A stretch of DNA of 64,000 bases. Origin: Tabrizicola aquatica. Its GTDB lineage: Bacteria; Pseudomonadota; Alphaproteobacteria; Rhodobacterales; Rhodobacteraceae. Positions 1 through 64,000 of this stretch are shown in pieces. The stretch spans positions 1,302,001 through 1,366,000 of the forward strand of contig NZ_PJON01000001.1 in assembly GCF_002900975.1 (NCBI RefSeq). The letters run 5' to 3'. Position 1 is the first letter of the stretch. Each line of letters starts with the position of its first letter. The notes below the pieces were generated by a model. That model was not told the origin of the DNA. It saw nothing but the letters and a program-made list of their open reading frames with translations, and did not search any database. The position numbers and the translations under genes were made by a program.

Positions 1-834
1 CTGGTCGCGGTCGGCCAGACCGTGGAAAAGGGTGCGGAACTGGCGCGGCTGGACAATGCCCTGGCGCTGGAAGGCGCGGTCCTGACTGCCGAGGCCAATC
101 TTGCGGTCCGCGAGGCCACGCTGATGCAGACCCGCGCGGCCGTGCAGGCCAGTCGGGACGAGGCGCAGGCGACGCTGGACCAGGCCACCGCAACCGCCGC
201 CGAGGCCGCCTCGGGCCAGCAGCGCACGGAAGAGTTGTTCCTGCGCGGCGTTGCCACGCAAGAGACACTGGACGCCGCCCGCACCGCAGCCCAAAGCGCC
301 CGCCTGGCGGTGACGCGCGCCGAGGCGACGCTCGCGCGCTTTGCCGGGGTCGCGCTGGACGAGCAGCCCGACATCGTCGTCGCCACCCGCAACGTCGAGG
401 CCAGTCGCGCCGATCTGGCCCGCGCGCGGCTGGACCTGCAACGCGCAGTCGTCGTCGCCCCGATCAGCGGCGCGATCCTGGACATCAACGCCACCCCCGG
501 CCAGCGCCCGCCCGCCGACGGGATCATGCAGATGGGCGCCACCGGCCGCATGATGGCCGAGGTCGAAATCTGGCAGGACCGCATCGCCCGGGTTGCCGTC
601 GGCCAGCCGGTCGAACTGGTCTCCTCGGCCTTGGGCCGAACGTTGCAGGGGCAGGTCGCGGCCATCGGCCTGACCGTGGGCCGCCAGGGCCTGATCTCGG
701 ACGATGCGGCGGAAAACAAGGATGCCCGCGTCATCCGCGTTCTGGTGGCGCTGGACCCCGACTCCTCGGCCATTGCGGCGCGGTTCACCAATCTTGAGGC
801 GATTGCCCGGATCGACACGCAGGCCGCGCCGTGA
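1..834 (+). CDS. Periplasmic adaptor (HlyD/DevB family) of an ABC exporter, 5' end missing
   Basis: The frame is open from base 1, so the true start lies upstream; the visible 277 residues are the C-terminal part. A long Ala/Glu/Arg-rich helical hairpin is followed by a lipoyl/beta-barrel region with the typical VVAPISGAI turn. This is the membrane fusion protein pattern of DevB/MacA-type exporters, which link an inner-membrane ABC transporter to the outer membrane. The stop overlaps the GTG start of the permease gene (GTGA), so the two are translationally coupled. The substrate cannot be read from sequence; glycolipid, lipoprotein or peptide export would fit the family. Confidence 0.85.
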   Translation: MVAVGQTVEKGAELARLDNALALEGAVLTAEANLAVREATLMQTRAAVQASRDEAQATLDQATATAAEAASGQQRTEELFLRGVATQETLDAARTAAQSARLAVTRAEATLARFAGVALDEQPDIVVATRNVEASRADLARARLDLQRAVVVAPISGAILDINATPGQRPPADGIMQMGATGRMMAEVEIWQDRIARVAVGQPVELVSSALGRTLQGQVAAIGLTVGRQGLISDDAAENKDARVIRVLVALDPDSSAIAARFTNLEAIARIDTQAAP

Positions 835-2003
835 CGCGGCTTTTGCAACGCCTGCTGGGCCGCCTGCCAATCGGCTGGCTGCAACTGACGCACAACCCGA
901 TGCGCTTTGCCGCGGCCCTGGTCGGGGTGGCCTTCGCCAACGTGCTGGTTTTCGTCCAGCTGGGGATCATGAATTCGATGGGGACGGCCGTCCTGCAACC
1001 CTACAGCTTCTTTTCCGCCGATGTGATGATCTCGGCTTCGGATGCCAACGCGCTGACCGATGGCGGCAATGTCGCGCGGCAGTGGCTGTTGCAGGCGATG
1101 GCCGACCCGGATGTGGTCGACGGGATCGGGCTGTTCGTCGGCAACGTGCCCCTGGACCGCGCCAGCACGGACATCGCCCTGACCACCTTCGGCATTGATC
1201 CGACCAAGCCCGATTTCCTGTCGCCCCTTATCGCGGACGACATCGCGCTGCTTCAGGTGCAGGACTCGGCCCTGATCGACCGCCTGGCCCGCGGCCTGCC
1301 GCGCGACGAGGCCGCCGCGATCCGCCCGCAATCGCCCCTGGCCTTCGAGACGCAGGGCCGCACCGTGACGGCCTATTCCACCTTTGCCGGCGGAGGCGGG
1401 TTCGGCGGCGACGGCTACATGATCATGTCGGACCAGACCTTCCTGTCGCTGTTTCCCGCCCGCCGTTCGGCCGCGCCCGACCATATCCTGTTGCGCCTGC
1501 GCCCCTCGGCGGATGTCGACGCCACCGTCCAGCGCCTGCGCAAGCTGATCTCGGACCCCGAATTGCGCATCCGCAGCTATGCCGACGCCGGGCAGGAGGA
1601 ACTGACTTACCAGCAGACCAAGCGCCCGACCGGGATCATCTTCGGCTTCGGCGTGCTGATTGGGGTGCTGGTCGGGCTGGTGATCGTCTACCAGGTGCTG
1701 TCCACCGATGTGGCCGACCACCTGCGCGAATATGCGACCTTCAAGGCGATGGGCTATGACCAGCGTTTCTTCATGGGCATCGTCCTGGAAGAGGCGCTGA
1801 TCCTGGGCATCCTGGGGTTCGTGCCGGGGGTGACGGTCGGCGGCACGATCCTGACGGTGATGGGCAAGGTCACCACCCTGCCGCTGGCGGTGACCTGGTC
1901 GATGGCGGCGACCGTCTTTGTCGGGACCGTGGTCTTTTCGGCCCTGTCCGGCGCGATTGCCACCCGCCGCCTTGCCGCCGCCGATCCGGCCGACCTGTTC
2001 TGA
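831..2003 (+). CDS. ABC exporter permease, DevC/MacB type (FtsX domain)
   Basis: 390 residues with a GTG start overlapping the upstream stop. There is one N-terminal membrane segment (about residues 22-40), a large periplasmic domain (about 45-270) and three C-terminal membrane helices ending in the AxxRLAAADPADLF tail. That is the FtsX/MacB-like permease layout of DevC proteins. It forms the membrane part of the exporter with the adaptor before it and the ATPase after it. DevC-type permeases act as mechanotransmission units rather than classical substrate channels. Confidence 0.85.
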   Translation: MTRLLQRLLGRLPIGWLQLTHNPMRFAAALVGVAFANVLVFVQLGIMNSMGTAVLQPYSFFSADVMISASDANALTDGGNVARQWLLQAMADPDVVDGIGLFVGNVPLDRASTDIALTTFGIDPTKPDFLSPLIADDIALLQVQDSALIDRLARGLPRDEAAAIRPQSPLAFETQGRTVTAYSTFAGGGGFGGDGYMIMSDQTFLSLFPARRSAAPDHILLRLRPSADVDATVQRLRKLISDPELRIRSYADAGQEELTYQQTKRPTGIIFGFGVLIGVLVGLVIVYQVLSTDVADHLREYATFKAMGYDQRFFMGIVLEEALILGILGFVPGVTVGGTILTVMGKVTTLPLAVTWSMAATVFVGTVVFSALSGAIATRRLAAADPADLF

Positions 2004-2012
2004 GGGGGCCTT

Positions 2013-2708
2013 ATGACCGAAGATCCGATCGTCCTGGCGCAACGGCTGAACCACTGGTTCGGCACAGGGTCCGCGCGCAAACAGGCGCTTTACGACATCG
2101 ACCTGCGGCTGGAGCGGGGCAGTTTCACCGTGCTGGTCGGCCCCTCGGGTTCAGGCAAGACCACGCTTCTGACCCTGATCGGCTGCCTGCGCCTGGTGCA
2201 GGAGGGGTCGCTGCACCTTATGGGACACGAGTTGCACGGGGCGGAGGAGGCACAGTTGGTCGCCATGCGCCGCCGCCTGGGCTTCATCTTTCAGGCGCAT
2301 AACCTGCATGAAAGCCTGACTGCCACACAGAATGTGATGATGGGCGCGCAGGTCCACCGCGGCGTGGCCGAGACTGCGGCGGGGGGCGCGGCGCGGCATA
2401 TCCTGGGGCTGGTCGGGCTTGCGGACCGCACCGACTATCTTCCGGCCAACCTCTCGGGCGGGCAGAAGCAGCGTGTCGCCATCGCCCGCGCCCTGGTCGG
2501 CAATCCCGACCTGTTGCTGGCCGACGAGCCGACGGCCGCGCTGGACAAGGACAGCGCCAGCGAGGCCATCGACCTGATGCGCCGGATCGGTGCGGCCCGT
2601 GGCATGACGACCCTGCTGGTGACGCATGATCCGCGCATCCTGGACCGCGCCGACCGCATCCTGACGCTGGAGGACGGGCGTATCGTGGCGGACAGGCGGA
2701 CGGGCTAG
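2013..2708 (+). CDS. ABC exporter ATPase, DevA type
   Basis: 231 residues. Walker A GPSGSGKTT is at residues 43-51, the signature LSGGQKQR at 147-154 and Walker B LLLADEP at 167-173, followed by the D-loop and an H-loop VTHD. The gene starts 9 nt after the permease stop and belongs to the LolD/MacB/DevA branch of exporter ATPases. It completes a DevBCA set. It ends 7 nt from the convergent nrsF gene with no clear terminator between them. Confidence 0.9.
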   Translation: MTEDPIVLAQRLNHWFGTGSARKQALYDIDLRLERGSFTVLVGPSGSGKTTLLTLIGCLRLVQEGSLHLMGHELHGAEEAQLVAMRRRLGFIFQAHNLHESLTATQNVMMGAQVHRGVAETAAGGAARHILGLVGLADRTDYLPANLSGGQKQRVAIARALVGNPDLLLADEPTAALDKDSASEAIDLMRRIGAARGMTTLLVTHDPRILDRADRILTLEDGRIVADRRTG

Positions 2709-2715
2709 GCCCCGC

Positions 2716-3354
2716 CTACCAACGCAGGAAACGGTGGCCCAGAGCGGCCCCGATGCCGGTCACGATCAGGATGCCAAGGCCGTACCAGGTCACGAAGAAC
2801 AGCGGTGAATCCTCGGGGCAGTGCAGGGCATAGCCGGCAGTCATCGCCGACGCGACGGCAAGACCCAGAAGCGCGCCCGTCACCCGCGGCCGGGTGGTCG
2901 CGCCCCGGCGCAGCAGGATCACCCCCGCCGCCAGCGGCAGCGCCGACAGGACCGAGATCGACACCAGGCAGGCCATGGCCGTCTGACCGACAAGTTCGAC
3001 CAGCAGCGGGCCCTCGGCGACGGTCAGGCGTTGCAGGACCATGGCAAGCGCCAGCCCGGCCGGGATCGCCAGCGGCCAGAGCGCGCCCTGCCCCTCGGGG
3101 CGCGACATCCGCAGCGCCAGCCAGCCCGCCAGGACCGACAAGGCCAGCGGCAGAAGCGTCTTGGCCTGGGCCGGAAGCGCCGCCCAAGCGCCGACAAGAT
3201 CGGCGCGCAGGCCAAAGACCTGCAGGAACAGCACCAGCACAAATCCCACCAGCACCACCGTTGCGCTCAGCGCCACGGCGGGGCGGAACGCAACCGGCGC
3301 GGGCGCTGCGGCCAACTGCCGGATCAAGGCTTCGGTCGAGCTTCTGTCGCTCAT
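2716..3354 (-). CDS. nrsF: NrsF-type (DUF1109) membrane anti-sigma factor
   Basis: 212 residues with about six hydrophobic helices, matching the DUF1109/NrsF family that holds a cognate ECF sigma factor at the inner membrane. Two cysteines, C129 and C179, lie 50 residues apart in membrane-proximal positions. From memory, Caulobacter NrsF has a similarly spaced conserved pair needed for metal-stress sensing, so these are the likely sensor thiols. Its ATG overlaps the sigma-factor stop (ATGA), the usual coupling of sigma and anti-sigma. It is the last gene of the bufferin operon. Confidence 0.85.
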   Translation of the reverse strand: MSDRSSTEALIRQLAAAPAPVAFRPAVALSATVVLVGFVLVLFLQVFGLRADLVGAWAALPAQAKTLLPLALSVLAGWLALRMSRPEGQGALWPLAIPAGLALAMVLQRLTVAEGPLLVELVGQTAMACLVSISVLSALPLAAGVILLRRGATTRPRVTGALLGLAVASAMTAGYALHCPEDSPLFFVTWYGLGILIVTGIGAALGHRFLRW

Positions 3355-3905
3355 TTCATCATCCTTTCCGCGACCCCCGACAGCCGACGCATGGCGCGGT
3401 GCAACGCCACCCGCGCCGCACCCGCCGTCAGACCGACCGCCGCGCCCGCCTCTTCGGCGGTCTTGCCATCCAGCGCCACCGCCCGGACCAGGATGGCCGA
3501 ACGGCTGTCGATCAGGCCCAGCATCACCTCGGCATCCCGGTCCGACAGGGGCGGAGTGACATGCTCTTCGGGCAGCACATCGGCGAAATCCTCGATCGGC
3601 AGGCTGACTGCCCGGCCCCGCCGGCGAAAGGCATCCACCACCTTGTAGCGGGCCAGCGCATAGAGCCAGGGCCTGACCGGAGACTCCCGCCGCCAGGTCT
3701 GGCGCTTCAGGTGGATCGCCAGCAGCACCTCTTGCAGGACGTCCTCGTGCTGGTCGGGGGGCAGCCCGTCGCCCCGGCGCCGGATCACCGCGCGCAGGGT
3801 GGGCGTCACCAGATGCAGGAACCGTGCAAAGGCTGCACCATCCCCGTCATTGGCGCGGGCGAGCAGCGTTTCCCAGACTTCATCCTGTTGCAGCCTAGCC
3901 TCCAT
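3351..3905 (-). CDS. sigF: ECF RNA polymerase sigma factor, SigF-like
   Basis: 184 residues. Region 2 (about residues 14-90, including the QEVLLAIHLK and WLYALARYKVVDAFRRR stretches) and region 4 (about 125-180, helix-turn-helix) are both present and no other domain is seen. Pairing with NrsF and placement at the end of a DUF2282/DUF692/DUF2063/DoxX operon mirror Caulobacter SigF, which responds to heavy metals. The ATG at 3905 gives the normal family length. An in-frame ATG at 3983 overlaps the thioredoxin stop (ATGA) and would add 26 residues, so the start is not settled. Confidence 0.85.
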   Translation of the reverse strand: MEARLQQDEVWETLLARANDGDGAAFARFLHLVTPTLRAVIRRRGDGLPPDQHEDVLQEVLLAIHLKRQTWRRESPVRPWLYALARYKVVDAFRRRGRAVSLPIEDFADVLPEEHVTPPLSDRDAEVMLGLIDSRSAILVRAVALDGKTAEEAGAAVGLTAGAARVALHRAMRRLSGVAERMMK

Positions 3906-3979
3906 CCCCGACCAGGCGAACCTAGCCGAACCGAAGCCTGCCGCACAGTCACGCCTCGGTGAAAAGGCGAAGGCTGTGG

Positions 3980-4387
3980 TCATCCTGCCGCCGCCAGCGC
4001 CGCATCGAACAGCGCCTTGATCTCGTCCCGGCCGGTTCCGGCGACGATGCGGCCGATCTCTTGCTGGCCCTTCAGCGCCACCAGGGTCGAGCGGCGCGGA
4101 ATCTTCAGCCCGCGCGAGAGGGGACCGTCGCCATGCTGGTCCCAGTCCACCACGATCAGGCGGATCTTCTGGCCATAGACCGGGCTTTCCGCCATCAGAC
4201 TGGCGATGACCCGTTCCTGCGCCGCGCAAGTGCTGCACCAGCTGGCCCAGAAGTCCAGGATGACAACCTCGCCCGCCTCCATCGCCGCCTCGGCCAGGCC
4301 GGGGGTATAGAAGACGCGGTCGTCGGCATGCAGCGGGCCGGCCAGAAGCAGGGCCGAAGCGGACAGAAGCAGGGTGCGGCGGTTCAT
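3980..4387 (-). CDS. Periplasmic thioredoxin-fold protein of the bufferin operon
   Basis: 135 residues. The N-terminus MNRRTLLLSA with a hydrophobic core and an Ala-rich end is a signal peptide, possibly Tat-type because of the double arginine. The thioredoxin motif W-C-S-T-C sits at residues 50-54 (C51, C54). A GGAG ribosome site lies 7-8 nt before the ATG. It follows ccdA by 14 nt, so the natural reading is that CcdA passes electrons to this protein in the periplasm. Likely clients are the cysteines of the bufferin or the NrsF sensor thiols; that is inference. Confidence 0.85.
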   Translation of the reverse strand: MNRRTLLLSASALLLAGPLHADDRVFYTPGLAEAAMEAGEVVILDFWASWCSTCAAQERVIASLMAESPVYGQKIRLIVVDWDQHGDGPLSRGLKIPRRSTLVALKGQQEIGRIVAGTGRDEIKALFDAALAAAG

Positions 4388-4401
4388 GGGATACTCCGGT
4401 T

Positions 4402-5112
4402 TCAGATGCTGACAGACAGATCGACCAGCCAGGCCGGCAGGATGCGCAGCGCGGTGGCCTCAAGAAAATGGTTCACGCCCAGAAAGAGCGCCGCCCCAAC
4501 GGCGATGAAGACCCAGCCCATGACCGGCCGCGCCCGGGCCGAAAGCGCCACCAGCCGCCCCATGTTCCGGCGCAGCACCCCGCGCAGGCCATAGGCGAAG
4601 GCCAGGATCAGCGTCGCAACCCCCGTTGCAAAGGCGGCCATGACCAGTGCGGCGTGGCCCAGCCCCTCGCCCGTGCTGGCAAGGGCAATCGCGGCGCCCA
4701 GGGTCGGGCCGATGCAGGGGCTCCAGACCGCGCCAAGCAGCGCGCCGCCCATGAATTCGGTGCCGATCCCGCGCGGCGCCGCTGCGATCCGCGCATCCGC
4801 CGCCGCCGCAACCCCGGCCGAGGCCGCGGCAAAGCGGCGCCCCACGGCCGGCACGACCAGAACCGCGCCGAAGCCGATCATCGCCAGCGCCGCCAGGCGG
4901 GTCACATCCTCGGGGTAAAGGCCCAGGGCCGGACCCAGGGCCGCGATCCCCGTGCCCAGCGTCACGAAGGACAGTCCCATTCCCGCCGCCAGCGCCAGCG
5001 GCGCACGCGGGTCGGTCTGCAGACTGCTGGCCAGCACGATCGGCAGGACCGGCAGCACACAGGGGTTGATCAGCGTCAGAAGCCCCGCAAGATATGCGAA
5101 AACCAGGTCCAT
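4402..5112 (-). CDS. ccdA: CcdA-like thiol electron transporter
   Basis: 236 residues with six predicted membrane helices. The two redox cysteines are in the expected PCVLP (C18) and SPCIGP (C133) contexts of CcdA/DsbD-beta proteins, which move reducing power from cytoplasmic thioredoxin across the membrane. The ATG overlaps the doxX stop by one base (TGATG). It belongs to the bufferin operon and probably serves the thioredoxin encoded next. A general cytochrome c role is possible, but no heme-lyase or apocytochrome gene is near. Confidence 0.85.
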   Translation of the reverse strand: MDLVFAYLAGLLTLINPCVLPVLPIVLASSLQTDPRAPLALAAGMGLSFVTLGTGIAALGPALGLYPEDVTRLAALAMIGFGAVLVVPAVGRRFAAASAGVAAAADARIAAAPRGIGTEFMGGALLGAVWSPCIGPTLGAAIALASTGEGLGHAALVMAAFATGVATLILAFAYGLRGVLRRNMGRLVALSARARPVMGWVFIAVGAALFLGVNHFLEATALRILPAWLVDLSVSI

Positions 5113-5549
5113 CAGACGCGCGGCCCGCCATCCCATCCCAAGAGATGGTCCAGCGACCAGCGCCCCGGCCCCCAGATCACCAGCGCCAGCAGCGGCGCGG
5201 CCCAAAGGCCATGCGTCATCCAGGCATCCGGGTAGACAAAGATCTGGATCACCGCTGTCATCGCCAACAGGCCCAGCGCCGAAAACCGCGTGAAAAGGCC
5301 CAGGATCAGCAGGACCGGCAACAGATGCTCGGCCACCGTCGCCAGCACCGCCGCCAACTCGTGCGGGATCACGGGCAGGGCATATTCATGCTCGAACAGG
5401 AACCAGGTCGAATCCTTGATCGAGAACCCCTCCACCTTGGTGCGCCCCGACTGCCAGAACACCAGCGCCGGAAAGACCCGCAGCAGCAGGCCCACAGGTG
5501 CCTCTGGCAGCCTGGCGCAGGCCTGGTTCAGCTTGGCGATTGCGGTCAT
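5112..5549 (-). CDS. DoxX-family membrane protein (bufD/gigD position)
   Basis: 145 residues with four hydrophobic segments and the DoxX features RVFPALVFW near the N-terminus and a conserved [11 protein letters not shown] helix. A GGGAG ribosome site precedes the ATG. The gene lies 3 nt after the DUF2063 gene, the same order as in Caulobacter gigABCD-type and other bufferin operons. DoxX proteins are quinone- or thiol-linked membrane proteins; the role in bufferin systems is not established. Confidence 0.85.
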
Positions 5550-5552
5550 GTC

Positions 5553-6302
5553 TTACTCCCTTGCGTCGGTGATCGCGCCTGCCTGCATCAACCAGACAAG
5601 CAACGGTTGCGGGTCATGCCCCGCTTCGGCCTCCTGCCCGGCCAAGGCCGCAGCGGCGAGGGGGTCCCCGGCCATCAGCGCCGTGACCAGAGCGGCATCG
5701 CCCGCTTCAAGCGCCCGCACCTGCACCTGGAACGCCGCATCGCGCAGGATCAGCGCGGTCTGCGGTCCCTTGGCCAGGGGCAGCCCCTCGCCCTCGGGCT
5801 GGTTGCGCGCCCAGATCGATACGGCCGGATGCGCCAGCCGCAGCAGCAGGAGGGACGGGTGCAGCGCAAGCCGAACCTTCTCGGGATCGGCCGAGATCAG
5901 GGCCAAGGGATCGACGGGCGGCGCATCGGCGGCATGGAAGGCGCGGCCACGGGCATATTCGATCCGCGCCACATCCCCAAGATAGGGATAGCCGGACAAG
6001 GGGGGGAAGCCGTCCAGAAAGGCCCCGAACCCATCGCCCCATTCGGCAAGGATGGGCGATCTGGGGCGTTCGGCCTCGGCGTAAAGCCGGGCCAGCGGGG
6101 CGAAGAACTCCGCGCCCACCAGGCGCCGGATCACCGGAAAACGCGCGGCAAGCGCCTCGGTCAGGCTGACTGCCACGTTGTTGCGATAGACGGCAAAGCG
6201 GCGCTCGACCTCGGTCGCATCGCGGGCGGTCAGGCCGGCAGGCAAGGCCCCCCCGCGCAAGGCCGCATCGAACTGCGCGACGAATTCAGGATGCGCGGGC
6301 AA
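5553..6302 (-). CDS. bufC: DUF2063 partner protein of the MNIO enzyme (BufC/HvfC type)
   Basis: 249 residues. The N-terminal half carries the DUF2063 pattern ([12 protein letters not shown], then [10 protein letters not shown]); the C-terminal half is the winged-helix-like domain seen in BufC/HvfC proteins. In known systems the partner binds the precursor and presents it to the DUF692 enzyme. The start is a TTG at 6302 that overlaps the bufB 3' end by 17 nt, with a G-rich ribosome site inside bufB. No nearby in-frame ATG would keep the conserved N-terminus. Confidence 0.85.
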
Positions 6303-7131
6303 GGCCGGTCCCCCCCGCCGCCAGCACCGCCGCCGCCCGCGCCGCCTCGGCCGCCAGCACCGGCCAGTCGGGCAGGTCGTTGTCCCATTCCACCAGCGTG
6401 GGCAGCGGGCCGGCGGCCGCGATCACCTCGGCATAAAGCGCCCAGACCGGGTCGGCCACCGCCGCACCATGGCTGTCGATCAGCAGCGGACCCGAGGGCA
6501 AATCCTCGGCATCATGGCCGCCCAGATGGATCTCGCCCACTGCATGCAGCGGGAAGGCCGCCAGGAACGCACGCGGGTCGGTGCCGTGGTTGGTGCAGGA
6601 CACAAAGACGTTGTTCACATCCAGCAACAGCCCACAGCCGGTGCGGCGCGCGATCTCGGCCAGAAACTCGGTCTCGGAGATGGTCGACTGCGCAAAGCGC
6701 AGATAGGTGGCGGGGTTTTCCAGCAGCATCCGCCGGCCCAGCGCCTCTTGCACCTGATCCACATGATCGCAGACCAGTTGCAGCGTCTCGGCGGTATAGG
6801 GCAAGGGCAGCAGGTCGTTCAGATACTCCGCGCCATGGCTGGACCAGGCCAGATGTTCGGAAAAGCTTGCCGGTTCATAGCGCGCGCACAGATGGCGCAG
6901 GCGCTGCAGGTGCTCGGCGTCCAGCCCCCGCGCGCCCCCGATCGACAACCCGACCCCGTGGATCGAGATCGGGTAATCCGCCCGGATGGACGTCAGTTGC
7001 ACATGCGGCAGGCCGCCGGCCCCCATGTAGTTCTCGGCATGGACCTCGAAGAACCCCACCCCGGCAGCATCGGCGCGGATCGCGGGGAAATGTTCGGGCT
7101 TGAAACCCACTCCGGGCAGGGCTGGCAGCAT
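6286..7131 (-). CDS. bufB: DUF692 multinuclear non-heme iron-dependent oxidase (BufB/HvfB/MbnB type)
   Basis: 281 residues, a TIM-barrel enzyme of the MNIO family. Typical metal-site motifs are visible in order: [42 protein letters not shown] and SHGAAV. Family members convert cysteines of a precursor peptide, for example to thiooxazoles in bufferins. The ATG at 7131 was chosen because the conserved N-terminus [10 protein letters not shown] begins there and an AAGGA lies about 10 nt upstream. It is separated from the precursor gene by 55 nt holding a strong hairpin, and overlaps bufC. Confidence 0.92.
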
Positions 7132-7153
7132 GATGCATCCGTCCTTGGGAAAG

Positions 7154-7178
7154 CGGCGCGCGGATGACCCGCGCGCCG
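7154..7178 (-). promoter_or_regulatory. Strong intercistronic hairpin between bufA and bufB
   Basis: A perfect 10-bp, all-GC inverted repeat (arms 7154-7163 and 7169-7178) encloses a 5-nt loop. It lies 8 nt after the bufA stop and before the bufB start, with no long T run. Such a structure would stabilise the short upstream message or partly attenuate read-through, giving more precursor than enzyme. That role is inferred. Confidence 0.6.
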
Positions 7179-7186
7179 GCAGGGGG

Positions 7187-7495
7187 TCAGGCCTTGGGAA
7201 CGTCGCGCTCCAGCGCCTCAAGCGCGCCGGCACGGGCGGTGCCATCTTCGGCTGCCGGCAGTTCCATGGTCACGCAGGTCCCGGCCGGAACCATCTTCCA
7301 GGCATTGCCCTGATAGTCGACCTTCGAGGTGCCGGCGCAGGTCGTGCCCGGACCGGCGGCGCAGTCGTTCTGCCCGGCCAGCGCCACGCCAAAGCACTTT
7401 TCCATTTCCTGGGCAGCCACCGGCGTCACCGCCATCGCGCCAAGCGCGCAAGCCAGGGAAGCACCGAACACCAGACGGGACGTCATCGCAGTCAT
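7187..7495 (-). CDS. bufA: Bufferin-like RiPP precursor (DUF2282)
   Basis: 102 residues. A Sec-type signal peptide ends near residue 28 (TPVAAQ). The core begins [16 protein letters not shown] and contains four cysteines, C34, C45, C53 and C74, in the DUF2282 pattern K-C-x-G-V-x(2)-A-G-x-N-D-C-A, then C-A-G-T-S-K-V and P-A-G-T-C. Known bufferins are long precursors with signal peptides whose cysteines are modified and that bind copper. The ATG at 7495 has AGGAG 6 nt upstream; an ATG at 7486 has none. It heads the operon and is the likely substrate of the DUF692 enzyme. Confidence 0.9.
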
Positions 7496-7543
7496 GTCAA
7501 ACTCCTGTTGAACCAGAAAGGCCATCTGCCCTTCACCAAGCAG

Positions 7544-7569
7544 TTCGCACCAGGACATGCGGCCATTAC
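7544..7569 (-). promoter_or_regulatory. Candidate SigF-type ECF promoter of the bufferin operon
   Basis: Reading on the minus strand, GTAATG (7569-7564) is followed by exactly 16 nt and then CGAA (7547-7544), about 49 nt before the bufA ATG. From memory the Caulobacter SigF promoter is GTAACC-N16-CGAA, so this is a 4/6 plus 4/4 match with identical spacing. It would let the sigma factor at the operon end switch on its own operon. Confidence 0.5.
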
Positions 7570-7715
7570 AGGCATCGCGCGTTCGTGAAACCTTGAAGGA
7601 AACGGCAGGCCCGGCGGCCCGCGGCAAGGATCGTGGCCCGACGCAAGCACGCGGCATGACAAGGACGGCCGGACCCAGGTTCCCTGCCGCTTGAACAATC
7701 AATGTAGGGGAAGGA

Positions 7716-7792
7716 TGGTACCGCCTCCCCGGCTCGAACGGGGGACCCCCAGATCCACAATCTGGTGCTCTAACCAACTGAGCTAAGGCGGC
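7716..7792 (-). tRNA. tRNA-His (anticodon GTG), CCA encoded
   Basis: The minus strand folds into a full cloverleaf: acceptor GCCGCCT/AGGCGGT, D arm GCTC..GAGC, anticodon stem CCAGA/TCTGG with loop TTGTGGA, and T arm CCCCG-TTCGAGC-CGGGG. The anticodon is GTG. The encoded 3' end is ACCA. The base before G1 is T, the discriminator is A73 and the first pair is G1:U72. This is the unusual alphaproteobacterial tRNA-His form that lacks G-1. Confidence 0.95.
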
Positions 7793-7925
7793 ACTCGGGC
7801 GCGATTTAGCCCCCCTCCCCCCGGATTGCAAGCGGCTTTGCGGGGGTTCGTCGGGCTGGCCTTGCGAATTTTCCTTGCACGCCGCCCGGCCGCCCGCTAC
7901 CCCCCGCAAAAGTCAGGAGGCTGCC

Positions 7926-8144
7926 ATGGGCATCAACTCACCAAGCGAAATCGCGGCGAACCTGCAGATCGGCCCGACCGACGCCGGCATGGTGCGGATC
8001 TATGTCGAGGCCGAGGGCGGGATCGACCTGCCGCTGGACTTCGACCCCGAAGAGGCCGAGGAAATCGCCGAGGAACTGCTTGCCGCCGCCGAGGCCGCGC
8101 GGGCGATGGGTGTGCAACCGGCCGGAAAACCGAAGAAGCGCTGA
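7926..8144 (+). CDS. DUF6324-like small acidic conserved protein
   Basis: 72 residues beginning MGINSPSEIAANLQIGPTDA, acidic in the middle (DFDPEEAEEIAEELL) with a basic end. AGGAGG lies 5 nt before the ATG, an excellent ribosome site. I recall this as a short conserved protein of Rhodobacteraceae (DUF6324); no function is known. It has no signal peptide or membrane segment, so it should be cytoplasmic. It converges on mmcB with a 21-nt gap. Confidence 0.75.
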   Translation: MGINSPSEIAANLQIGPTDAGMVRIYVEAEGGIDLPLDFDPEEAEEIAEELLAAAEAARAMGVQPAGKPKKR

Positions 8145-8165
8145 CCCGCCGCAGAAGCGGACGGT

Positions 8166-8630
8166 TCAGCCGATGAACCCCGGATCGCGCAAGCCCTGCA
8201 AGCGCGCGGCCGCCGCCCGGGCAAATGTGCGCAGCACGACCTTGCGCCGCGCGCCCGACAAGGGCACCTCGGGCGCCATCCGCACCACTTCCGCGTCATA
8301 GGGATCGGCCAGGATCAGCCCGGTATCCGGCGGCAAAAGCTCGACCGGAAAGTCGGCATCGACCGCCCAGAAGAACCGGTCGCACCAATCGAGATAACCC
8401 TGCCACTTGCGGTCCGCCCGGTAATCCGCGCGGCCCGACTTGCATTCCACCACCCAGACCTCGCCCCGGGGGCCCAGCGCCATCACGTCGACCCGCAGGC
8501 CAGGTGTCGGGATCAACTCTTCGACGCAAACGAAGTCCAGCGCCCGCAAGCCCCGCGCAACACCGCGCTGCAACCGCTGTCCCGGCAGGGGCGGCAAAAG
8601 ATCCGGCATGGGTGCGACTGGACTGTCCAT
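8166..8630 (-). CDS. mmcB: MmcB-family DNA repair protein (DUF1052)
   Basis: 154 residues. A restriction-endonuclease-like core is visible: RVDVMALGPRGEVWVVECKSG holds the D and ExK residues of a PD-(D/E)xK fold. This matches MmcB, a Caulobacter protein linked to survival of mitomycin C and UV damage. The ATG at 8630 precedes the conserved R-L-Q-R-G-V-A-R region by about 20 residues; an ATG at MPDLL is a possible alternative. It is divergent from the probable 6S RNA gene. Confidence 0.8.
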   Translation of the reverse strand: MDSPVAPMPDLLPPLPGQRLQRGVARGLRALDFVCVEELIPTPGLRVDVMALGPRGEVWVVECKSGRADYRADRKWQGYLDWCDRFFWAVDADFPVELLPPDTGLILADPYDAEVVRMAPEVPLSGARRKVVLRTFARAAAARLQGLRDPGFIG

Positions 8631-8669
8631 GCCTGGAAATATGAACCAAAGGTGAACATCTGTCCAGCC

Positions 8670-8698
8670 TTGCGGCCCGCCCCCCCAAGCCCTATCTT
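8670..8698 (+). promoter_or_regulatory. Sigma-70-type promoter for the probable 6S RNA
   Basis: TTGCGG (8670-8675), 17 nt, then TATCTT (8693-8698). This is a good housekeeping promoter, placed so that transcription would begin near 8705, at the left arm of the 6S-like structure. Confidence 0.5.
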
Positions 8699-8705
8699 GA
8701 GTATT

Positions 8706-8866
8706 GGCGGGTGCTGCTCTTCGCGTGTGGGCCAATTTTCCAGTGGCCGATAAGCAAGCGAACGGGGGCTGGCTCTGCCTGGATCCTGGTCCAGGTATCT
8801 GGCGCCCACCTGAGACCTCTGGCTCTCGGGAAAACCCAGGCACCCACGGTTGCTGCGGGCCCGCCA
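8706..8866 (+). ncRNA. ssrS: Probable 6S RNA
   Basis: About 160 nt with no credible protein gene. A block around 8717-8756 (CTCTTCGCGTGTGGGCCA, then a short linker, then GGCCGATAAGC) resembles the Escherichia coli 6S block TGTTCGCAAGCGGGCCA..GAGCCGATA as I remember it. The ends pair (GGCGGG at 8706-8711 with CCCGCC at 8860-8865). The middle can form a terminal hairpin CCTGGA/TCCAGG. A sigma-70-like promoter sits just upstream. 6S RNA binds sigma-70 RNA polymerase and tunes transcription in stationary phase. The ends are approximate. Confidence 0.72.
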
Positions 8867-8882
8867 CCCCACTTCAACGGAA

Positions 8883-8908
8883 AACGGGGCAGATTCCCCT
8901 GCCCCGTT
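8883..8908 (-). terminator. Hairpin terminator after the DUF481 gene
   Basis: Ten-bp arms AACGGGGCAG (8883-8892) and CTGCCCCGTT (8899-8908) with a 6-nt loop lie 24 nt beyond the DUF481 stop. In the minus direction the stem ends in four T residues. It may also block read-through from the 6S gene on the other strand. Confidence 0.65.
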
Positions 8909-8931
8909 CCCCGCTGATCCTGGCCTTAGGG

Positions 8932-9762
8932 CTAGAAGCCGACGACCAGCGAAATGCCCAGACGGTTGTCCGTCTTGATGTCGCGCGCATCGTTGTAGTC
9001 GCTCAGATAGCTGATGCGGGTGGACAGCGCCTCGCTGACCTGGAAGTTCACGCCCAGATCGTTATTCGCCCGCAGCGCGGTGTCCGAGGACAGCACGTCG
9101 GTGTCATTGGTCAGGAACACGCTGTCGCTGATCTGATAGAAGAACCGCGACGAGGCGATGTAACCCACCTCGGTGTCCGAGGCGCCCAAGCCGTCGCGCA
9201 GATAGCTGACGCCGATACCGGCCTGCAGGCGCCAGGCCATGTCCGAGCGGTTGACCACCCGGTAGCCCGGGCCGATCCCGATGAAGCCGTCCCCTTCGTA
9301 TTCGCCCGCACTGTCCGCCAAGCCGTCATGCTGCGCCCGGGCAAGGGCGAACATGTAGAAGCGGTCGTTGAAGTAATAGTTGCCGTCATAGACCGCGAAG
9401 ATGTCCTCCTCGGACTTCACGCCCTCGGTCTCGGAAAAGTCGGCCGCGACCCCCAGCGTCTGGACCCACTGGCCTTGGGCATAGCGCATCCGCACCCCCA
9501 GCGAGAAGTCTTGGGTGTCGGTGTTGCCGGTCTGGGCCGAATACCCCAAGGAAGCGCTGCCGCTGAAGCCGGGCTGATACTCCGGGAAACCAAAGCGCGC
9601 TTCGTCGTTGGCCCGGTCCAGATCGTCGGCCACGTCGTCCTCGATATCCTCCAGGCGGTCGTTCAGGCCGCGGATCCCGGTGACCGTGTCCTGCGCCATC
9701 GCAGGGACCGCTGCGAACAGCGCCAGCGCCGGGACCGACCAAAGCAGGTGGATGTTCTTCAT
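8932..9762 (-). CDS. DUF481 outer-membrane-like protein (YdiY type)
   Basis: 276 residues with a signal peptide ending near AMAQ. A short acidic helix (LNDRLEDIEDDVADDLDRANDE) is followed by a long run of alternating amphipathic strands starting FSGSASLGYSAQTGNTDTQ, the DUF481 hallmark, and a terminal Phe as in outer-membrane beta-barrels. The ATG at 9762 has GAGG 7 nt upstream and is preferred to a TTG at 9768. Family members are induced by salt or acid stress in some bacteria; no specific role can be read here. Confidence 0.85.
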   Translation of the reverse strand: MKNIHLLWSVPALALFAAVPAMAQDTVTGIRGLNDRLEDIEDDVADDLDRANDEARFGFPEYQPGFSGSASLGYSAQTGNTDTQDFSLGVRMRYAQGQWVQTLGVAADFSETEGVKSEEDIFAVYDGNYYFNDRFYMFALARAQHDGLADSAGEYEGDGFIGIGPGYRVVNRSDMAWRLQAGIGVSYLRDGLGASDTEVGYIASSRFFYQISDSVFLTNDTDVLSSDTALRANNDLGVNFQVSEALSTRISYLSDYNDARDIKTDNRLGISLVVGF

Positions 9763-9956
9763 CGTCAAACCTCATCTGTAAACTTGCGCGATCCGGGCTG
9801 GACCGCCGTTGTATCCATGAGGTAAGCCTTTGACCGGATTACCAAAATTGCGATAACTTGAGACCCCCGCAAGAATTACTCCGGGAACCATTTCGCACTT
9901 GGCCAATCGGGCAGAACCTGTTTCAGATCAGCGGCTTGGTCGCAGCAAGGGCGTCC

Positions 9957-10838
9957 TCAGATCTGGTCCAGCACCTCGGCTGTGGCCGCTTCGGCACTTT
10001 CCACCGCCGCGCGGAGTGTCCTTGCTGCAACAGCGCGCAGGCCGGGGTCCATGTCCTCGCGCCAGATCACCCAGGACGGCTGGGCAAAGCGGGGCGCGTC
10101 CCGGACCAGGAATAGCGCGCCCTCGGCTATGGCCTTGCGGATATGACGCGCCGGCAGATAGGCGGCAAGCGGGCGGTTGCGCAGATACCAGGCCGCCATC
10201 GTGCCCAGCCCCAGGACCAGCTTGCTGTCGGCCAGCATCGGCAAAGCCTCGTCATGCGCGCGCAGGAAGTCCGGCCCCCAATCCACCAGCGCATAACGCC
10301 CCGCCAGGCTGTCCGGCGTCGCCTCCTGCCAGGGGCTGACCAGCACCAGCTGATCCTCCATCAACGGTTCGGACAGTAGGCCCGGCCGCACGACCGCCTC
10401 ATAGGACAGGATCGACTGCGCCGCACCGGAGAGGATCATCTCTGCCAACACCTCGGGGCGCGCCGTCTCGGCCCGGATCGCCACGTCGGGCAGTTCTTCC
10501 CGCAGCCGGTCCAGCCACAGGAACCCGAACCGCGGCCACAGCGCGGACTGCGCCCCCACCATCAGCGTGGCCGGCACAGCGTCCAGCGCGCTGACCCGCT
10601 GGCGCGCCTGTTCCCAGTTGCGCAGGATCAGCGTGGCAAAGCCGCGAAACTCACGCCCCGCGGGGGTCAGGACCACGCCCGCGCGCGTTCGTTCGAACAA
10701 GGGACGGCCCAGCTGGTCCTCCAGCCGGTGGACCCGCAGCGAAACCGCCGATTGCGTGACGTAAAGCCGCCCGGCCGCCGCGCCGAAAGACCCGGTCGCG
10801 GCCACTTCCAGAAAGGTCTTGATCAGTTGCAGATCCAT
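9957..10838 (-). CDS. LysR-family transcriptional regulator
   Basis: 293 residues. The N-terminal winged helix (MDLQLIKTFLEVAATGSFGAA, then LYVTQSAVSLRVHRLEDQLG, LFERT and LTPAG) is classic LysR. The rest is the two-lobed effector domain, closest in feel to HdfR-like regulators. There is no divergent partner gene; both neighbours are on the same strand, so the target is not obvious from context. Confidence 0.9.
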   Translation of the reverse strand: MDLQLIKTFLEVAATGSFGAAAGRLYVTQSAVSLRVHRLEDQLGRPLFERTRAGVVLTPAGREFRGFATLILRNWEQARQRVSALDAVPATLMVGAQSALWPRFGFLWLDRLREELPDVAIRAETARPEVLAEMILSGAAQSILSYEAVVRPGLLSEPLMEDQLVLVSPWQEATPDSLAGRYALVDWGPDFLRAHDEALPMLADSKLVLGLGTMAAWYLRNRPLAAYLPARHIRKAIAEGALFLVRDAPRFAQPSWVIWREDMDPGLRAVAARTLRAAVESAEAATAEVLDQI

Positions 10839-10934
10839 CCCTTGGCCCTTTGGACGTCGGACCTGGAACGCGGCAGACCACCCAAGGGTTGCAGCGACAG
10901 GGTCGGGGCTGCGGGAAAAGTCCTGCGCGCGCCC

Positions 10935-11246
10935 TTAGCGGCGCGGGGCCTGCGAACGGACAGAAACCGGCACGGGCACCGGAACCGGCAGCCGCTGCGG
11001 ACGGCCCCCCGCAGGCCGGTCATCGCTTTCAGCCATTGCCATCACCCGGAAGGCGAACTGCACAGCCGCAAAGACGATCCCGTTGAACACCACCAGCATC
11101 GCCGCCGCCACCAGCCCGATGTCCGAACCCAGGATCAGATGCCCGATCCCCGCCACGTCCCACCAGACCAGACCCGCCGTGAACAGCGCCGAGATCCCAA
11201 AGCCAAGGGCCACGCTGCGGATGTAAAGGCGGACGAGTTCGGGCAT
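10935..11246 (-). CDS. Small membrane protein of unknown function
   Basis: 103 residues with two hydrophobic helices (about 12-30 and 40-65) and a Pro/Val/Arg-rich tail (PVPVPVPVSV). I do not recognise a family. The start at 11246 (MPELVRLY) was chosen because GGAGGG lies 4 nt before it; longer starts at 11258 and 11270 lack such a site. It sits between anbu and the LysR gene on the same strand. Confidence 0.6.
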   Translation of the reverse strand: MPELVRLYIRSVALGFGISALFTAGLVWWDVAGIGHLILGSDIGLVAAAMLVVFNGIVFAAVQFAFRVMAMAESDDRPAGGRPQRLPVPVPVPVSVRSQAPRR

Positions 11247-11301
11247 CGGTCCCTCCATGCTTCCCGTCAAAGCTAGGGCGCGTGCGCGATGATTCCAACC
11301 C

Positions 11302-12024
11302 TTAGATGGTGATCCGCGCGAATCCGTCGCGGAGCGCGTTGGACCAGGCCTCGCTCATCGCCCGGAACGAGGGGTCGCCCGCCTCGATCCGGCGGCGCAG
11401 GGCCACCTTGCAGGCGTCCTTCTCGATCACCGCAAGGTCCAGCGGCATGCCCACCGACAGGTTCGACCGCACCGTCGAATCCATCGACAACAGCACCGCC
11501 TTTTGCGCATCGACCAGACTGGTCGTCGGCTTCACCACCCGGTCCAGGATCGGCTTGCCATACTTGTGCTCGCCGATCTGCAGGAACGGCGTGTCCTCGG
11601 TCGCTTCGATGAAATTGCCCTCGGGGTAGATCAGGAACAGCCGCATCGCCCCGCCCTTGCGCTGGCCTGCGATGATCATGCTGGCGCTGGCGCCTTGCAT
11701 CGCCGACAGCTTCTCGTCGACTTCCGCCCGCACCGCGGCCAGCTGGGCCCCAACGATCTCGGCCACCTTCAGCATCGTGGGTGCCAGCATGATGCTGGTC
11801 TCAGGCGTGGCCTCCTTGTCCTCGATCGCTTCGCGCAGCTTGGCCATGGTGGTCTGCGTCACCGACAGGCTGCCAGCCGTCATGATCACGATCACCCGCT
11901 CGCCCGGGTCCTCGAAGGTGAACATCTTGCGGTAGATCGAGATGTTGTCCAACCCGGCATTGGTGCGCGTGTCCGACAGCAGCACCATGCCTTCATTCAG
12001 CAACAGCCCGACGCAGTAAGTCAT
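11302..12024 (-). CDS. anbu: Anbu proteasome-like peptidase
   Basis: 240 residues beginning MTYCVGLLLNEGMVLLSDTRTNAG. After Met removal Thr becomes residue 1, the Ntn-hydrolase nucleophile. The Asp of SDTRTNAG and the Lys of IYRKMF fit the proteasome D17/K33 positions. This is the Anbu family, self-compartmenting relatives of HslV and proteasome beta subunits. It is the last gene of the Anbu cluster, 27 nt after the transglutaminase. The natural substrate is unknown. Confidence 0.9.
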   Translation of the reverse strand: MTYCVGLLLNEGMVLLSDTRTNAGLDNISIYRKMFTFEDPGERVIVIMTAGSLSVTQTTMAKLREAIEDKEATPETSIMLAPTMLKVAEIVGAQLAAVRAEVDEKLSAMQGASASMIIAGQRKGGAMRLFLIYPEGNFIEATEDTPFLQIGEHKYGKPILDRVVKPTTSLVDAQKAVLLSMDSTVRSNLSVGMPLDLAVIEKDACKVALRRRIEAGDPSFRAMSEAWSNALRDGFARITI

Positions 12025-12051
12025 TGTCCGTCCCCCGATCCTCGGCCCAGA

Positions 12052-12858
12052 CTATTGGGCCGCCTGCTGGACCGCAACGGTCACATCCATCGCCTCGCGC
12101 CCACCGCCGCGGGCAATGCCCCGGATGGGCGCAGCATCCTGCGCATCCAGGCCCGAGCCCAGACGGATATACCGTGCATCCGGGCAACAGCGGTTCGCCG
12201 GATCAAACCCGACCCAGCCCAGCCCCAGCACATGCAGCTCGGCCCAGGCATGGGCGGCCTCATGCGGGACACCGTCCTGTGTGGCGAAAAGATATCCCGA
12301 GACATAGCGCGCCGGAATCCCCCGGCTGCGGGCGCAGGCGATCAGCGCATGGGCATGGTCCTGGCAGACACCCTCGCCCAATGCCAGCGCCTCGGCCGCC
12401 GTAGTATGGGCGTGGGTCGCGCCGGGGCGATAGGCGATGGCATCGGCCACGGCGGCGGACAGGGCATGTGACAGGGCCAGCACATCCGCGCCGATGGCAG
12501 ACTGCGCCAGCCCCGTCAGGGCCACGTCGACCCGCGTCGCCAGGGTCGGGCGCAGATAGCACTCCGGCGCCACGGCCTCGCGGTGGCCGCGCAGGACGCC
12601 GGCCAGATCCTCGGTCTCGACCGTGCCGCGCACCGTGACCGTCACCTCCTGCACCGGACCGGCGATGGTCCAGGCCTGGATCATGTCCCCGGCCCCGTCG
12701 CGATGCGCCCCGCCGCGCAGCCCGCCGCTGACCGTCACCTCCCAGTCCAGCACCCGTTGCCCCGCAAAGGCCGAGGGTGCAAGCCGGTGGCTTTGCACGA
12801 CCGACCGCACCGGCTGGTCGTAAAGATAGCGCGTCACATGATCGACCGTCAGCCGCAT
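12052..12858 (-). CDS. Transglutaminase-like protein of the Anbu cluster
   Basis: 268 residues. An N-terminal beta-sandwich (MRLTVDHVTRYLYDQPV) is followed by a transglutaminase core with Cys in LGEGVCQDHAHALIACARS, His in AHAWAELHV and Asp in GFDPANRC, the papain-like triad. It overlaps the alpha-E gene by 10 nt. Members of this family travel with Anbu, the alpha-E protein and a circularly permuted ATP-grasp, and may cleave or form amide bonds on a peptide product. Confidence 0.9.
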   Translation of the reverse strand: MRLTVDHVTRYLYDQPVRSVVQSHRLAPSAFAGQRVLDWEVTVSGGLRGGAHRDGAGDMIQAWTIAGPVQEVTVTVRGTVETEDLAGVLRGHREAVAPECYLRPTLATRVDVALTGLAQSAIGADVLALSHALSAAVADAIAYRPGATHAHTTAAEALALGEGVCQDHAHALIACARSRGIPARYVSGYLFATQDGVPHEAAHAWAELHVLGLGWVGFDPANRCCPDARYIRLGSGLDAQDAAPIRGIARGGGREAMDVTVAVQQAAQ

Positions 12859-13808
12859 TGCCGCATTTCTCCACTCAGATAGGCGTCGTGGATGGCCAGG
12901 GCGAGGTCGGCCGTCGCCGCGATGTGGCGCGTCAGGTATTCGTGCAGCCCCTCGTCGAAAATCGCCTCGACATTGGCGCCCTCGACCTCGGCCAGCAGCG
13001 CGCGGGCCTTCGCCTGGGCCAGGGTCTCGCGGCCATAGGCCTTGGCGACGCGGCCCAGATGGTTGACAAGTCCCGCCGCACAGGTGGCCAGCGACCGGGG
13101 CGACTGCGGGTTCAGGATCAGGAAATCCGCGATCTTCGCCGCCGTCACCTCGCCGCCATAGGCCCAGTGAAACGCCCGCTGCGCCCCCATCGCGCGCAAG
13201 AGTGTGGACCACTGGTAATTGTCCAGACCCGAGCCCACGAACTCCAGCCGCGGCAGCAGCACATAGTATTTCACATCCATCAGGCGCGCGGTGTTGTCGC
13301 CGCGTTCCAGATAATAGCCGATGTTCAGGAAGTTGAACCCGTCATTGCGCAAGAGCGTGGCGTCGATCGCCCCGCGCAGCATGGCCGCGTGGCGCATGGT
13401 CCAGTCGGTCAGCCGGCTAAGCTCCAGACGCGAGCGTTCCTCGCGCTCCAGCGCCTTCAGCTCCTGAAAGGCGGTGTTCAGCGCGTCCCAGACCTGGCTG
13501 GTCAACGCCGTGCGGACGATCCGCCCGTTCTCGCGCGCCGCCGTGATGCAACTGGCGATGGACGAGGGGTTGTCGCGGTCGAAGAACAGAAAGCTTTCGA
13601 TGTTGCGCTGCACCGGATCGCCGTATTTCTGCGCAAATGCCACGGCCAGACCGCTGGCCTGCAACAGGCTGTCCCATTCGCTGCGATAGCCATGCGCACT
13701 GGGCAAGAGGCTGATGCGGCTGCCCACTTCCAGAAGGCGCGCGATCGTGTCGGCCCGCTCCATGTAGCGGGCGATCCAGTAAAGGTTGTCGGCGGTCCGG
13801 CTCAGCAT
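12849..13808 (-). CDS. Alpha-E domain (DUF403) protein of the Anbu cluster
   Basis: 319 residues, nearly all helical, starting with the family signature MLSRTADNLYWIARYMERAD. The ATG at 13808 has a GGGTGG site and matches the family start; a GTG 12 nt upstream is less likely. DUF403 proteins almost always pair with the ATP-grasp encoded upstream. Biochemical activity is not established. Confidence 0.9.
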   Translation of the reverse strand: MLSRTADNLYWIARYMERADTIARLLEVGSRISLLPSAHGYRSEWDSLLQASGLAVAFAQKYGDPVQRNIESFLFFDRDNPSSIASCITAARENGRIVRTALTSQVWDALNTAFQELKALEREERSRLELSRLTDWTMRHAAMLRGAIDATLLRNDGFNFLNIGYYLERGDNTARLMDVKYYVLLPRLEFVGSGLDNYQWSTLLRAMGAQRAFHWAYGGEVTAAKIADFLILNPQSPRSLATCAAGLVNHLGRVAKAYGRETLAQAKARALLAEVEGANVEAIFDEGLHEYLTRHIAATADLALAIHDAYLSGEMRQCG

Positions 13809-13820
13809 GGTGCCACCCAC

Positions 13821-13878
13821 GATTTTTCTGCGAAAAATCCTGCCCTTGCCCCAAACCCTAATTCTTCGCAGAAGAATT
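13821..13878. repeat. Two A/T-rich hairpins with mutually complementary loops
   Basis: Hairpin 1 (13821-13839) has an 8-bp stem with loop TGC; hairpin 2 (13860-13878) has an 8-bp stem with loop GCA. Their cores TTCTGCGAA and TTCGCAGAA are reverse complements. They fill the 85-nt gap between the ATP-grasp and alpha-E genes. The same core recurs at 25985-26005. Confidence 0.75.
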
Positions 13879-13893
13879 GTGCCTTCATCGCCT

Positions 13894-15303
13894 TCATTCC
13901 GCCAGCACCCAGGTATCCTTCACCCCGCCCCCCTGGGACGAGTTCACCACCAGCGAGCCTTCCTTCAACGCCACCCGCGTCAGGCCGCCCGGTACCAGCT
14001 CGATCCGCTCGCCCACCAGGCAATAGGGCCGCAGGTCCACATGCCGGGGCGCAACACCTTGCTCGACAAAGGTCGGCACCGTCGACAGGGCCAGCGTCGG
14101 CTGCGCGATATAGTTGCCGGGATCCTCGATGATCTTGGCGCGGAAGGCCTCCACCTCGGCCTTGCTACATTTCGGCCCGACCAGCATCCCGTATCCGCCC
14201 GAGCCGTGGACTTCCTTCACCACCAGCTCCGGCAGCTTGTCGAGGACGTATTTCAGATCCTCCGCCTTGCCGCATTGCCAGGTCGGCACGTTCTGCAGGA
14301 TCGGCTCCTCGCCCAGGTAGAACCGCACCATGTCCGGCACATAGGTGTAAACCGCCTTGTCATCCGCCACCCCCGCCCCGGGGGCCGAGCAGATCGTCAC
14401 CCCGCCCGACCGGTAGACATCCATCAGCCCCGGCACCCCCAGCATGCTGTCAGGGCGGAAGCACAAGGGGTCAAGGAAGGCATCGTCGATGCGCCGGTAG
14501 ATCACATCCACCCGGCGCGGGCCTTCGGTCGTGCGCATCCAGACGAACTCGCCCTCGACGAACAGATCCTGGCCCTCGACCAGTTCCACCCCCATCAGGT
14601 CGGCCAGCAGGCTGTGCTCGTAATAGGCGCTGTTGAAATGGCCCGGCGTCAGGATCACCACCACGGGGTCGCCCTTGCACTTCTTCGGCGCGACGCTGGC
14701 CAGCGTCCGGCGCAGAAGCTCGGAATAGCCGTCCACCGGCTCGATCCGGTTTTCACGGAACAGGTCCGGGAACATCCGCATCATGATCTCGCGGCTTTCC
14801 AGCATGTAGCTGACACCCGAAGGCGTGCGGCAATTGTCCTCCAGCACGAAGAACTCGTCCGGGCCGGTGCGCACGATGTCGATGCCGACGATATGGCTGT
14901 AGACGCCCTTGGGCGGGACGAACCCCACCACCGCCTTCTCATAGGCCTCGTTCTGCCAGACCAGCCGGCCGGGGATGCGGCCGGCGCGGATGATCTCGCC
15001 GCGGCCGTAGACATCGACAAGGAACGCATTCAGCGCCCGGGCGCGCTGCTTGATGCCCTTCTCCAGCTTGGCCCATTCGGCGGCGGCAAAGACGCGCGGG
15101 AACATGTCGAAAGGGATCAGCCGGTCCGGGTCACCGCCCTCGCCATAGACCGCGAAGGTGATGCCGATGCGGCGAAACAGCGCCTCCGCCTCGGCCTGTT
15201 TCAGGCTGCGCAACTCTTGCGGCATGGCGGCCACCCAGTCCTGCAGCCGGCCATAGGGCGTGCGCACCCCGGTGCCCTGAAACATCTCGTTGAACTGCGC
15301 CAC
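13894..15303 (-). CDS. Circularly permuted ATP-grasp protein of the Anbu cluster
   Basis: 469 residues, DUF404/DUF407 type. Glycine-rich and acidic nucleotide-binding stretches (VKEVHGSGGYGMLVG, then RPYCLVGERIELVPGG) are visible, and the end SLVVNSSQGGGVKDTWVL is typical. The start is a GTG at 15303 with GGGGGG 6 nt upstream. ATP-grasp enzymes ligate carboxylates to amines, so this gene is the best candidate to make a peptide bond in the cluster product. It is the first gene of the Anbu cluster. Confidence 0.9.
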   Translation of the reverse strand: MAQFNEMFQGTGVRTPYGRLQDWVAAMPQELRSLKQAEAEALFRRIGITFAVYGEGGDPDRLIPFDMFPRVFAAAEWAKLEKGIKQRARALNAFLVDVYGRGEIIRAGRIPGRLVWQNEAYEKAVVGFVPPKGVYSHIVGIDIVRTGPDEFFVLEDNCRTPSGVSYMLESREIMMRMFPDLFRENRIEPVDGYSELLRRTLASVAPKKCKGDPVVVILTPGHFNSAYYEHSLLADLMGVELVEGQDLFVEGEFVWMRTTEGPRRVDVIYRRIDDAFLDPLCFRPDSMLGVPGLMDVYRSGGVTICSAPGAGVADDKAVYTYVPDMVRFYLGEEPILQNVPTWQCGKAEDLKYVLDKLPELVVKEVHGSGGYGMLVGPKCSKAEVEAFRAKIIEDPGNYIAQPTLALSTVPTFVEQGVAPRHVDLRPYCLVGERIELVPGGLTRVALKEGSLVVNSSQGGGVKDTWVLAE

Positions 15304-15446
15304 CCGTTACCCCCCGGCCGATCTGCCTGCCGCTTTCCTGCACTAGAGCAGCCGCCCCGCGTTCCGAAAAGCCCCCATGCTTCCCAATCCGCCTGCGCCG
15401 GACGCAACTGCCCAAATTTGAGGCAGACACTCCGCAGACCACCGGC

Positions 15447-15474
15447 GTAGGGTGGGCGATATCGCCCACCTTAC
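15447..15474. repeat. GGGTGGGC palindromic repeat, copy 1
   Basis: A 28-bp near-perfect palindrome (GTAGGGTGGGCGAT then ATCGCCCACCTTAC) lies between the EEP gene stop and the ATP-grasp start. A second copy is at 16900-16923. GTAGGGTGGGC palindromes are common dispersed repeats in many bacteria. Confidence 0.75.
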
Positions 15475-15483
15475 CCCCCCGCC

Positions 15484-16191
15484 TCAGATCCAGCGCAGTT
15501 CGGCCAGCAGCGGCAGGTGGTCCGAGGCCTGCACCCCCTTGCGCCAGGGCACCGGCAGCGGCGCCAGGTCCAGATCGTGGCTGTGCGCCATCCGGTCCAG
15601 GGCCAACGCCGGCCGGCGCGAAGGGAAGGTCGGCGCGGGCTCCATCAGCCGGAACGCCCGTACCAGCCGCCCCAGCCCCACCCGCCGCGAATATTCGTTG
15701 AAGTCGCCCAGGATCAGCGTCGGCCGCGCCGGATGCCGCAGGACCGCCTCGCGGATCGCGTCCAGCTGCTTGCGCCGCGACCCGCGCCACAGGCCCAGAT
15801 GCACCGCCACCAGCCGCAGCGCCGTCGGCCCGTCCAGATCGACGATCACCGCGCCGCGCGGCTCGATCCCCGGCAGGTCCAGCCGGTCCAGCCCGACCAT
15901 GTGGAAGTCCGGCCGCACCAGCAGCGCATTGCCGTGCCAGCCGATGCTGGCCGCGTTGCGCCCGATGGGCAGCGGAACAAGGCCCGTGCGCTCTTCGATC
16001 ACCTCGCGCGGCAGGGCCGAAGGACGCAGCCCCAGCCGGAAATCCGCCTCCTGCAAGGCCACGATATCCGCCCCCAGCGCCGCGATCCCCGCCAGCACCC
16101 GGTCCGCATCGCGCCGCAAGTCGGTGCCAAGCCCCGCCCGGATGTTCCAGGTTGCCACTTTCAGCGACGGCTTTGATTCCCGCGTCATCAT
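15484..16191 (-). CDS. Endonuclease/exonuclease/phosphatase (EEP) family protein
   Basis: 235 residues. EEP motifs are clear: VATWNIR (Asn), VALQEADF (metal-binding Glu), VHLGLWR (His), LILGDFNE (Asp-x-Asn) and QASDHLPLLAEL (Asp-His). The domain is bare, with no signal peptide. The start lies at one of two tandem ATGs (16191 or 16188). Substrate could be DNA, RNA or a phosphoester. It is divergent from the DUF2238 gene, only 38 nt apart. Confidence 0.85.
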   Translation of the reverse strand: MMTRESKPSLKVATWNIRAGLGTDLRRDADRVLAGIAALGADIVALQEADFRLGLRPSALPREVIEERTGLVPLPIGRNAASIGWHGNALLVRPDFHMVGLDRLDLPGIEPRGAVIVDLDGPTALRLVAVHLGLWRGSRRKQLDAIREAVLRHPARPTLILGDFNEYSRRVGLGRLVRAFRLMEPAPTFPSRRPALALDRMAHSHDLDLAPLPVPWRKGVQASDHLPLLAELRWI

Positions 16192-16229
16192 CCCAATATA
16201 GGTCAGGCACAGCCCAGCAGGAACGCCAG

Positions 16230-16889
16230 ATGCCCGCGCCATCGCTTCTTGTCCTGAACGGCATCCGCCTTTTCCTTGCGGTCGAGGCGTTGATCGGTCT
16301 GCTGCGCGGCAACTGGCTGGCGATCTTCGTCGCGGTCGCGGCCCTGGTCCTGACGCTTTTGCCGCAGCTTCTGGCCAGTCGCGTCAAGCTGTTCCTGCCG
16401 AACGGCTTTCTGGCAGCCATCGCGGCCTTCGTGCTGGCGACGATCTACCTGGGCGAGATGCATGACTTCTACAACCGCTTCTGGTGGTGGGACCTGGCGC
16501 TGCACGGCACCTCGGCCATGGGGTTCGGCATCCTGGGCTTCCTTCTGATCCTGATGCTGTTCGAGGGCGACCGCTATGCCGCGCCGCCCTGGGCGATCGG
16601 CCTGCTCAGCTTCTGCGCCGCAATGGCGGTGGGGGTGCTGTGGGAGATCTTCGAATATGCGATGGACCAGCTTTTCGGGTTCAACATGCAGAAGTCGGGG
16701 CTGCATGACACGATGGGCGACTTCATCGTCAATGCCTTCGGCGCCACGCTGGCCGCCGTGGCGGGGGCGGCCTATCTGAAAGGCCTGACCCTCGGCCTGG
16801 GCTCGACCTTCGAGGCGTTCATCGCCGCCAACCGCCCCCGGTTCCGCAAGCTGATGCCCCGCCGCCGCACGCGTGGCCCCAGACCCTGA
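16230..16889 (+). CDS. DUF2238 (YjdF-like) membrane protein
   Basis: 219 residues with about six membrane helices. Conserved DUF2238 stretches are visible: MHDFYNRFWWWDLALHGTSA, VLWEIFEYAMDQLFG and DTMGDFIVNAFGA. An AGGA sits 7 nt before the ATG at 16230. Function of the family is unknown. Confidence 0.85.
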   Translation: MPAPSLLVLNGIRLFLAVEALIGLLRGNWLAIFVAVAALVLTLLPQLLASRVKLFLPNGFLAAIAAFVLATIYLGEMHDFYNRFWWWDLALHGTSAMGFGILGFLLILMLFEGDRYAAPPWAIGLLSFCAAMAVGVLWEIFEYAMDQLFGFNMQKSGLHDTMGDFIVNAFGATLAAVAGAAYLKGLTLGLGSTFEAFIAANRPRFRKLMPRRRTRGPRP

Positions 16890-16899
16890 GATCACCGCC

Positions 16900-16923
16900 A
16901 GGGTGGGCGGGATCGCCCACCCT
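16900..16923. repeat. GGGTGGGC palindromic repeat, copy 2
   Basis: Ten-bp arms AGGGTGGGCG and CGCCCACCCT with a GGAT loop lie 10 nt after the DUF2238 stop, where it could act as a transcript end. It shares its core with the copy at 15447-15474. The remaining bases up to 17120 are C-rich with no gene. Confidence 0.75.
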
Positions 16924-17120
16924 ACGCCCCCGCAGCAGGTCCGGCGCAGCCCCAAGCCTTCCCCCGCGCGCCAACGCCCGTCAAACGTCCAACCGCGTCG
17001 GCGAACTGCACCTCCACGCCCGCATTGCCCCCACCCGGAAGGCACCGCCGAACCCGCCGATCCCCTGCCCCCAAGGGCCCCAACCCTTGCGGCCCCCTGC
17101 CCCCGTGCTACCCTTTGACG

Positions 17121-18143
17121 ATGGCCACCCCCGTCCTCACCTTCACCGACCGAGGCATCTACTGTCCCGCCGGTGATTTCCATATCGACCCCTGGCGCCC
17201 GGTCCCCCGCGCCCTGATCACGCATGGCCATTCCGACCACGCCCGCTGGGGTATGGGCGCCTATCTGGCCACCGACCAGGCCCTGCCGGTGATCCGCAAG
17301 CGCCTGGGCCAGATCACCGCCGAAGGCATCGCCTACGGCGAAACCCGCCGCATCGGCGGGGCCGGGGTCTCGTTCCATCCCGCCGGCCATGTCCCCGGCT
17401 CGGCCCAGATCAAGGTCACGGTCGGCGGGGAAAGCTGGGTCGTGTCGGGCGACTACAAGACCGAACCCGATGGCCTGGCGGAAGGCTTCCAGCCCGTCCC
17501 TTGCCACGCCTTCATCTCGGAATGCACCTTCGGCCTGCCGATCTTCCGCTGGGAGCCGCAGCCCCAGGTCATGCAGCGCATCCTGGACTGGTGGCAAGCC
17601 AACGCCGCTGCCGGCAAGACCTCGATCCTGGGCGCCTACAGTTTCGGCAAGGCCCAGCGCCTTATGGCGGGGCTGGGCGTGCATGGCCCCATCCTGACCC
17701 ACGGCGCAGTCGAGGAGATGACCCAGACCCTGCGCGACCAGGGCTATGCCCTGCCCCCCACGATCCGCGTGACACCCGACGTCACCGCCAAGACCCACCC
17801 CGGCGCGCTGGCCATCGCCCCGCCCTCGGCCCTCGGTTCGGCCTGGTCTGCCCGCCTTGGCCCGGTGGAAGAGGCCTTCGTCTCGGGCTGGATGGCCGTG
17901 CGCGGCATCCGCCGCCGCCGCGCGCTGGGGACAGGCTTCGTCCTGTCGGACCACGCCGACTGGCAGGGCCTGAACGACGCCATCCGCGCGACCGGCGCTT
18001 CCCGCGTCTTTGTCACCCACGGCTATACCGCGCCCTTCCGGCACTGGCTGGACAGCCAGGGCTACGACGCCGGGATCGTCGAAACCCAGTTTGGGGACGA
18101 GGCCGAGGCCGAGTCCCCTCCCGATCCCCCGCTTGCCGAATGA
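17121..18143 (+). CDS. Ligase-associated DNA exonuclease (metallo-beta-lactamase/beta-CASP)
   Basis: 340 residues. The metallo-beta-lactamase motif THGHSDHARWG is near residue 34, with VSGDYKTE and HGAVEEM downstream. Proteins of this type are always next to an ATP-dependent DNA ligase, which follows here with an ATGA overlap. In related pairs the nuclease trims DNA ends and the ligase seals them, often in cross-link or cisplatin damage response. The helicase and phosphoesterase partners of the larger cassette are not present. Confidence 0.9.
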   Translation: MATPVLTFTDRGIYCPAGDFHIDPWRPVPRALITHGHSDHARWGMGAYLATDQALPVIRKRLGQITAEGIAYGETRRIGGAGVSFHPAGHVPGSAQIKVTVGGESWVVSGDYKTEPDGLAEGFQPVPCHAFISECTFGLPIFRWEPQPQVMQRILDWWQANAAAGKTSILGAYSFGKAQRLMAGLGVHGPILTHGAVEEMTQTLRDQGYALPPTIRVTPDVTAKTHPGALAIAPPSALGSAWSARLGPVEEAFVSGWMAVRGIRRRRALGTGFVLSDHADWQGLNDAIRATGASRVFVTHGYTAPFRHWLDSQGYDAGIVETQFGDEAEAESPPDPPLAE

Positions 18144-19732
18144 GACGTTTCGCCGCCCTCTTCGCCGCGCTGGACGGCACCACCAAGACCGGCGCCAAGA
18201 CCGCCGCGCTGGCCGATTACTTCCGCGCCGCCCCGGAACCCGACCGCGTCTGGACCGTGGCCCTGCTGACCGGCCGCCGCCCGAAACGCGCGGTCAACTC
18301 CACCGAACTTCGCCTCTGGGCGGCCGAGGTCGCGGGCATCCCGGACTGGCTCTTCGAGGAAAGCTACACCGTCGTCGGCGACCTGGCCGAGACCATCGCC
18401 CTGCTCCTGCCGCCCCCCGCGACCACCGCCGACCTGACGCTTGACCACGCGATCCGCGGCCTCATCGCCCTGACCGGCCAGCCGGCCGAGGCGCGCAAGG
18501 CCGCCGTCCTGACCGCCTGGGCGCAACTGCCGGCGACCGAGCGGTTCCTCTACAACAAGCTCTTGACTGGCGGCTTCCGCATGGGCGTGGCGCAGGGCCT
18601 CCTGACCCGCGCCCTCGCGCAGGCGACGGGGGTGGAAGAGGCCACCCTCGCCCACCGCCTGATGGGCAACTGGGACCCCGCCCGCATCACCTTTCCCGCC
18701 CTGATCGCCGGGGACGAAGGCGGCGACGCCCGGCCCTATCCTTTCGCGCTGGCCAGCCAGCTTGAGGACGGGCCACAGCCCCTTGGCCCGCCGCAGGACT
18801 GGCTTGCCGAATGGAAATGGGACGGCATCCGCGGCCAGCTTATCGCCCGCCCCGGCGCCTTTGCCCTGTGGAGCCGGGGCGAGGAGCTGATCACCGACCG
18901 CTTCCCCGACCTTGCCCCGCTCGCCGATTTCCTGCCCCCCGGCACCGTGATCGACGGCGAGGTTCTGGCCTGGGACGCCGCCGCGCAACGCCCGCATCCC
19001 TTTGCCCAGCTGCAAAAACGCATCGGCCGCAAGACCGTGCCGAAAACCCTGCTGGCTGAAGCCCCGGCCCGCATCCTGGCCTATGACCTGCTCGAGGATG
19101 CAGGCCAGGATATCCGCGACCAGCCGCTTGCCCACCGCCGCGCCCGCCTGACGCAGATCCTGGCCGCGCTGCCCCCCGGCCTGCCCCTCGCGGCCTCGCC
19201 CGCCCTCGCCTTCCCGACCTGGGACGCCCTGGCCGAAACCCGCGCCACCGCCCGCGCCGAAGGGGCCGAGGGCGTGATGCTGAAACGTGCCGCCTCGCCT
19301 TATTTCCAGGGCCGCAAACGCGGCGACTGGTGGAAGTGGAAGCTTGATCCCTGGACCGTGGACGCGGTCATGCTTTACGCCCAGGCCGGGCACGGCCGCC
19401 GGGCCAACCTTTACACCGACTTCACCTTCGGCGTCCGCGACGGCAACGAGATCGTGCCCTTCACCAAGGCCTACAGCGGCCTCACCGACGCCGAGTTCAA
19501 CGAGATCACCCGCTGGGTGCAGAAGAACACGCTGGAACGCTTCGGCCCGGTGCGGAAAGTGCCCGCCGAACTAGTGTTCGAGATCGGCTTCGAAGGCATC
19601 CAGGCCAGCCCCCGGCACAAATCGGGGATCGCCCTGCGCTTTCCCCGGATGCTGCGCTGGCGCCGCGACAAGGGGGTGGACGAGATCGACACGATCGACA
19701 GCCTGCGCGCCCTTCTGACCGCGGCCCCCTGA
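18140..19732 (+). CDS. ATP-dependent DNA ligase (cisplatin-damage-response type)
   Basis: 530 residues. A helical DNA-binding domain (1-200) precedes the adenylation domain with K226 in EWKWDGIRGQ as the AMP-accepting lysine. Later nucleotidyltransferase motifs include VIDGEVLAW and EGVMLKR..W.KWKL, followed by an OB-fold domain with TFGV and the RFPRMLRWR ending. The ATG overlaps the exonuclease stop. It is a second, repair-dedicated ligase beside the NAD-dependent LigA expected elsewhere. Confidence 0.92.
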   Translation: MRRFAALFAALDGTTKTGAKTAALADYFRAAPEPDRVWTVALLTGRRPKRAVNSTELRLWAAEVAGIPDWLFEESYTVVGDLAETIALLLPPPATTADLTLDHAIRGLIALTGQPAEARKAAVLTAWAQLPATERFLYNKLLTGGFRMGVAQGLLTRALAQATGVEEATLAHRLMGNWDPARITFPALIAGDEGGDARPYPFALASQLEDGPQPLGPPQDWLAEWKWDGIRGQLIARPGAFALWSRGEELITDRFPDLAPLADFLPPGTVIDGEVLAWDAAAQRPHPFAQLQKRIGRKTVPKTLLAEAPARILAYDLLEDAGQDIRDQPLAHRRARLTQILAALPPGLPLAASPALAFPTWDALAETRATARAEGAEGVMLKRAASPYFQGRKRGDWWKWKLDPWTVDAVMLYAQAGHGRRANLYTDFTFGVRDGNEIVPFTKAYSGLTDAEFNEITRWVQKNTLERFGPVRKVPAELVFEIGFEGIQASPRHKSGIALRFPRMLRWRRDKGVDEIDTIDSLRALLTAAP

Positions 19733-19743
19733 CCCCCGCCATC

Positions 19744-19775
19744 CCCCGACGAGAAGACGAAGTCGCACGAGGAGG
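19744..19775 (+). repeat. 32-bp dispersed repeat, copy 1
   Basis: A 32-bp stretch beginning CCCCGACGAGAAGAC and ending TCGCACGAGGAGG lies 11 nt after the ligase stop. It matches 52926-52957 (reverse strand) with one mismatch. No hairpin was found that explains it. Confidence 0.75.
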
Positions 19776-19853
19776 TGTCCGCGAACCCGCCCGCCCTTGC
19801 ACATCCCGCCCCCGCGCCCCTAGATGAACCCCAAGCCTGATATGGAGAACCCG

Positions 19854-21680
19854 ATGACCCTGTCCCTGCCCCAGCCCGTTTTCGACGCGAATGCCAGCGG
19901 CGGGGGCTTCGGCGATCTGCCGGACTGGGACCTGACCGACCTCTACCCCTCGGCCGATGGCCCCGAATTCGCCGCCGACATGGCCGAGCTTGACCGCGCC
20001 TGCGCCGCCTTTGCCGCCGCTTACGAAGGCAAGCTTGCCAGCCTCGACGCGCCCGCCCTGCTGGCCTGCGTGCAGGAATACGAACGGATCGAGGTGATCG
20101 CCGGCCGCCTGATGTCCTATGCCGGCCTGCGCTACTATCAGAACACCATCGACCCCGAACGCGCGCAATTCATGGGCAACGCCCAGGATCGCGTGACCAA
20201 CGCCACCACGCCGCTGGTGTTCTTCAGCCTTGAATTCAACCGCCTGGATGACACCCATCTGGCCGGCCTTCTGGGCGCCAACGCAGACCTTGCCCGCTAC
20301 AAGCCGGTTTTCGACCGGATGCGCGCCATGCGGCCGCACCAGCTTTCGGACGAACTCGAACGCTTCCTGCACGACGAATCCGTCGTCGGGGCCAGCGCCT
20401 GGAACAAGCTCTTCGACGAAACCATGGCCGCCCTCATGTTCCAGGTCGACGGCGAGCCCGAGGAGCTGAACCTTGAGGCGACGCTCAACCTCTTGACCGA
20501 CCCCCAGCGGCCGCGCCGGCAAGCCGCCGCCCAGGCCCTGGCCGAGGTGTTCGGCAAGAATGTCAAGCTGTTCGCCCGCATCCACAACACCCTGGCCAAG
20601 GAAAAGGAAATCCACGACCGCTGGCGCAAGATGCCCTCGCCCCAGCACGGCCGCCACCTGTCGAACCATGTCGAACCCGAGGTGGTCGAGGCGCTGCGCA
20701 ACGCCGTGGTCGCGGCCTATCCGAAACTCAGCCACCGCTACTACCGCCTGAAGGCGAAATGGATGGGGCTGGAGAAACTCCAGGTCTGGGACCGCAACGC
20801 CCCCCTGCCGAGCGAAACGCCCCGCACCGTGGACTGGCCCACCGCCCGCGCCATGGTGACCGAGGCTTATGCCGCCTTCGATCCCCGGATGGCGGACCTT
20901 GCCAAACCCTTCTTCGAAAAGGGCTGGATCGACGCCGGGGTGAAACCCGGCAAGGCGCCGGGGGCCTTTGCGCACCCGACCGTCACCACCGTCCACCCCT
21001 ATGTCATGCTGAACTACCTGGGCAAACCGCGCGATGTGATGACCCTGGCGCATGAGCTTGGTCACGGCGTTCACCAGGTTCTGGCGGCAGGGCAAGGCGA
21101 ACTTTTGTCCTCCACCCCGCTGACCCTTGCCGAAACCGCAAGCGTCTTTGGCGAGATGCTGACCTTCCGCAAGCTTCTGGACCAGGCCAAGACCCCGGCC
21201 GAGAAAAAGACCCTGCTGGCCGGCAAGGTCGAGGACATGATCAACACCGTCGTCCGGCAGATCGCCTTCTACGATTTCGAATGCAAACTCCACGCTGCCC
21301 GCGCCCAAGGGGAACTGACCCCCGACGACATCAACGCCCTGTGGATGAGCGTGCAGGCCCAATCCCTGGGCGACGCCTTCGACTTCATGGACGGGTATGA
21401 GACCTTCTGGGCCTATATCCCGCACTTCGTCCACTCGCCCTTCTACGTCTACGCCTATGCCTTCGGCGACGGGCTGGTGAACGCGCTTTACGCGGCCTAT
21501 GCGGCGGGCCTGCCCGACTTTCAGGAGAAGTACTTCGCCATGCTGAAGGCGGGCGGGTCCATGCACCACAAGGAACTGCTTGCGCCCTTCGGCCTGGACG
21601 CCAGCGACCCGACCTTCTGGGACAAGGGCCTGTCGATGATCGCCGGCTTCATCGACGAGTTGGAGGCGATGGAGGCGTAA
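19854..21680 (+). CDS. M3-family oligoendopeptidase (PepF type)
   Basis: 608 residues. The zinc site is HELGH at residues 400-404 with the third ligand Glu in LAETASVFGEM. The N-terminal half carries the M3B helical domain. The ATG at 19854 is preceded by GGAG; two upstream in-frame ATGs (19824, 19842) would add 4-10 residues. The enzyme is expected to be cytoplasmic and to cut short peptides. It is monocistronic and converges on the B12-binding gene. Confidence 0.92.
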   Translation: MTLSLPQPVFDANASGGGFGDLPDWDLTDLYPSADGPEFAADMAELDRACAAFAAAYEGKLASLDAPALLACVQEYERIEVIAGRLMSYAGLRYYQNTIDPERAQFMGNAQDRVTNATTPLVFFSLEFNRLDDTHLAGLLGANADLARYKPVFDRMRAMRPHQLSDELERFLHDESVVGASAWNKLFDETMAALMFQVDGEPEELNLEATLNLLTDPQRPRRQAAAQALAEVFGKNVKLFARIHNTLAKEKEIHDRWRKMPSPQHGRHLSNHVEPEVVEALRNAVVAAYPKLSHRYYRLKAKWMGLEKLQVWDRNAPLPSETPRTVDWPTARAMVTEAYAAFDPRMADLAKPFFEKGWIDAGVKPGKAPGAFAHPTVTTVHPYVMLNYLGKPRDVMTLAHELGHGVHQVLAAGQGELLSSTPLTLAETASVFGEMLTFRKLLDQAKTPAEKKTLLAGKVEDMINTVVRQIAFYDFECKLHAARAQGELTPDDINALWMSVQAQSLGDAFDFMDGYETFWAYIPHFVHSPFYVYAYAFGDGLVNALYAAYAAGLPDFQEKYFAMLKAGGSMHHKELLAPFGLDASDPTFWDKGLSMIAGFIDELEAMEA

Positions 21681-21717
21681 GCCCCCTATCCTGGGCCCCG
21701 GCGCGACACCGCCGGGG

Positions 21718-22566
21718 CTAACGCCCCGCCAGACGGTTCAACGTGGCCAGATGCGCCGCCATCAACTCCAGCCCGCTGTCCATGTCGGCGGCGGCGGCAT
21801 CGGCGTCCACCAGCGCCGCAATCTCGGGATCGGCGGCGACCGCCTGCCCGCCCAGGATGATCCAGACCTGCGGACAGCGCACCCGCAAGGCCACGATCAG
21901 CCGCGCAATCGCGAAGGTCGAACTGCTCAGCGCCGTCGACAGGCCGACCATCGTGGGCGCAAGGTCCGCGATCTCTTCCACCAGCGCGTCATGGCCCAGA
22001 CCCAGCCGCAGCGTGATGTCCCATCCCTTCTGCCGCATCGTGTCGGCGGCCATGGTGATGCCGATCCCATGCACCTCGCCGGGGATGCTGGCAAAGACCG
22101 CGTGTGCGCCGGGCGGGGCGGTCAGCCGTTCGGTCAGGAACGCCTCGCGCATCTCGCGCAGGATGCCGTAAACCCGGCCGGCCCCGATGATGACCTGCGG
22201 CACCGAGGCCTCGTCGCGGTCCCAACGCTCGCCCAGCATCCGCGTCGCCCCGGCGATGTAGACATGGTACAGCACCGCTGCCGGCATTCCGGCCAGCCGG
22301 GCGCCGCGCACCATCTCGGCGGCGGCGGCCTCGTCCGCCGACAGCAGCGCATCGCACAGGGCGGCGATCTCGGACCGGCCGGCCCGCTGCCCCAGAAGCT
22401 GCGCCTCGGGCACTTCGGCCACGCGCGACACGCGAAGAATCACCTCGCGCGCCAGGGCCCGCAGCGCGGCGTCCGGCAACGCCGAACCCCGCCGCTCCAT
22501 GAACCGTCGCGCCCGGTCCAAGGGCGCAAGGTAACCTGCGGAAATTCCAGACATGTCTTCAGGCAT
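21718..22566 (-). CDS. Cobalamin-binding-domain protein, AerR/PpaA or corrinoid-regulator like
   Basis: 282 residues. A helical cap domain (about 60-150) is followed by a Rossmann-like B12-binding domain with GEVHGIG in the place of D-x-H-x-x-G, GLGHDALVEEIADL and VGLSTALSSS. The His that would ligate cobalt is kept; the Asp is replaced by Glu. There is no methyltransferase domain, so it is more likely a light or B12-responsive regulator, as in AerR/PpaA, than a corrinoid enzyme. Start at 22566 with a weak GGAAAG site; 22554 is possible. Confidence 0.75.
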   Translation of the reverse strand: MPEDMSGISAGYLAPLDRARRFMERRGSALPDAALRALAREVILRVSRVAEVPEAQLLGQRAGRSEIAALCDALLSADEAAAAEMVRGARLAGMPAAVLYHVYIAGATRMLGERWDRDEASVPQVIIGAGRVYGILREMREAFLTERLTAPPGAHAVFASIPGEVHGIGITMAADTMRQKGWDITLRLGLGHDALVEEIADLAPTMVGLSTALSSSTFAIARLIVALRVRCPQVWIILGGQAVAADPEIAALVDADAAAADMDSGLELMAAHLATLNRLAGR

Positions 22567-22713
22567 TGGCGATGCTTTCCAGCTGAAGAACGGGGACTCG
22601 CACTGGCACAGGTCGGGGCAAGACGCCACCCTTCCAGCTGGCCCGCCCCGACAGGGACAAGCATATCACAGTGGCGTGACGCACAACCCCAATTCCACGC
22701 CGCACTGCGGCGC

Positions 22714-23697
22714 TCAGATCTCGACCGCCACGTCGTAGACGCGATCCATCATCGCCTGGGTCCCGCGCACGAATTCAAGCGGGCAGGGATAGGCCACACC
22801 CTCGCGCACCGTGCGGCCGAAGGCTTCGACCTGCAGCTTGTACTGGTTCGCGGTCGGGAAACGCTCGACCGTCACGCAGTTGCCGTTCTGGTGCAGCTCC
22901 ACCTCGGCCAGGTCGTTCACATTGGCGTTGAACGGCCCGCCCTCCAGCCGGATCATGCCCTTGGTGCCCTGGAAGGTCGCCACCTGCCGGTTGTACATCC
23001 GCATCGAGGTGACCGAGCCATAGGTGAACCGCCCGCGCGGCCCCTCCATGATCCCGGCGACCTGGGCAAACACATCCACCCCATTGTCGCGGCGGATGCG
23101 GGCCGACAGGTCCACGGGTTCCGCCCCGGTCACGAAACGGGCGCAACCGAAGGTATAGACCCCGATGTCGCGCAAGCTGCCACCGCCGGTTTCCGGCTTG
23201 TTGCGGATATTGCCGCCCTCGGTCAGGTTGAAGCTGAAGGCGACGTCGGCATGGACCAACTCGCCGATCTCGCCCGCCTCGAACCATTCCTTCGCGCGCT
23301 GCCACTGCGGGTGATGCACGATCATGTAGGCCTCGGCCGCCAGAAGGCCGGTTCGGTCGCGCGCCGCGATCAACTGGTCGATCTCGCGCGCCTTCAGGGC
23401 GATCGGCTTTTCGGTCAGAACATGCTTGCCCGCCGCCAGCGACTTCAGCGTCCATTCGACATGCATGTGGTTCGGCAGCGGGATATAGACCGCATCGATC
23501 GTCGGATCGGCCAGCAACGCCTCATAATCCGAATGCACCGTTATCCCCGGGCAGAACGCCCGGAACCCCTCGGCCTTGGCCGGGTCCGAGGTCGCCAGCG
23601 CCGCCAGTTCCGCCCCATGCGCGGCATGGATTGCCGGTGCCATATGCTCGCGCGCGAATTTCGCGGCGCCAAGCACGCCCCATCTGACCGGTTTCAT
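22714..23697 (-). CDS. Gfo/Idh/MocA family oxidoreductase
   Basis: 327 residues. The N-terminal Rossmann fold (RWGVLGAAKFAREHMAPAI) and the EKPIAL motif (Lys that touches NAD(P) and substrate) are present, with the alpha/beta C-terminal domain. GGGGGAG precedes the ATG. Substrate is probably a sugar, inositol or dihydrodiol-like compound; nothing nearby identifies it. It follows pmtA by 52 nt on the same strand. Confidence 0.88.
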   Translation of the reverse strand: MKPVRWGVLGAAKFAREHMAPAIHAAHGAELAALATSDPAKAEGFRAFCPGITVHSDYEALLADPTIDAVYIPLPNHMHVEWTLKSLAAGKHVLTEKPIALKAREIDQLIAARDRTGLLAAEAYMIVHHPQWQRAKEWFEAGEIGELVHADVAFSFNLTEGGNIRNKPETGGGSLRDIGVYTFGCARFVTGAEPVDLSARIRRDNGVDVFAQVAGIMEGPRGRFTYGSVTSMRMYNRQVATFQGTKGMIRLEGGPFNANVNDLAEVELHQNGNCVTVERFPTANQYKLQVEAFGRTVREGVAYPCPLEFVRGTQAMMDRVYDVAVEI

Positions 23698-23749
23698 TCT
23701 GTCACTCCCCCAGGAATCCCTTGGACCAGTTTGGGCAGAACCCGCCGGG

Positions 23750-24367
23750 TTATTCAAGCCGCCGGAAGCGCAGGAAGGTCATAAGCCCGAAGGGCCGCAC
23801 CTGTACCTGCTCGACCAGGTGCAGCTTCGGATGCCCCAGCACCCGCGCCATCGGAAAGTCCGAGTGCCAGCCCAGCAGGTTCGCCAGCGGCGCCGCAAGG
23901 CGTTCGGCCAGCGACCAGCCGCCGGCATGGCCCGCGAAATGATTGGCGATCAGGACCGACCCGCCCGGCCGGCACAGGCGCGCCATCTCGGCCAGCACCG
24001 CCTCGGGGTCGGGGACGACCGACATGATGTGCATGGCCGCCACATGGTCGAAACTGGCATCCGGCAGCGCCACCTGGGTCGCGTCCATCTGATGCAGGCC
24101 CGCCACGTTGCGCAGGCCGCGCTTGGCGACCCTGGCCCGCGCCTCGCGCAGCATGTCCTCGGACAGGTCGATCCCGGTGACCTGGACCTGCGGCCCGTAA
24201 AAGTCCAGCGCCAGCCCCGTGCCGATCCCCACTTCCAGCACCGAGCCGCCCTGCGCATTCACATGCCGCGCCGCCAGAATCCGGCCACCTTGCGTGATGC
24301 GGCCAAAGGCCAAGTCATAGATCGGCGCCCAGCGGCGATAGCTGCGTTGGATGGCTTCTGCTTGCAT
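23750..24367 (-). CDS. pmtA: Phosphatidylethanolamine N-methyltransferase (Rhodobacter PmtA type)
   Basis: 205 residues. SAM-binding motif VLEVGIGTGLALDFYG and DLSEDMLREAR are clear, and the start SYRRWAPIYD is typical of the Rhodobacter-type Pmt. It converts phosphatidylethanolamine to phosphatidylcholine by three methylations at the membrane surface. Adjacent pssA and psd make the substrate, which strongly supports the call. The ATG at 24367 gives good spacing to AAAGGA; 24373 would be too close. Confidence 0.9.
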   Translation of the reverse strand: MQAEAIQRSYRRWAPIYDLAFGRITQGGRILAARHVNAQGGSVLEVGIGTGLALDFYGPQVQVTGIDLSEDMLREARARVAKRGLRNVAGLHQMDATQVALPDASFDHVAAMHIMSVVPDPEAVLAEMARLCRPGGSVLIANHFAGHAGGWSLAERLAAPLANLLGWHSDFPMARVLGHPKLHLVEQVQVRPFGLMTFLRFRRLE

Positions 24368-24445
24368 GCACATGATTCCTTTGGCTTTTCAACCCCAGAC
24401 TGCGCATTGCGCCGCAGGATGCAAGCCAAAGTGGCCCTGGCCGGT

Positions 24446-25192
24446 CTAACCGGCGGTTCGCCGCAAGCTGCGCAGGAACAGGCCAAGGATCGCCGCCAGA
24501 TAGGCCAGCGACAGGGCAAGCAGCGTCACCCAGGGATAGGTCAGCAGCGCCGCGACCACCACGACCAGACCGACCAGCACATAGCGCGCATGGTCCGCCG
24601 CAATGGTGATCCGTTTCAGCGAGGGTGTCCGCACCCGGCTGATCATCAGCGCCCCGATGGCCACCATCCACAGCGCCACCAGCGCCGGCGGCAGCGTCAC
24701 CGCGTGGTCCAGCGCCAGCACCAGATACATCGGCACCAGTGCCAGCATGGCCCCGGCGGGCGAGGGCACGCCGATGAACACGGTCTTTTCCGCCGCCTGC
24801 CCCGCCTGGCGCGAGCCGACATTGAACCGCGCCAGGCGCAGCATGCAGCAGACCGCATAGACCAGGACCGCGATCCAGCCCAGGCTGGTTTCCGGCCGCA
24901 GCCCCCAAAGATACAGGACCAGCGCCGGCGTCACCCCGAAGTTGACGAAGTCGCACAGCGAGTCGAGTTCCGCGCCGATCGCGCTTTCCGACTTCAGCAT
25001 GCGCGCCAGCCGCCCGTCCAGGCCATCCAACGCGGCGGCCGTGCCGATCAGCAGGACCGCCATCGGGAAATTGCCCGCAATCGCGAAGCGGATCGCCGTC
25101 AGCCCCGCGCACAGCGCCAGGATCGAGACCAGGTTCGGCAGCAGCTTCAACAGCAAAAGCTCGCGCGGGGGGTCGGTCTCGCGGCGCGCCAT
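24446..25192 (-). CDS. pssA: CDP-diacylglycerol-serine O-phosphatidyltransferase
   Basis: 248 residues with eight or so membrane segments. The CDP-alcohol phosphotransferase motif is DGLDGRLARMLKSE..GAELDSLCD at about residues 56-81. It makes phosphatidylserine in the inner membrane. The gene starts 3 nt after psd, so the two are one transcriptional unit, and pmtA follows after 78 nt. Confidence 0.93.
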   Translation of the reverse strand: MARRETDPPRELLLLKLLPNLVSILALCAGLTAIRFAIAGNFPMAVLLIGTAAALDGLDGRLARMLKSESAIGAELDSLCDFVNFGVTPALVLYLWGLRPETSLGWIAVLVYAVCCMLRLARFNVGSRQAGQAAEKTVFIGVPSPAGAMLALVPMYLVLALDHAVTLPPALVALWMVAIGALMISRVRTPSLKRITIAADHARYVLVGLVVVVAALLTYPWVTLLALSLAYLAAILGLFLRSLRRTAG

Positions 25193-25195
25193 CGG

Positions 25196-25888
25196 CTATT
25201 CGATCCGCGCCGCCCGTGCCGGGGCGTCCTGACCGATCAACGCGATCACGCTTTCGCCCGCGACCATCGTCTGGCCCAGCGCGACCTGCGGCTGCACGCC
25301 CTCGGGCAGGTAGACATCCAGCCGGCTGCCAAAGCGGATCAGGCCAAAGCGTTCGCCCGTGCGCAGGGTGTCACCGGGCTTCTTCCAGCACATGATCCGC
25401 CGCGCGACCAGTCCCGCGATCTGCACCACCGCAATCTTGCGACCATCCGCCATCTCGATCGCCAGCGCATTGCGCTCGTTCTCCTCAGAGGCCTTGTCCA
25501 AGGAGGCGTTGAAGAACTTCCCCGGCCGGTAGGCCACCGCCGTCACCCGTCCCGCGATGGGGGCGCGGTTCACGTGGCAGTTGAAGACCGACATGAAGAC
25601 GCTGACGCGCACCAGCGGCGCGGGCCCCAGCCCCAGCTCGGCCGGCGGCACCGCGCGTTCGATCAGGCTGACCACCCCATCCGCCGGACTGACCAGAAGC
25701 CCCGCATTCTCGGGCACCGCCCGGCGCGGGTCGCGGAAGAAATAGTAGCACCAGACCGTCAGCCCGACACCCAGCCAGCCCAGCGGGTCCCAGATCCAGA
25801 ACAGGACCAGGCTGACCGCCGCAAAGACGGGAACGAACTTCCACCCCTCGGGGTGCATCGGCTTGAGGAAGGTGTCGATCATGCGCAT
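25196..25888 (-). CDS. psd: Phosphatidylserine decarboxylase
   Basis: 230 residues, the short prokaryotic form. An N-terminal membrane hairpin is followed by [20 protein letters not shown] and the self-cleavage site RFGSR near the C-terminus, whose Ser becomes the pyruvoyl group. It converts phosphatidylserine to phosphatidylethanolamine. Start at 25888 (MRMIDTF) has GGGAAG upstream. It is the first gene of the psd-pssA-pmtA phospholipid block. Confidence 0.93.
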
Positions 25889-25984
25889 GGGCGCTTCCCT
25901 ATCCCCGGCAGCCCCCCGGATCAACGAAAACCCGTCGCGCTGCCGGAGTTTTAGCTTCGGACCGGAGCCGGTTCGGGCCCCGAT

Positions 25985-26005
25985 CCGATTTTCGCAGAAA
26001 ATCGG
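25985..26005. repeat. Hairpin with TTCGCAGAA core after rpoH
   Basis: A perfect 9-bp stem with loop GCA, 7 nt beyond the rpoH stop. It shares the loop core with 13821-13878. It may act as the rpoH transcript end, although no T run follows. Confidence 0.7.
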
Positions 26006-26012
26006 TTGCCGG

Positions 26013-26909
26013 TCAGGCCGGGATCGCCATGCCCTTGGTCTTGGCCAGTTCCCGCATCTTCGCCTGCAGCTTCTCGAAGGCGCGCACCTCGATCTGGCGG
26101 ATCCGCTCGCGGCTGACGCCATAGCTTTCCGACAGTTCCTCCAGCGTGACCGGGTCCTCCGACAGCCGACGCTGCATCAGCACGTCCTTCTCGCGGTCGT
26201 TCAGCACGGACATCGCCTGCACCAGCAGTGCGCGGCGGGCGTCCAGCTCGTCCTTTTCCTCATAGGCTTCGGCCTGGTCGGAATCCTCGTCCTCCAGCCA
26301 GTCCTGCCACTGGGTCACGCTGTCCCCGTCCGAGCCGACCGTCGCGTTCAGCGATGCGTCCGAGCCCGACAACCGGCGGTTCATCGCGATGACCTCGTCC
26401 TCGGTCACCGACAGGTCCTTGGCGATCTGGGCCACGTTCTCGGGTCGCAAGTCGCCCTCTTCCAGGGCGCCGACCTTGGCCTTGGCCTTGCGCAGGTTGA
26501 AGAACAGTTTCTTCTGCGCCGACGTCGTGCCCAGCTTCACCAGGCTCCACGACCGCAGGATGTATTCCTGGATCGAGGCGCGAATCCACCACATCGCATA
26601 GGTCGCCAGCCGGAACCCCTTTTCCGGGTCGAACCGCTTGACCGCCTGCATCAGGCCGACGTTGGCCTCGCTGATCACCTCGGCCTGCGGCAAGCCATAG
26701 CCGCGATAGCCCATGGCGATCTTGGCGGCCAGACGCAGGTGGCTGGTGACCATCTTGTGCGCGGCCTGCGCGTCCTGGTGGTCCACCCAGCGCTTGGCCA
26801 GCATGTATTCTTCTTCCGGTTCCAGCAGCGGAAACTTGCGGATTTCCTGCAGATACCGGTTCAGGCCCTGTTCCGGGCTTGGTGCGGGTAGGTTGGTGTA
26901 GGTGCTCAT
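26013..26909 (-). CDS. rpoH: RNA polymerase heat-shock sigma factor RpoH
   Basis: 298 residues. Region 2 ([21 protein letters not shown], then [21 protein letters not shown]), the RpoH box [10 protein letters not shown] and the region 4 helix-turn-helix ([14 protein letters not shown]) are all present. The sequence resembles the RpoH-I form of Rhodobacter, which directs chaperone and protease genes. The start [16 protein letters not shown] is the family start. Two A/T-rich hairpin families bracket its 3' side. Confidence 0.95.
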
Positions 26910-26958
26910 TGTGCCCCCTCATGTGTCCCGGTGCGTCAGCGCCCCCGGGGAAGGTGAT

Positions 26959-26987
26959 AACCTAAAGTAACTCACCCAGCCCCGCAA
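26959..26987 (-). promoter_or_regulatory. Candidate sigma-70 promoter of rpoH
   Basis: On the minus strand TTGCGG (26987-26982), 17 nt, then TAGGTT (26964-26959), giving a leader of roughly 45 nt to the rpoH ATG. The hexamers are only moderately good. Confidence 0.4.
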
Positions 26988-27171
26988 GTCTTATTTCCCA
27001 ACGCCTGCCGCACAGGTGAGGATCCCCCACACGCGCGCAAAGCATTGTGACAGCAGGGTCACGCGAATGTCAGTCCGGCACCGCACCGGACGGACAGGGA
27101 TCAGGAAATCCCCACCAGACAGGACAGGTCCCCTGCGCTACCCCGGCCGCCACGCTGCCAAAGGACCACCC

Positions 27172-27717
27172 ATGCCCACCATGCTTGCCACCCTCCTGCG
27201 TTCACTTGCCCTGGGCCTTGCCCTTGCCCTGCCCAGCCTGCTGGCTACGCCCGCCCTGGCGCTCTTTCCCTGCAACGGCCCTGGGCCGGGCCAGTACCTG
27301 GTCGGCATGGACAACAGCACCACGCCCCCGACGCCGCTGTGCGAGGTCGATCCGAACTATGTCGATCCCGGCCCCAGCGGCTATTGGGTCGAACGCTTCG
27401 GCGCAATTGCCTGGGGCACAGATGCGTCTGGCCGCCCGACCTATGCCTGGTACGTCAACGCCTCGTCCTTCGCCGAGGCCGAGAACGGCGCGATGAACGC
27501 CTGCCTGTCCAGCGGCTTTTCCAACTGCCACCTTGGCCCCTCGGTCGCCAATGGCAGCCTGGCCCTGGTGGTGGGCAAGGACGGCACGATCTACGCCGAT
27601 ATCGGCGGCGACAACGGCCAGGCCCGGCGCAAGGCGATGCGGCTGTGCAAGAAGACCTCCAAGGGCTGCAAGCTGGAAGAGGTGCTGGAAAGCCCCGCCG
27701 CCTGGGTCAGCTACTGA
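27172..27717 (+). CDS. Secreted DUF4189-domain protein
   Basis: 181 residues. A signal peptide ends near TPALA. The mature part has the DUF4189 look (FGAIAWGTDASGRPTYAWYVNASSFAEAENGAMNAC) with six cysteines that could form disulfides. AGGA is 6 nt before the ATG at 27172. The 260-nt upstream region holds two small inverted repeats (GTGAC/GTCAC at 27047-27062 and GTCCGG/CCGGAC at 27073-27091). Function unknown; likely periplasmic. Confidence 0.8.
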   Translation: MPTMLATLLRSLALGLALALPSLLATPALALFPCNGPGPGQYLVGMDNSTTPPTPLCEVDPNYVDPGPSGYWVERFGAIAWGTDASGRPTYAWYVNASSFAEAENGAMNACLSSGFSNCHLGPSVANGSLALVVGKDGTIYADIGGDNGQARRKAMRLCKKTSKGCKLEEVLESPAAWVSY

Positions 27718-27884
27718 CGGTGCCGACCCGGCTGCGGGCCGGGTCAACCGTCTTGCCGGATGCGGCGAACGCATCCGGCAGGACGCACAATCCAGCCTCT
27801 GCCGGCCCTGGCAACGCCGCTCCGTGATCCTGCCGCCATGCTTGCTGCAACACCGTCAGGCCCAGATGCAGCGGCGCAGGCGGG

Positions 27885-28142
27885 TCACCCCTGGTTGTCC
27901 AGTTGCGCCCGCACCGAAAGCCGGCCCAACCGCGAGATGCGATAGGGCCCTCCACCTTCCGAGGCGATCAGCCGCTTGCGCCGCAGCCGTTGAAAGACCG
28001 GCAGCGTGCAGTCAGCCAGGATAAACCCGTCTCGGGTGATGCACTGGACCTCGGCGATCCTGCGGCCCGTGCGGAAATGGTCAATGCGGCCCCCAAGGGC
28101 CAGAACGTGCAGCACGCGCTGCTCGTGTCGTGAGATGTTCAT
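27885..28142 (-). CDS. YjhX-like (DUF2084) protein
   Basis: 85 residues, the same length as E. coli YjhX as I recall it. It shares MNxSRxEQRxLHVLAxGGRI at the start, ADCTLxVFxxLxxKxLI in the middle and VRAQLDN at the end. YjhX was reported as the toxin of a YjhX/YjhQ pair, but the YjhQ acetyltransferase is not next to it here. The frame stays open upstream to an ATG at 28217, but 28142 fits the family. No strong ribosome site is visible. Confidence 0.82.
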
Positions 28143-28432
28143 CAGGATTGTCCGAAGTCGGAAAGCCATGCCAGACCGGACGAAGGCCTGGCGCGCTTCG
28201 TCGGTCGGTTCGGTCATCCGTGCCCTTGCGGGCGGATGACATCAGTTGGCTGCCACAGTCTCCGGCATATACGCACCTCGGGGGCCACATTGGCCCTTGC
28301 AAGCGTCAGCATAGGCCCTTGCAGCCGCCCCTGCAAGCCCGGGGCCAGGGGTTAAGATTTCCCTAACGCCCGCGAGCAAGTGTTTGATAATGTTGCAGCA
28401 TCGCAATTTGTCCACCGTGGACACCCACAGGT
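28143..28432. other. Gene-free stretch between the YjhX-like gene and rluD
   Basis: About 290 nt with no convincing ORF. It holds the palindrome at 28409-28423 near its right end and the likely upstream control region of the YjhX-like gene at its left end. No tRNA or recognised RNA motif was seen. Confidence 0.5.
28409..28423. promoter_or_regulatory. 15-bp palindrome TGTCCACcGTGGACA, copy 1
   Basis: A perfect palindrome with one central base, 9 nt after the rluD stop. The same palindrome with central A is at 49776-49790. It could be a short terminator stem or a dimeric protein-binding site. Confidence 0.6.
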
Positions 28433-29524
28433 TCAGACCCCCCGCAACGCCTCGATCAAGCCCGCCATATCGGCCGGCAGGGGGGCGGCGAACTCCAGCC
28501 TTTCCCCCGTCACGGGATGATCGAACCCCAGCGTCGCCGCATGCAGCGCCTGCCGCGGGAACAGGTTCGCCACCTCCGCCCCCGCGACCTTGCCCGCCAC
28601 CTTCCGCCGGCCTCCATAGGTCTGGTCCCCGACAAGCCCATGCCCGGCATAGGCCAGGTGGACCCGGATCTGATGCGTCCGCCCGGTCTCCAGCCAGCAC
28701 TCGACCAGCGCGGCCTGGTCGGCGAAGGCCTCGACCACGCGGACCCGGGTGACGGCATGGCGGCCCTCCTCCCAGACCACGGCCTGCCGCTGCCGGTCGG
28801 TCCGGTGGCGGGCCAGGTTGGTCGCGATCCGGATCACCCCCGCCGCCTCCATCGTCACCCCCCGCAACCCCCGCAGCCGCGGATCGCTGGCCTGGGGCAC
28901 CCCCAGGACGACCGCAAGGTAGCGGCGGGTGACCGAATGGTCCTCGAACTGCCGCGCCAGCCCATGATGCGCCCGGTCGGTCTTGGCCACGACCAGCAGG
29001 CCCGAGGTATCCTTGTCGATCCGGTGCACGATCCCCGGCCGCCGCGCCCCGCCGATCCCCGACAGCGTGTCGCCGCAGTGATGGAGAAGCGCGTTCACCA
29101 GCGTCCCCGAGGGTGTGCCCGGCGCGGGGTGGACGACCATGCCCACCGGCTTGTCGATGACGATGAGGTCGGCATCCTCCCACACCACGCTCAGCGGGAT
29201 AGCTTCCGGCAGGGTCTCGATCCCGACGGCAGGGTCCAGCCGCAGGAGGTAGACCTCGCCCTCGGCGACCCTGGCCTTCTGATCGGTCACCGCCACCCCT
29301 GCGCGGCTGACGGCACCCTCCGCGATCATCCGGGCCAGCCGCGACCGTGAAAGCGCGGCTTCCTCTGGCACGGCGGCGGCAAGCGCCTTATCAAGGCGAG
29401 TGGGGGCATCCGGGCCGATGGTGACGGCCAGGACCCCTGCGCCGCCATCGCCCGCGCCGTCATCGCCCGCGTCTTCATCGCCCGAGTCGTCATCGCCCGC
29501 GTCTTCATCGAAAGTCTCGTCCAT
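28433..29524 (-). CDS. rluD: RluA-family 23S rRNA pseudouridine synthase (RluD-like)
   Basis: 363 residues. After a low-complexity acidic N-terminus (Asp/Gly/Ala repeats, residues 2-28) comes an S4-like RNA-binding domain (RLDKALAAA..LSRSRLARMIAEGAV) and the catalytic domain with R-x-x-x-x-L-D signature GIVHRIDKDTSGLLVVAKT and GRTHQIRVH. The ATG at 29524 has AGGA 6 nt upstream and lies inside the divergent DUF6476 reading frame; the two start codons overlap. The acidic repeat is not part of the family core. Confidence 0.9.
   Translation of the reverse strand: MDETFDEDAGDDDSGDEDAGDDGAGDGGAGVLAVTIGPDAPTRLDKALAAAVPEEAALSRSRLARMIAEGAVSRAGVAVTDQKARVAEGEVYLLRLDPAVGIETLPEAIPLSVVWEDADLIVIDKPVGMVVHPAPGTPSGTLVNALLHHCGDTLSGIGGARRPGIVHRIDKDTSGLLVVAKTDRAHHGLARQFEDHSVTRRYLAVVLGVPQASDPRLRGLRGVTMEAAGVIRIATNLARHRTDRQRQAVVWEEGRHAVTRVRVVEAFADQAALVECWLETGRTHQIRVHLAYAGHGLVGDQTYGGRRKVAGKVAGAEVANLFPRQALHAATLGFDHPVTGERLEFAAPLPADMAGLIEALRGV
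29441..29515. repeat. Five tandem 15-bp units in the rluD 5' end
   Basis: Units of the form GtCnTCATCGCCCGn run from 29441 to about 29515, the last one degenerate. They encode the acidic Asp/Gly/Ala-rich N-terminus. Slippage would add or remove five residues at a time without breaking the frame. Confidence 0.8.
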
Positions 29525-29855
29525 GTCCGATCCTGCCATGCCCGACGCCCCCGATCCTGCCCTGCCGCCCAGCCTGCGGCTTCTGAAATGGCTGGTGATC
29601 GTCCTGATGCTGACGATGATCGGCGGTGTCATAACCGTGGTGGCCCTGCTTGTCACCCGGATGCCGCAGGCCCTTGGTGTGCCCGCGCTGCCCGAGGGGT
29701 TCGTCCTGCCCGAAGGCACCGAGGCGCAGGCGGTCACCTTTGGCGAGGGGTGGACCGCCGTGGTGACCCGCGATGATCGCATCCTGATCTTCGATCGCGA
29801 GGGCCGGCTGGCGCAGGAGGTCGCGCTGTCCCCCGGGGTGGCGGGCGGCAACTGA
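29523..29855 (+). CDS. DUF6476-like membrane-anchored protein
   Basis: 110 residues with one membrane helix (about 22-45, LVIVLMLTMIGGVITVVALLVT) and a C-terminal domain with TVVTRDDRI-like strands (AVVTRDDRILIFDREGRLAQEV). I recall this as a small Rhodobacterales family next to the pseudouridine synthase; function unknown. Its ATG overlaps the divergent rluD ATG by two bases (CATG), so each gene's ribosome site lies within the other's coding sequence. Confidence 0.75.
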   Translation: MSDPAMPDAPDPALPPSLRLLKWLVIVLMLTMIGGVITVVALLVTRMPQALGVPALPEGFVLPEGTEAQAVTFGEGWTAVVTRDDRILIFDREGRLAQEVALSPGVAGGN

Positions 29856-29858
29856 GCG

Positions 29859-29965
29859 GAGCGCGTTCCGCGCAAGCCTTTTGTCTCGTCGGCGGGCTTG
29901 CGCCCTTCTCCTCGGCTGATGGGGGTTTCACCCCCAAACCCCCAGGATATTTGCAGAAGGGAAAG
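29859..29965 (+). repeat. Long dispersed repeat, copy A
   Basis: About 107 bp starting GGAGCGCGTTCCGCGCAAG and ending GGATATTTGCAGAAGGGAAAG. It contains an outer pair GCGCAAG/CTTGCGC and an inner pair GGGGG/CCCCC, followed by AAACCCCCAGGATATTTG. It matches 63646-63753 in reverse orientation at roughly 85-90 percent identity by eye. It lies between the DUF6476 stop and the amidase gene. Confidence 0.85.
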
Positions 29966-30054
29966 ACGTGGCGGAAAGCGACCGTGGAGCGGCGGGGATG
30001 GGCATGACCCCGCAGGCCACGGGGGGCAGGCTTTGCGAAAAGAAGGAGAAGGCG

Positions 30055-31491
30055 ATGATCGGCGATCTGGGTGCGGCGGATGCGACAGAACTTGCGGGGC
30101 TGGTGGCGAAGGGCGAGGTAAGCCCTTCGGAACTGCTGGATGCGGCGCTGGCGGCGGTCGAGGCGCGCAATCCCGCGATCAACGCGGTGGTGCTGCTGCA
30201 GGCGGAGGTCGCCCGACGGTCGATTGCCGAGGGGCTGCCAGCCGGGCCGTTCCGGGGGGTGCCGTTCCTGATCAAGGACCTGGGGGCCGAGGCGAAGGAC
30301 TTTCCCTCGCACAATGGCAGCCGTCTTTTGGCCAATACGGTCTACGGGCAGGATTCCAGCATCTTCGCGCGGATGAAGGCCACGGGAGTCGTGACCTTCG
30401 GGCGCACGACCAGTCCCGAGGGCGGGATCGGTGCGGCGACGGAATCGGCCGTCTATGGCGGGCCGACGCGGAACCCCTGGAACCTGGACCACACCCCGGG
30501 CGGATCTTCCGGCGGGGCGGGGGCGGCGGTCGCGGCGGGGATCGTGGCCTTTGCCCATGGCTCGGACGGCGGGGGGTCGGTGCGGATTCCGGCCGCGTCC
30601 TGTGGGTTGTTCGGGTTCAAGCCGACGCGGGCGCGGCTGCCGGACGGGCCCTATGCCGGCGAAGGCTGGGCGGGGATGGCGATCGACGGGTTCCTCACGC
30701 GCTCGGTGCGGGATACGGCGGTGATGCTGGACGCCTGCGAGGGGGCCGATCTGGGCGCGCCCTACTGGGCACCGCCGCTGGGCCGGGGCCATGCCGCCGC
30801 GATCAGCCGTCCGCCGCGGCGGCTGCGGGTGGGCCTTTGCGACACGACCTTCACTGGCGATCCGATTGACCCCGAGGTGGCCGAGGCGGTGCGTGCGGCG
30901 GGCAAGCTGCTGGAATCGCTGGGGCATATCGTCGAGCCGGCGCGGCCCAAGGCCGATGTGCCCGGGATGATGCGGGCCTGGACCGATATCGTCGCCGTGG
31001 GGACCGCGCTTGGCATCCGCTCGGCCTTGAAGGGCCGCCCCTTGTCCCCCGATCTGGTCGAGGGCGTCGGTCGCGGTGCGGTCGCCCATGCCGAGACCCT
31101 GCACCCCACGCGCTATCTGGAGGCGGTGGGCCAGATCCATGCCTTCGGACGCGAGATGGCGGGGTTCTTCGACCAGGGGCCGGATATCCTGTTGTCAGCC
31201 ACCCTGGCCGAACCCCCCGCCAAGGTTGGGCGGTTCAACCATGAGACCACCGATTATGTCGGCTATCGTACTGGACCGGAGGGCATCTTTGCCTATTCCC
31301 CGTTCTGCGCCGTCTTTAACGCCAGCGGGCAACCAGCCGCCAGCCTGCCCCTGGGTTGGTCCCGCACCGGCCTGCCCATCGGCATCCACCTGGCCGCCGC
31401 ATTCGGCCAGGATGAAACCCTGATCGCCTTGTGCGCAGAGGTTGAGCGCGCCGCCCCCTGGGCCGGGAAAAGAGCGCCCATGGCCGGCTGA
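30055..31491 (+). CDS. Amidase (amidase-signature family), first copy
   Basis: 478 residues. The Ser-cisSer-Lys triad can be read as K74 (FLIKD), S151 (PGGSSGG) and S175 (DGGGSVR). AAGGAG precedes the ATG at 30055; the frame is open to 29968 but lacks a good site there. It hydrolyses an amide bond in the cytoplasm; the substrate is not evident. A potABCD-like importer follows after 65 nt and a second amidase after that, suggesting uptake and hydrolysis of an N-acylated amine. Confidence 0.9.
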   Translation: MIGDLGAADATELAGLVAKGEVSPSELLDAALAAVEARNPAINAVVLLQAEVARRSIAEGLPAGPFRGVPFLIKDLGAEAKDFPSHNGSRLLANTVYGQDSSIFARMKATGVVTFGRTTSPEGGIGAATESAVYGGPTRNPWNLDHTPGGSSGGAGAAVAAGIVAFAHGSDGGGSVRIPAASCGLFGFKPTRARLPDGPYAGEGWAGMAIDGFLTRSVRDTAVMLDACEGADLGAPYWAPPLGRGHAAAISRPPRRLRVGLCDTTFTGDPIDPEVAEAVRAAGKLLESLGHIVEPARPKADVPGMMRAWTDIVAVGTALGIRSALKGRPLSPDLVEGVGRGAVAHAETLHPTRYLEAVGQIHAFGREMAGFFDQGPDILLSATLAEPPAKVGRFNHETTDYVGYRTGPEGIFAYSPFCAVFNASGQPAASLPLGWSRTGLPIGIHLAAAFGQDETLIALCAEVERAAPWAGKRAPMAG

Positions 31492-31556
31492 GCGGGAAGG
31501 AATCGCTTGTGGGGAATAAACTATTCCGCCCAATATGATCAAACTCAGGGGATGAA

Positions 31557-32630
31557 GTGGGGGTCTTGGTGGCGGAAGAAGTGACCATCTCGGCCCGCAA
31601 TGTCGTCAAGGCATTCGGGCAAGGCAGCACCAGCGTTCGGGCGCTGGACGATGTCTCGGTCGATATCCGGCGGGGAGAGTTCTTCACGCTGCTTGGCCCC
31701 TCGGGCTGCGGCAAGACCACTCTTCTGCGCCTGATCGCGGGGTTCGAGATGCCGACGGATGGCACGATCCTGCTGGACGGGACCGACATCACCACCCTGC
31801 CGCCGAACAAGCGACCGGTGAATACGGTGTTTCAAAGCTATGCGCTGTTCCCGCATCTGACCGTGGCGCAGAACATCGCCTTTGGCCTGGAAATGCTGGG
31901 CAAACCCGGCGCGGAGGTGAAGGCGCGGACGGCGCAGATGCTGGCCCTGGTCAAGCTTGCGACGATGGCGGGGCGCAAGACCAGCCAGTTGTCGGGCGGC
32001 CAGCAGCAGCGGGTCGCGCTGGCCCGGGCGCTTGCACCGCAGCCGAAGGTGTTGCTGCTGGACGAACCCCTTAGCGCGCTGGACCTGAAGCTGCGCAAGG
32101 AGATGCAGATCGAATTGAAGCGGCTGCAGCTGGAAACCGGGATCACCTTCGTCTTCGTGACCCATGACCAGGAAGAGGCGCTGACCATGTCCGACCGCAT
32201 CGCGGTGATGAGCGCAGGGCGCATCCAGCAGGTCGGCACCGCGAAGGACATCTACATCCAACCGAAGAACCGCTTCGTTGCCAGCTTCATCGGCGAGACG
32301 AACTTCCTGACCGGCACGGCCGAGGATGGCGCCCTGCGGCTTGCCACGGGCGAGCGGATCGAGGTGCCGGGACTGTCCCCCGGCGGGCCGGCCACGGTGA
32401 TCGTGCGGCCCGAACAGTTGCGGCTGGGCGCGGCGGATCAGGGGCTGGCGGCGGTGGTGAAATCGCTGGTCTATTTCGGCACCGACACGCATTGCCACCT
32501 GGCGCTGGCGGACGGGACCGAACTGGTCGCGCGGCTGCAGAACCCCGTCTCGGGCGAGGCGGGGCTGGCCGAGGGGCAAGCGGTGGGTGTGACCTTCGCC
32601 AAGGGCGCCGTGCAGCGGGTGGAGGACTGA
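31557..32630 (+). CDS. ABC importer ATPase, polyamine (PotA) type
   Basis: 357 residues. Walker [10 protein letters not shown] is at 47-55, the signature LSGGQQQR at 145-152, Walker B VLLLDEP at 165-171, and a C-terminal TOBE domain with [11 protein letters not shown]. The GTG at 31557 has CAGGGG 5 nt upstream; other in-frame starts (31566 TTG, 31569 GTG) are close. It powers the two permeases that follow directly. Confidence 0.92.
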
Positions 32631-33545
32631 ATGAGCCCCGCCGAGGCAAATGCCGTCAGGACCTCGGCCCGCAACGGCTGGCTTCTGTCGCTGCCGGCGC
32701 TGGTGGTGCTGGCCTTTGCGGCCTCGGGGCCGCTGCTGATCGTCGTCTGGTATTCCTTCCTGACGGCGAACGATACCGGCAACGTCATCCACGAATTCTC
32801 GACCGACGGGTGGAAGGGCATCCTTTACACCTATGACATCTTCGAGGAACGCTATGCCCTGGCCGATGCGCATCTGACGATCTTCTGGCGCTCGGTCTGG
32901 CTGTCGCTGACCACCACGGCGCTGACCTTCGCCATTGGCTTTCCCACGGCCTGGTTCATCGCCACCCGACCGCCCCAGCAACGCGCCATGTGGTTGTTCC
33001 TGATCACGATTCCGTTCTGGACCAACCTGCTGATCCGCACCTTCGCGATCAACGAGGTGATCCGCAACGAGGGCATCCTGAACACCCTGCTGATCTGGCT
33101 GGGCGTGATCGAGACACCGCTGCAGATCAACTACACGGAAACCGCGGTCCTGATCGGCATGACCTATGTCTATCTGCCGCTGATGGTGCTGCCGCTCTAC
33201 GCCACGATCGAGCGGTTCGACATGCGGCTGCTGGAGGCGTCCTATGACCTTTACGCCAGCCGCTGGCTGACCCTGCGCCGGGTGATCCTGCCCATCGTCA
33301 AGCCCGGCATCATCGCCGGGTCGATCCTGGTCTTTGTCCCCAGCCTTGGGGCCTATGTCACGCCGCGCATCCTGGGCGGTGGCAAGAACATGATGATCGG
33401 AAACTTCATCGAGTTGCAGTTCCTGCAGGGCAAGAACTGGCCCTTGGGCGCGGCACTGTCGGTGACCCTGCTGATCATCGTGATGGCCGCCCTTCTGATC
33501 TATGTCCGGGTGGCGAACCGCGACCGGAGCCAGGGTCATGGCTAG
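32631..33545 (+). CDS. ABC importer permease, PotB type
   Basis: 304 residues, six membrane helices, with the EAA loop EASYDLYASRWLTLRRVILPIVKPGI that docks on the ATPase. The ATG directly abuts the potA-like stop. It overlaps the PotC-like gene by 8 nt. Confidence 0.92.
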   Translation: MSPAEANAVRTSARNGWLLSLPALVVLAFAASGPLLIVVWYSFLTANDTGNVIHEFSTDGWKGILYTYDIFEERYALADAHLTIFWRSVWLSLTTTALTFAIGFPTAWFIATRPPQQRAMWLFLITIPFWTNLLIRTFAINEVIRNEGILNTLLIWLGVIETPLQINYTETAVLIGMTYVYLPLMVLPLYATIERFDMRLLEASYDLYASRWLTLRRVILPIVKPGIIAGSILVFVPSLGAYVTPRILGGGKNMMIGNFIELQFLQGKNWPLGAALSVTLLIIVMAALLIYVRVANRDRSQGHG

Positions 33546-34341
33546 ACGCGGGTTCCAGATCAGCCGCCTGCCCGGCTTTGCCACCATTGCCATCGCGGCC
33601 TTCGTGCTGCTGTATCTGCCGATCCTGACGCTGGTGATCTTCTCGTTCAACGCCTCGAACTCGGTCGCGATCTGGGGCGGGTTCTCGCTGCACTGGTATG
33701 CCGACGCCTGGGCCAATGACGATGTGAAGGCCGCCACCATGCGGTCGCTGGTGATCGGGGCCTCGGCTGCGGTCCTGTCCACGGCGCTGGCGACGATGGC
33801 CGCCCTGGGGACGACGCGACGCCGGGCATTCAAGGGGCAGACCTTCATCTATGTCGTGCTGAACCAGCCCTTGATGGTGCCCGAAGTGGTGACGGCAGTT
33901 GCCCTGCTGATCTTCTTCGGCATCCTGAAGGTTGCGACCGGCTATCAGGGGCTGGGCTATCTGATCGCCGCCCATACCGCCTTTTGCATTCCCTTCGCCT
34001 ATCTGCCGATCCGCGCGCGGCTGGAAAGCATGGACCTGGCGCTGGAAACTGCCGCCGCCGACCTTTACGCCAGCCCCTTTGCCACCTTCCGGCGGGTCAC
34101 GCTACCGCTGCTGGCGCCTGGGATCATGGCCGGCGCCATGCTGGCCTTCGTCATCAGCCTGGACGACGTTGTAATTACCGAGTTCGTGAAGTCCGGCGGC
34201 CAGGATACCCTGCCCACCTACATGCTGGGCCAGCTGCGCCGGTCCTTCACGCCCGAGGTCAACGCGATCTCGACCATGTTGCTGGGGGTGACGGTGGTGA
34301 TGCTGACCGCCTTCTTCCTGCTGACGCGCAAGAAAGACTGA
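33538..34341 (+). CDS. ABC importer permease, PotC type
   Basis: 267 residues, six membrane helices, with the EAA loop ETAAADLYASPFATFRRVTLPLLAPGI and the family phrase FVISLDDVVITEFV. The ATG at 33538 lies within the 3' end of the potB-like gene. Confidence 0.92.
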   Translation: MARRGFQISRLPGFATIAIAAFVLLYLPILTLVIFSFNASNSVAIWGGFSLHWYADAWANDDVKAATMRSLVIGASAAVLSTALATMAALGTTRRRAFKGQTFIYVVLNQPLMVPEVVTAVALLIFFGILKVATGYQGLGYLIAAHTAFCIPFAYLPIRARLESMDLALETAAADLYASPFATFRRVTLPLLAPGIMAGAMLAFVISLDDVVITEFVKSGGQDTLPTYMLGQLRRSFTPEVNAISTMLLGVTVVMLTAFFLLTRKKD

Positions 34342-34365
34342 CAACCAAAAACGGGGAGACTACCG

Positions 34366-35394
34366 ATGAAACATCTTCTGTCCGCGACCGCGATGGTCCT
34401 GGCCTCGGCAACGCTTGCCGCGGCCGAGGGCGAATTGCAGCTGTACAACTGGGGCAACTACACCAGCCCCGAGCTTCTGGCGAAGTTCGAAGCCGAGACC
34501 GGCATCAAGGTGACGGTGACGGACTACGACAGCAACGACGTGGCGCTGGCCAAGGTCGAGGCCGGCGGGTCGGGCTTTGACCTTGTGGTGCCCTCGGCCA
34601 GCTATGTGCCGATCTGGGTCGAGAAGGGCCTGGTTCAGGAGCTGGACCTGTCCAAGCTGCCGAACCACAAGAACATCGCGCCGGAATGGATGGACGTGGA
34701 CTGGGACCAGGGCCGCAAGTTCTCGGTTCCGTGGCAGTGGGGTTCGACCGGCATCGCGGTGAATACAAAGATCTATGGCGGTGACATCAACACCTCGGCC
34801 GTCTTCCTGGAGGTTCCGCCCGAGCTTGTCGGCAAGATCAACGTCGTGCCCGAGATGATCGACATCGTCTCGCTGGCCACGATGTATGTCGGCGGCGAGC
34901 CGTGCAGCGAAGACCCGGAAGTGATGAAGAAAACGCGCGACGTCCTGCTGGCCGCCAAGCCCAACTGGATCAGCATGGACTATGGCGCCACCGAGCGGCT
35001 GTCCAACGGCGACTGGGCGGCCAGCGTGAACTGGAACGGCTCGACCATGCGGGTGCGGCTGAACACCAACGGCGATGTGCAGTATGGCTATCCCAAGGAA
35101 GGCTACCCGATCTTCATGGACTCGGTCATGCTGCTGCAGGATGCCCAGAACGTCGAGGAAGCCTACAAGTTCATCGACTTCATCATGCTGCCCGAGAATG
35201 CGGCGATGATCTCGGCCTTTGCGCGCTATGCCAACGGGATCGCGGGGTCGGATGCCTTCATGCCGGAAGACATGAAGACCGCGCCCGAAGTGGTGGTCCC
35301 GGAAGAGCACAAGGCCGCCGGCAAGTTCCTGCCCACCTGCCGCGGCAAGGGGTTGGAGTACATGACCGCGATCTGGACCGAATTGCAGAAGTAA
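34366..35394 (+). CDS. Periplasmic solute-binding protein, PotD/PotF type
   Basis: 342 residues. A signal peptide ends near TLAAA. The mature start LQLYNWGNYTSPELLAKFEAETGIKV is typical of spermidine/putrescine-binding proteins. Family residues that hold the amine, such as the Trp/Asp in the WQWGSTGIAVN region, are present, but specificity cannot be fixed by eye. It follows the permease by 24 nt with a GGGGAG ribosome site. Confidence 0.92.
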   Translation: MKHLLSATAMVLASATLAAAEGELQLYNWGNYTSPELLAKFEAETGIKVTVTDYDSNDVALAKVEAGGSGFDLVVPSASYVPIWVEKGLVQELDLSKLPNHKNIAPEWMDVDWDQGRKFSVPWQWGSTGIAVNTKIYGGDINTSAVFLEVPPELVGKINVVPEMIDIVSLATMYVGGEPCSEDPEVMKKTRDVLLAAKPNWISMDYGATERLSNGDWAASVNWNGSTMRVRLNTNGDVQYGYPKEGYPIFMDSVMLLQDAQNVEEAYKFIDFIMLPENAAMISAFARYANGIAGSDAFMPEDMKTAPEVVVPEEHKAAGKFLPTCRGKGLEYMTAIWTELQK

Positions 35395-35410
35395 GGTCCA
35401 AGCACCAACC

Positions 35411-35450
35411 GTCCGGGGGTTTTGCACCCCCGGACCCCCGCAGGATATTT
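35411..35450 (+). repeat. Shorter relative of the long dispersed repeat, copy C
   Basis: A perfect 9-bp stem (GTCCGGGGG/CCCCCGGAC, 35411-35435) is followed by CCCCGCAGGATATTT, the same ending as copies A and B. It lies between the PotD-like gene and the second amidase, 8 nt before the ATG. It lacks the outer half of the long repeat. Confidence 0.75.
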
Positions 35451-35458
35451 AAGCAAAG

Positions 35459-36883
35459 ATGAAAGACCTGCTGGAGGGAACGGCCACCGAGTTGTCCGCC
35501 GCGATCCATGCGCGGAAGATGGCGCCGTCTGAGGTGATGGCGGCCTGGCTGGCGCAAGTGCAGGCGGTGAATGGGGCGGTGAATGCCTTGGTCTCGCTGC
35601 GCGATCCCGATGAGCTGATGGCCGAGGCGCGCGCGCTGGATGATGTGCAGCCGCAGGGCTGGCTGCATGGAATTCCTTTTGCCGTCAAGGATCTGGTGGC
35701 CACCAAGGGGCTGCGGACGACCTGGGGCTCACCGATCCATGCCGGGCACGTGCCGGCGCAGGACGACCTTGTCGCCGCCCGGCTGCGGGCCAGCGGGGCG
35801 GTGATTGCGGCCAAGACCAATGTGCCGGAATGGGGTCAGGGGTCGCACAGTTTCAACCCGATCTTCGGCGTCACGCGGAACCCCTATGACCTTACCCGCA
35901 GCGCCGGGGGCTCTTCCGGCGGGGCGGCGGCGGCGCTGGCGGCGCGGATGGCCTGGGTCGCCGACGGGTCCGACATGATGGGTTCCTTGCGCAACCCCGC
36001 CGCCTTCTGCAACGTCTATGGCTTTCGCCCGACCTGGGGCCTCGTCCCGCAGGATGCCGAGGGCGACACCTATCTGTCCACGCTCTCGACCGAAGGCCCG
36101 ATGGCGCGCACGGTCGAGGATCTGGACCGTCTTTTGCAGGTGCTGGCAGGAGAGAACCCCGAGGTGCCCTTTCCCCGCGCCCTGCCCGACCTGGCGCTGG
36201 ACCGCGACGTGAAGGGCCTTCGCATCGGTTGGCTGGCCGACTGGGGCGGGGCCTATGCGATGGAGCCGGGGATTCTGGCCCTGTGTGAGACGGCGCTGCG
36301 GCAGATGGAGAAGATGGGCGCGGTGGTCGAGCCGCTGGCGCCGCCCTTCCCGGCGGAAAAGCTGTGGTCCTCATGGGTCATCCTGCGGGCGATGCTGAAC
36401 GCGGGGGGCAAGCGGGCGCTGGCGGAGGACCCGGCCAAACGGGCGCTGACCAAGCCCGAGACGCTATGGGAAATCGAACAGGGCATGGGGCTGTCGGCGC
36501 AGGCGGTCCATGAGGCAAGCGTGATCCGCAGCCGCTGGCACGCCCATGCCGCGCGGCTGTTCCAGCGTTACGACGCCGTGGTCCTGCCTTCGGCCCAGGT
36601 CTGGCCCTTCCCGGCCGACTGGCGCTGGCCGCAAGAGATTGCGGACCGCAAGATGGACACCTACCACCGCTGGATGGAGGTGGTAATCCCCGCCAGCCTG
36701 ATCGGCCTGCCGGCGCTGTCGGTTCCCGTGGGCTTCTCGGACCAGGGCCTGCCAATGGGGATGCAGATCATCGGCCGCTCGGGCGACGACAGGGGCGTCC
36801 TTGCCCTGGGTCAGGCCTGGCATCGCGCGACGGAATGGCCGCAGAAGCGCCCGCCTCTGGTGGCAGGCGCGGTTTCGCGCTAG
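35459..36883 (+). CDS. Amidase (amidase-signature family), second copy
   Basis: 474 residues. The triad reads K77 (FAVKD), S152 (AGGSSGG) and S176 (SDMMGSLRNP). The variant D-G-S-D-M-M-G-S differs from the D-G-G-G-S of the first amidase, so the two are distinct paralogues, not a recent duplication. It follows the importer and precedes the Gfo gene by 9 nt, so it may be co-transcribed with both. Substrate unknown. Confidence 0.9.
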   Translation: MKDLLEGTATELSAAIHARKMAPSEVMAAWLAQVQAVNGAVNALVSLRDPDELMAEARALDDVQPQGWLHGIPFAVKDLVATKGLRTTWGSPIHAGHVPAQDDLVAARLRASGAVIAAKTNVPEWGQGSHSFNPIFGVTRNPYDLTRSAGGSSGGAAAALAARMAWVADGSDMMGSLRNPAAFCNVYGFRPTWGLVPQDAEGDTYLSTLSTEGPMARTVEDLDRLLQVLAGENPEVPFPRALPDLALDRDVKGLRIGWLADWGGAYAMEPGILALCETALRQMEKMGAVVEPLAPPFPAEKLWSSWVILRAMLNAGGKRALAEDPAKRALTKPETLWEIEQGMGLSAQAVHEASVIRSRWHAHAARLFQRYDAVVLPSAQVWPFPADWRWPQEIADRKMDTYHRWMEVVIPASLIGLPALSVPVGFSDQGLPMGMQIIGRSGDDRGVLALGQAWHRATEWPQKRPPLVAGAVSR

Positions 36884-36892
36884 GTCTTGCGG

Positions 36893-37828
36893 ATGCGAGT
36901 TCTGGTCATCGGCTCGGGGTCCATCGGGCGCCGGCATCACGACAATCTTCAGGCGCTTGGCGCCTCGTCCCGGCTGGTGTCCTGGCGCGAGGCGGGCCTT
37001 GGCGGTGCCTTGGCCGCGATGACGGATGCGCGGGCGGTGGTGCTGGCCACGGCAACCGACATCCGCCTACCGCTGATCGAGGCCGCCGCCGCGCGGAACC
37101 TGCCGCTTTATATCGAAAAGCCGCTCGCCTTCCGGCCCGAGGAGGTGGAGGCGATTGCTGCGGTCGCCGCACCGGTCGCAGATCGGTCGATGCTGGGCTA
37201 CATGATGCGCTATCATCCGGCCGTGCGGGCGCTGGCCGGGATCGACCTGACGGATGTGTTCCAGTTTGCGCTGTCCATCGGCCATGACGTGACCCAGTGG
37301 CGGCAGAACTGGCGGTTTTCGGACAGCTATGCCGCCAAGGCCGAGGGGGGCGGCGTGCTGCTGGACCTCTGTCACGAGCTGGACCTTGCCGCCTGCCTGT
37401 TCCCGGGGTTGCAGGTTGCGCGGGTTGAAAGCCTGGGGCACCCGGCCTTTCCGGGCGTGGACTTCGCCAGCCGGATTTCTCTGCATCGCAAAGGGCTTGT
37501 GGGCGATGTGTCGATGGACTACCTGACGCCGCTCCTCCATCGCCGCACCACCCTGCGCGGGACGGAACGGATGCATGACTTCGACCTTGCCGCCCAGGTC
37601 TACCGGGTGACCGAACCCGACGGCCCGCGTGGACTGGACCTGCCGCTTGAGCGCAATGCGATGTTCCTCGACGCGATGCGCGACTTTCTGGCGCTGGCGT
37701 TCGGCGGCCCAACCTTGGGCAACCCGCTGATGCCGCGGCTGGACCTCTGCCTGCCATCGGCCCGGCTGGTGGCGCAGGCCTGGGCGATGCGCACATTCGT
37801 CGGCGAGATCACGAAGGAGATCCCATGA
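36893..37828 (+). CDS. Gfo/Idh/MocA oxidoreductase, PtmF-like by position
   Basis: 311 residues. The Rossmann start MRVLVIGSGSIGRRHHDNL and the EKPLAF motif are clear. Next genes are NeuA-like and an SDR, the same order as ptmF-ptmB-ptmA of Campylobacter flagellin glycosylation as I recall it. This suggests a role in making the amino-sugar precursor of a nonulosonic acid. The ATG at 36893 was chosen over a TTG 6 nt earlier. Confidence 0.8.
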   Translation: MRVLVIGSGSIGRRHHDNLQALGASSRLVSWREAGLGGALAAMTDARAVVLATATDIRLPLIEAAAARNLPLYIEKPLAFRPEEVEAIAAVAAPVADRSMLGYMMRYHPAVRALAGIDLTDVFQFALSIGHDVTQWRQNWRFSDSYAAKAEGGGVLLDLCHELDLAACLFPGLQVARVESLGHPAFPGVDFASRISLHRKGLVGDVSMDYLTPLLHRRTTLRGTERMHDFDLAAQVYRVTEPDGPRGLDLPLERNAMFLDAMRDFLALAFGGPTLGNPLMPRLDLCLPSARLVAQAWAMRTFVGEITKEIP

Positions 37829-37841
37829 TGAGGTCCTTGCC

Positions 37842-38537
37842 ATGATTCTGGGCCATATCGGCGCGCGCAAAGGGTCCAAGGGTGTGCCGCGCAAGAACTT
37901 CCGGGAAATCCACGGCAAGCCGCTGATCGACTGGTCGCTGGACCAGCTTTTGGAGCATCCCCTGGTGGATGCCGTCGTCGTCAGCACCGATGACGAGGAA
38001 ATCTATGACCACGCCATCGCCAAGGGCTGCCTGAAGATCGGCCTTAGGCCCGCGCATCTAGCCACCGATACGGCCGGCAAATGGGGCGTCTGGCAGCACG
38101 CACTAGAGGCGTCCGAGGCGCTGGTCGGCCCGGTTGATGCGTTCCTGGACCTCGACTGCACATCGCCCCTGCGGCTGCCCTCGGACATTACAGCCGCACT
38201 GGAGCTTTACAAAATCGAACATCCAGATCTGGTAATGAGCTGCTGCGAGGCGCGAAAGAATCCATATTTCAACCTGGTGGAGCCTGACGCCACTGGCGCG
38301 CTGCATGTCTCGAAACCCCTGCCCGGAGGGGTGGTCGCCCGGCAACAGGCCCCCACGGTCTATGAACACGCGGCCTCGACCTATGTCGTCTCGCCCGCCT
38401 ATCTGAAACGGTCGAAGGGGCTGTGGGAGGGGCGGGTGATCCCCTACCTCATGCCGCCCGAGAGGTGCGTCGATATCGACACGCCCTTCGACTTCCGTCT
38501 TGTCGAATTTCTGATGCAGGAGGCCAGCAATGGTTGA
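37842..38537 (+). CDS. neuA: Acylneuraminate (nonulosonic acid) cytidylyltransferase
   Basis: 231 residues. The CTP-binding start GHIGARKGSKGVPRKNF and VVVSTDDEEI are family hallmarks, with the metal-binding CVDIDTPFDF near the end. It makes the CMP-activated form of a sialic, legionaminic or related acid. It overlaps the following SDR gene by 8 nt. Which sugar it prefers cannot be decided by eye. Confidence 0.88.
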   Translation: MILGHIGARKGSKGVPRKNFREIHGKPLIDWSLDQLLEHPLVDAVVVSTDDEEIYDHAIAKGCLKIGLRPAHLATDTAGKWGVWQHALEASEALVGPVDAFLDLDCTSPLRLPSDITAALELYKIEHPDLVMSCCEARKNPYFNLVEPDATGALHVSKPLPGGVVARQQAPTVYEHAASTYVVSPAYLKRSKGLWEGRVIPYLMPPERCVDIDTPFDFRLVEFLMQEASNG

Positions 38538-39321
38538 CCAACTCAAGGGCCGCACGGTCTTTATCACCGGCTCGGGTGGGGTGCTGGGGTCCACCTATGT
38601 CCGCCGGATGCTGGCCGAAGGCGCGCGGGTGATCGCGTCGGACCTGCCGGGCCACCGGGCCGAGGCTCTGAAGGCATCACACGGCGGAGGCGAGAACTTC
38701 CGCTTCTACGATCTGGACGTCGGCGACGAAGATCAGGTGACCGGCATCTTCGCCCGGATCCTGGCCGATGGCTGGCAGCCGAATGTGGTCCTGAACAACG
38801 CCGCCATCACCGGCGAGCTCTTGATGGGCGCGGGCAAGCCCTTTCCGTCCTTCGCTGACACCAGCGTCTCGGACTGGGAGCGGACGCTGCGCACCAACCT
38901 GACCGGGGCCTTCATGATCGCGCGGCAGATGGACCGCGACATCGTCGGGAACTGGCCCTGCACGCTGATCAACGTGGCCAGCATGTATGCCCTGAACGGG
39001 CCGCATCACCAGATCTACGAAGGGATGCCGTTCAAAAGTTTCTCGGCCTATTCAACGACAAAGGCGGGGATACACGGGCTGACCCTGTGGCTGGCCGGCT
39101 ATTGGGCCAAGCGGCAGGCGACGGTCAACACCATCGCACCGGGGGCGGTGTTCAACGGCCATACCGAAGAATTCCAGCGCCGCGTGGGTGAGTTGATCAT
39201 GGCCGGCCGCATGGCCCAGCCCGACGAAATCGCCGATGCCATGCTGTTTTTGTGCAGCGCGCAGGCGGGCTATATGACCGGCCAACTGGTGAACGTCGAC
39301 GGCGGGTTCAGCGGCTGGTAA
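38530..39321 (+). CDS. Short-chain dehydrogenase/reductase, PtmA-like by position
   Basis: 263 residues. TGSGGVLGSTYVRRM is the glycine-rich cofactor site, NNAAITG the structural motif, and Y-x-x-x-K appears as YSTTKAG. It is coupled to neuA, matching the ptmB-ptmA arrangement. Its 3' end overlaps the convergent waaA gene by 14 bp, leaving no terminator between them. Confidence 0.87.
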   Translation: MVDQLKGRTVFITGSGGVLGSTYVRRMLAEGARVIASDLPGHRAEALKASHGGGENFRFYDLDVGDEDQVTGIFARILADGWQPNVVLNNAAITGELLMGAGKPFPSFADTSVSDWERTLRTNLTGAFMIARQMDRDIVGNWPCTLINVASMYALNGPHHQIYEGMPFKSFSAYSTTKAGIHGLTLWLAGYWAKRQATVNTIAPGAVFNGHTEEFQRRVGELIMAGRMAQPDEIADAMLFLCSAQAGYMTGQLVNVDGGFSGW

Positions 39322-40588
39322 GCGCGCGGTCCAGCGCGGCTAGGGTCTTTTCCGTCGCCCCGGAATGGGCGGCAAAGAAGGTCTGGATCGCGCTGTCGCC
39401 CGGTCCCTGCCAGTCGGTCAGCGCGGCGGTCAGGGCCGCAGCGGTCTCGACCCGCAGGCAGACGCCGGCGGCGATGGCCTCGACCGCCGGGTATTCGATG
39501 GTGTGGATCTCGGGACCGACGATCACCGGGCGCTTCAGGGCCAGGGGTTCGATGATGTTGTGTGCGCCGTGCGGAGTGAAACCGCCGCCCGTGACAACGC
39601 GGTCTGACAGGGCGATGTAGAAGTACATCTCGCCCAGACTGTCGCCGAGGAGGAGGTCGGTCTCGGCCGGCGGCGCTGGAAGCGTCAGGGCCGCATCCAG
39701 CGCCTGACTGCGGCGCAGGAACCGCAGTCCCCGCGCCGCCAGCAATCCGGCCACCTCGTCAAAGCGTTCCGGTTTGCGCGGCACATAGACGACGAAAGGG
39801 CGCGAGGGGTGGGCCAGCGCGGCCACGATGGCATCGAGGTAAAGCTCGTCCTCCCCCTCCACCGCCGAGGCGAAGGTGATGACCGGGCGGTCACCGGCCA
39901 ATTCCGGGCGGATCGCGGCGGCGGCCACCAGATGCGGGGGGATCGGCTGGTCAAAGCGCAATTCACCGGTCACATGGATGTTCTGCACGCCGACCGACGC
40001 AAAACGCCGGGCTTGCAGGTCAGACTTGACGAAGGCCCCGGCATAGCCCTGCATCAACTTGTGACGCAGCTTTAACTTTCGGTCCCGATCCATTGATTTC
40101 GTGGGATATTGTGCGTTGCACATGAACAGGGGGACGCCCGCATTGCGGGCCGCAAAGATCATCCTCGGCCAGATCTCGATTTCCATCACCAGACCCGCGC
40201 GCGGCCGGAAGGCGCGGAAGAAACCGGCATAGGCCCAGGCGGTCTCGAACGGCACCCAGACGGCCGCCAGCTTGCCCGCAGCGATCTCGGGGCCAAACAC
40301 CCGTTCGGCCTCGCGTCGGCCGGCGGGGGTAAAATGCGTGGTCACGACCCGCTCGCCCCGGTCCAGCAGCGCGCGGATCAGCGGCACGGCCGACCGCATC
40401 TCGCCCAGGCTGACGGCATGAACCCAGATCGCCCCCGGCAGATGCTGGCGATAGCGCCCGAAACGTTCCGCCACATGCTGGCTATAGGCCGGGTCCTTCC
40501 GCCCCCGCCGCCAGAGGTAGACCAGCACGAAGGGCAGCCCCAGGTGCCACAGAAGCGACCAAAGGCGAAGGAACCACCAAAGCCTCAT
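39308..40588 (-). CDS. waaA: Kdo transferase (GT30), main copy
   Basis: 426 residues. GT30 features are an N-terminal membrane helix, WVHAVSLGEMRSAVPLI with the catalytic Glu, EIEIWPRMI, and the GGGFTPHGAHNIIEPLA nucleotide-binding motif. It adds Kdo from CMP-Kdo to lipid A precursor at the inner membrane. The start overlaps the stop of a second GT30 gene (ATGA). Confidence 0.9.
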   Translation of the reverse strand: MRLWWFLRLWSLLWHLGLPFVLVYLWRRGRKDPAYSQHVAERFGRYRQHLPGAIWVHAVSLGEMRSAVPLIRALLDRGERVVTTHFTPAGRREAERVFGPEIAAGKLAAVWVPFETAWAYAGFFRAFRPRAGLVMEIEIWPRMIFAARNAGVPLFMCNAQYPTKSMDRDRKLKLRHKLMQGYAGAFVKSDLQARRFASVGVQNIHVTGELRFDQPIPPHLVAAAAIRPELAGDRPVITFASAVEGEDELYLDAIVAALAHPSRPFVVYVPRKPERFDEVAGLLAARGLRFLRRSQALDAALTLPAPPAETDLLLGDSLGEMYFYIALSDRVVTGGGFTPHGAHNIIEPLALKRPVIVGPEIHTIEYPAVEAIAAGVCLRVETAAALTAALTDWQGPGDSAIQTFFAAHSGATEKTLAALDRALTSR

Positions 40589-41823
40589 GCCAGCCCCGCC
40601 AGTGCCAGCAGGTCGCGGGTCATGGGGGTAAGCCCGTCCTGCGCGACATCGGACAGCGCCTTGGCACGGGCGGCCATCTCGGCATGGTCGGCGGCCAAAG
40701 CGGACAATAGCCCCTCGGGCTGGACCGGCAGCGCCGCGCCGGCCTGATGCAGGGCGGCGAAGTCAGCGGCGAAATTCGCCACCCGCGGCCCATGCAGGAT
40801 GGCCGAGCCCAGGGCGGCAGGCTCCCACGGGTTGTGGCCTTCGGTCGGGCCGAAACTGCCGCCGATCAGCGTGGTGGGACACAGGCGATACCACAGCGCC
40901 ATCTCGCCGAATGTGTCGGCAATCCAGACGTCGCCGGACGGCCCCTGCCCCGCGCTGCGGCGGGTCGCGGTCAGTCCGTGTTCGGCCGCGCGGGCGGCAA
41001 TATCGGCGCCCCGGTGTGGGTCGCGTGGGGCGATGATGGTCAGGGGACGCGGACCGTGACGCAGCGCGGAGAAAAGGGCAAACTCATCCTCGGGATGCGA
41101 GGAGGCCAGCAGGACCGGGCGCCGGCCCGCCAGCGCCTCACGCGCGGCGGCAAGGGCATGGGGGTCGGCCGACAGGGGCGGTGCCGCGGCCTTGAGTGAG
41201 CCGGCGACCCGCACGTCCCGCGCGCCAAGCTGGGTCAGGTGGCTGGCGGTCTGGGGGTCCTGGGCGGCGATCAGGCGGAAGCGGGCAAGAAGATCGGCGT
41301 AAAGGCTGCGCCAGTGGCGGCGGCGGGCATAGGCGTCGGCATTCATCCGGGCATTGATCAGGGCCAAGGGGATGCCACGCGCATCGGTCGCCGCAACCGC
41401 GCCGGGCCACAGGTCCTGCTCGGCCCAGACCGAAAGCGCCGGCCGCCAATGGTCCAGGAAGCGCGCCAGATAGGCCGGGGCGTCAAGCGGCAGGAACTGG
41501 TGAACTGTGCGGGGCGGCAGGTTCCGGGCCAGCACCTCGGCCGAGGCGCGGGTGGTGGAGGTGACCAGAAACTGCGCTTCGGACTGCGTGGCCAGTTCCG
41601 CGATCAGCCCGCGCAGCGCCAGCGTCTCGCCCAGGCCGACGGCGTGCAGCCAGATCAGCGGGCCGTCGGGCCGGGGGGCGGAAGGCTGGCCAAGCTTCTC
41701 CTGCCAGCGGTCGGGCAGTTCCTTCCCCTTCGCCAGCCGCTTGCGCAGAAGGCGCGGTGCGGCCAAGGGGATGGCGCGTGAGGCCACAAGATAGGCGCCC
41801 AGAGCCAGGCCGGGCCTAGTCAC
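40585..41823 (-). CDS. GT30 (Kdo-transferase-like) paralogue coupled to neuC
   Basis: 412 residues with the same plan as WaaA: IWLHAVGLGETLALRGLI, SVWAEQDLWPGAV and GGSFGPTEGHNPWEPAALG. Its motifs differ, notably AEQDLWPG in place of EIEIWPR. It starts with a GTG inside the neuC 3' end (8-nt overlap) and ends inside waaA. Being locked between neuC and waaA, it may transfer a CMP-sugar other than Kdo, for instance the nonulosonic acid. That is inference. Confidence 0.85.
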   Translation of the reverse strand: MTRPGLALGAYLVASRAIPLAAPRLLRKRLAKGKELPDRWQEKLGQPSAPRPDGPLIWLHAVGLGETLALRGLIAELATQSEAQFLVTSTTRASAEVLARNLPPRTVHQFLPLDAPAYLARFLDHWRPALSVWAEQDLWPGAVAATDARGIPLALINARMNADAYARRRHWRSLYADLLARFRLIAAQDPQTASHLTQLGARDVRVAGSLKAAAPPLSADPHALAAAREALAGRRPVLLASSHPEDEFALFSALRHGPRPLTIIAPRDPHRGADIAARAAEHGLTATRRSAGQGPSGDVWIADTFGEMALWYRLCPTTLIGGSFGPTEGHNPWEPAALGSAILHGPRVANFAADFAALHQAGAALPVQPEGLLSALAADHAEMAARAKALSDVAQDGLTPMTRDLLALAGLA

Positions 41824-42931
41824 GGAAGGCCTTTTGCAGGCCAAGCGACCAGAACTCCGGCCGGTCCAGCGTCTCGACAAAACGTTGCGCGGCGGTGCCC
41901 TGGCCAAACCCTTCATGCGGGATCGCCTGGCGGCCCCAGTGCCGGCGCAGGAAATCCAGGATGATGGCGCGGTCCGCAGCCTCGCAAGCCGTGACCGAAG
42001 GCGCGTCCGAGCGGTTGGACTGCCGCGTGCCGATATCCAGCGAGGGCAGTCCCAGGAACGGCGCCTCACGCACGCCGGCGCTGGAGTTGCCGACCATGCA
42101 GGCGGCGTTCTTCATCAACTCGCTGAAATGCGAAAAGCGCATCGAGGGCAAAAGGCGGAAGCGGTCTTTCGGCAGCTTTTCAAGGACGTCGAAGATGGCT
42201 TGCGATCCGGGGTCGTTGTTCGGCGCGATGGTGACGAAGTTGCGCCCGCTGTCCGCCAGCGCCCCGAACAGGTCGGCAGCCTGACGGCCGATCGTGTCCT
42301 GTTCCGAGGTGACGGGATGGAAGGTGGCGATGCCGAAATCGGCAAACGGAATCTCGTACCGCTGGCGGACCTCCTCCAGCGTGACGCCCGAGGGGCGCGC
42401 GTGAAAGTCCAACTCGGGCGAGCCGATGACGTGGATCGTCTCCTCCGGCTCTCCCAACGCGCGGACGCGGCGTGCGGCAGAGTCGGCGGAAACAAAATGG
42501 TGGGTACACAGTTTGGTGTTACAGTGGCGAAAGACCTCGTCGATCGTGCCCGAGACTTCGCCGCCCTCGACATGGGCCGAGCGCAGATAGTTGGTGGCAG
42601 CCACCAGCGCGCCGGCCAGGGCCTCGATCCGGTCGCCGTGCAGGATGACCAGATCGGGGCGGGCGGCGGTGGCGAAAGCGGAAAAGCCGGTGACCGTGCG
42701 GGCCAGGACCAGGTCCTGCGGGTCGCCCTCGGCCTGGTTGACGAATTCCTCGACCGCCACGCCCGGCATGCGGCGCACCTCGTTCCGGGTCAGACCGTAA
42801 CGCTCCAGCATATGCATGCCGGTCACGAAAAAGGTGACCCGGTGCCCCGCATCCCGCGCGGCGGCCGCAAGCGGTTCAAGCTTGCCGAAATCGGCGCGGG
42901 TGCCGGTGAGGAAAAGCAGGTGGCGGGTCAT
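41816..42931 (-). CDS. neuC: UDP-N-acetylglucosamine 2-epimerase (hydrolysing), NeuC/LegG type
   Basis: 371 residues. Hallmarks are FLTGTRADFGKLEPL, HGDRIEAL, HVEGGEVSGTIDE, and MVGNSSAGVREAPFLGLPSLDIGTRQ. It releases UDP (or GDP in LegG) and forms N-acetylmannosamine or the 2,4-diacetamido analogue, the precursor for NeuB. The ATG at 42931 fits the family start. It heads the neuC-GT30-waaA set. Confidence 0.9.
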   Translation of the reverse strand: MTRHLLFLTGTRADFGKLEPLAAAARDAGHRVTFFVTGMHMLERYGLTRNEVRRMPGVAVEEFVNQAEGDPQDLVLARTVTGFSAFATAARPDLVILHGDRIEALAGALVAATNYLRSAHVEGGEVSGTIDEVFRHCNTKLCTHHFVSADSAARRVRALGEPEETIHVIGSPELDFHARPSGVTLEEVRQRYEIPFADFGIATFHPVTSEQDTIGRQAADLFGALADSGRNFVTIAPNNDPGSQAIFDVLEKLPKDRFRLLPSMRFSHFSELMKNAACMVGNSSAGVREAPFLGLPSLDIGTRQSNRSDAPSVTACEAADRAIILDFLRRHWGRQAIPHEGFGQGTAAQRFVETLDRPEFWSLGLQKAFRD

Positions 42932-43037
42932 GGTGCGACTTCGGTTGCCGGGCGGCCGGTCATGGGTATGGACAGGAAGCGGGAGATTGTCTAGCAGTCC
43001 AACATATTCGAATTCTTGCTGACATTTGGGGGACGCG

Positions 43038-43808
43038 ATGCCCGACAGAGTCGTGATCTGCATGAAATGGGGCCGCTTGTTCGACTGTTCCTATGCCAAT
43101 GTCCTTTACCGGGCGGTCAAGGCGCACCTGGTGCCGGGATTCTTGTTCCTGTGCCTGACGGATCAGCCGGAAGGGCTGGACGCAGGCATCCGCACCGCGC
43201 CGATCCCCGACATCGGCCTGACAGAAGCACAAATCCGCGCGCCGGGGGTCTGGCGCAAGCTGGCTCTGTTCCATCCCGACGTGGCGGCGCTGGCCCCCGG
43301 TGCGCGGGCGCTGTTCATCGACCTCGACATGATGATCCTTGGCCCGCTGGACCCGTTCTTTGCCCGGCCCGGCGGCATGGTCCTGCTGGACACCGGCCAC
43401 GACTGGCGCGAGAGCGAGGCGGTGCAGCCCTCCACCGGCGTCTTTGCCTATACCCTGGGCGAACAGCAGCAGATCCTGACCGCCTTTCAGGCCGATATCC
43501 CAGGTGCCATGGCGCGCTTTCGCAACGAGCAGGACTTCGTCGCCGCCCATGCCACGGACCTGTCGCTGTGGCCTTCGGGCGCGGTGATCAGCTTCAAGCG
43601 CCATCTGGTGCACCGCTATGGCCGCGACCTGTTCGTGCCTCCGCGCGCCCCGGTGCCCGGCCCGGCCATCCTGGCCTACCACGGCGATCCAAGACCCGCC
43701 GACTTGTTGCGCCCGGGGGTCTGGGGCCGCTTTCCGCATCTGGGCCGGGGTCCTGTGGCCTGGGTCCAGGATTACTGGGTGCAGTATGGCGGGACCGCTC
43801 CAGCCTGA
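43038..43808 (+). CDS. Putative glycosyltransferase-like protein
   Basis: 256 residues. FIDLDMMILGPLDPFF has a D-x-D motif as in GT8-like or nucleotide-diphospho-sugar transferases. YHGDPRPAD near the end resembles the metal/sugar-binding His-Gly region. GGGGG precedes the ATG at 43038. No membrane helix. It probably adds a sugar to the surface glycan built by the neighbouring genes. Confidence 0.65.
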   Translation: MPDRVVICMKWGRLFDCSYANVLYRAVKAHLVPGFLFLCLTDQPEGLDAGIRTAPIPDIGLTEAQIRAPGVWRKLALFHPDVAALAPGARALFIDLDMMILGPLDPFFARPGGMVLLDTGHDWRESEAVQPSTGVFAYTLGEQQQILTAFQADIPGAMARFRNEQDFVAAHATDLSLWPSGAVISFKRHLVHRYGRDLFVPPRAPVPGPAILAYHGDPRPADLLRPGVWGRFPHLGRGPVAWVQDYWVQYGGTAPA

Positions 43809-43810
43809 GG

Positions 43811-45313
43811 CTAGAGCAGCGCCGTCTCCTCTGCCGGATGCGGGGCGCCGAACGTCAGCGACACCTCGCGCCGCAACAGCCCCAGGACCGTGCGCGAGAT
43901 TTCGTCGGCATTGGCCGCCTCGTCCAGGTCGGGGGCCATGTCGCGATAGATCGGCTCGATCACCCCCTGGTGACAGCGCGCCATGATCCGGCCCATCGCC
44001 GTCTCCAGCGCGTCGTGGGGAAAGCGGAAGGCGGCGATGGCCTCGGGGTCGAACCCTTCCTGATAGGGAAAGATGCCGGGCAGTGACTTGTACCAGGCAT
44101 TGCCAAAGACCAGCGCCGGGCGGCCCTTGCGGACCGCCTCCCAGGCGGCAGTCCCGGTCACCGTGGCGACGAACTGGGCATGACTGCTGAGGTCATGGGT
44201 CGAGGCATCCAGCGGCACGACCTGCACCCCGCGGATCGAGGTCAGCCGATGGAAATGCATCGGCCCCCGGGCAAAGGCCCCCTGACGAGGGTTGTCCTTC
44301 ACATAGATCAGCCAGCCCGGCGGCAGGTGGCGGGCCAGCACTTCGATCATCAGGACCTGATCGCGGAACACCCCACCAAGGGACGAGGTCGACATCTCGG
44401 GCTGGTTGTGCAGGGGCACATAGACATACTTGCGCGTCAGATCGACCGTCTGGCCCTCGTACTGCGCCAGATGCTCGAAGTAGGCCATTTCGTTGGTGTG
44501 AAAGAACGCCGCGAAAGGATCGCGCCAGTCGGGCAGCGCGCCATAGATGTCGCGCATCCGGGCCAGCGTGTCGCGCAGATAGCGCGGGCGGAAGAGTTTA
44601 CCGGGATCGCGCAGCGCCAAGTGGCGCAAGAGCTGCATGACGGCCCGCGCACCAAGCTGGCCACGCGGGCTTGGCTTCTGCCAGCGGTCGTCCATGTAGA
44701 ACAGATCCGGGGCCGAGCCCTTTTCGATCGGATAGGGCTCCACCGACCGGCCATCATCGACGAAACTGCCCAGGTCCTCGACCCGCCGCATCGAGAAGTA
44801 GCGGCTGGGAAAGATCGTCTGGCACAGGACCAGGGTCTTAAGACCCAAGGCGCGGGCGACCTGGTACAGCACCGCGTCATAGGCCAGGTGCGGGACCGTG
44901 GTGAACAGCGCATGGGTCGCGCCGTTGTCCTGGATCTCCTGTGCGAAGGCGTTGGCCAGAAGGTGATAATAGTCCAGGTAATCCTGCAGGTTGACGATGT
45001 TGTGCGCGCGGTAGCGGTAGAATTGCGCGTTGCGCTGCATCTGGTCCACCGCGGTTTCGATCAGCTGGTGGAAATCGGGCTGCGCCAGCAGCGGAAGCTG
45101 CGCGCCGGTACCTTCGCGGCCATGCAGCAGGTGGCCCTTGCGGCCCATGCGCACCTCCAGCCGTTGCAGGCAGGGGGCGTGAAAATCGGCATCGCGGTCG
45201 CCCAGATGCAGGGCCAGGGTGATATCCCCGCCGGCATCCTTAAGGATCCGCCTCAGCAGATGCGACCGGAACTCTCCGCGCGCATCAGCTAGAAGGCGGA
45301 TCCCTTCGCTCAC
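43811..45313 (-). CDS. Capsule-polysaccharide-synthase-like protein
   Basis: 500 residues. The stretch VTGTAAWEAVRKGRPALVFGNAWY matches the nucleotide-sugar-binding end of capsule synthesis (KpsC/KpsS-like) transferases, and YVYVPLHNQPE plus VKDNPRQ fit the same family. GTG start overlaps the neuB stop (GTGA). It is likely a soluble or peripheral transferase that uses the CMP-sugar made by neuA. Confidence 0.7.
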   Translation of the reverse strand: MSEGIRLLADARGEFRSHLLRRILKDAGGDITLALHLGDRDADFHAPCLQRLEVRMGRKGHLLHGREGTGAQLPLLAQPDFHQLIETAVDQMQRNAQFYRYRAHNIVNLQDYLDYYHLLANAFAQEIQDNGATHALFTTVPHLAYDAVLYQVARALGLKTLVLCQTIFPSRYFSMRRVEDLGSFVDDGRSVEPYPIEKGSAPDLFYMDDRWQKPSPRGQLGARAVMQLLRHLALRDPGKLFRPRYLRDTLARMRDIYGALPDWRDPFAAFFHTNEMAYFEHLAQYEGQTVDLTRKYVYVPLHNQPEMSTSSLGGVFRDQVLMIEVLARHLPPGWLIYVKDNPRQGAFARGPMHFHRLTSIRGVQVVPLDASTHDLSSHAQFVATVTGTAAWEAVRKGRPALVFGNAWYKSLPGIFPYQEGFDPEAIAAFRFPHDALETAMGRIMARCHQGVIEPIYRDMAPDLDEAANADEISRTVLGLLRREVSLTFGAPHPAEETALL

Positions 45314-46338
45314 CCCAGATCACTCCACTTCAGCTGCGTGTTCCGGGTGACCGAGCGGGTCAGCCGTTTGCCCAGACACTTGTCAAAGTCATAGGCCGGG
45401 ATTTCCCCGCTGCCGGGGCGGCGGGCCCAGATGTCCTGTTCGCGGATCACGTGGCCCTCGGGCAAATCGGCATCGGCCACGACCGAGCCGCGGGCAAAGC
45501 GGTACACGTCCTCCTCCGGGGCGGTGCGCTGTTTGGGGTTGTTGGCGGCAATCCAGATTTCCTTGGACCGGTCGATCAGGTGGCGCAGTTCCGAAGGGTC
45601 CATCGAGTTGATGATGTCCGGACCCTTGCGATAACGCGTGTCGGTGTAATGTCGTTCCAGGATCGAAGCCCCCAGCGCGACCGAGGCCAGCGCCATCTCG
45701 GGCCCGATGGAGTGGTCCGAAAAGCCGACGACCGCCTTCGGGAAGGCGGTCTTCAGGTCGGTGACCCCTTTCAGGCTGACGATCTCGGGCGGGCTGGGAT
45801 AAAGGTTGGTGCATTCCATCAGCGCATAGTCGATGCCGGCCTGATCCAGGATCGCCACACTGGCGCGAATGGTTTCAATGGTTTGCATCCCGGTGGACAT
45901 GATCACCGGCTTGCCCTTGCGGGCGATGTGGCGGATCAGCGGCAGGTTGTCCGCCTCGCCCGAGCCGATCTTGTAGGCCGGCACGTCCAGCGTTTCCAGG
46001 AAATCGGCCGCAGCCCGGCTGAACGGGGTCGAGATCCAGATCACCCCAAGGCTTTCGGTGTACCGCTTCAGCTCGGCCTCTTCCTCACGCGTCAGCGCAC
46101 AGCGTTCCATCACATGCCAGATCGAGACGTCGGCATTGGGCGGGAAGATCGACTTTGCCTCGTCCGTCATCTCGTCTTCGATGATATGGGTCTGGTGCTT
46201 GATCATCTCGCAGCCCGCACCGGCGGCCAGGCGCACCATTTCCTTGGCGACGGACAGGTCGCCGCCGTGGTTGATGCCGATCTCGGCGATGACAAGCGGC
46301 GGGTGGCCGGGGCCGATTTCGCGGTGGGCGATCTTCAT
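45310..46338 (-). CDS. neuB: N-acetylneuraminate (or related) synthase
   Basis: 342 residues. NeuB features are VIAEIGINHGGDLSVAKEM, IKHQTHI, STPFSRAAADFLE, KIGSGE, MSTGMQTIETI, GFSDHS and an antifreeze-like C-terminal SAF domain (GSVVADADLPEGHVIREQDI). It condenses PEP with ManNAc or the 2,4-diacetamido sugar. GGAG is 8 nt before the ATG. Together with neuC and neuA it covers the last three steps to a CMP-nonulosonic acid. Confidence 0.92.
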   Translation of the reverse strand: MKIAHREIGPGHPPLVIAEIGINHGGDLSVAKEMVRLAAGAGCEMIKHQTHIIEDEMTDEAKSIFPPNADVSIWHVMERCALTREEEAELKRYTESLGVIWISTPFSRAAADFLETLDVPAYKIGSGEADNLPLIRHIARKGKPVIMSTGMQTIETIRASVAILDQAGIDYALMECTNLYPSPPEIVSLKGVTDLKTAFPKAVVGFSDHSIGPEMALASVALGASILERHYTDTRYRKGPDIINSMDPSELRHLIDRSKEIWIAANNPKQRTAPEEDVYRFARGSVVADADLPEGHVIREQDIWARRPGSGEIPAYDFDKCLGKRLTRSVTRNTQLKWSDLG

Positions 46339-46387
46339 GGGCGGGACTCCTTCTGCGCTATGGTGCTGCATGACGGCCCCCCGGCTG

Positions 46388-46930
46388 TCAAGTTAGCGGA
46401 TAGGTCGCCAGGATGTCGTAGCGGGGGGATTTGCCGCCAAGGTGGCTTTGCCACAGGGTCAACTCGCGCGCCTCCCACGGCCCCGCGCAAAAGCCCGCAC
46501 CCAGCGCCACGGCGCGTTCCAGGCGCATCGCGTCGGCCGGAGGTGGCGGAGAGAAGCGGCCCAGAGTGACATGCGGGTGGTACTTCCGGGCGTCGACCGG
46601 ACAGCCGGCGCGGCGGGCGATGGTCTCGGCCTTTGCCTGCAGATGCAGAAGTTCGGGCGACGGCGCGACCCCGGCAAAGGCCAGGCGCGGCTTGTCCTTG
46701 CCGAAGAGGCCCAGTCCCTGCAAGGCCAACGTCAGGCCGGGGGCGCGAAGCGTCTGGAACCCCTCATGCGCGGCCTCCAGCGCAGGTTCGGGGCAGTCGC
46801 CCAGAAAGACCAGCGTCAGGTGCAGCGTCTCCGGCTCCACCTTGCGCGGCAGGGGCAAAAGGAACTGCTGGACCTGGCAGGCCCCCCGCACCTCGGGCGG
46901 CAGGTCGATGCCCAGAAAGGCGCGGATCAT
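46388..46930 (-). CDS. thpR: RNA 2',3'-cyclic phosphodiesterase
   Basis: 180 residues of the 2H phosphoesterase superfamily, with HLTLVFLGD and HPHVTLGRF providing the two H-x-T motifs. It hydrolyses 2',3'-cyclic ends of RNA fragments, as LigT/ThpR does. Start overlaps the HDAC-like stop (ATGA). Confidence 0.9.
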   Translation of the reverse strand: MIRAFLGIDLPPEVRGACQVQQFLLPLPRKVEPETLHLTLVFLGDCPEPALEAAHEGFQTLRAPGLTLALQGLGLFGKDKPRLAFAGVAPSPELLHLQAKAETIARRAGCPVDARKYHPHVTLGRFSPPPPADAMRLERAVALGAGFCAGPWEARELTLWQSHLGGKSPRYDILATYPLT

Positions 46931-48060
46931 CGCCGGGCCAGCGCGGCCAGGCGGTCGCGGATCTCGGGCCGGACCGGGCCTTCGCGCGGCGGATCAAGCA
47001 GCGTCGTCAGCAGCGCCGGGTCCGGCGGGGGCCGCCCACCACCGCCCCAGCCAAGCCCGCCCAGCACCGCCACCGCCGCGTCGGGCAATCGGTCGGGCTG
47101 CTCACGCCCCGCCAGAAGCCCCCAGATCGCCGTCCACAGGCGGCCAACCGACCAGGGGTTATACCCGCCTCCACCCAGCACCATCACCCGCGGCGCCAGC
47201 GGGACCAGGGCCGCCACCGCCTCCAGATAGGCGCGGTTGGACAGGGCCAGTCGCGACAGCGGGTCCTCGGTCAGACTGTCGGCCCCGCATTGCAGGACCA
47301 GGGCCTCGGGCTGAAACTCGGCCACGCGGGGCAGGATCAGGCCGTGCAGGACCGCACGCGCCTCGCTGTCGTTATAGCCCTTCGGCACCGGCAGGTTGAA
47401 GGCGCTGCCCCCGGCCCGATCCTCCAGCCGCCCGGTGAAGGGCCAGCGACCCTCTTCATGGACCGAGATCATGCGGACCCCAGGATCGCCCGCAAAGGCC
47501 AGCTCCACCCCGTCCGAATGATGCGCGTCAAGGTCGACATAGACGATCCGCGACAGGCTGCGTTGCAGGACCTTGATCCCCAGCACCACGTCATTCAGGT
47601 AGCAAAACCCGTTCGCCCGATCCGGCAGCCCGTGATGCGTCCCGCCACCGGGGACATGCACCACCCCCGGCGTCGCGGACAGAAGTTCCGCCGCCAGCAT
47701 CGTTCCCCCGGCCCCGGTCGCGGGGCGGCGGTAGACCTGCGGAAAGACCGGGTTCGACAGCGTGCCAAGATTGTGCCGGGCCCGCATCTCGGCCGTCGCC
47801 TCGCCCGAAGCCTCGGCCGCTTGCAGGGCCGCGACATAGGCCGGGTCGTGCCACAATGCCAGCGCGGCGGGCTTTGCGCGCGGACTGGTGCGAAACTGCC
47901 CGGGCGGCAACCAGCCCAGGGCGCGCGCCAGGTCCATGACGGTCGACACACGCGGCACCCGCAACGGATGCGCCGGGCCATAGGACGAGCCGCGATAGAT
48001 CTCGGACCCGATGAACAGCGGCGCCACCCTGGCCCCTTGGGGCGGCGGCCCCTGGATCAT
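46927..48060 (-). CDS. Histone-deacetylase-family (AcuC/acetylpolyamine amidohydrolase-like) protein
   Basis: 377 residues. The zinc-hydrolase motifs are GGTHHGLPDRANGFCYLND (tandem His), YVDLDAHHSDG (Asp/His ligands), QCGADSL and GGGGYNPWSVGRLW (transition-state Tyr). Bacterial members deacetylate acetyl-CoA synthetase or acetylpolyamines. The latter would be of interest because a polyamine-type importer is 12 kb away, but there is no direct link. Confidence 0.88.
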   Translation of the reverse strand: MIQGPPPQGARVAPLFIGSEIYRGSSYGPAHPLRVPRVSTVMDLARALGWLPPGQFRTSPRAKPAALALWHDPAYVAALQAAEASGEATAEMRARHNLGTLSNPVFPQVYRRPATGAGGTMLAAELLSATPGVVHVPGGGTHHGLPDRANGFCYLNDVVLGIKVLQRSLSRIVYVDLDAHHSDGVELAFAGDPGVRMISVHEEGRWPFTGRLEDRAGGSAFNLPVPKGYNDSEARAVLHGLILPRVAEFQPEALVLQCGADSLTEDPLSRLALSNRAYLEAVAALVPLAPRVMVLGGGGYNPWSVGRLWTAIWGLLAGREQPDRLPDAAVAVLGGLGWGGGGRPPPDPALLTTLLDPPREGPVRPEIRDRLAALARR

Positions 48061-48584
48061 TCGACCATCGCCGCGATCCGGCCGGCGATCTCGGCGCTTT
48101 CAGGGGCGGTCGTCGCACCCCAGGTTCCGGCGATCGTGCCATCGGGCGCCAGCAGCACCTTGTTGAAGTTCCAGCGCGGGGCAAAGCCGGTCTCGGCCCG
48201 CACCCATTGGTAGAACGGATGGGCGTCGCTGCCGCGAACGGGCGTAATCTCGGTCATCGGCAGGGTCAGATCGAAGGTCATGGCGCAGTATTCCTTGACC
48301 TCCGCCTCGGTCGCAAGCTCCTGGTTGAAGTCGTCCGAGGGGACGGCCAGGATCAATGCCGCTTCGCCAAAGCGGTCGTGCAGGTCCTGCAACCCGTCGT
48401 ACTGCCCGGCATAGCCGCAGAGCGAGGCGGTATTGACCACCAGCACCGGCTTGCCCGCCCAGTCGCCAAGGTCGATCTCGCCCCCGTCGATCGAGGCGAA
48501 GCGGAACCGCTCCGCCGCCGCCAGCGGCCCGGCCGCAAGGATCGCCATCGTGCCCGCAAGTGTTGCCGCCAGAAGTCGCCGCAT
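48057..48584 (-). CDS. Secreted glutathione-peroxidase-like protein
   Basis: 175 residues. A signal peptide (AAGPLAAAE) makes it periplasmic, unlike most bacterial GPx. C56 in NTASLCGY is the peroxidatic residue. WNFNKVLLAPDG holds the usual Trp/Asn. It detoxifies peroxides with thioredoxin or glutathione. It heads a three-gene set GPx-HDAC-thpR joined by two 4-nt overlaps. Confidence 0.88.
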   Translation of the reverse strand: MRRLLAATLAGTMAILAAGPLAAAERFRFASIDGGEIDLGDWAGKPVLVVNTASLCGYAGQYDGLQDLHDRFGEAALILAVPSDDFNQELATEAEVKEYCAMTFDLTLPMTEITPVRGSDAHPFYQWVRAETGFAPRWNFNKVLLAPDGTIAGTWGATTAPESAEIAGRIAAMVE

Positions 48585-48750
48585 GCCCTTCCCTTCCCGC
48601 CTGATTTCCTTGCAAGGCAGATAATCCGAAGCGGAAAACGGTCAATGCAGGGGGAAAATCCTGTGAATCGCACCGACTCCGTGGCATAGTGAGGCCTGAG
48701 GTGGCAGAGCAGGGCCAGACCCGGGAACCGGGCGGCCAGGATGGCGAAAG

Positions 48751-49239
48751 ATGGGTTGGCAAGACAAGATCGCCTCCCCCAGGGCCGAGGGGGGAACGGG
48801 CGCGAAGATTCAGTACGGCGCATTGTGCTGGCGCAGGGGCGACCAGGGGGTCGAGGTCTTGCTGATAACCAGCCGGGACACCGGCCGCTGGGTCATTCCC
48901 AAGGGCTGGCCGATGGCCGGCCTTGCCCCCGAGGCGGCGGCGGCGCAGGAAGCCTGGGAAGAGGCTGGCGTCGAAGGGGTGATGAACCCGGTCAGCCTGG
49001 GTCGCTATGGCTATCACAAGGTTCTGTCCGAGGCGGCGCAGGTCCCCTGCGCGGTGGCGGTCTATGGCCTGCGGGTGCAGCGTCTGGCCGAAAAGTTCCC
49101 CGAAGTGAAAGAGCGTCGCCGCCACTGGTTCCCGCCCGAGGTCGCCGCGGGCCTGGTGCATGAGCCGGAACTTGCCCGCATCATCCAGGGTTTCGTCCCC
49201 CCGTCCGAGGGGCGACCCGCGCCGATTGCGGGCGAATGA
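48751..49239 (+). CDS. NUDIX hydrolase, diphosphoinositol-polyphosphate-like
   Basis: 162 residues. The Nudix box is GLAPEAAAAQEAWEEAGVEG; the usual Arg of R-E-x-x-E-E is Gln here while both catalytic Glu are kept. PKGWPMAG before it is typical of the diadenosine/diphosphoinositol group. Next gene is DUF1178, an arrangement common in alphaproteobacteria. Confidence 0.85.
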   Translation: MGWQDKIASPRAEGGTGAKIQYGALCWRRGDQGVEVLLITSRDTGRWVIPKGWPMAGLAPEAAAAQEAWEEAGVEGVMNPVSLGRYGYHKVLSEAAQVPCAVAVYGLRVQRLAEKFPEVKERRRHWFPPEVAAGLVHEPELARIIQGFVPPSEGRPAPIAGE

Positions 49240-49327
49240 TCGGCCGCCGCCGGGCCGGGGGCATTGACCTTGGCCGGCGAATCCATAGCTATGCGCGGTC
49301 ACCACGGGAAGCGGGGCGGGAACGGGG

Positions 49328-49771
49328 ATGATCCGCTACAGTCTCAAATGCGGGGCCGGGCACGGCTTTGAAAGCTGGTTCCAGAATGCCGATGCCTTCG
49401 CGGCGCTGCAGGGCGCGGGGCAACTGGCCTGCCCGGTCTGCGGCGCGACCCGCGTCGAGAAGGAACTGATGGCCCCCATGGTCCGCCCCGCCCGCAAGGC
49501 TGCGGCCCCCACCGACACAACCGACCGCCCCACGCTTTCCGGACCGGCCAGCGAATTGGAGGAGGCCATCGCCGCCCTGCGCAAGCAGATCGAGGAGAAT
49601 TCCGATTATGTCGGCATGAACTTCGCCGCCGAGGCGCGGGCGATCCATGCTGGCGAAGCGCCCGCCCGGGCGATCCATGGCGAGGCCCGGCCCGAGGAGG
49701 CGCGGCAGATGCTGGAAGAGGGCCTGCCCGTCGCCCCCCTGCCCTTCCTGCCGACCCGCAAGGTCAACTAG
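49328..49771 (+). CDS. DUF1178 family protein
   Basis: 147 residues. It starts MIRYSLKCGAGHGFESWFQNADAF with a likely zinc ribbon (C-x-x-x-H and CPVC), a Pro/Ala linker, then a helical tail IEENSDYVGMNFAAEARAIH and EEGLPVAPLPFLPTRK. These are DUF1178 features. Function unknown. Confidence 0.88.
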   Translation: MIRYSLKCGAGHGFESWFQNADAFAALQGAGQLACPVCGATRVEKELMAPMVRPARKAAAPTDTTDRPTLSGPASELEEAIAALRKQIEENSDYVGMNFAAEARAIHAGEAPARAIHGEARPEEARQMLEEGLPVAPLPFLPTRKVN

Positions 49772-49775
49772 GCCC

Positions 49776-49790
49776 TGTCCACAGTGGACA
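49776..49790. promoter_or_regulatory. 15-bp palindrome TGTCCACaGTGGACA, copy 2
   Basis: A perfect palindrome 4 nt after the DUF1178 stop, twin of the one at 28409-28423. Confidence 0.6.
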
Positions 49791-49860
49791 AAACCAACGA
49801 TTCGTTTCCGATCAAGGGTTTGGCCGCGGGCGTTCAGGATCGCTTAACCACGCTGCGGGC

Positions 49861-50358
49861 TCAGTAGATGTAGCGGATCTGTTCGGTCCAGAACCGCTCC
49901 ATCCGTTTCAGGGCGGTGTTGATCTCATCCATCCCCGAGGCATCGACCAGCCCGCGCCGTTCGATCCCTTCGGCATGGCGGGCAAAAAGCTCGGCGATCA
50001 GGCCGCGCACATGACGCCCTTTCTCGGTCAGGCGTACACGCACCGAGCGGCGGTCGATCTCGGACCGCTGGTGATGCATGTAGCCCAGGTCCACCAGTTT
50101 CTTCAGGTTGTAGCTGACATTCGAGCCCTGGTAATAGCCGCGCGATTTCAACTCGCCGGCGGTCACCTCATTCTCGCCGATGTTGAACAGCAACAGGGCC
50201 TGGACCGAGTTGATCTCCAGAATGTTCAGCCGTTCGAATTCATCCTTGATCACGTCCAGCAGCAGTCGGTGCAACCGTTCCACCAGGGCCAGACTGTCCA
50301 GATAGCAGGACAGGAACGCCTTTTGCGAGCCGTCCAGCACGGGGGCGTAATGGGTCAT
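49861..50358 (-). CDS. MarR-superfamily regulator (LdtR-like)
   Basis: 165 residues. The winged helix shows GELKSRGYYQGSNVSYNLKKLVDLGYMHHQRSEIDRRSVRVRLTEKG, the wing arginine pattern DRRS being MarR-typical. It resembles LdtR of alphaproteobacteria, which controls L,D-transpeptidase and stress genes. The assignment to LdtR is from memory. It is monocistronic. Confidence 0.8.
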   Translation of the reverse strand: MTHYAPVLDGSQKAFLSCYLDSLALVERLHRLLLDVIKDEFERLNILEINSVQALLLFNIGENEVTAGELKSRGYYQGSNVSYNLKKLVDLGYMHHQRSEIDRRSVRVRLTEKGRHVRGLIAELFARHAEGIERRGLVDASGMDEINTALKRMERFWTEQIRYIY

Positions 50359-50440
50359 TACCGTTTCTCTCTACCAGGGCAACTGGCAGGCAGAATCAGC
50401 ACAAACGGCAAACATTCAGTAAACTTGCGGGGAACTTTGT

Positions 50441-50713
50441 CTAGGTTTCGCGCGAAAGCCGCGTCTCGGCAAAGCTGGCGATCCGCGACAAAAGGGAGGC
50501 GATGGTCGCCGGCGCGGCCGATTGGCCCAGAATCCAGGCCATGAGGTCCTGGTCGTTCTCGGCCAAAAGCACGTCATAGGTCAGCAGATCCGCCTCGCTC
50601 AGGCTTTCCAGATGTGCATCGGCAAAGGGGCCCAGCACCAGGTCCATCTCCTTGGTGCCACGCCGCCAGGACCGCATCCGCATACGCTTGAGCCGCGCTT
50701 CCGCCGTTTCCAT
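50441..50713 (-). CDS. sdhE: FAD assembly factor SdhE
   Basis: 90 residues. The R-G-x-x-E-x-D motif (RGTKEMD, residues 18-24) is the part that helps attach FAD to succinate dehydrogenase. The helical tail ENDQDLMAWILG is also typical. It starts 20 nt after the XRE regulator stop. Confidence 0.9.
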   Translation of the reverse strand: METAEARLKRMRMRSWRRGTKEMDLVLGPFADAHLESLSEADLLTYDVLLAENDQDLMAWILGQSAAPATIASLLSRIASFAETRLSRET

Positions 50714-50733
50714 CGCTTCCCCCGTTGTCCGCC

Positions 50734-51138
50734 TTATGCGGCCGACCGCATCGCCTGCCGCATCTTCAGTTCCACTTGGCGCAGATTGTCCGCAAGCGCA
50801 ATTGCCCCGGCCCGCAGGCGCTGCAACTCGGCCAGCGCAGCCTCGGCCTCGCCGCTCAGGGGCCGTGGAGTGAGGTCCGGGTCGGCCAGCCCGTCCCCCT
50901 CGGCCGTCAGAAGCCAGGCAAGCGACACATTCAGCATCCCCGCCAGCATCTGCAGCCGGTTGCCGCGCGGCTCGGCCAGGTCCTCCTCCCAGTTCTGCAG
51001 CGTCGTCAGCCGCACGCCCAGCCGCTGGGCCAGGTCTTCCTGGGTCAGACCCGCCGCCTCACGCGCGCCGGCCAGCCGGTCGCCAAACGTCGCAACTTCC
51101 GCCGCATACCACCGGGTCTCGGGGCTTGTTTCCGCCAT
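50734..51138 (-). CDS. XRE-family helix-turn-helix regulator
   Basis: 134 residues. The N-terminal HTH is FGDRLAGAREAAGLTQEDLAQRLGVRLTTLQNWEE; the C-terminal part is a short coiled coil (EAEAALAELQRLRAG). The ATG at 51138 has GGAGAGG upstream and is preferred to GTG 51141. It shares an upstream region with the divergent aspartate aminotransferase and may control that or its own operon. Confidence 0.85.
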   Translation of the reverse strand: MAETSPETRWYAAEVATFGDRLAGAREAAGLTQEDLAQRLGVRLTTLQNWEEDLAEPRGNRLQMLAGMLNVSLAWLLTAEGDGLADPDLTPRPLSGEAEAALAELQRLRAGAIALADNLRQVELKMRQAMRSAA

Positions 51139-51190
51139 CACGCCTCTCCTTCTTTCGATATCGCTTGTGTCGGTTGGGGGGCCAGCCTAA

Positions 51191-52438
<1,248 letters not shown>

Positions 52439-52504
52439 ACCACACGGCTTGACGCGGGGCCTCGCCTTGGCAAGGAATGGCCCTGTCCCTGTCCGGAGTG
52501 CCGA

Positions 52505-52912
52505 ATGACCGCCGATCTTCCCGACTATTACTTCCGGGTCCGCGAGAACGGGGCGGCCGTGTTCCGCGTCAGCACCGAAAATCGTCAGCGCCGGATCGAG
52601 ATGGACGAGATCGCGGTGGTCAACGTCCGCAACGGCAACATCAAGCCGCATGGCGAGGTGGAACTGACCGAGGCCGATCTGGCCGCGATCCGCGACTGGC
52701 TGGCCAGCCGGCAGGCCCTGCTTGCCACGCGTGAGGTGGACGACATCCTGCGCACGGTGGACCATCTGAACCTGACCGCGCAATGGGCGCAGTCACGGGC
52801 GACAGACGACCAGCTGGACGCGGTCACCGACCAGCTGCTGCTGACCATGCACGACCTGCGCACGGTCCTGGTGCGGCGCAAGGCGGACCGTCTGGGCAAG
52901 GCCGAAGGCTAA
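52505..52912 (+). CDS. Conserved hypothetical protein
   Basis: 135 residues, no signal peptide or membrane helix. A small beta domain (YYFRVRENGAAVFRV, then AVVNVRNGNIKPHGEVELTE) leads into a helical C-terminus (LLTMHDLRTVLVRRKADRL). I recognise a Rhodobacteraceae-type conserved protein but no function. It follows aspC by 66 nt. Confidence 0.65.
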   Translation: MTADLPDYYFRVRENGAAVFRVSTENRQRRIEMDEIAVVNVRNGNIKPHGEVELTEADLAAIRDWLASRQALLATREVDDILRTVDHLNLTAQWAQSRATDDQLDAVTDQLLLTMHDLRTVLVRRKADRLGKAEG

Positions 52913-52925
52913 CCCGAAGGCTGGC

Positions 52926-52957
52926 CCTCCTCGTGCGACTTAGTCTTCTCGTCGGGG
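52926..52957 (-). repeat. 32-bp dispersed repeat, copy 2
   Basis: Reverse complement of 19744-19775 with one mismatch. It lies 13 nt after the stop of the hypothetical gene, as copy 1 lies just after the ligase stop. Confidence 0.75.
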
Positions 52958-52999
52958 TGACCCGCGCGAGGCGTGACGAAGTCGTCGACGAGCAGTCCC

Positions 53000-53882
<883 letters not shown>

Positions 53883-53926
53883 GCGGCGAGGAGACCCCGC
53901 CGCCATTCGAACCCCAAGGCCCCAAG

Positions 53927-55378
53927 CTATTCGACCGACAGCGCCACAAAGCGCGGATCGCCGCCGCGCCGGATCAGAAGCAGGATCGACTTGCGCCCGC
54001 CGTCCCTGGCTTCCTTGATCCGGTCCTCCAGATCCTGCAGCCGGGTCACCCGCGCCTGGCCGGCCTCGGTGATCAGGTCGCCCTCGCGCAGGCCCTTGGT
54101 ATAGGCATCGGAGGCCGGATCGACCGCCATGATCATCAGCCCCTCGCTGGACGCATCCAGCCCCAGGCGCGAGCGCATGTCGTCGTCCAGAGGCGCCAGC
54201 GTCAGGCCGAGCGATTCCATCTCTTTCGGCTCGTCCGGGGCGGGAGAGGAGGCAGGCATCGTCGCGGCCTCGGCCTCTTCGCGCCGGCCCAGCGTCACTG
54301 CCAGGGTCTCGGTCCGGCCCTGACGCTGGACGATCACCGGCACGGCCTCGCCGATCGGGGCGTCGGCCACGCGGCGGGTCAGGTCACCGGCGTCGGCCAC
54401 CTCTTCCCCGTTGAACCGGGTGATTACATCGCCCGAGGTGATGCCGGCATCCTTGGCCGGGCCGTCCGGCACATCGGTGACCAGCGCACCGGCCGCCTCG
54501 GCCAGGCCCATCGCCTCGGCCACGTCGGGCGTCACGTCCTGGATGCGCACACCCAGCCAGCCGCGCCGGGTTTCGCCGAATTCCTTCAGCTGGTCCACGA
54601 CCTTGGTCACCACGTTCGACGACATCGAGAAACCGATGCCGATCGACCCGCCGTTCGGCGACAGGATCGAGGTGTTCACCCCCACGACCTGCCCATCCAT
54701 GTTGAACAAGGGCCCGCCCGAGTTGCCCCGGTTGATCGCCGCGTCGGTCTGGATGAAATCGTCATAGCTGCCCGAAAGCTGCCGGCCCCGGGCCGAAACG
54801 ATACCGGCCGAGACCGAGAAGCCCTGGCCCAGCGGGTTGCCCATCGCCATGACCCAATCGCCCACGCGCATCAGGTCGGAATTGCCGAAGCTGACAAAAG
54901 GCAAGGGTTCGCCCGCCTCGACCTTCAACAGCGCGATGTCGGTCTTGGGGTCGGTGCCGACCAGCTTGGCCGGCAGCTTCTTACCCGAGAAGAATTCGAT
55001 GGTGATCTCGTCCGCGCCTTCGATGACGTGGTTGTTGGTGACGATATAGCCGTCCTCCGAGATCACGAAGCCAGAACCCAGCGCCTCGGACCGCTGCGGA
55101 CCGCCGGGGCCGGGGCCGCCGAAGTCCTCGAAAAAGTCCTCGAACGGGCTCCCCTCGGGGATCATCGGCATCCCGTCGGCCGGGCCCGCGACCAGGGCCG
55201 AGGTGGTGATGTTGACGACCGAGGGGCTGATCTGTTCAGCCAGCTCGGCAAAACTTTCCGGCGCGCCGAAGGCTTCGGCCCGGTCAGCCGGAGACAGGCT
55301 GAGGCCCAGCCCCAGCACCAGGGCCAGCATCGTGCTGGAGCGCAGGGCAGAGCGGATGGAATGAGTCAGGTCAGGCAC
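53927..55378 (-). CDS. degP: Periplasmic serine protease DegP/HtrA
   Basis: 483 residues. Signal peptide ends near AEAF; the triad is H117 (NNHVI), D147 (TDIAL), S220 (GNSGGP). Two PDZ domains follow (about 275-370 and 385-480). It degrades or refolds misfolded envelope proteins. GTG start with AGGAG 8 nt upstream. It is the last gene after hflK-hflC-DUF2065. Confidence 0.95.
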   Translation of the reverse strand: MPDLTHSIRSALRSSTMLALVLGLGLSLSPADRAEAFGAPESFAELAEQISPSVVNITTSALVAGPADGMPMIPEGSPFEDFFEDFGGPGPGGPQRSEALGSGFVISEDGYIVTNNHVIEGADEITIEFFSGKKLPAKLVGTDPKTDIALLKVEAGEPLPFVSFGNSDLMRVGDWVMAMGNPLGQGFSVSAGIVSARGRQLSGSYDDFIQTDAAINRGNSGGPLFNMDGQVVGVNTSILSPNGGSIGIGFSMSSNVVTKVVDQLKEFGETRRGWLGVRIQDVTPDVAEAMGLAEAAGALVTDVPDGPAKDAGITSGDVITRFNGEEVADAGDLTRRVADAPIGEAVPVIVQRQGRTETLAVTLGRREEAEAATMPASSPAPDEPKEMESLGLTLAPLDDDMRSRLGLDASSEGLMIMAVDPASDAYTKGLREGDLITEAGQARVTRLQDLEDRIKEARDGGRKSILLLIRRGGDPRFVALSVE

Positions 55379-55516
55379 GGGTGGAACTCCTGTTCAGCAG
55401 CGGGCGGAGGGCGGCGCCTGTCGCGCACGTCGCGCCCCGGACAGAGAAACAGTTAGTGAACCAAAGACGCAATGCAAACCCCGTCACGTCGCATCAAGGC
55501 GATGTGAAGGGATTTG

Positions 55517-55705
55517 TCACCCTGGGCTGGCCAACCAGACCAGCAGGACCCCGAAGGCCAGCGATCCAAGGCCGATCATCCGGCGTTGGTCGATGCCCAG
55601 GCTGGCCAGCAGGCGCAAGGCATCCTCGATACGACGAGGGGCCAGTGCAAGCACCAGCCCCTCGATTGCAAGCACCAGCCCCAGTGCCAGCAGCACCAGG
55701 CTCAT
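55517..55705 (-). CDS. DUF2065 small membrane protein
   Basis: 62 residues, two hydrophobic helices, with the DUF2065 pattern LVLAIEGLVLALAP..IEDALR and MIGLGSLAFGVLLVWL. It overlaps hflC (ATGA). The family usually sits by hflKC; function unknown. Confidence 0.88.
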   Translation of the reverse strand: MSLVLLALGLVLAIEGLVLALAPRRIEDALRLLASLGIDQRRMIGLGSLAFGVLLVWLASPG

Positions 55706-56625
55706 GGCGCGGGTGCAGGCGCCGGAGCGGGGGCCGCCTCGGGCGTCTCGGCAGGATCCGCCGGGGCCTGATCGCTGCGAAGATAGTCGAAGAATTCGCT
55801 ATCGGGCTGCATCACGATCGACGAGTTCGCGCCTTGCAGCGAGACCTCGTAGGCCGTCAGCGAACGGATGAAGGCGAAGAACTCCGGGTCGCGGCCATAG
55901 GATTCGGCCAGGATGCGGTTCCGCTCGGCATCGGCTTCACCGCGGACCACCTCGGCCTGGCGCCGGGCGTCCGAGGTCAGTTCGACCACGGTCCGGTCGG
56001 CCGAGGCCCGCACGCGCTGCGCCGCTTCGCCACCGCGGGCGATCTCGTCGGCCGCCTCACGCTCGCGCTCGGCACGCATCCGGGCAAAGGTGGCTTCCAG
56101 GTTTTGCTCGGGCAGGTCGGTGCGGGTCAGGCGCACGTCGATGACCTCGATCCCCAGGTTCGCGGCCTGGCGGCGCGCGATGTCGCGGATCTGGTTCATC
56201 AGCGCGGTCCGGTCCTCGGACAGCACGCGGTTCGACGGGACCGAGCCCAGCACTTCCTGGATCGCGGGGTTCACGATGCCTTCCAGACGGCGCAGGCCCT
56301 GGGTTTCGCCACCCACGCCCACCGCCTCGCGGAACTGGACCAGATCGACGATCCGCCAGCGCGAGAAGGCATCGACCACCAGGCGGCGGTCGTCCAGCAT
56401 GGTGACTTCCAGCGGCGTCGTCTGCAGGCCAAGGATGCGGTCCTCGTAATAGACCACGTCCTGCACGAAGGGGATCTTGAACCCAAGGCCCGGGTCCGAC
56501 TTGACCTGGGTCACCTGGCCGAACTGCAGCACCAGCGCCTTCTTGCGTTCGTCGACGATGAACACCGAGGACAGCGCCAGCGCGCCCAGCACCACCAGGA
56601 CGGGAACGATATACATTGCACGCAT
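55702..56625 (-). CDS. hflC: FtsH protease modulator HflC
   Basis: 307 residues. One N-terminal membrane helix, an SPFH/band-7 domain (VVDAFSRWRIVDLVQFRE), a coiled coil rich in Glu/Arg/Ala (MRAEREREAADEIARGGEAA) and a Pro/Ala tail (APAPAPAP). It forms the large HflKC assembly around FtsH. TGATG overlap with hflK. Confidence 0.93.
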   Translation of the reverse strand: MRAMYIVPVLVVLGALALSSVFIVDERKKALVLQFGQVTQVKSDPGLGFKIPFVQDVVYYEDRILGLQTTPLEVTMLDDRRLVVDAFSRWRIVDLVQFREAVGVGGETQGLRRLEGIVNPAIQEVLGSVPSNRVLSEDRTALMNQIRDIARRQAANLGIEVIDVRLTRTDLPEQNLEATFARMRAEREREAADEIARGGEAAQRVRASADRTVVELTSDARRQAEVVRGEADAERNRILAESYGRDPEFFAFIRSLTAYEVSLQGANSSIVMQPDSEFFDYLRSDQAPADPAETPEAAPAPAPAPAP

Positions 56626-57815
56626 CAGTTGGTCCCCCCGGCCGTAGTGCCGCCCGCCGCGCCTTGCGCCGGGGTCGTCCGGCCCAATTCGTTCAGCGGC
56701 AGGAAGGGCACCACGCCCTGCCCCGCTTCGCCGCCCGAGACGCCATCAAGGATCACCTTGTTCATCCCACCCAAGACCCGCTCCATGGTTTCCAGGTAAA
56801 GGCGCCGCCGGGTGACCTCGGGCGAGTTCACATATTCGTTGTAGATCGAGACAAAGCGCGCGGCTTCACCCTGGGCGCTGTTCACGGCCTGGGCGCGATA
56901 GGCCTCGGCCTCTTCCAGAAGCTGGGCCGCCGCACCGCGGGCCCCTGCGGTCACGCGGTTGGCATAGGCGTCGGCTTCGCTTTCCAGCGTGTCACGCTGC
57001 TGCTGGGCCGCCTGCACTTCGCGGAAGGCGTCCAGCACCTCACGCGGGGGCTGGGCGCGTTGCAGGTTGACGCGGATCACGCTGATGCCGGCGTTGTAGC
57101 TGTCCAGCGTGGCCTGCACCTGCGCCTGCACGTCCGCGGCGATGACGCCCCGGTCGCGGTTCAGGATCGGCGACAGTTCCGACCGGGCGACGATGTCGCG
57201 CATCGCGCTTTCGCTGACCGCGCGGATCGTGTCGTCTGGGTCCGCCAGGTTGAACAGATAGGACTCCGGGTCGGCGATGTTCCAGACCACCTGAAAGCCG
57301 ATGTCCACGATGTTCTGGTCGCGCGTCAGCATCAGCCCGGTATCGCCCGAGGTCTCGCCCGTGCCGATGTCGGTCGTGCGTTCGCCGGTCACCTGGACCT
57401 TCTCGTAGGTCACGATCGGCCAGGGCGCGAAGTTCAGGCCCGGATTGCCGACGCCCGAGCTTTCGCCCAGGAACAGCTCGACCGAGCGTTCTTCCGGCCG
57501 CACGGTGTAAAACGACATGAAGGCCCAAAGCCCCACCGCCGCCAGCGCGCCCAGCGCGATGCCCTGCTTGGTGATCACCGGACCGCCGCCGCCGGGGCCA
57601 CCGCCGCCCGTGCCACGCTGGCCGGGACGCCCGCCCATCAGGACGCGCAGCTGCTCTTGCCCCCGCTTCACCAGCTGGTCGATCTCGGGGATCTGCGGCC
57701 CGTTCGGACCAGGGCGTCCGCCGCGACGGTCGTCGTCGTCATTGTTTCCCTTGCCGCCCCGGTCATCGTTGCCGGGGCCGCCACCGCCGCCCCAGGGACC
57801 GCCACTACCTGCCAT
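56625..57815 (-). CDS. hflK: FtsH protease modulator HflK
   Basis: 396 residues. A Gly/Asp/Arg-rich cytoplasmic start (about 1-85), one membrane helix, then SPFH domain (FQVVWNIADPESYLFN) and coiled coil. It pairs with HflC. It begins the hflK-hflC-DUF2065-degP set, all about envelope protein quality. Confidence 0.93.
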   Translation of the reverse strand: MAGSGGPWGGGGGPGNDDRGGKGNNDDDDRRGGRPGPNGPQIPEIDQLVKRGQEQLRVLMGGRPGQRGTGGGGPGGGGPVITKQGIALGALAAVGLWAFMSFYTVRPEERSVELFLGESSGVGNPGLNFAPWPIVTYEKVQVTGERTTDIGTGETSGDTGLMLTRDQNIVDIGFQVVWNIADPESYLFNLADPDDTIRAVSESAMRDIVARSELSPILNRDRGVIAADVQAQVQATLDSYNAGISVIRVNLQRAQPPREVLDAFREVQAAQQQRDTLESEADAYANRVTAGARGAAAQLLEEAEAYRAQAVNSAQGEAARFVSIYNEYVNSPEVTRRRLYLETMERVLGGMNKVILDGVSGGEAGQGVVPFLPLNELGRTTPAQGAAGGTTAGGTN

Positions 57816-57892
57816 GGATCAGAACCTCTCTTCTCGCATTCCGCCTTAGCTGTGCATCCCTGGCCGGAAATCAAGCGGCCGGGATGCCGCAG

Positions 57893-59251
57893 TCAGGCCG
57901 TTCTTGTCGGTTTTCTCATTGTAACCAGCTCTTCCGCCATCGTCGGGTGTACCGCGACGGTCCGGTCGAAGTCCTCTTTCGTCGCCCCCATGCCGATGGC
58001 GACGGCGGCCAGCTGGATCAGCTCGCCCGCTTCGGCCGCGACGATGTGGCAACCCAGCACCTTCCGCGTCGCCTGAGAGACGATCAGCTTCATCAGCACC
58101 CGGTCCTGCTTGCCCGCGAACAACGTCTTCATCGGGCGGAAGGCGGTGGCATAAACCTCGATCGGTTCCTGCTCGCGCGCGGCTTCCTCGCTTAGCCCGA
58201 CCGACCCAAGTTCCGGCTGGGTAAAGACGGCCGAGGCGACAAGCCCGTGGTCAAAAGCCGTGGGCTTGGCGCCAAAGACGGTGTCGGCAAAGGCGTGGCC
58301 CTCGCGGATCGCGACCGGGGTCAGGTTGATCCGGCCGGTCACGTCGCCCACCGCATAGACCGAGGGCACGGCCGTCTGGCTGAAGCGGTCCACCGGAATT
58401 TCGCCGTGCCGACCCAGCGTCAGCCCCAGTCCCTCCAGCCCCAGGCCGGTGGTGTTCGGCCGCCGGCCAGTCGCGTAAAGCACCAGGTCGAACTCGCGCT
58501 CGGTGCCATCGGTGGCCACAGCGCGGATGCCGGAAGCGGTCTTTTCCAGCCGCATCACATCGGTGCCGCAGTGGATGTCGATGCCGCGCGCCCGCATGGC
58601 GTTGGCGACATGGCCGCGCGCCTCTTCGTCGAAGCCACGCAGGATCTGCGCGCCACGGTAGAACTGGCTGACCTTGACCCCCAGCCCGTGCAGGATGCAG
58701 GCAAACTCGCTGGCGATATAGCCACCGCCCACCACCAGCGCGCGCTTTGGCAGCGCGGGCAGGTGGAACATCTCGTTCGAGGTGATGGCCAGCTCCTTGC
58801 CGGGAATGTCGGGCACGAAGGGCCAGCCGCCGGTGGCGACCAGGATATGCTTGGCCGTCACTTCTTGCCCCGAGGCCAGGCGGACGCGGTGCGCATCCAC
58901 GATCACCGCCCGCTCGTCATGGATCGTGACGCCGGCATTGGTCAGCGTGTTGCGATAGGCGCCCTCCAGCCGGTCCAGCTCGGCCTCCAGCCGGGTGCGG
59001 AACCGCGTCCAGTCGAAGGCGCCGGCCTGCACGTCCCAGCCATAGGCCTGCGCCTCTTCGATCGCGTCGGGGAAGGCGCTGGCGAAAACCATCAGCTTTT
59101 TCGGCACGCAACCCCGGATCACGCAGGTGCCGCCCATGCGGCTTTCCTCGGCCAGGCCCACCTTGGCGCCGTATTCGCCACTGGCGATGCGCGCCGCGCG
59201 CACCCCGCCCGAACCGCCGCCGATGACGAAAAGATCGTAGTCGAAGCTCAT
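57893..59251 (-). CDS. gor: Glutathione-disulfide reductase
   Basis: 452 residues. FAD motif GGGSGGVRAARIA, redox site GGTCVIRGCVPKK (C-x4-C), NAD(P) motif VVGGGYIASEFA with later Arg (RGAQILR, R in RGFD) suggesting NADPH, and the C-terminal His-Pro (AVHPTMAEELV). Reduces GSSG. Follows rpiA by 75 nt. Confidence 0.93.
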   Translation of the reverse strand: MSFDYDLFVIGGGSGGVRAARIASGEYGAKVGLAEESRMGGTCVIRGCVPKKLMVFASAFPDAIEEAQAYGWDVQAGAFDWTRFRTRLEAELDRLEGAYRNTLTNAGVTIHDERAVIVDAHRVRLASGQEVTAKHILVATGGWPFVPDIPGKELAITSNEMFHLPALPKRALVVGGGYIASEFACILHGLGVKVSQFYRGAQILRGFDEEARGHVANAMRARGIDIHCGTDVMRLEKTASGIRAVATDGTEREFDLVLYATGRRPNTTGLGLEGLGLTLGRHGEIPVDRFSQTAVPSVYAVGDVTGRINLTPVAIREGHAFADTVFGAKPTAFDHGLVASAVFTQPELGSVGLSEEAAREQEPIEVYATAFRPMKTLFAGKQDRVLMKLIVSQATRKVLGCHIVAAEAGELIQLAAVAIGMGATKEDFDRTVAVHPTMAEELVTMRKPTRTA

Positions 59252-59326
59252 GCCCGTCCCGCCTGCCGCCTGCTTTCTGCCTGACCTAAGCCCTCACCCC
59301 CGCCGGGGAAAGGGGCAGCGGCCGGA

Positions 59327-60115
59327 TCAGTCGCCAAGGTCGGCAAAGATGTTGCCGGTGTCGCCCACATCGACCTGGCCGTCCTCGACCTTGCCCGAGT
59401 TGATGTCGCGCACCGTCACCCGCCCGTCGCCCGCGCCGATGACCACGATGTCGCAGATGTCGATGAACAGGCCATTCTCGACCACGCCGGGGATCTGGTT
59501 CAGGACCAGTGCCAGCTGGCGCGGATTGCCGATCCGCTTGAGGTGCAGGTCCAGGATGTAATGCCCCTCGTCCGTGCGCAGGGGCTTGCCGTTGTCCAGG
59601 CGTAGCGCGATCTCGCGGTTCAGCACGTCCAGGCTGTAGAGCGTCTCTTCGATCAGCGCCTTGGTGGTCTGCCAGCCGAAGGGGATCACCTCGACCGGCA
59701 GCGGGAAGGCGCCAAGTTGAGCAACCTCTTTCGCCGCATCGGCGATCACGATCATCCGGTCGCTGGCCGTGGCCACGATCTTTTCCTGCAACAGCGCCGC
59801 ACCGCCACCCTTGATCAGGTTCAGGTTCGGGTCGAACTCATCCGCGCCGTCGATGGTCAGGTCCAGCCAGCGCACATCGTCCAGCCCGACGACCGTCAGC
59901 CCCAACTCGCGCGCCAGATCGGCGGTGCGGCTGGAGGTTGCGACGCAGGTGACCGTCAGGCCTTCGGCCTTCACCCGTTCGGCCAGGCAGCGCACCATCC
60001 AGGCGGCGGTCGATCCGGTGCCAAGCCCCAGCTTCATCCCGTCCTCGACGAAATCCACCGACCGGCGCGCGGCGGCGTATTTGGCCTTGTCGATCGGCGA
60101 CAGCTCGGCGGTCAT
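59327..60115 (-). CDS. rpiA: Ribose-5-phosphate isomerase A
   Basis: 262 residues. GLGTGSTAAW, DGADEFD and LIKGGGAALLQEK are the RpiA active-site motifs. Interconverts ribose-5-P and ribulose-5-P. The ATG at 60115 gives the family length; the open frame goes further up but without motif. Confidence 0.95.
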   Translation of the reverse strand: MTAELSPIDKAKYAAARRSVDFVEDGMKLGLGTGSTAAWMVRCLAERVKAEGLTVTCVATSSRTADLARELGLTVVGLDDVRWLDLTIDGADEFDPNLNLIKGGGAALLQEKIVATASDRMIVIADAAKEVAQLGAFPLPVEVIPFGWQTTKALIEETLYSLDVLNREIALRLDNGKPLRTDEGHYILDLHLKRIGNPRQLALVLNQIPGVVENGLFIDICDIVVIGAGDGRVTVRDINSGKVEDGQVDVGDTGNIFADLGD

Positions 60116-60188
60116 GGCAGCACTCCCCTTCTTTTGCCGCTTGGCATAGCGCAAAGGCCCGCCAAGGGCGAGAGGGTTCTCGCCGCGC

Positions 60189-60734
60189 TCACGCCTCCTG
60201 GTCAAGCCGCGCCACCGCCTTGCGCACTTCGTCAGCAGTTAGCGCGCCGTCGCCATTGCCGTCCAGCCGCAGCGCCGCACGAAGAAGCGCCGCCTCGCCG
60301 TCATCCAATGCGGCAAGTCCCGCCGCCTGGCCCGAGGCGGTGATTTCGCCGGGCGAAAGCCGCCGGTCGCCATCCGCGTCGGCCCCAGAGAACTGCCGTT
60401 CCATCCGGCCCCGCGTGGTGGCGCTGGCCGCGCGCTGGGCCACCGCAAGCTCGTCTTGCGTGACGCTGCCGTCGGCATCCAGGTCCAGCGCCAGAAGCCG
60501 CCGCATCGCCGCCGCCCGTGCCCCCGCCCGCTCCAGCGCGACATGTTCCTCGATCCCCTGCAGCGTCAGGCCCGAGGGCCCGCCAAAGCCCGCCACCAGG
60601 TCGACCATCCGCGCCTCGAACCGCGCGGGGTTTCGCTCCATTGCCTCGGCCAGCGGGTCCTTTGCGTCCTGAGCCATCGCCCCGTTCGCCGCAAACAGCA
60701 CCATCAGCGCCAGGGCCGCCATGATCCTTACCAT
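60189..60734 (-). CDS. Secreted EF-hand calcium-binding protein
   Basis: 181 residues. A signal peptide (FAANGAMAQ) precedes three EF-hand loops: DLDADGSVTQDEL, DADGDRRLSPGEI and DGNGDGALTADEV. Likely a periplasmic Ca2+ protein of unknown target. The ATG at 60734 has GGAGG 6 nt upstream; 60740 would sit directly on it. Confidence 0.87.
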   Translation of the reverse strand: MVRIMAALALMVLFAANGAMAQDAKDPLAEAMERNPARFEARMVDLVAGFGGPSGLTLQGIEEHVALERAGARAAAMRRLLALDLDADGSVTQDELAVAQRAASATTRGRMERQFSGADADGDRRLSPGEITASGQAAGLAALDDGEAALLRAALRLDGNGDGALTADEVRKAVARLDQEA

Positions 60735-60922
60735 GTCCATCCTCCGTTCCGATGCCGGCGATGCTGGCGCAACAGGGTTGACGAAGGGTTAACCACACCA
60801 CAAACACCTTGGGCCAAAGCGCGAACCGCCGCAGGAGAGTCGCTTTTCGGCCGGTTCCGGGGCAAGACTTGGACCAGTCTCACACCGACTCGTCAGTCTC
60901 GCGCGGACTTGAAGGAAAGCCG

Positions 60923-61603
60923 ATGTACGTCCTGCACTATGCCCCGGACAATGCCTCGCTGATCGTCCGGCTGGTGCTGGACGGGGCCGGCATTCCCTAT
61001 CGCACGGTGCTGGTCGACCGCAGCCAGCGCCAGCAGGACAGCGCCGCCTACCGCGCGCTGAACCCGACCGGGCTGATCCCGGTGCTGGAGACGCCTGCCG
61101 GCCCCATCTCGGAAACCGGGGCGATTCTGCTGTGGCTGGCCGACACGCACCAGCTGGCCCCCGCCCCGGCCCATCCCGACCGACCGGTCTTCCTCAAGTG
61201 GCTGTTCTTCCTGTCGAATACCGCCCACGCCGACCTGCGCACGATCTTTTATCCGCACCAATACGCCCCCGCAGACGCCCATCGCGGCCATGGCGAGATC
61301 ATGTCGGCCCGGATGCTGCGCCACTTCGCGCTGCTGGAAACCGCCGCCCTGCAGCACCCCCGGCTTTTCGCCGCCGCCACGCCCCTGGGCACCTATACCC
61401 TGGCGCTGACCCGCTGGTCCGCGCTTTACCCTGAGGGCGGGCCCCGCTGGTTCGACCTGGCCCGTTTTCCCACGCTTCACGCCTTGGCCCGCGCGCAAGA
61501 GGCCCGGGTCGAGACCCCCGTCATCGCCCGGGCCGAGGGGCTGGGCCCCCATCCCTTCACCCGGCCCGAACAGCCCAATCCACCGGAAGGATCGGTCCTG
61601 TGA
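60923..61603 (+). CDS. Glutathione S-transferase-like protein, first copy
   Basis: 226 residues. Thioredoxin-like N-terminal half (MYVLHYAPDNASLIVRLVLDGAGIPY, NPTGLIPVLET with the cis-Pro, SETGAILLWLADTH) and a helical C-terminal half. AAGGA is 6 nt before the ATG at 60923. GTGA overlap with the next GST gene. Confidence 0.85.
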   Translation: MYVLHYAPDNASLIVRLVLDGAGIPYRTVLVDRSQRQQDSAAYRALNPTGLIPVLETPAGPISETGAILLWLADTHQLAPAPAHPDRPVFLKWLFFLSNTAHADLRTIFYPHQYAPADAHRGHGEIMSARMLRHFALLETAALQHPRLFAAATPLGTYTLALTRWSALYPEGGPRWFDLARFPTLHALARAQEARVETPVIARAEGLGPHPFTRPEQPNPPEGSVL

Positions 61604-62265
61604 CCCTGACCCTGCACCACGCCCCCGACTTCGCCTCGACCATCATCCGCTTCGCGCTGGAGGAGCTGGAACTGCCGCACACCCTGGCGCTGGCCGACAT
61701 CGACGGCGGCGCGCTGAACAGCCCGGACTATCGCCGCGTGAACCCCGTGGGCCTGATCCCCGCGCTGGAGACCGACGACGGCCCGATCTTCGAGACCGCG
61801 GCGATCCTTCTGTGGCTGGTGGACCAGACCGGCCGGCTTGGCCCCGGACCAAGGGACCCCGACCGCGGCGCCTTCCTGTCCTGGCTTTTCTTCACCTCGA
61901 ACGCGCTGCACCAGGCGGCGCTGGCGATGTTCTACCCGCACCGCCCGGCGGGCGAGGCGAACTCCGCCGCCGCCCAGGCCGCCGCGCAAGACCAGATCAC
62001 CGCCCGTCTGGGCCTGATCGAGACGCTGATCGCCACGCAAGGCCCGCGCTGGCTGTCACCCGAACACCCCGGCGTCCTGGGCTATTACATCGGCGTCCTT
62101 GTGCGCTGGCTGATCTTCTTGCCGCCCGCGCCCTATGGCATCCGCCTCGACGACTTCCCGCATCTGCGCTCCGTCCTGGCCGCGCTTGAAGCCCGCCCCG
62201 CCGCCCTTCGCGTCGCCACGTCAGACGCGCTTGGTCCCACCCCTTTCACCAATCCAGGTCCCTGA
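61600..62265 (+). CDS. Glutathione S-transferase-like protein, second copy
   Basis: 221 residues, same plan as the gene before it (NPVGLIPALET, ETAAILLWLVDQ), probably an old tandem duplication. GTG start. Stop overlaps the sdaA ATG (TGATG). Substrate unknown. Confidence 0.83.
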   Translation: MTLTLHHAPDFASTIIRFALEELELPHTLALADIDGGALNSPDYRRVNPVGLIPALETDDGPIFETAAILLWLVDQTGRLGPGPRDPDRGAFLSWLFFTSNALHQAALAMFYPHRPAGEANSAAAQAAAQDQITARLGLIETLIATQGPRWLSPEHPGVLGYYIGVLVRWLIFLPPAPYGIRLDDFPHLRSVLAALEARPAALRVATSDALGPTPFTNPGP

Positions 62266-63644
62266 TGTTCCTTTCCGTTTTCGACATGTTCAAGGTGGGC
62301 ATCGGCCCGTCCTCCTCGCACACCATGGGGCCGATGGTTGCAGCCGCGCGCTTCCTGGACGCGATGCGCGCCTCGCCCTTCCACTTCCGGGGCCTGCGCG
62401 CCTCGCTGCACGGCTCGCTGGCCTTCACCGGGGTCGGCCATGCCACTGACCGGGCGACGATCCTGGGCCTCGCGGGCTTTGAACCCGCCACCTATGACGC
62501 CGAAAAGGCCGAGGCGGTGCTGGCAAAGATCAAGGAAACCCATGTGATCGAAGCCCCGGGCCTTGGCACCCTGTCCTTCGATCCGGGCAAGGACCTGCTT
62601 TTCGACTATGGCCCCGCTTTGCCCGGCCATGCCAACGGCATGATCCTGAAAGCCACCGACGCCCAGGGCGACGTGATTCTGACCGAGACCTACTATTCCA
62701 TCGGCGGCGGCTTCGTCCTGACCGAGGCCGAACTGGCCGAGACCGGCGGCGCGAAATCAAAAGCCCGCGGCGATGTGCCCTATCCGTTCGAGACGGCGGC
62801 GGAAATGCTGGAGATGGCGCAGAAATCCGGCCTGACCATCGCCCAGATGAAACGCGCGAACGAGCTGAAATTCCGCTCTGCCGCCGATCTTGACGCCGGG
62901 ATCAACCGGATCTGGCAGGTGATGAACGACTGCATCTCGCGCGGCATGTTGGGCGAAGGCATCCTGCCCGGCGGCCTCAAGGTGCGCCGCCGTGCCAAGG
63001 GCATCCACGACGCGCTTCTGGCCGAACGCGGGTTGAACCTGACGCCGCCGCACACGATCAACGACTGGATGAGCCTTTACGCCATGGCGGTGAACGAAGA
63101 GAATGCCGCCGGCGGCCAGGTCGTGACCGCACCCACCAACGGGGCCGCGGGCGTGGTCCCGGCCGTGATCCGCTACTACCTTGACCATGTTCCCGGCGCC
63201 TCGACCGCGAAGGTCGGTGATTTCCTGCTGACCGCCGCCGCCATCGGCGGGCTTTGCAAGCACAACGCCAGCATCTCGGGCGCCGAATGTGGCTGCCAGG
63301 CCGAGGTCGGATCGGCCGCCGCCATGGCCGCCGCCGGGCTGTGTGCCGTCCTGGGCGGCACGCCGGAACAGGTGGAAAACGCCGCCGAAATCGCGCTGGA
63401 ACACCACCTCGGCATGACCTGCGACCCGGTCAAGGGCCTGGTCCAGGTCCCGTGCATCGAGCGGAACGGCCTGGGCGCGATCAAGGCCGTCTCCGCCGCC
63501 AGCCTTTCCCTGCGCGGCGACGGCCAGCACCTTGTCAGTCTTGACGTCTGCATCGAGACGATGCGCCAGACCGGCCGCGACATGCATGAGAAATACAAGG
63601 AAACCAGCCTCGGCGGTCTTGCCGTCAACGTCCCGAACTGCTGA
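62265..63644 (+). CDS. sdaA: L-serine ammonia-lyase (iron-sulfur type)
   Basis: 459 residues. [20 protein letters not shown] is the beta-domain start; the 4Fe-4S cysteines lie in [20 protein letters not shown] and [18 protein letters not shown]. Converts serine to pyruvate and ammonia. It is translationally coupled to two GST-like genes. Confidence 0.95.
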
Positions 63645-63645
63645 G

Positions 63646-63753
63646 CTTTCCCTTCGACAAATATCCTGGGGGTTTGGGGGCAAGGCCCCCATCCCCGAGG
63701 AGGAGGGCGCAAGCCCCGGCGACGAGACAAAGGACTTGCGCGGAACGCGCTCC
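63646..63753 (-). repeat. Long dispersed repeat, copy B
   Basis: About 108 bp, the reverse-complement relative of 29859-29965, starting 1 nt after the sdaA stop. It keeps the GCGCAAG/CTTGCGC and GGGGG/CCCCC pairs, TTTGTCTCGTCG between them, and the ACCCCCAGGATATTTG end. Confidence 0.85.
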
Positions 63754-63828
63754 TTCTGAAAACCGCCCCCACCCCCGCGATGTCGCTTTCAGGCTGGCAG
63801 GCCCGCGCCGGCCAAGCTAGGCAGGGAC

Positions 63829-64000
63829 ATGGCCCGGGACACCACTCTTCGCGGCATCGTGCTGATGCTTCTTTTCTGCATGCTGGCGCCGCTTCTTGAC
63901 GTGGCGTCGAAGCTTGCAGCCGAAAACGGCATGCCGGTGGGCCAGATCACCACGGCCCGCTTCCTGGTCCAGGGCCTTCTGATGCTGCCCGTGGTGCTGG
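63829..64000 (+). CDS. DMT/EamA-family transporter, 3' end beyond window
   Basis: The first 57 residues only. MARDTTLRGIVLMLLFCMLAPLLDVASKLAA is the first EamA membrane helix and a second helix begins (LVQGLLMLPVVL). CAGGG is just before the ATG. A metabolite exporter or importer; substrate unknown. Confidence 0.75.
   Translation, partial: MARDTTLRGIVLMLLFCMLAPLLDVASKLAAENGMPVGQITTARFLVQGLLMLPVVL

Follow-up and report, generated by a model that had tools for sequence, protein, structure and literature searches.

The window, a 64,000-nucleotide stretch of the Tabrizicola aquatica genome (contig NZ_PJON01000001.1, positions 1,302,001 to 1,366,000), carries an eight-gene operon on the minus strand (7495-2716; bufA, bufB, bufC, doxX, ccdA, the thioredoxin gene, an ECF sigma gene, hereafter sig, and nrsF), and it is quite likely that this is a Buf1 bufferin operon controlled by the ECF16-type sigma factor/NrsF pair that it carries itself and, in addition, by a probable second regulator acting at the inverted repeat TCAC-N6-GTGA. 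New here are the location of this repeat at a fixed distance from the bufA promoter across relatives, and the presence of an ECF16-type promoter ahead of bufA with no promoter of this type belonging to sig itself in collinear loci. The interpretation as such had largely been published for relatives, with Buf1 clusters that include sigma/NrsF genes, NrsF cysteines that mediate release, autoregulation and, in Bradyrhizobium, a regulon of this type that contains CcdA and thioredoxin. The features of the region are as follows.

7575..7588, minus strand: TCACGAACGCGCGA, an inverted repeat differing from TCAC-N6-GTGA at one base, which opens the composite promoter and has a fixed spacing in relatives
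7544..7569, minus strand: ECF16-type promoter GTAAT-N17-CGAA ahead of bufA, one base off the consensus
7187..7495, minus strand: bufA, Buf1 bufferin precursor (DUF2282), 102 aa, with a signal-peptide-like N-terminus (by eye) followed by four cysteines
6286..7131, minus strand: bufB, MNIO bufferin maturase, 281 aa, Pfam and NCBIfam
5553..6302, minus strand: bufC, DUF2063 partner protein, 249 aa, TTG start, Pfam
5112..5549, minus strand: doxX, DoxX-family membrane protein, 145 aa, Pfam
4402..5112, minus strand: ccdA, DsbD/CcdA-like membrane electron carrier, 236 aa, with C18 and C133
3980..4387, minus strand: thioredoxin, 135 aa, WCSTC active site, signal-peptide-like N-terminus (by eye)
3949..3962, minus strand: second inverted repeat TCACCGAGGCGTGA in the gap between the thioredoxin gene and sig
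3919..3924, minus strand: TAGGTT, a -10-like TANNNT hexamer, candidate internal start for sig
3351..3905, minus strand: sig, ECF16-type sigma gene, start at 3905, alternative upstream ATG at 3983
2716..3354, minus strand: nrsF, six-helix membrane anti-sigma factor, 212 aa, with C129 and C179

The initial annotation placed an eight-gene operon here, and all eight genes are indeed found at this place, on the minus strand. Pfam scores above the cut-offs were obtained for DUF2282 (89.8 bits), MbnB_TglH_ChrH (358), DUF2063 (83.5), DoxX (66), Thioredoxin (29.6), Sigma70_r2 (32.2) and NrsF (140.8), while sigma region 4 stayed under its cut-off (19.8 bits, cut-off 25.7) and the ccdA product, with its cysteines in NPCVLP and SPCIGPT, scored slightly under that of DsbD_TM (24.4 bits, cut-off 27.1). 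The bufB product matches NCBIfam MNIO_BufB (391.4 bits, cut-off 310); the HvfC and HvfX models were reached below cut-off only, by the DUF2063 and DoxX partners. With a DUF2282 precursor, a BufB-type MNIO and both partners present, the operon is, judged by its sequence, of the Buf1 bufferin type. The genes were said to follow each other without real gaps, which by coordinates is correct for most junctions (bufA-bufB 55 nt, bufB/bufC overlap of 17, bufC-doxX 3 nt, doxX/ccdA overlap of 1, ccdA-thioredoxin 14 nt, sig/nrsF overlap of 4) but not for the 74 nt ahead of sig, which turn into a 4-nt overlap with the thioredoxin gene if the upstream ATG is used. The end originally set for the operon falls on the base at which the -35 element GTAAT begins (7569), and the regulatory region extends to 7588. 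That a bufferin operon carries its own sigma/NrsF pair is backed by the families, the neighbours and the ECF16-type promoter ahead of bufA.

The published consensus of target promoters is (T/C)GTAAC-N17-CGAA (PMC8315932), from which the window promoter TGTAAT-N17-CGAA differs by one base, the relatives having mostly GTAAC. The source genome contains two exact matches to TGTAATN{15,17}CGAAC, one of them being the bufA promoter (TGTAAT-N17-CGAAC); the other, TGTAAT-N15-CGAAC, has an N15 spacer, lies antisense in a solute-binding-protein-like gene (by eye) and was attributed to chance. The bare pattern GTAAY-N16/17-CGAA is uninformative genome-wide (18 matches against 47 in the reversed control), and the TGTAATTCTCGGCATG...CGAA matches inside bufB of several relatives were discarded as conserved coding sequence. 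The strict promoter motif is missing from 27 of the 77 bufA regions.

In 40 of the 50 strict-promoter loci, TCAC-N6-GTGA with no more than one mismatch starts 18-20 nt ahead of the bufA promoter, the offset being measured to the G of GTAAC; it is exactly 19 nt in 35 loci, and three further loci have it at 29, one helical turn away. Single-base-shuffled controls gave a mean of 0.035 and a maximum of 1 for the repeat at 18-20. Among 89,856 combinations of repeat, spacing and position TCAC-N6-GTGA ranked first (35 of 50 loci), followed by its own sub-pattern (32 loci), with at most 13 loci for the ten other combinations listed. The window copy has GCGA in place of GTGA, next to GTAAT in place of GTAAC. 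These loci were collected by similarity to the window sigma factor or NrsF, so that the counts cannot be read as population frequencies, nor related loci as independent cases.

The composite pattern of repeat and promoter was found 21 times in 395 genomes of the family against three times in the reversed control, and 19 of the 21 matches are located at buf, ccdA or doxX genes, all in genomes with an NrsF match. The remaining two (L115 and L116), within or between unrelated genes of genomes with no NrsF match, were counted as chance. Sixteen of the 19 come from the loci that supplied the pattern; the new ones are L112, at bufA, L122, at a bufC-like gene distant from the nrsF of the same genome (L083) and unlinked to sig, and L125, at a doxX gene unlinked to sig, doxX being absent from the buf locus of that genome (L094). 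The bufA site is the sole composite match in the 3.87-Mb source genome. A sample of 337 genomes of the class outside the family yielded three more matches (control 1): a bufA gene next to sig/nrsF (L230), ccdA and thioredoxin genes next to a different ECF sigma gene (L231) and a YHS-like secreted protein (L229). Neither promoter motif nor repeat was seen in the collinear Paracoccus loci L136, L137 and L140, or in the Rhizobium loci L195, L196 and L208, which have two bufA genes each, one upstream region being inspected; two divergent loci of Paracoccus, L183 and L186, carry both elements.

The repeat is probably the site of a putative dimeric activator working together with the sigma factor, as its arrangement suggests: it has two-fold symmetry, half-sites 10 bp apart and nearly free inner bases, and the three loci at offset 29 likewise resemble a dimeric protein site. 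An alternative is that the sigma factor drives the single operon promoter in a simple feedback and that the repeat is a DNA feature aiding the sigma-holoenzyme, for example through curvature or alpha-subunit contact. The composite element is indeed almost confined to sigma-target genes, across the rest of the genome the strict repeat shows little enrichment (nine places, 13 strand matches against five in the control), and the target promoters of S. meliloti RpoE7 and B. japonicum EcfF are described with no repeat in the available text (PMC6180224, PMC3420878). This explanation is nevertheless rather unlikely given the symmetry and given that, among the 68 sig regions that also have this type of promoter, the repeat occurs at 18-20 in none and within 16-32 in two (offsets 24 and 30). 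Owing to the low genome-wide enrichment, there is no sign of a broader regulon for the proposed regulator; the nine places show no clear target set, and the search for the identity of the regulator gave no candidate. It is highly improbable that the bufC protein itself binds the repeat: although Pfam labels DUF2063 as a putative DNA-binding domain and a report of DNA binding by NGO1945 is taken up by Kohler et al., the repeat also precedes ccdA-thioredoxin pairs that have no bufC in their flanks (L049, L076, L077), and the nearest NCBIfam model, below its cut-off, is the RiPP maturation family HvfC. A literature search made by terms other than the sequence, and mostly outside subscription papers, turned up no description of TCAC-N6-GTGA at ECF16 promoters in the text available.

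The operon had also been proposed to form a positive feedback loop. The promoter layout agrees with this, as an ECF16-type promoter of sig's own is absent in all 16 collinear loci and present in 43 of the 61 divergent ones, which fits feedback via the operon, and relatives are autoregulated: B. japonicum EcfF (PMC3420878), probably S. meliloti RpoE7 (PMC6180224), whose overexpression raises SMb20530-20527 and ecfR7, and, weakly under chromate or cadmium, Caulobacter SigF (PMC3511200). A second conserved element speaks against a simple loop, however. The gap ahead of sig holds another copy of the repeat and a TANNNT hexamer, each found in seven of the eight aligned collinear loci (window included). 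The repeat is tied to the bufA promoter, and its copy together with the TANNNT hexamer suggests that sig may also be transcribed separately. Taken further, a start inside the 74-nt gap (TAGGTT at 3924-3919; second repeat centred near -43) could account for most of the expression of sig, leaving little operon feedback and placing the sigma level under the control of the second regulator and the housekeeping sigma factor; basal or non-ECF16 control is reported for Caulobacter (PMC3511200), Brucella and C. metallidurans (PMC10304878). We consider this version unlikely, though less so than the simple loop, as there is no clear -35-like hexamer ahead of sig, a promoter scan gave no sigma-70-type site, and the repeat precedes sig in only six of the 16 collinear loci, or seven if L131 is included, where the assigned start lies upstream of the repeat. 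As for the start of sig, the N-terminal extension from 3983 has an open frame in the window and, by our own reading, in L059, L088 and L131 but is out of frame in L092, and 3905 is for this reason preferred, short of proof.

The sigma/NrsF pair has diverged from the curated NCBIfam equivalog models: the sigma factor reaches 187.9 bits with PRK12512 (cut-off 198), and NrsF, though well above its Pfam cut-off, only 67.6 bits with AntiSigF_NrsF (cut-off 300). The ECF16 assignment is based on NrsF, the neighbours and the promoter and not on a group-specific sigma model. NrsF contains exactly two cysteines, C129 and C179, both invariant across 31 aligned NrsF proteins. In its predicted structure (pLDDT 95.5, six long helices) C129 opens helix four and C179 lies in the loop preceding helix six, which would place them on one face of the protein. 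A search with the model against solved structures gave no match at E 0.001 or better, and a sequence search none at 0.1. The two cysteines had been named together as the trigger of release; they are present and conserved, but by analogy with B. japonicum OsrA, where release requires C179 and the sigma factor can be held only if C129 is present (PMC3420878), they would not be equivalent.

The ccdA-thioredoxin pair shares an operon with buf and sig genes in eight distinct loci, and in eight more ccdA is divergent from sig-nrsF with no buf genes (in L095 the protein is DsbD-like, longer and only distantly related). The pair may serve the product or the sensor of the operon, either by holding the cysteines of BufA in the reduced state that copper binding calls for or by re-reducing NrsF and thereby shutting the system off, and we give this somewhat less than an even chance. 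It would accord with the shared operons, the signal-like N-terminus and WCSTC site of the thioredoxin and the predicted location of both NrsF cysteines on the same side. On the other hand, the pair also occurs with no buf genes and is therefore not bufferin-specific, and the B. japonicum authors proposed that the EcfF-controlled pair feeds a periplasmic methionine sulfoxide reductase (PMC3420878). The CcdA subfamily of the window (>260 bits) is present in 133 of the 395 family genomes and is placed at sig or buf loci in seven of the 133, and its dedication to such loci was rejected. The idea that the pair represents soxVW was dropped as well: nine CcdA loci not located at nrsF, one of which (L227) showed non-coding frames only, had no sox genes in their short flanks as judged by eye, and the literature gave nothing decisive.

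Together, the genes, the promoter match, the repeat-promoter spacing and the lack of an own sig promoter in collinear loci, all computed here, are consistent with the following scheme, in which release by metal or H2O2, the cysteine roles and autoregulation are taken from relatives. At rest, the sigma factor would be held by NrsF, a six-helix protein of the inner membrane. A metal or oxidant acting on the periplasmic side of NrsF (at C179, with C129 keeping the holding shape) would free it for transcription from GTAAT-N17-CGAA, yielding bufferin, maturase, the CcdA-thioredoxin pair and more sigma factor and NrsF, and the additional NrsF, together with the reducing pair in the periplasm, might return the system to rest. 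The putative dimeric regulator would sit at TCAC-N6-GTGA just upstream of the -35 element, with its centre near -43, from which we infer a class II activator position and a positive sign, and the second repeat copy may feed a separate, likewise putative, start of sig. It is an even bet that this amounts to an AND gate, in which released ECF16 sigma factor and the putative activator are both needed at bufferin and CcdA-thioredoxin promoters of Rhodobacteraceae and some other alphaproteobacteria, and in the lineage of the window the activator would also control sig, arming the loop only with a second signal. For a second factor, the repeat is a concrete candidate site, both at target promoters and, within this lineage, ahead of sig, and could be used as bait for the factor and as a landmark for bufferin regulons, as with the unlinked doxX and bufC-like matches. 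The collinear and divergent layouts provide a natural contrast for the effect of self-carried sigma feedback on the metal response.

Sigma and NrsF genes in Buf1 clusters have been published (PMC12452194), and those clusters share with the window the core of precursor, MNIO, DUF2063 and DoxX; unlike in the window, ccdA, DsbD and thioredoxin do not appear in the main text of that paper, which gives other added genes in extremely low proportions. B. japonicum EcfF/OsrA resembles the window system in its ECF16 sigma factor, DUF1109 anti-sigma factor, C129 and C179, autoregulation and a CcdA-like and thioredoxin pair in the regulon (bll1027-bll1026), but the pair is not adjacent to ecfF, Table 3 names no bufferin genes, the targets include methionine sulfoxide reductases, and the available text does not mention TCAC-N6-GTGA (PMC3420878). 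The S. meliloti RpoE7 system and the divergent gigPABT and rpoQ-rsqA of C. metallidurans, where rpoQ-rsqA is said to be RpoD-dependent, form separate units instead of one operon, and ccdA-thioredoxin is not mentioned for either in the text available (PMC6180224, PMC10304878).

Caulobacter SigF/NrsF was correctly cited in the initial annotation as controlling a similar gene set under metal stress: the DUF2282, DUF692, DUF2063 and DoxX genes and an NrsF with two conserved periplasmic cysteines are shared with the window system, as is the kind of promoter (GTAACC-N16-CGAA in Caulobacter), and the Caulobacter set is induced by metal (PMC3511200). Unlike in the window, sigF-nrsF forms a unit apart from the buf genes, each having its own promoter, and the accessible part of the report neither lists ccdA-thioredoxin nor describes an inverted repeat. 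The CC3254 data were explained there with no activator, and a "still unknown" second regulator was described for sigF, acting within -37 to +37 (PMC3511200). Being at the sigF promoter itself, this is perhaps not the same factor. The zone from -37 to +37 at sigF differs from the position of TCAC-N6-GTGA.

The eight-gene bufferin operon with its own sigma factor and NrsF anti-sigma, proposed in the initial annotation, is present in the window, so the observation stands and was interpreted well, although for the most part it represents a variant of an already described system. New here are the composite promoter, whose sequence points to a site for a second, putative regulator, and the contrast between collinear layouts, with sig running in one direction with the buf genes, and divergent ones, in which buf or ccdA genes are transcribed away from sig-nrsF.

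7495-2716, minus strand: eight-protein operon bufA, bufB, bufC, doxX, ccdA, trx, sig, nrsF
7716-7792, minus strand: gene for tRNA-His, immediately preceding the operon in the same orientation

DUF2282, MNIO BufB, DUF2063, DoxX, thioredoxin, sigma-70 region 2 and NrsF were assigned with Pfam and NCBIfam, and the ccdA product, slightly under the DsbD_TM cut-off, has retained both cysteine motifs (NPCVLP and SPCIGPT). The genes had been described as running without real gaps, which holds except at trx-sig (74 nt with the preferred sigma start); bufA-bufB (55 nt) is the only other gap above 20 nt. One terminator-like stem (7622-7605) lies between the tRNA-His gene and the operon; since the scan for such stems gave no excess over shuffles, read-through from the tRNA-His side is possible. 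ABC exporter genes occupy 22-2708 on the plus strand (membrane-fusion-like protein, permease and ATPase, by eye), the ATPase gene being convergent with nrsF, whose stop codon is 7 nt from its own.

Upstream of bufA, TGTAATGGCCGCATGTCCTGGTGCGAAC, which ends 47 nt from the ATG, matches the ECF16 promoter form (T/C)GTAAC-N17-CGAA (PMC8315932) and the Caulobacter form GTAACC-N16-CGAA (PMC3511200) except for T instead of C as the last -35 base. The motif alone is uninformative across the genome (18 matches versus 47 in the control). Upstream of the -35 box, an inverted repeat, TCAC-N6-GTGA, recurs at fixed spacing. The strict promoter motif was found in 50 of 77 distinct bufA regions. Forty of these 50 carry the repeat, one mismatch being allowed, at a start 18-20 nt upstream of the GTAAC G, 35 of them at 19; in three others it starts at 29, a further helical turn away, and in one at 25. 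When the upstream regions were shuffled base by base, the count averaged 0.035 and never exceeded 1. As a guard against post-hoc pattern choice, all 4-nt inverted repeats 0-12 nt apart were counted at every start from -40 with one mismatch allowed. TCAC-N6-GTGA at -19 came top (35/50), followed by its sub-pattern CACG-N4-CGTG (32), and the ten other combinations listed reached at most 13 each, all overlapping the same stretch. Of the six inner columns, five vary almost freely (0.02-0.16 bits), the exception being a C next to GTGA at 0.90 bits; this speaks against mere shared ancestry of the repeat sequence. None of the 68 sig regions with the same promoter type carries the repeat at 18-20 nt (two have it at 24 or 30), and three of eight divergent ccdA regions have the composite.

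The composite of repeat and promoter gave 21 matches in 395 family genomes versus 3 in the reversed control. Fifteen precede bufA, two ccdA-trx, one a bufC-like gene and one doxX. Each of these 19 lies in a genome that has an NrsF match, the other two elsewhere in genomes without; 16 of the 19 are loci that supplied the pattern and hence non-independent. The remaining three are L112 (bufA), L125 (doxX, which is missing from the buf locus of that genome, L094) and L122 (bufC-like gene, distant from nrsF of the same genome, L083). No recognisable bufA or bufB was seen between promoter and bufC-like gene in L122 (900-1560, minus strand), a stretch that could hold an unusual precursor. The class sample (337 genomes, five of the family) yielded three matches besides the window versus one in the control.

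L230: bufA adjoining sig and nrsF
L231: ccdA-thioredoxin pair behind an apparent response regulator and another ECF sigma
L229: upstream of a secreted protein

The L229 protein is presumably YHS-like (by eye), a secreted YHS-domain-like protein (by eye) is encoded directly behind nrsF in L057, and such proteins are perhaps a further regulon member. The gene order of L231 is that of B. japonicum bll1029-bll1026, whose bll1027-bll1026 pair drops 15-20 fold without ecfF-osrA under H2O2 (PMC3420878). A perfect TCACG-N4-CGTGA also occurs elsewhere in the window's own genome (C1:780040-780053; L233, 1501-1514), with an ECF sigma/anti-sigma-like gene pair on one side and, on the other, a gene for a fasciclin-like secreted protein (all by eye).

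NrsF was found in 14 of 32 genus genomes and in 55 of 395 in the family sample, 49 above the cut-off. Every genus match and every family match above cut-off was taken, minus fragments in G174 and G220, and 80 named loci were added from a sigma search (best 80 of at least 500 relatives); 138 loci have the sigma gene, 123 after merging loci that share 95% identity or more across the final 120 residues.

Layouts among the 123 loci
sig-nrsF with divergent buf: 60
sig collinear with both buf and ccdA-trx: 8
sig collinear with buf, no ccdA: 8
sig-nrsF with divergent ccdA, no buf: 8 (in L095 the product is a longer, distant DsbD-like protein)
buf divergent, ccdA-trx nearby: 1 (L099)
neither buf nor ccdA: 38, an upper bound because some stretches stop at contig ends

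Collinear loci with both buf and ccdA-trx are the window, L059, L088, L092, L130 (Rhodobacter sp. CACIA14H1), L131 (Gemmobacter nectariphilus), L137 (Paracoccus saliphilus) and L140 (P. gahaiensis). In the tree of joined sigma and NrsF proteins, which leaves out collinear L132 and L159 (NrsF missing or split), 13 of 14 collinear loci belong to a single clade (local support 1.0), L203 lying outside, and on this placement sig seems to have joined the buf operon once in that clade. It also contains L135, a sig-nrsF locus without buf, and loci with and without ccdA-trx are intermixed, with weak inner support. Genus-mates with ccdA divergent from sig (e.g. L049, L054) sit in another clade, of 16, so the window operon is not simply a vertical version of theirs. 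In L185 (Rubellimicrobium roseum, 4591-5448), ccdA and trx pieces after doxX are split across frames, reflecting either a frameshift in the pair or an error in the sequence.

Upstream of sig, the promoter type GTAAY-N15..18-CGAA occurs at 43 of the 61 divergent-buf loci, at 25 of the 46 lacking buf and at none of the 16 collinear ones. As the sole such promoter found in the latter precedes bufA (12 of 16 by the strict motif), sigma made from the collinear operon would itself be sigma-dependent, which fits feedback. B. japonicum ecfF is autoregulated (PMC3420878), whereas autoregulation of Caulobacter sigF is weak under chromate and cadmium (PMC3511200); sigF and nrsF go up with copper (PMC8224329). 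In S. meliloti, expression of the buf genes and of ecfR7 (log change 3.5) goes up when rpoE7, which itself has an ECF16-type promoter, is overexpressed; rpoE7's own value may include the added copy (PMC6180224).

The ecfF transcript start was mapped 6 nt downstream of the -10 box (PMC3420878). With a start at this distance, the bufA repeat is centred near -43. This corresponds to a class II activator position. The trx-sig gap holds a similar arrangement:

3962-3949, minus strand: second repeat, TCACCGAGGCGTGA
3924-3919, minus strand: TAGGTT hexamer

TCACCGAGGCGTGA is 24 nt upstream of TAGGTT and thus near -43 of any start from it. A TANNNT hexamer is present in seven of eight aligned collinear loci, window included (L131 is unreadable there), and the gap repeat likewise in seven, with one mismatch in L088 and L092 and absent in L133; over all 16 collinear loci the repeat precedes sig in six by automatic count, seven with L131. 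No -35-like hexamer is evident in the gap, and TAGGTT is a possible internal start for sig.

C129 and C179 of NrsF are invariant across 31 aligned proteins. In the model (pLDDT 95.5), C129 opens the fourth of six long helices and C179 precedes the sixth, so that both cysteines face the periplasm if the N-terminus is inside; sequence and fold searches found no related solved structure. In B. japonicum OsrA, C179S prevents H2O2 release and C129S abolishes binding (PMC3420878), and each single cysteine change in Caulobacter NrsF increases basal expression (PMC3511200); by analogy with these mutants the two cysteines seem to differ in role.

The ccdA-trx pair is likely a periplasmic thiol-reducing module. 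Such a pair is a published target of the related sigma EcfF in B. japonicum, where the authors' guess is that electrons go to methionine sulfoxide reductase (PMC3420878); in the window operon its task may instead be to hold the thiols of BufA in the reduced state or to reset NrsF. Of the 395 family genomes, 133 encode the window's CcdA subfamily (>260 bits), and in seven of these it sits at sig or buf loci, both with and without buf genes.
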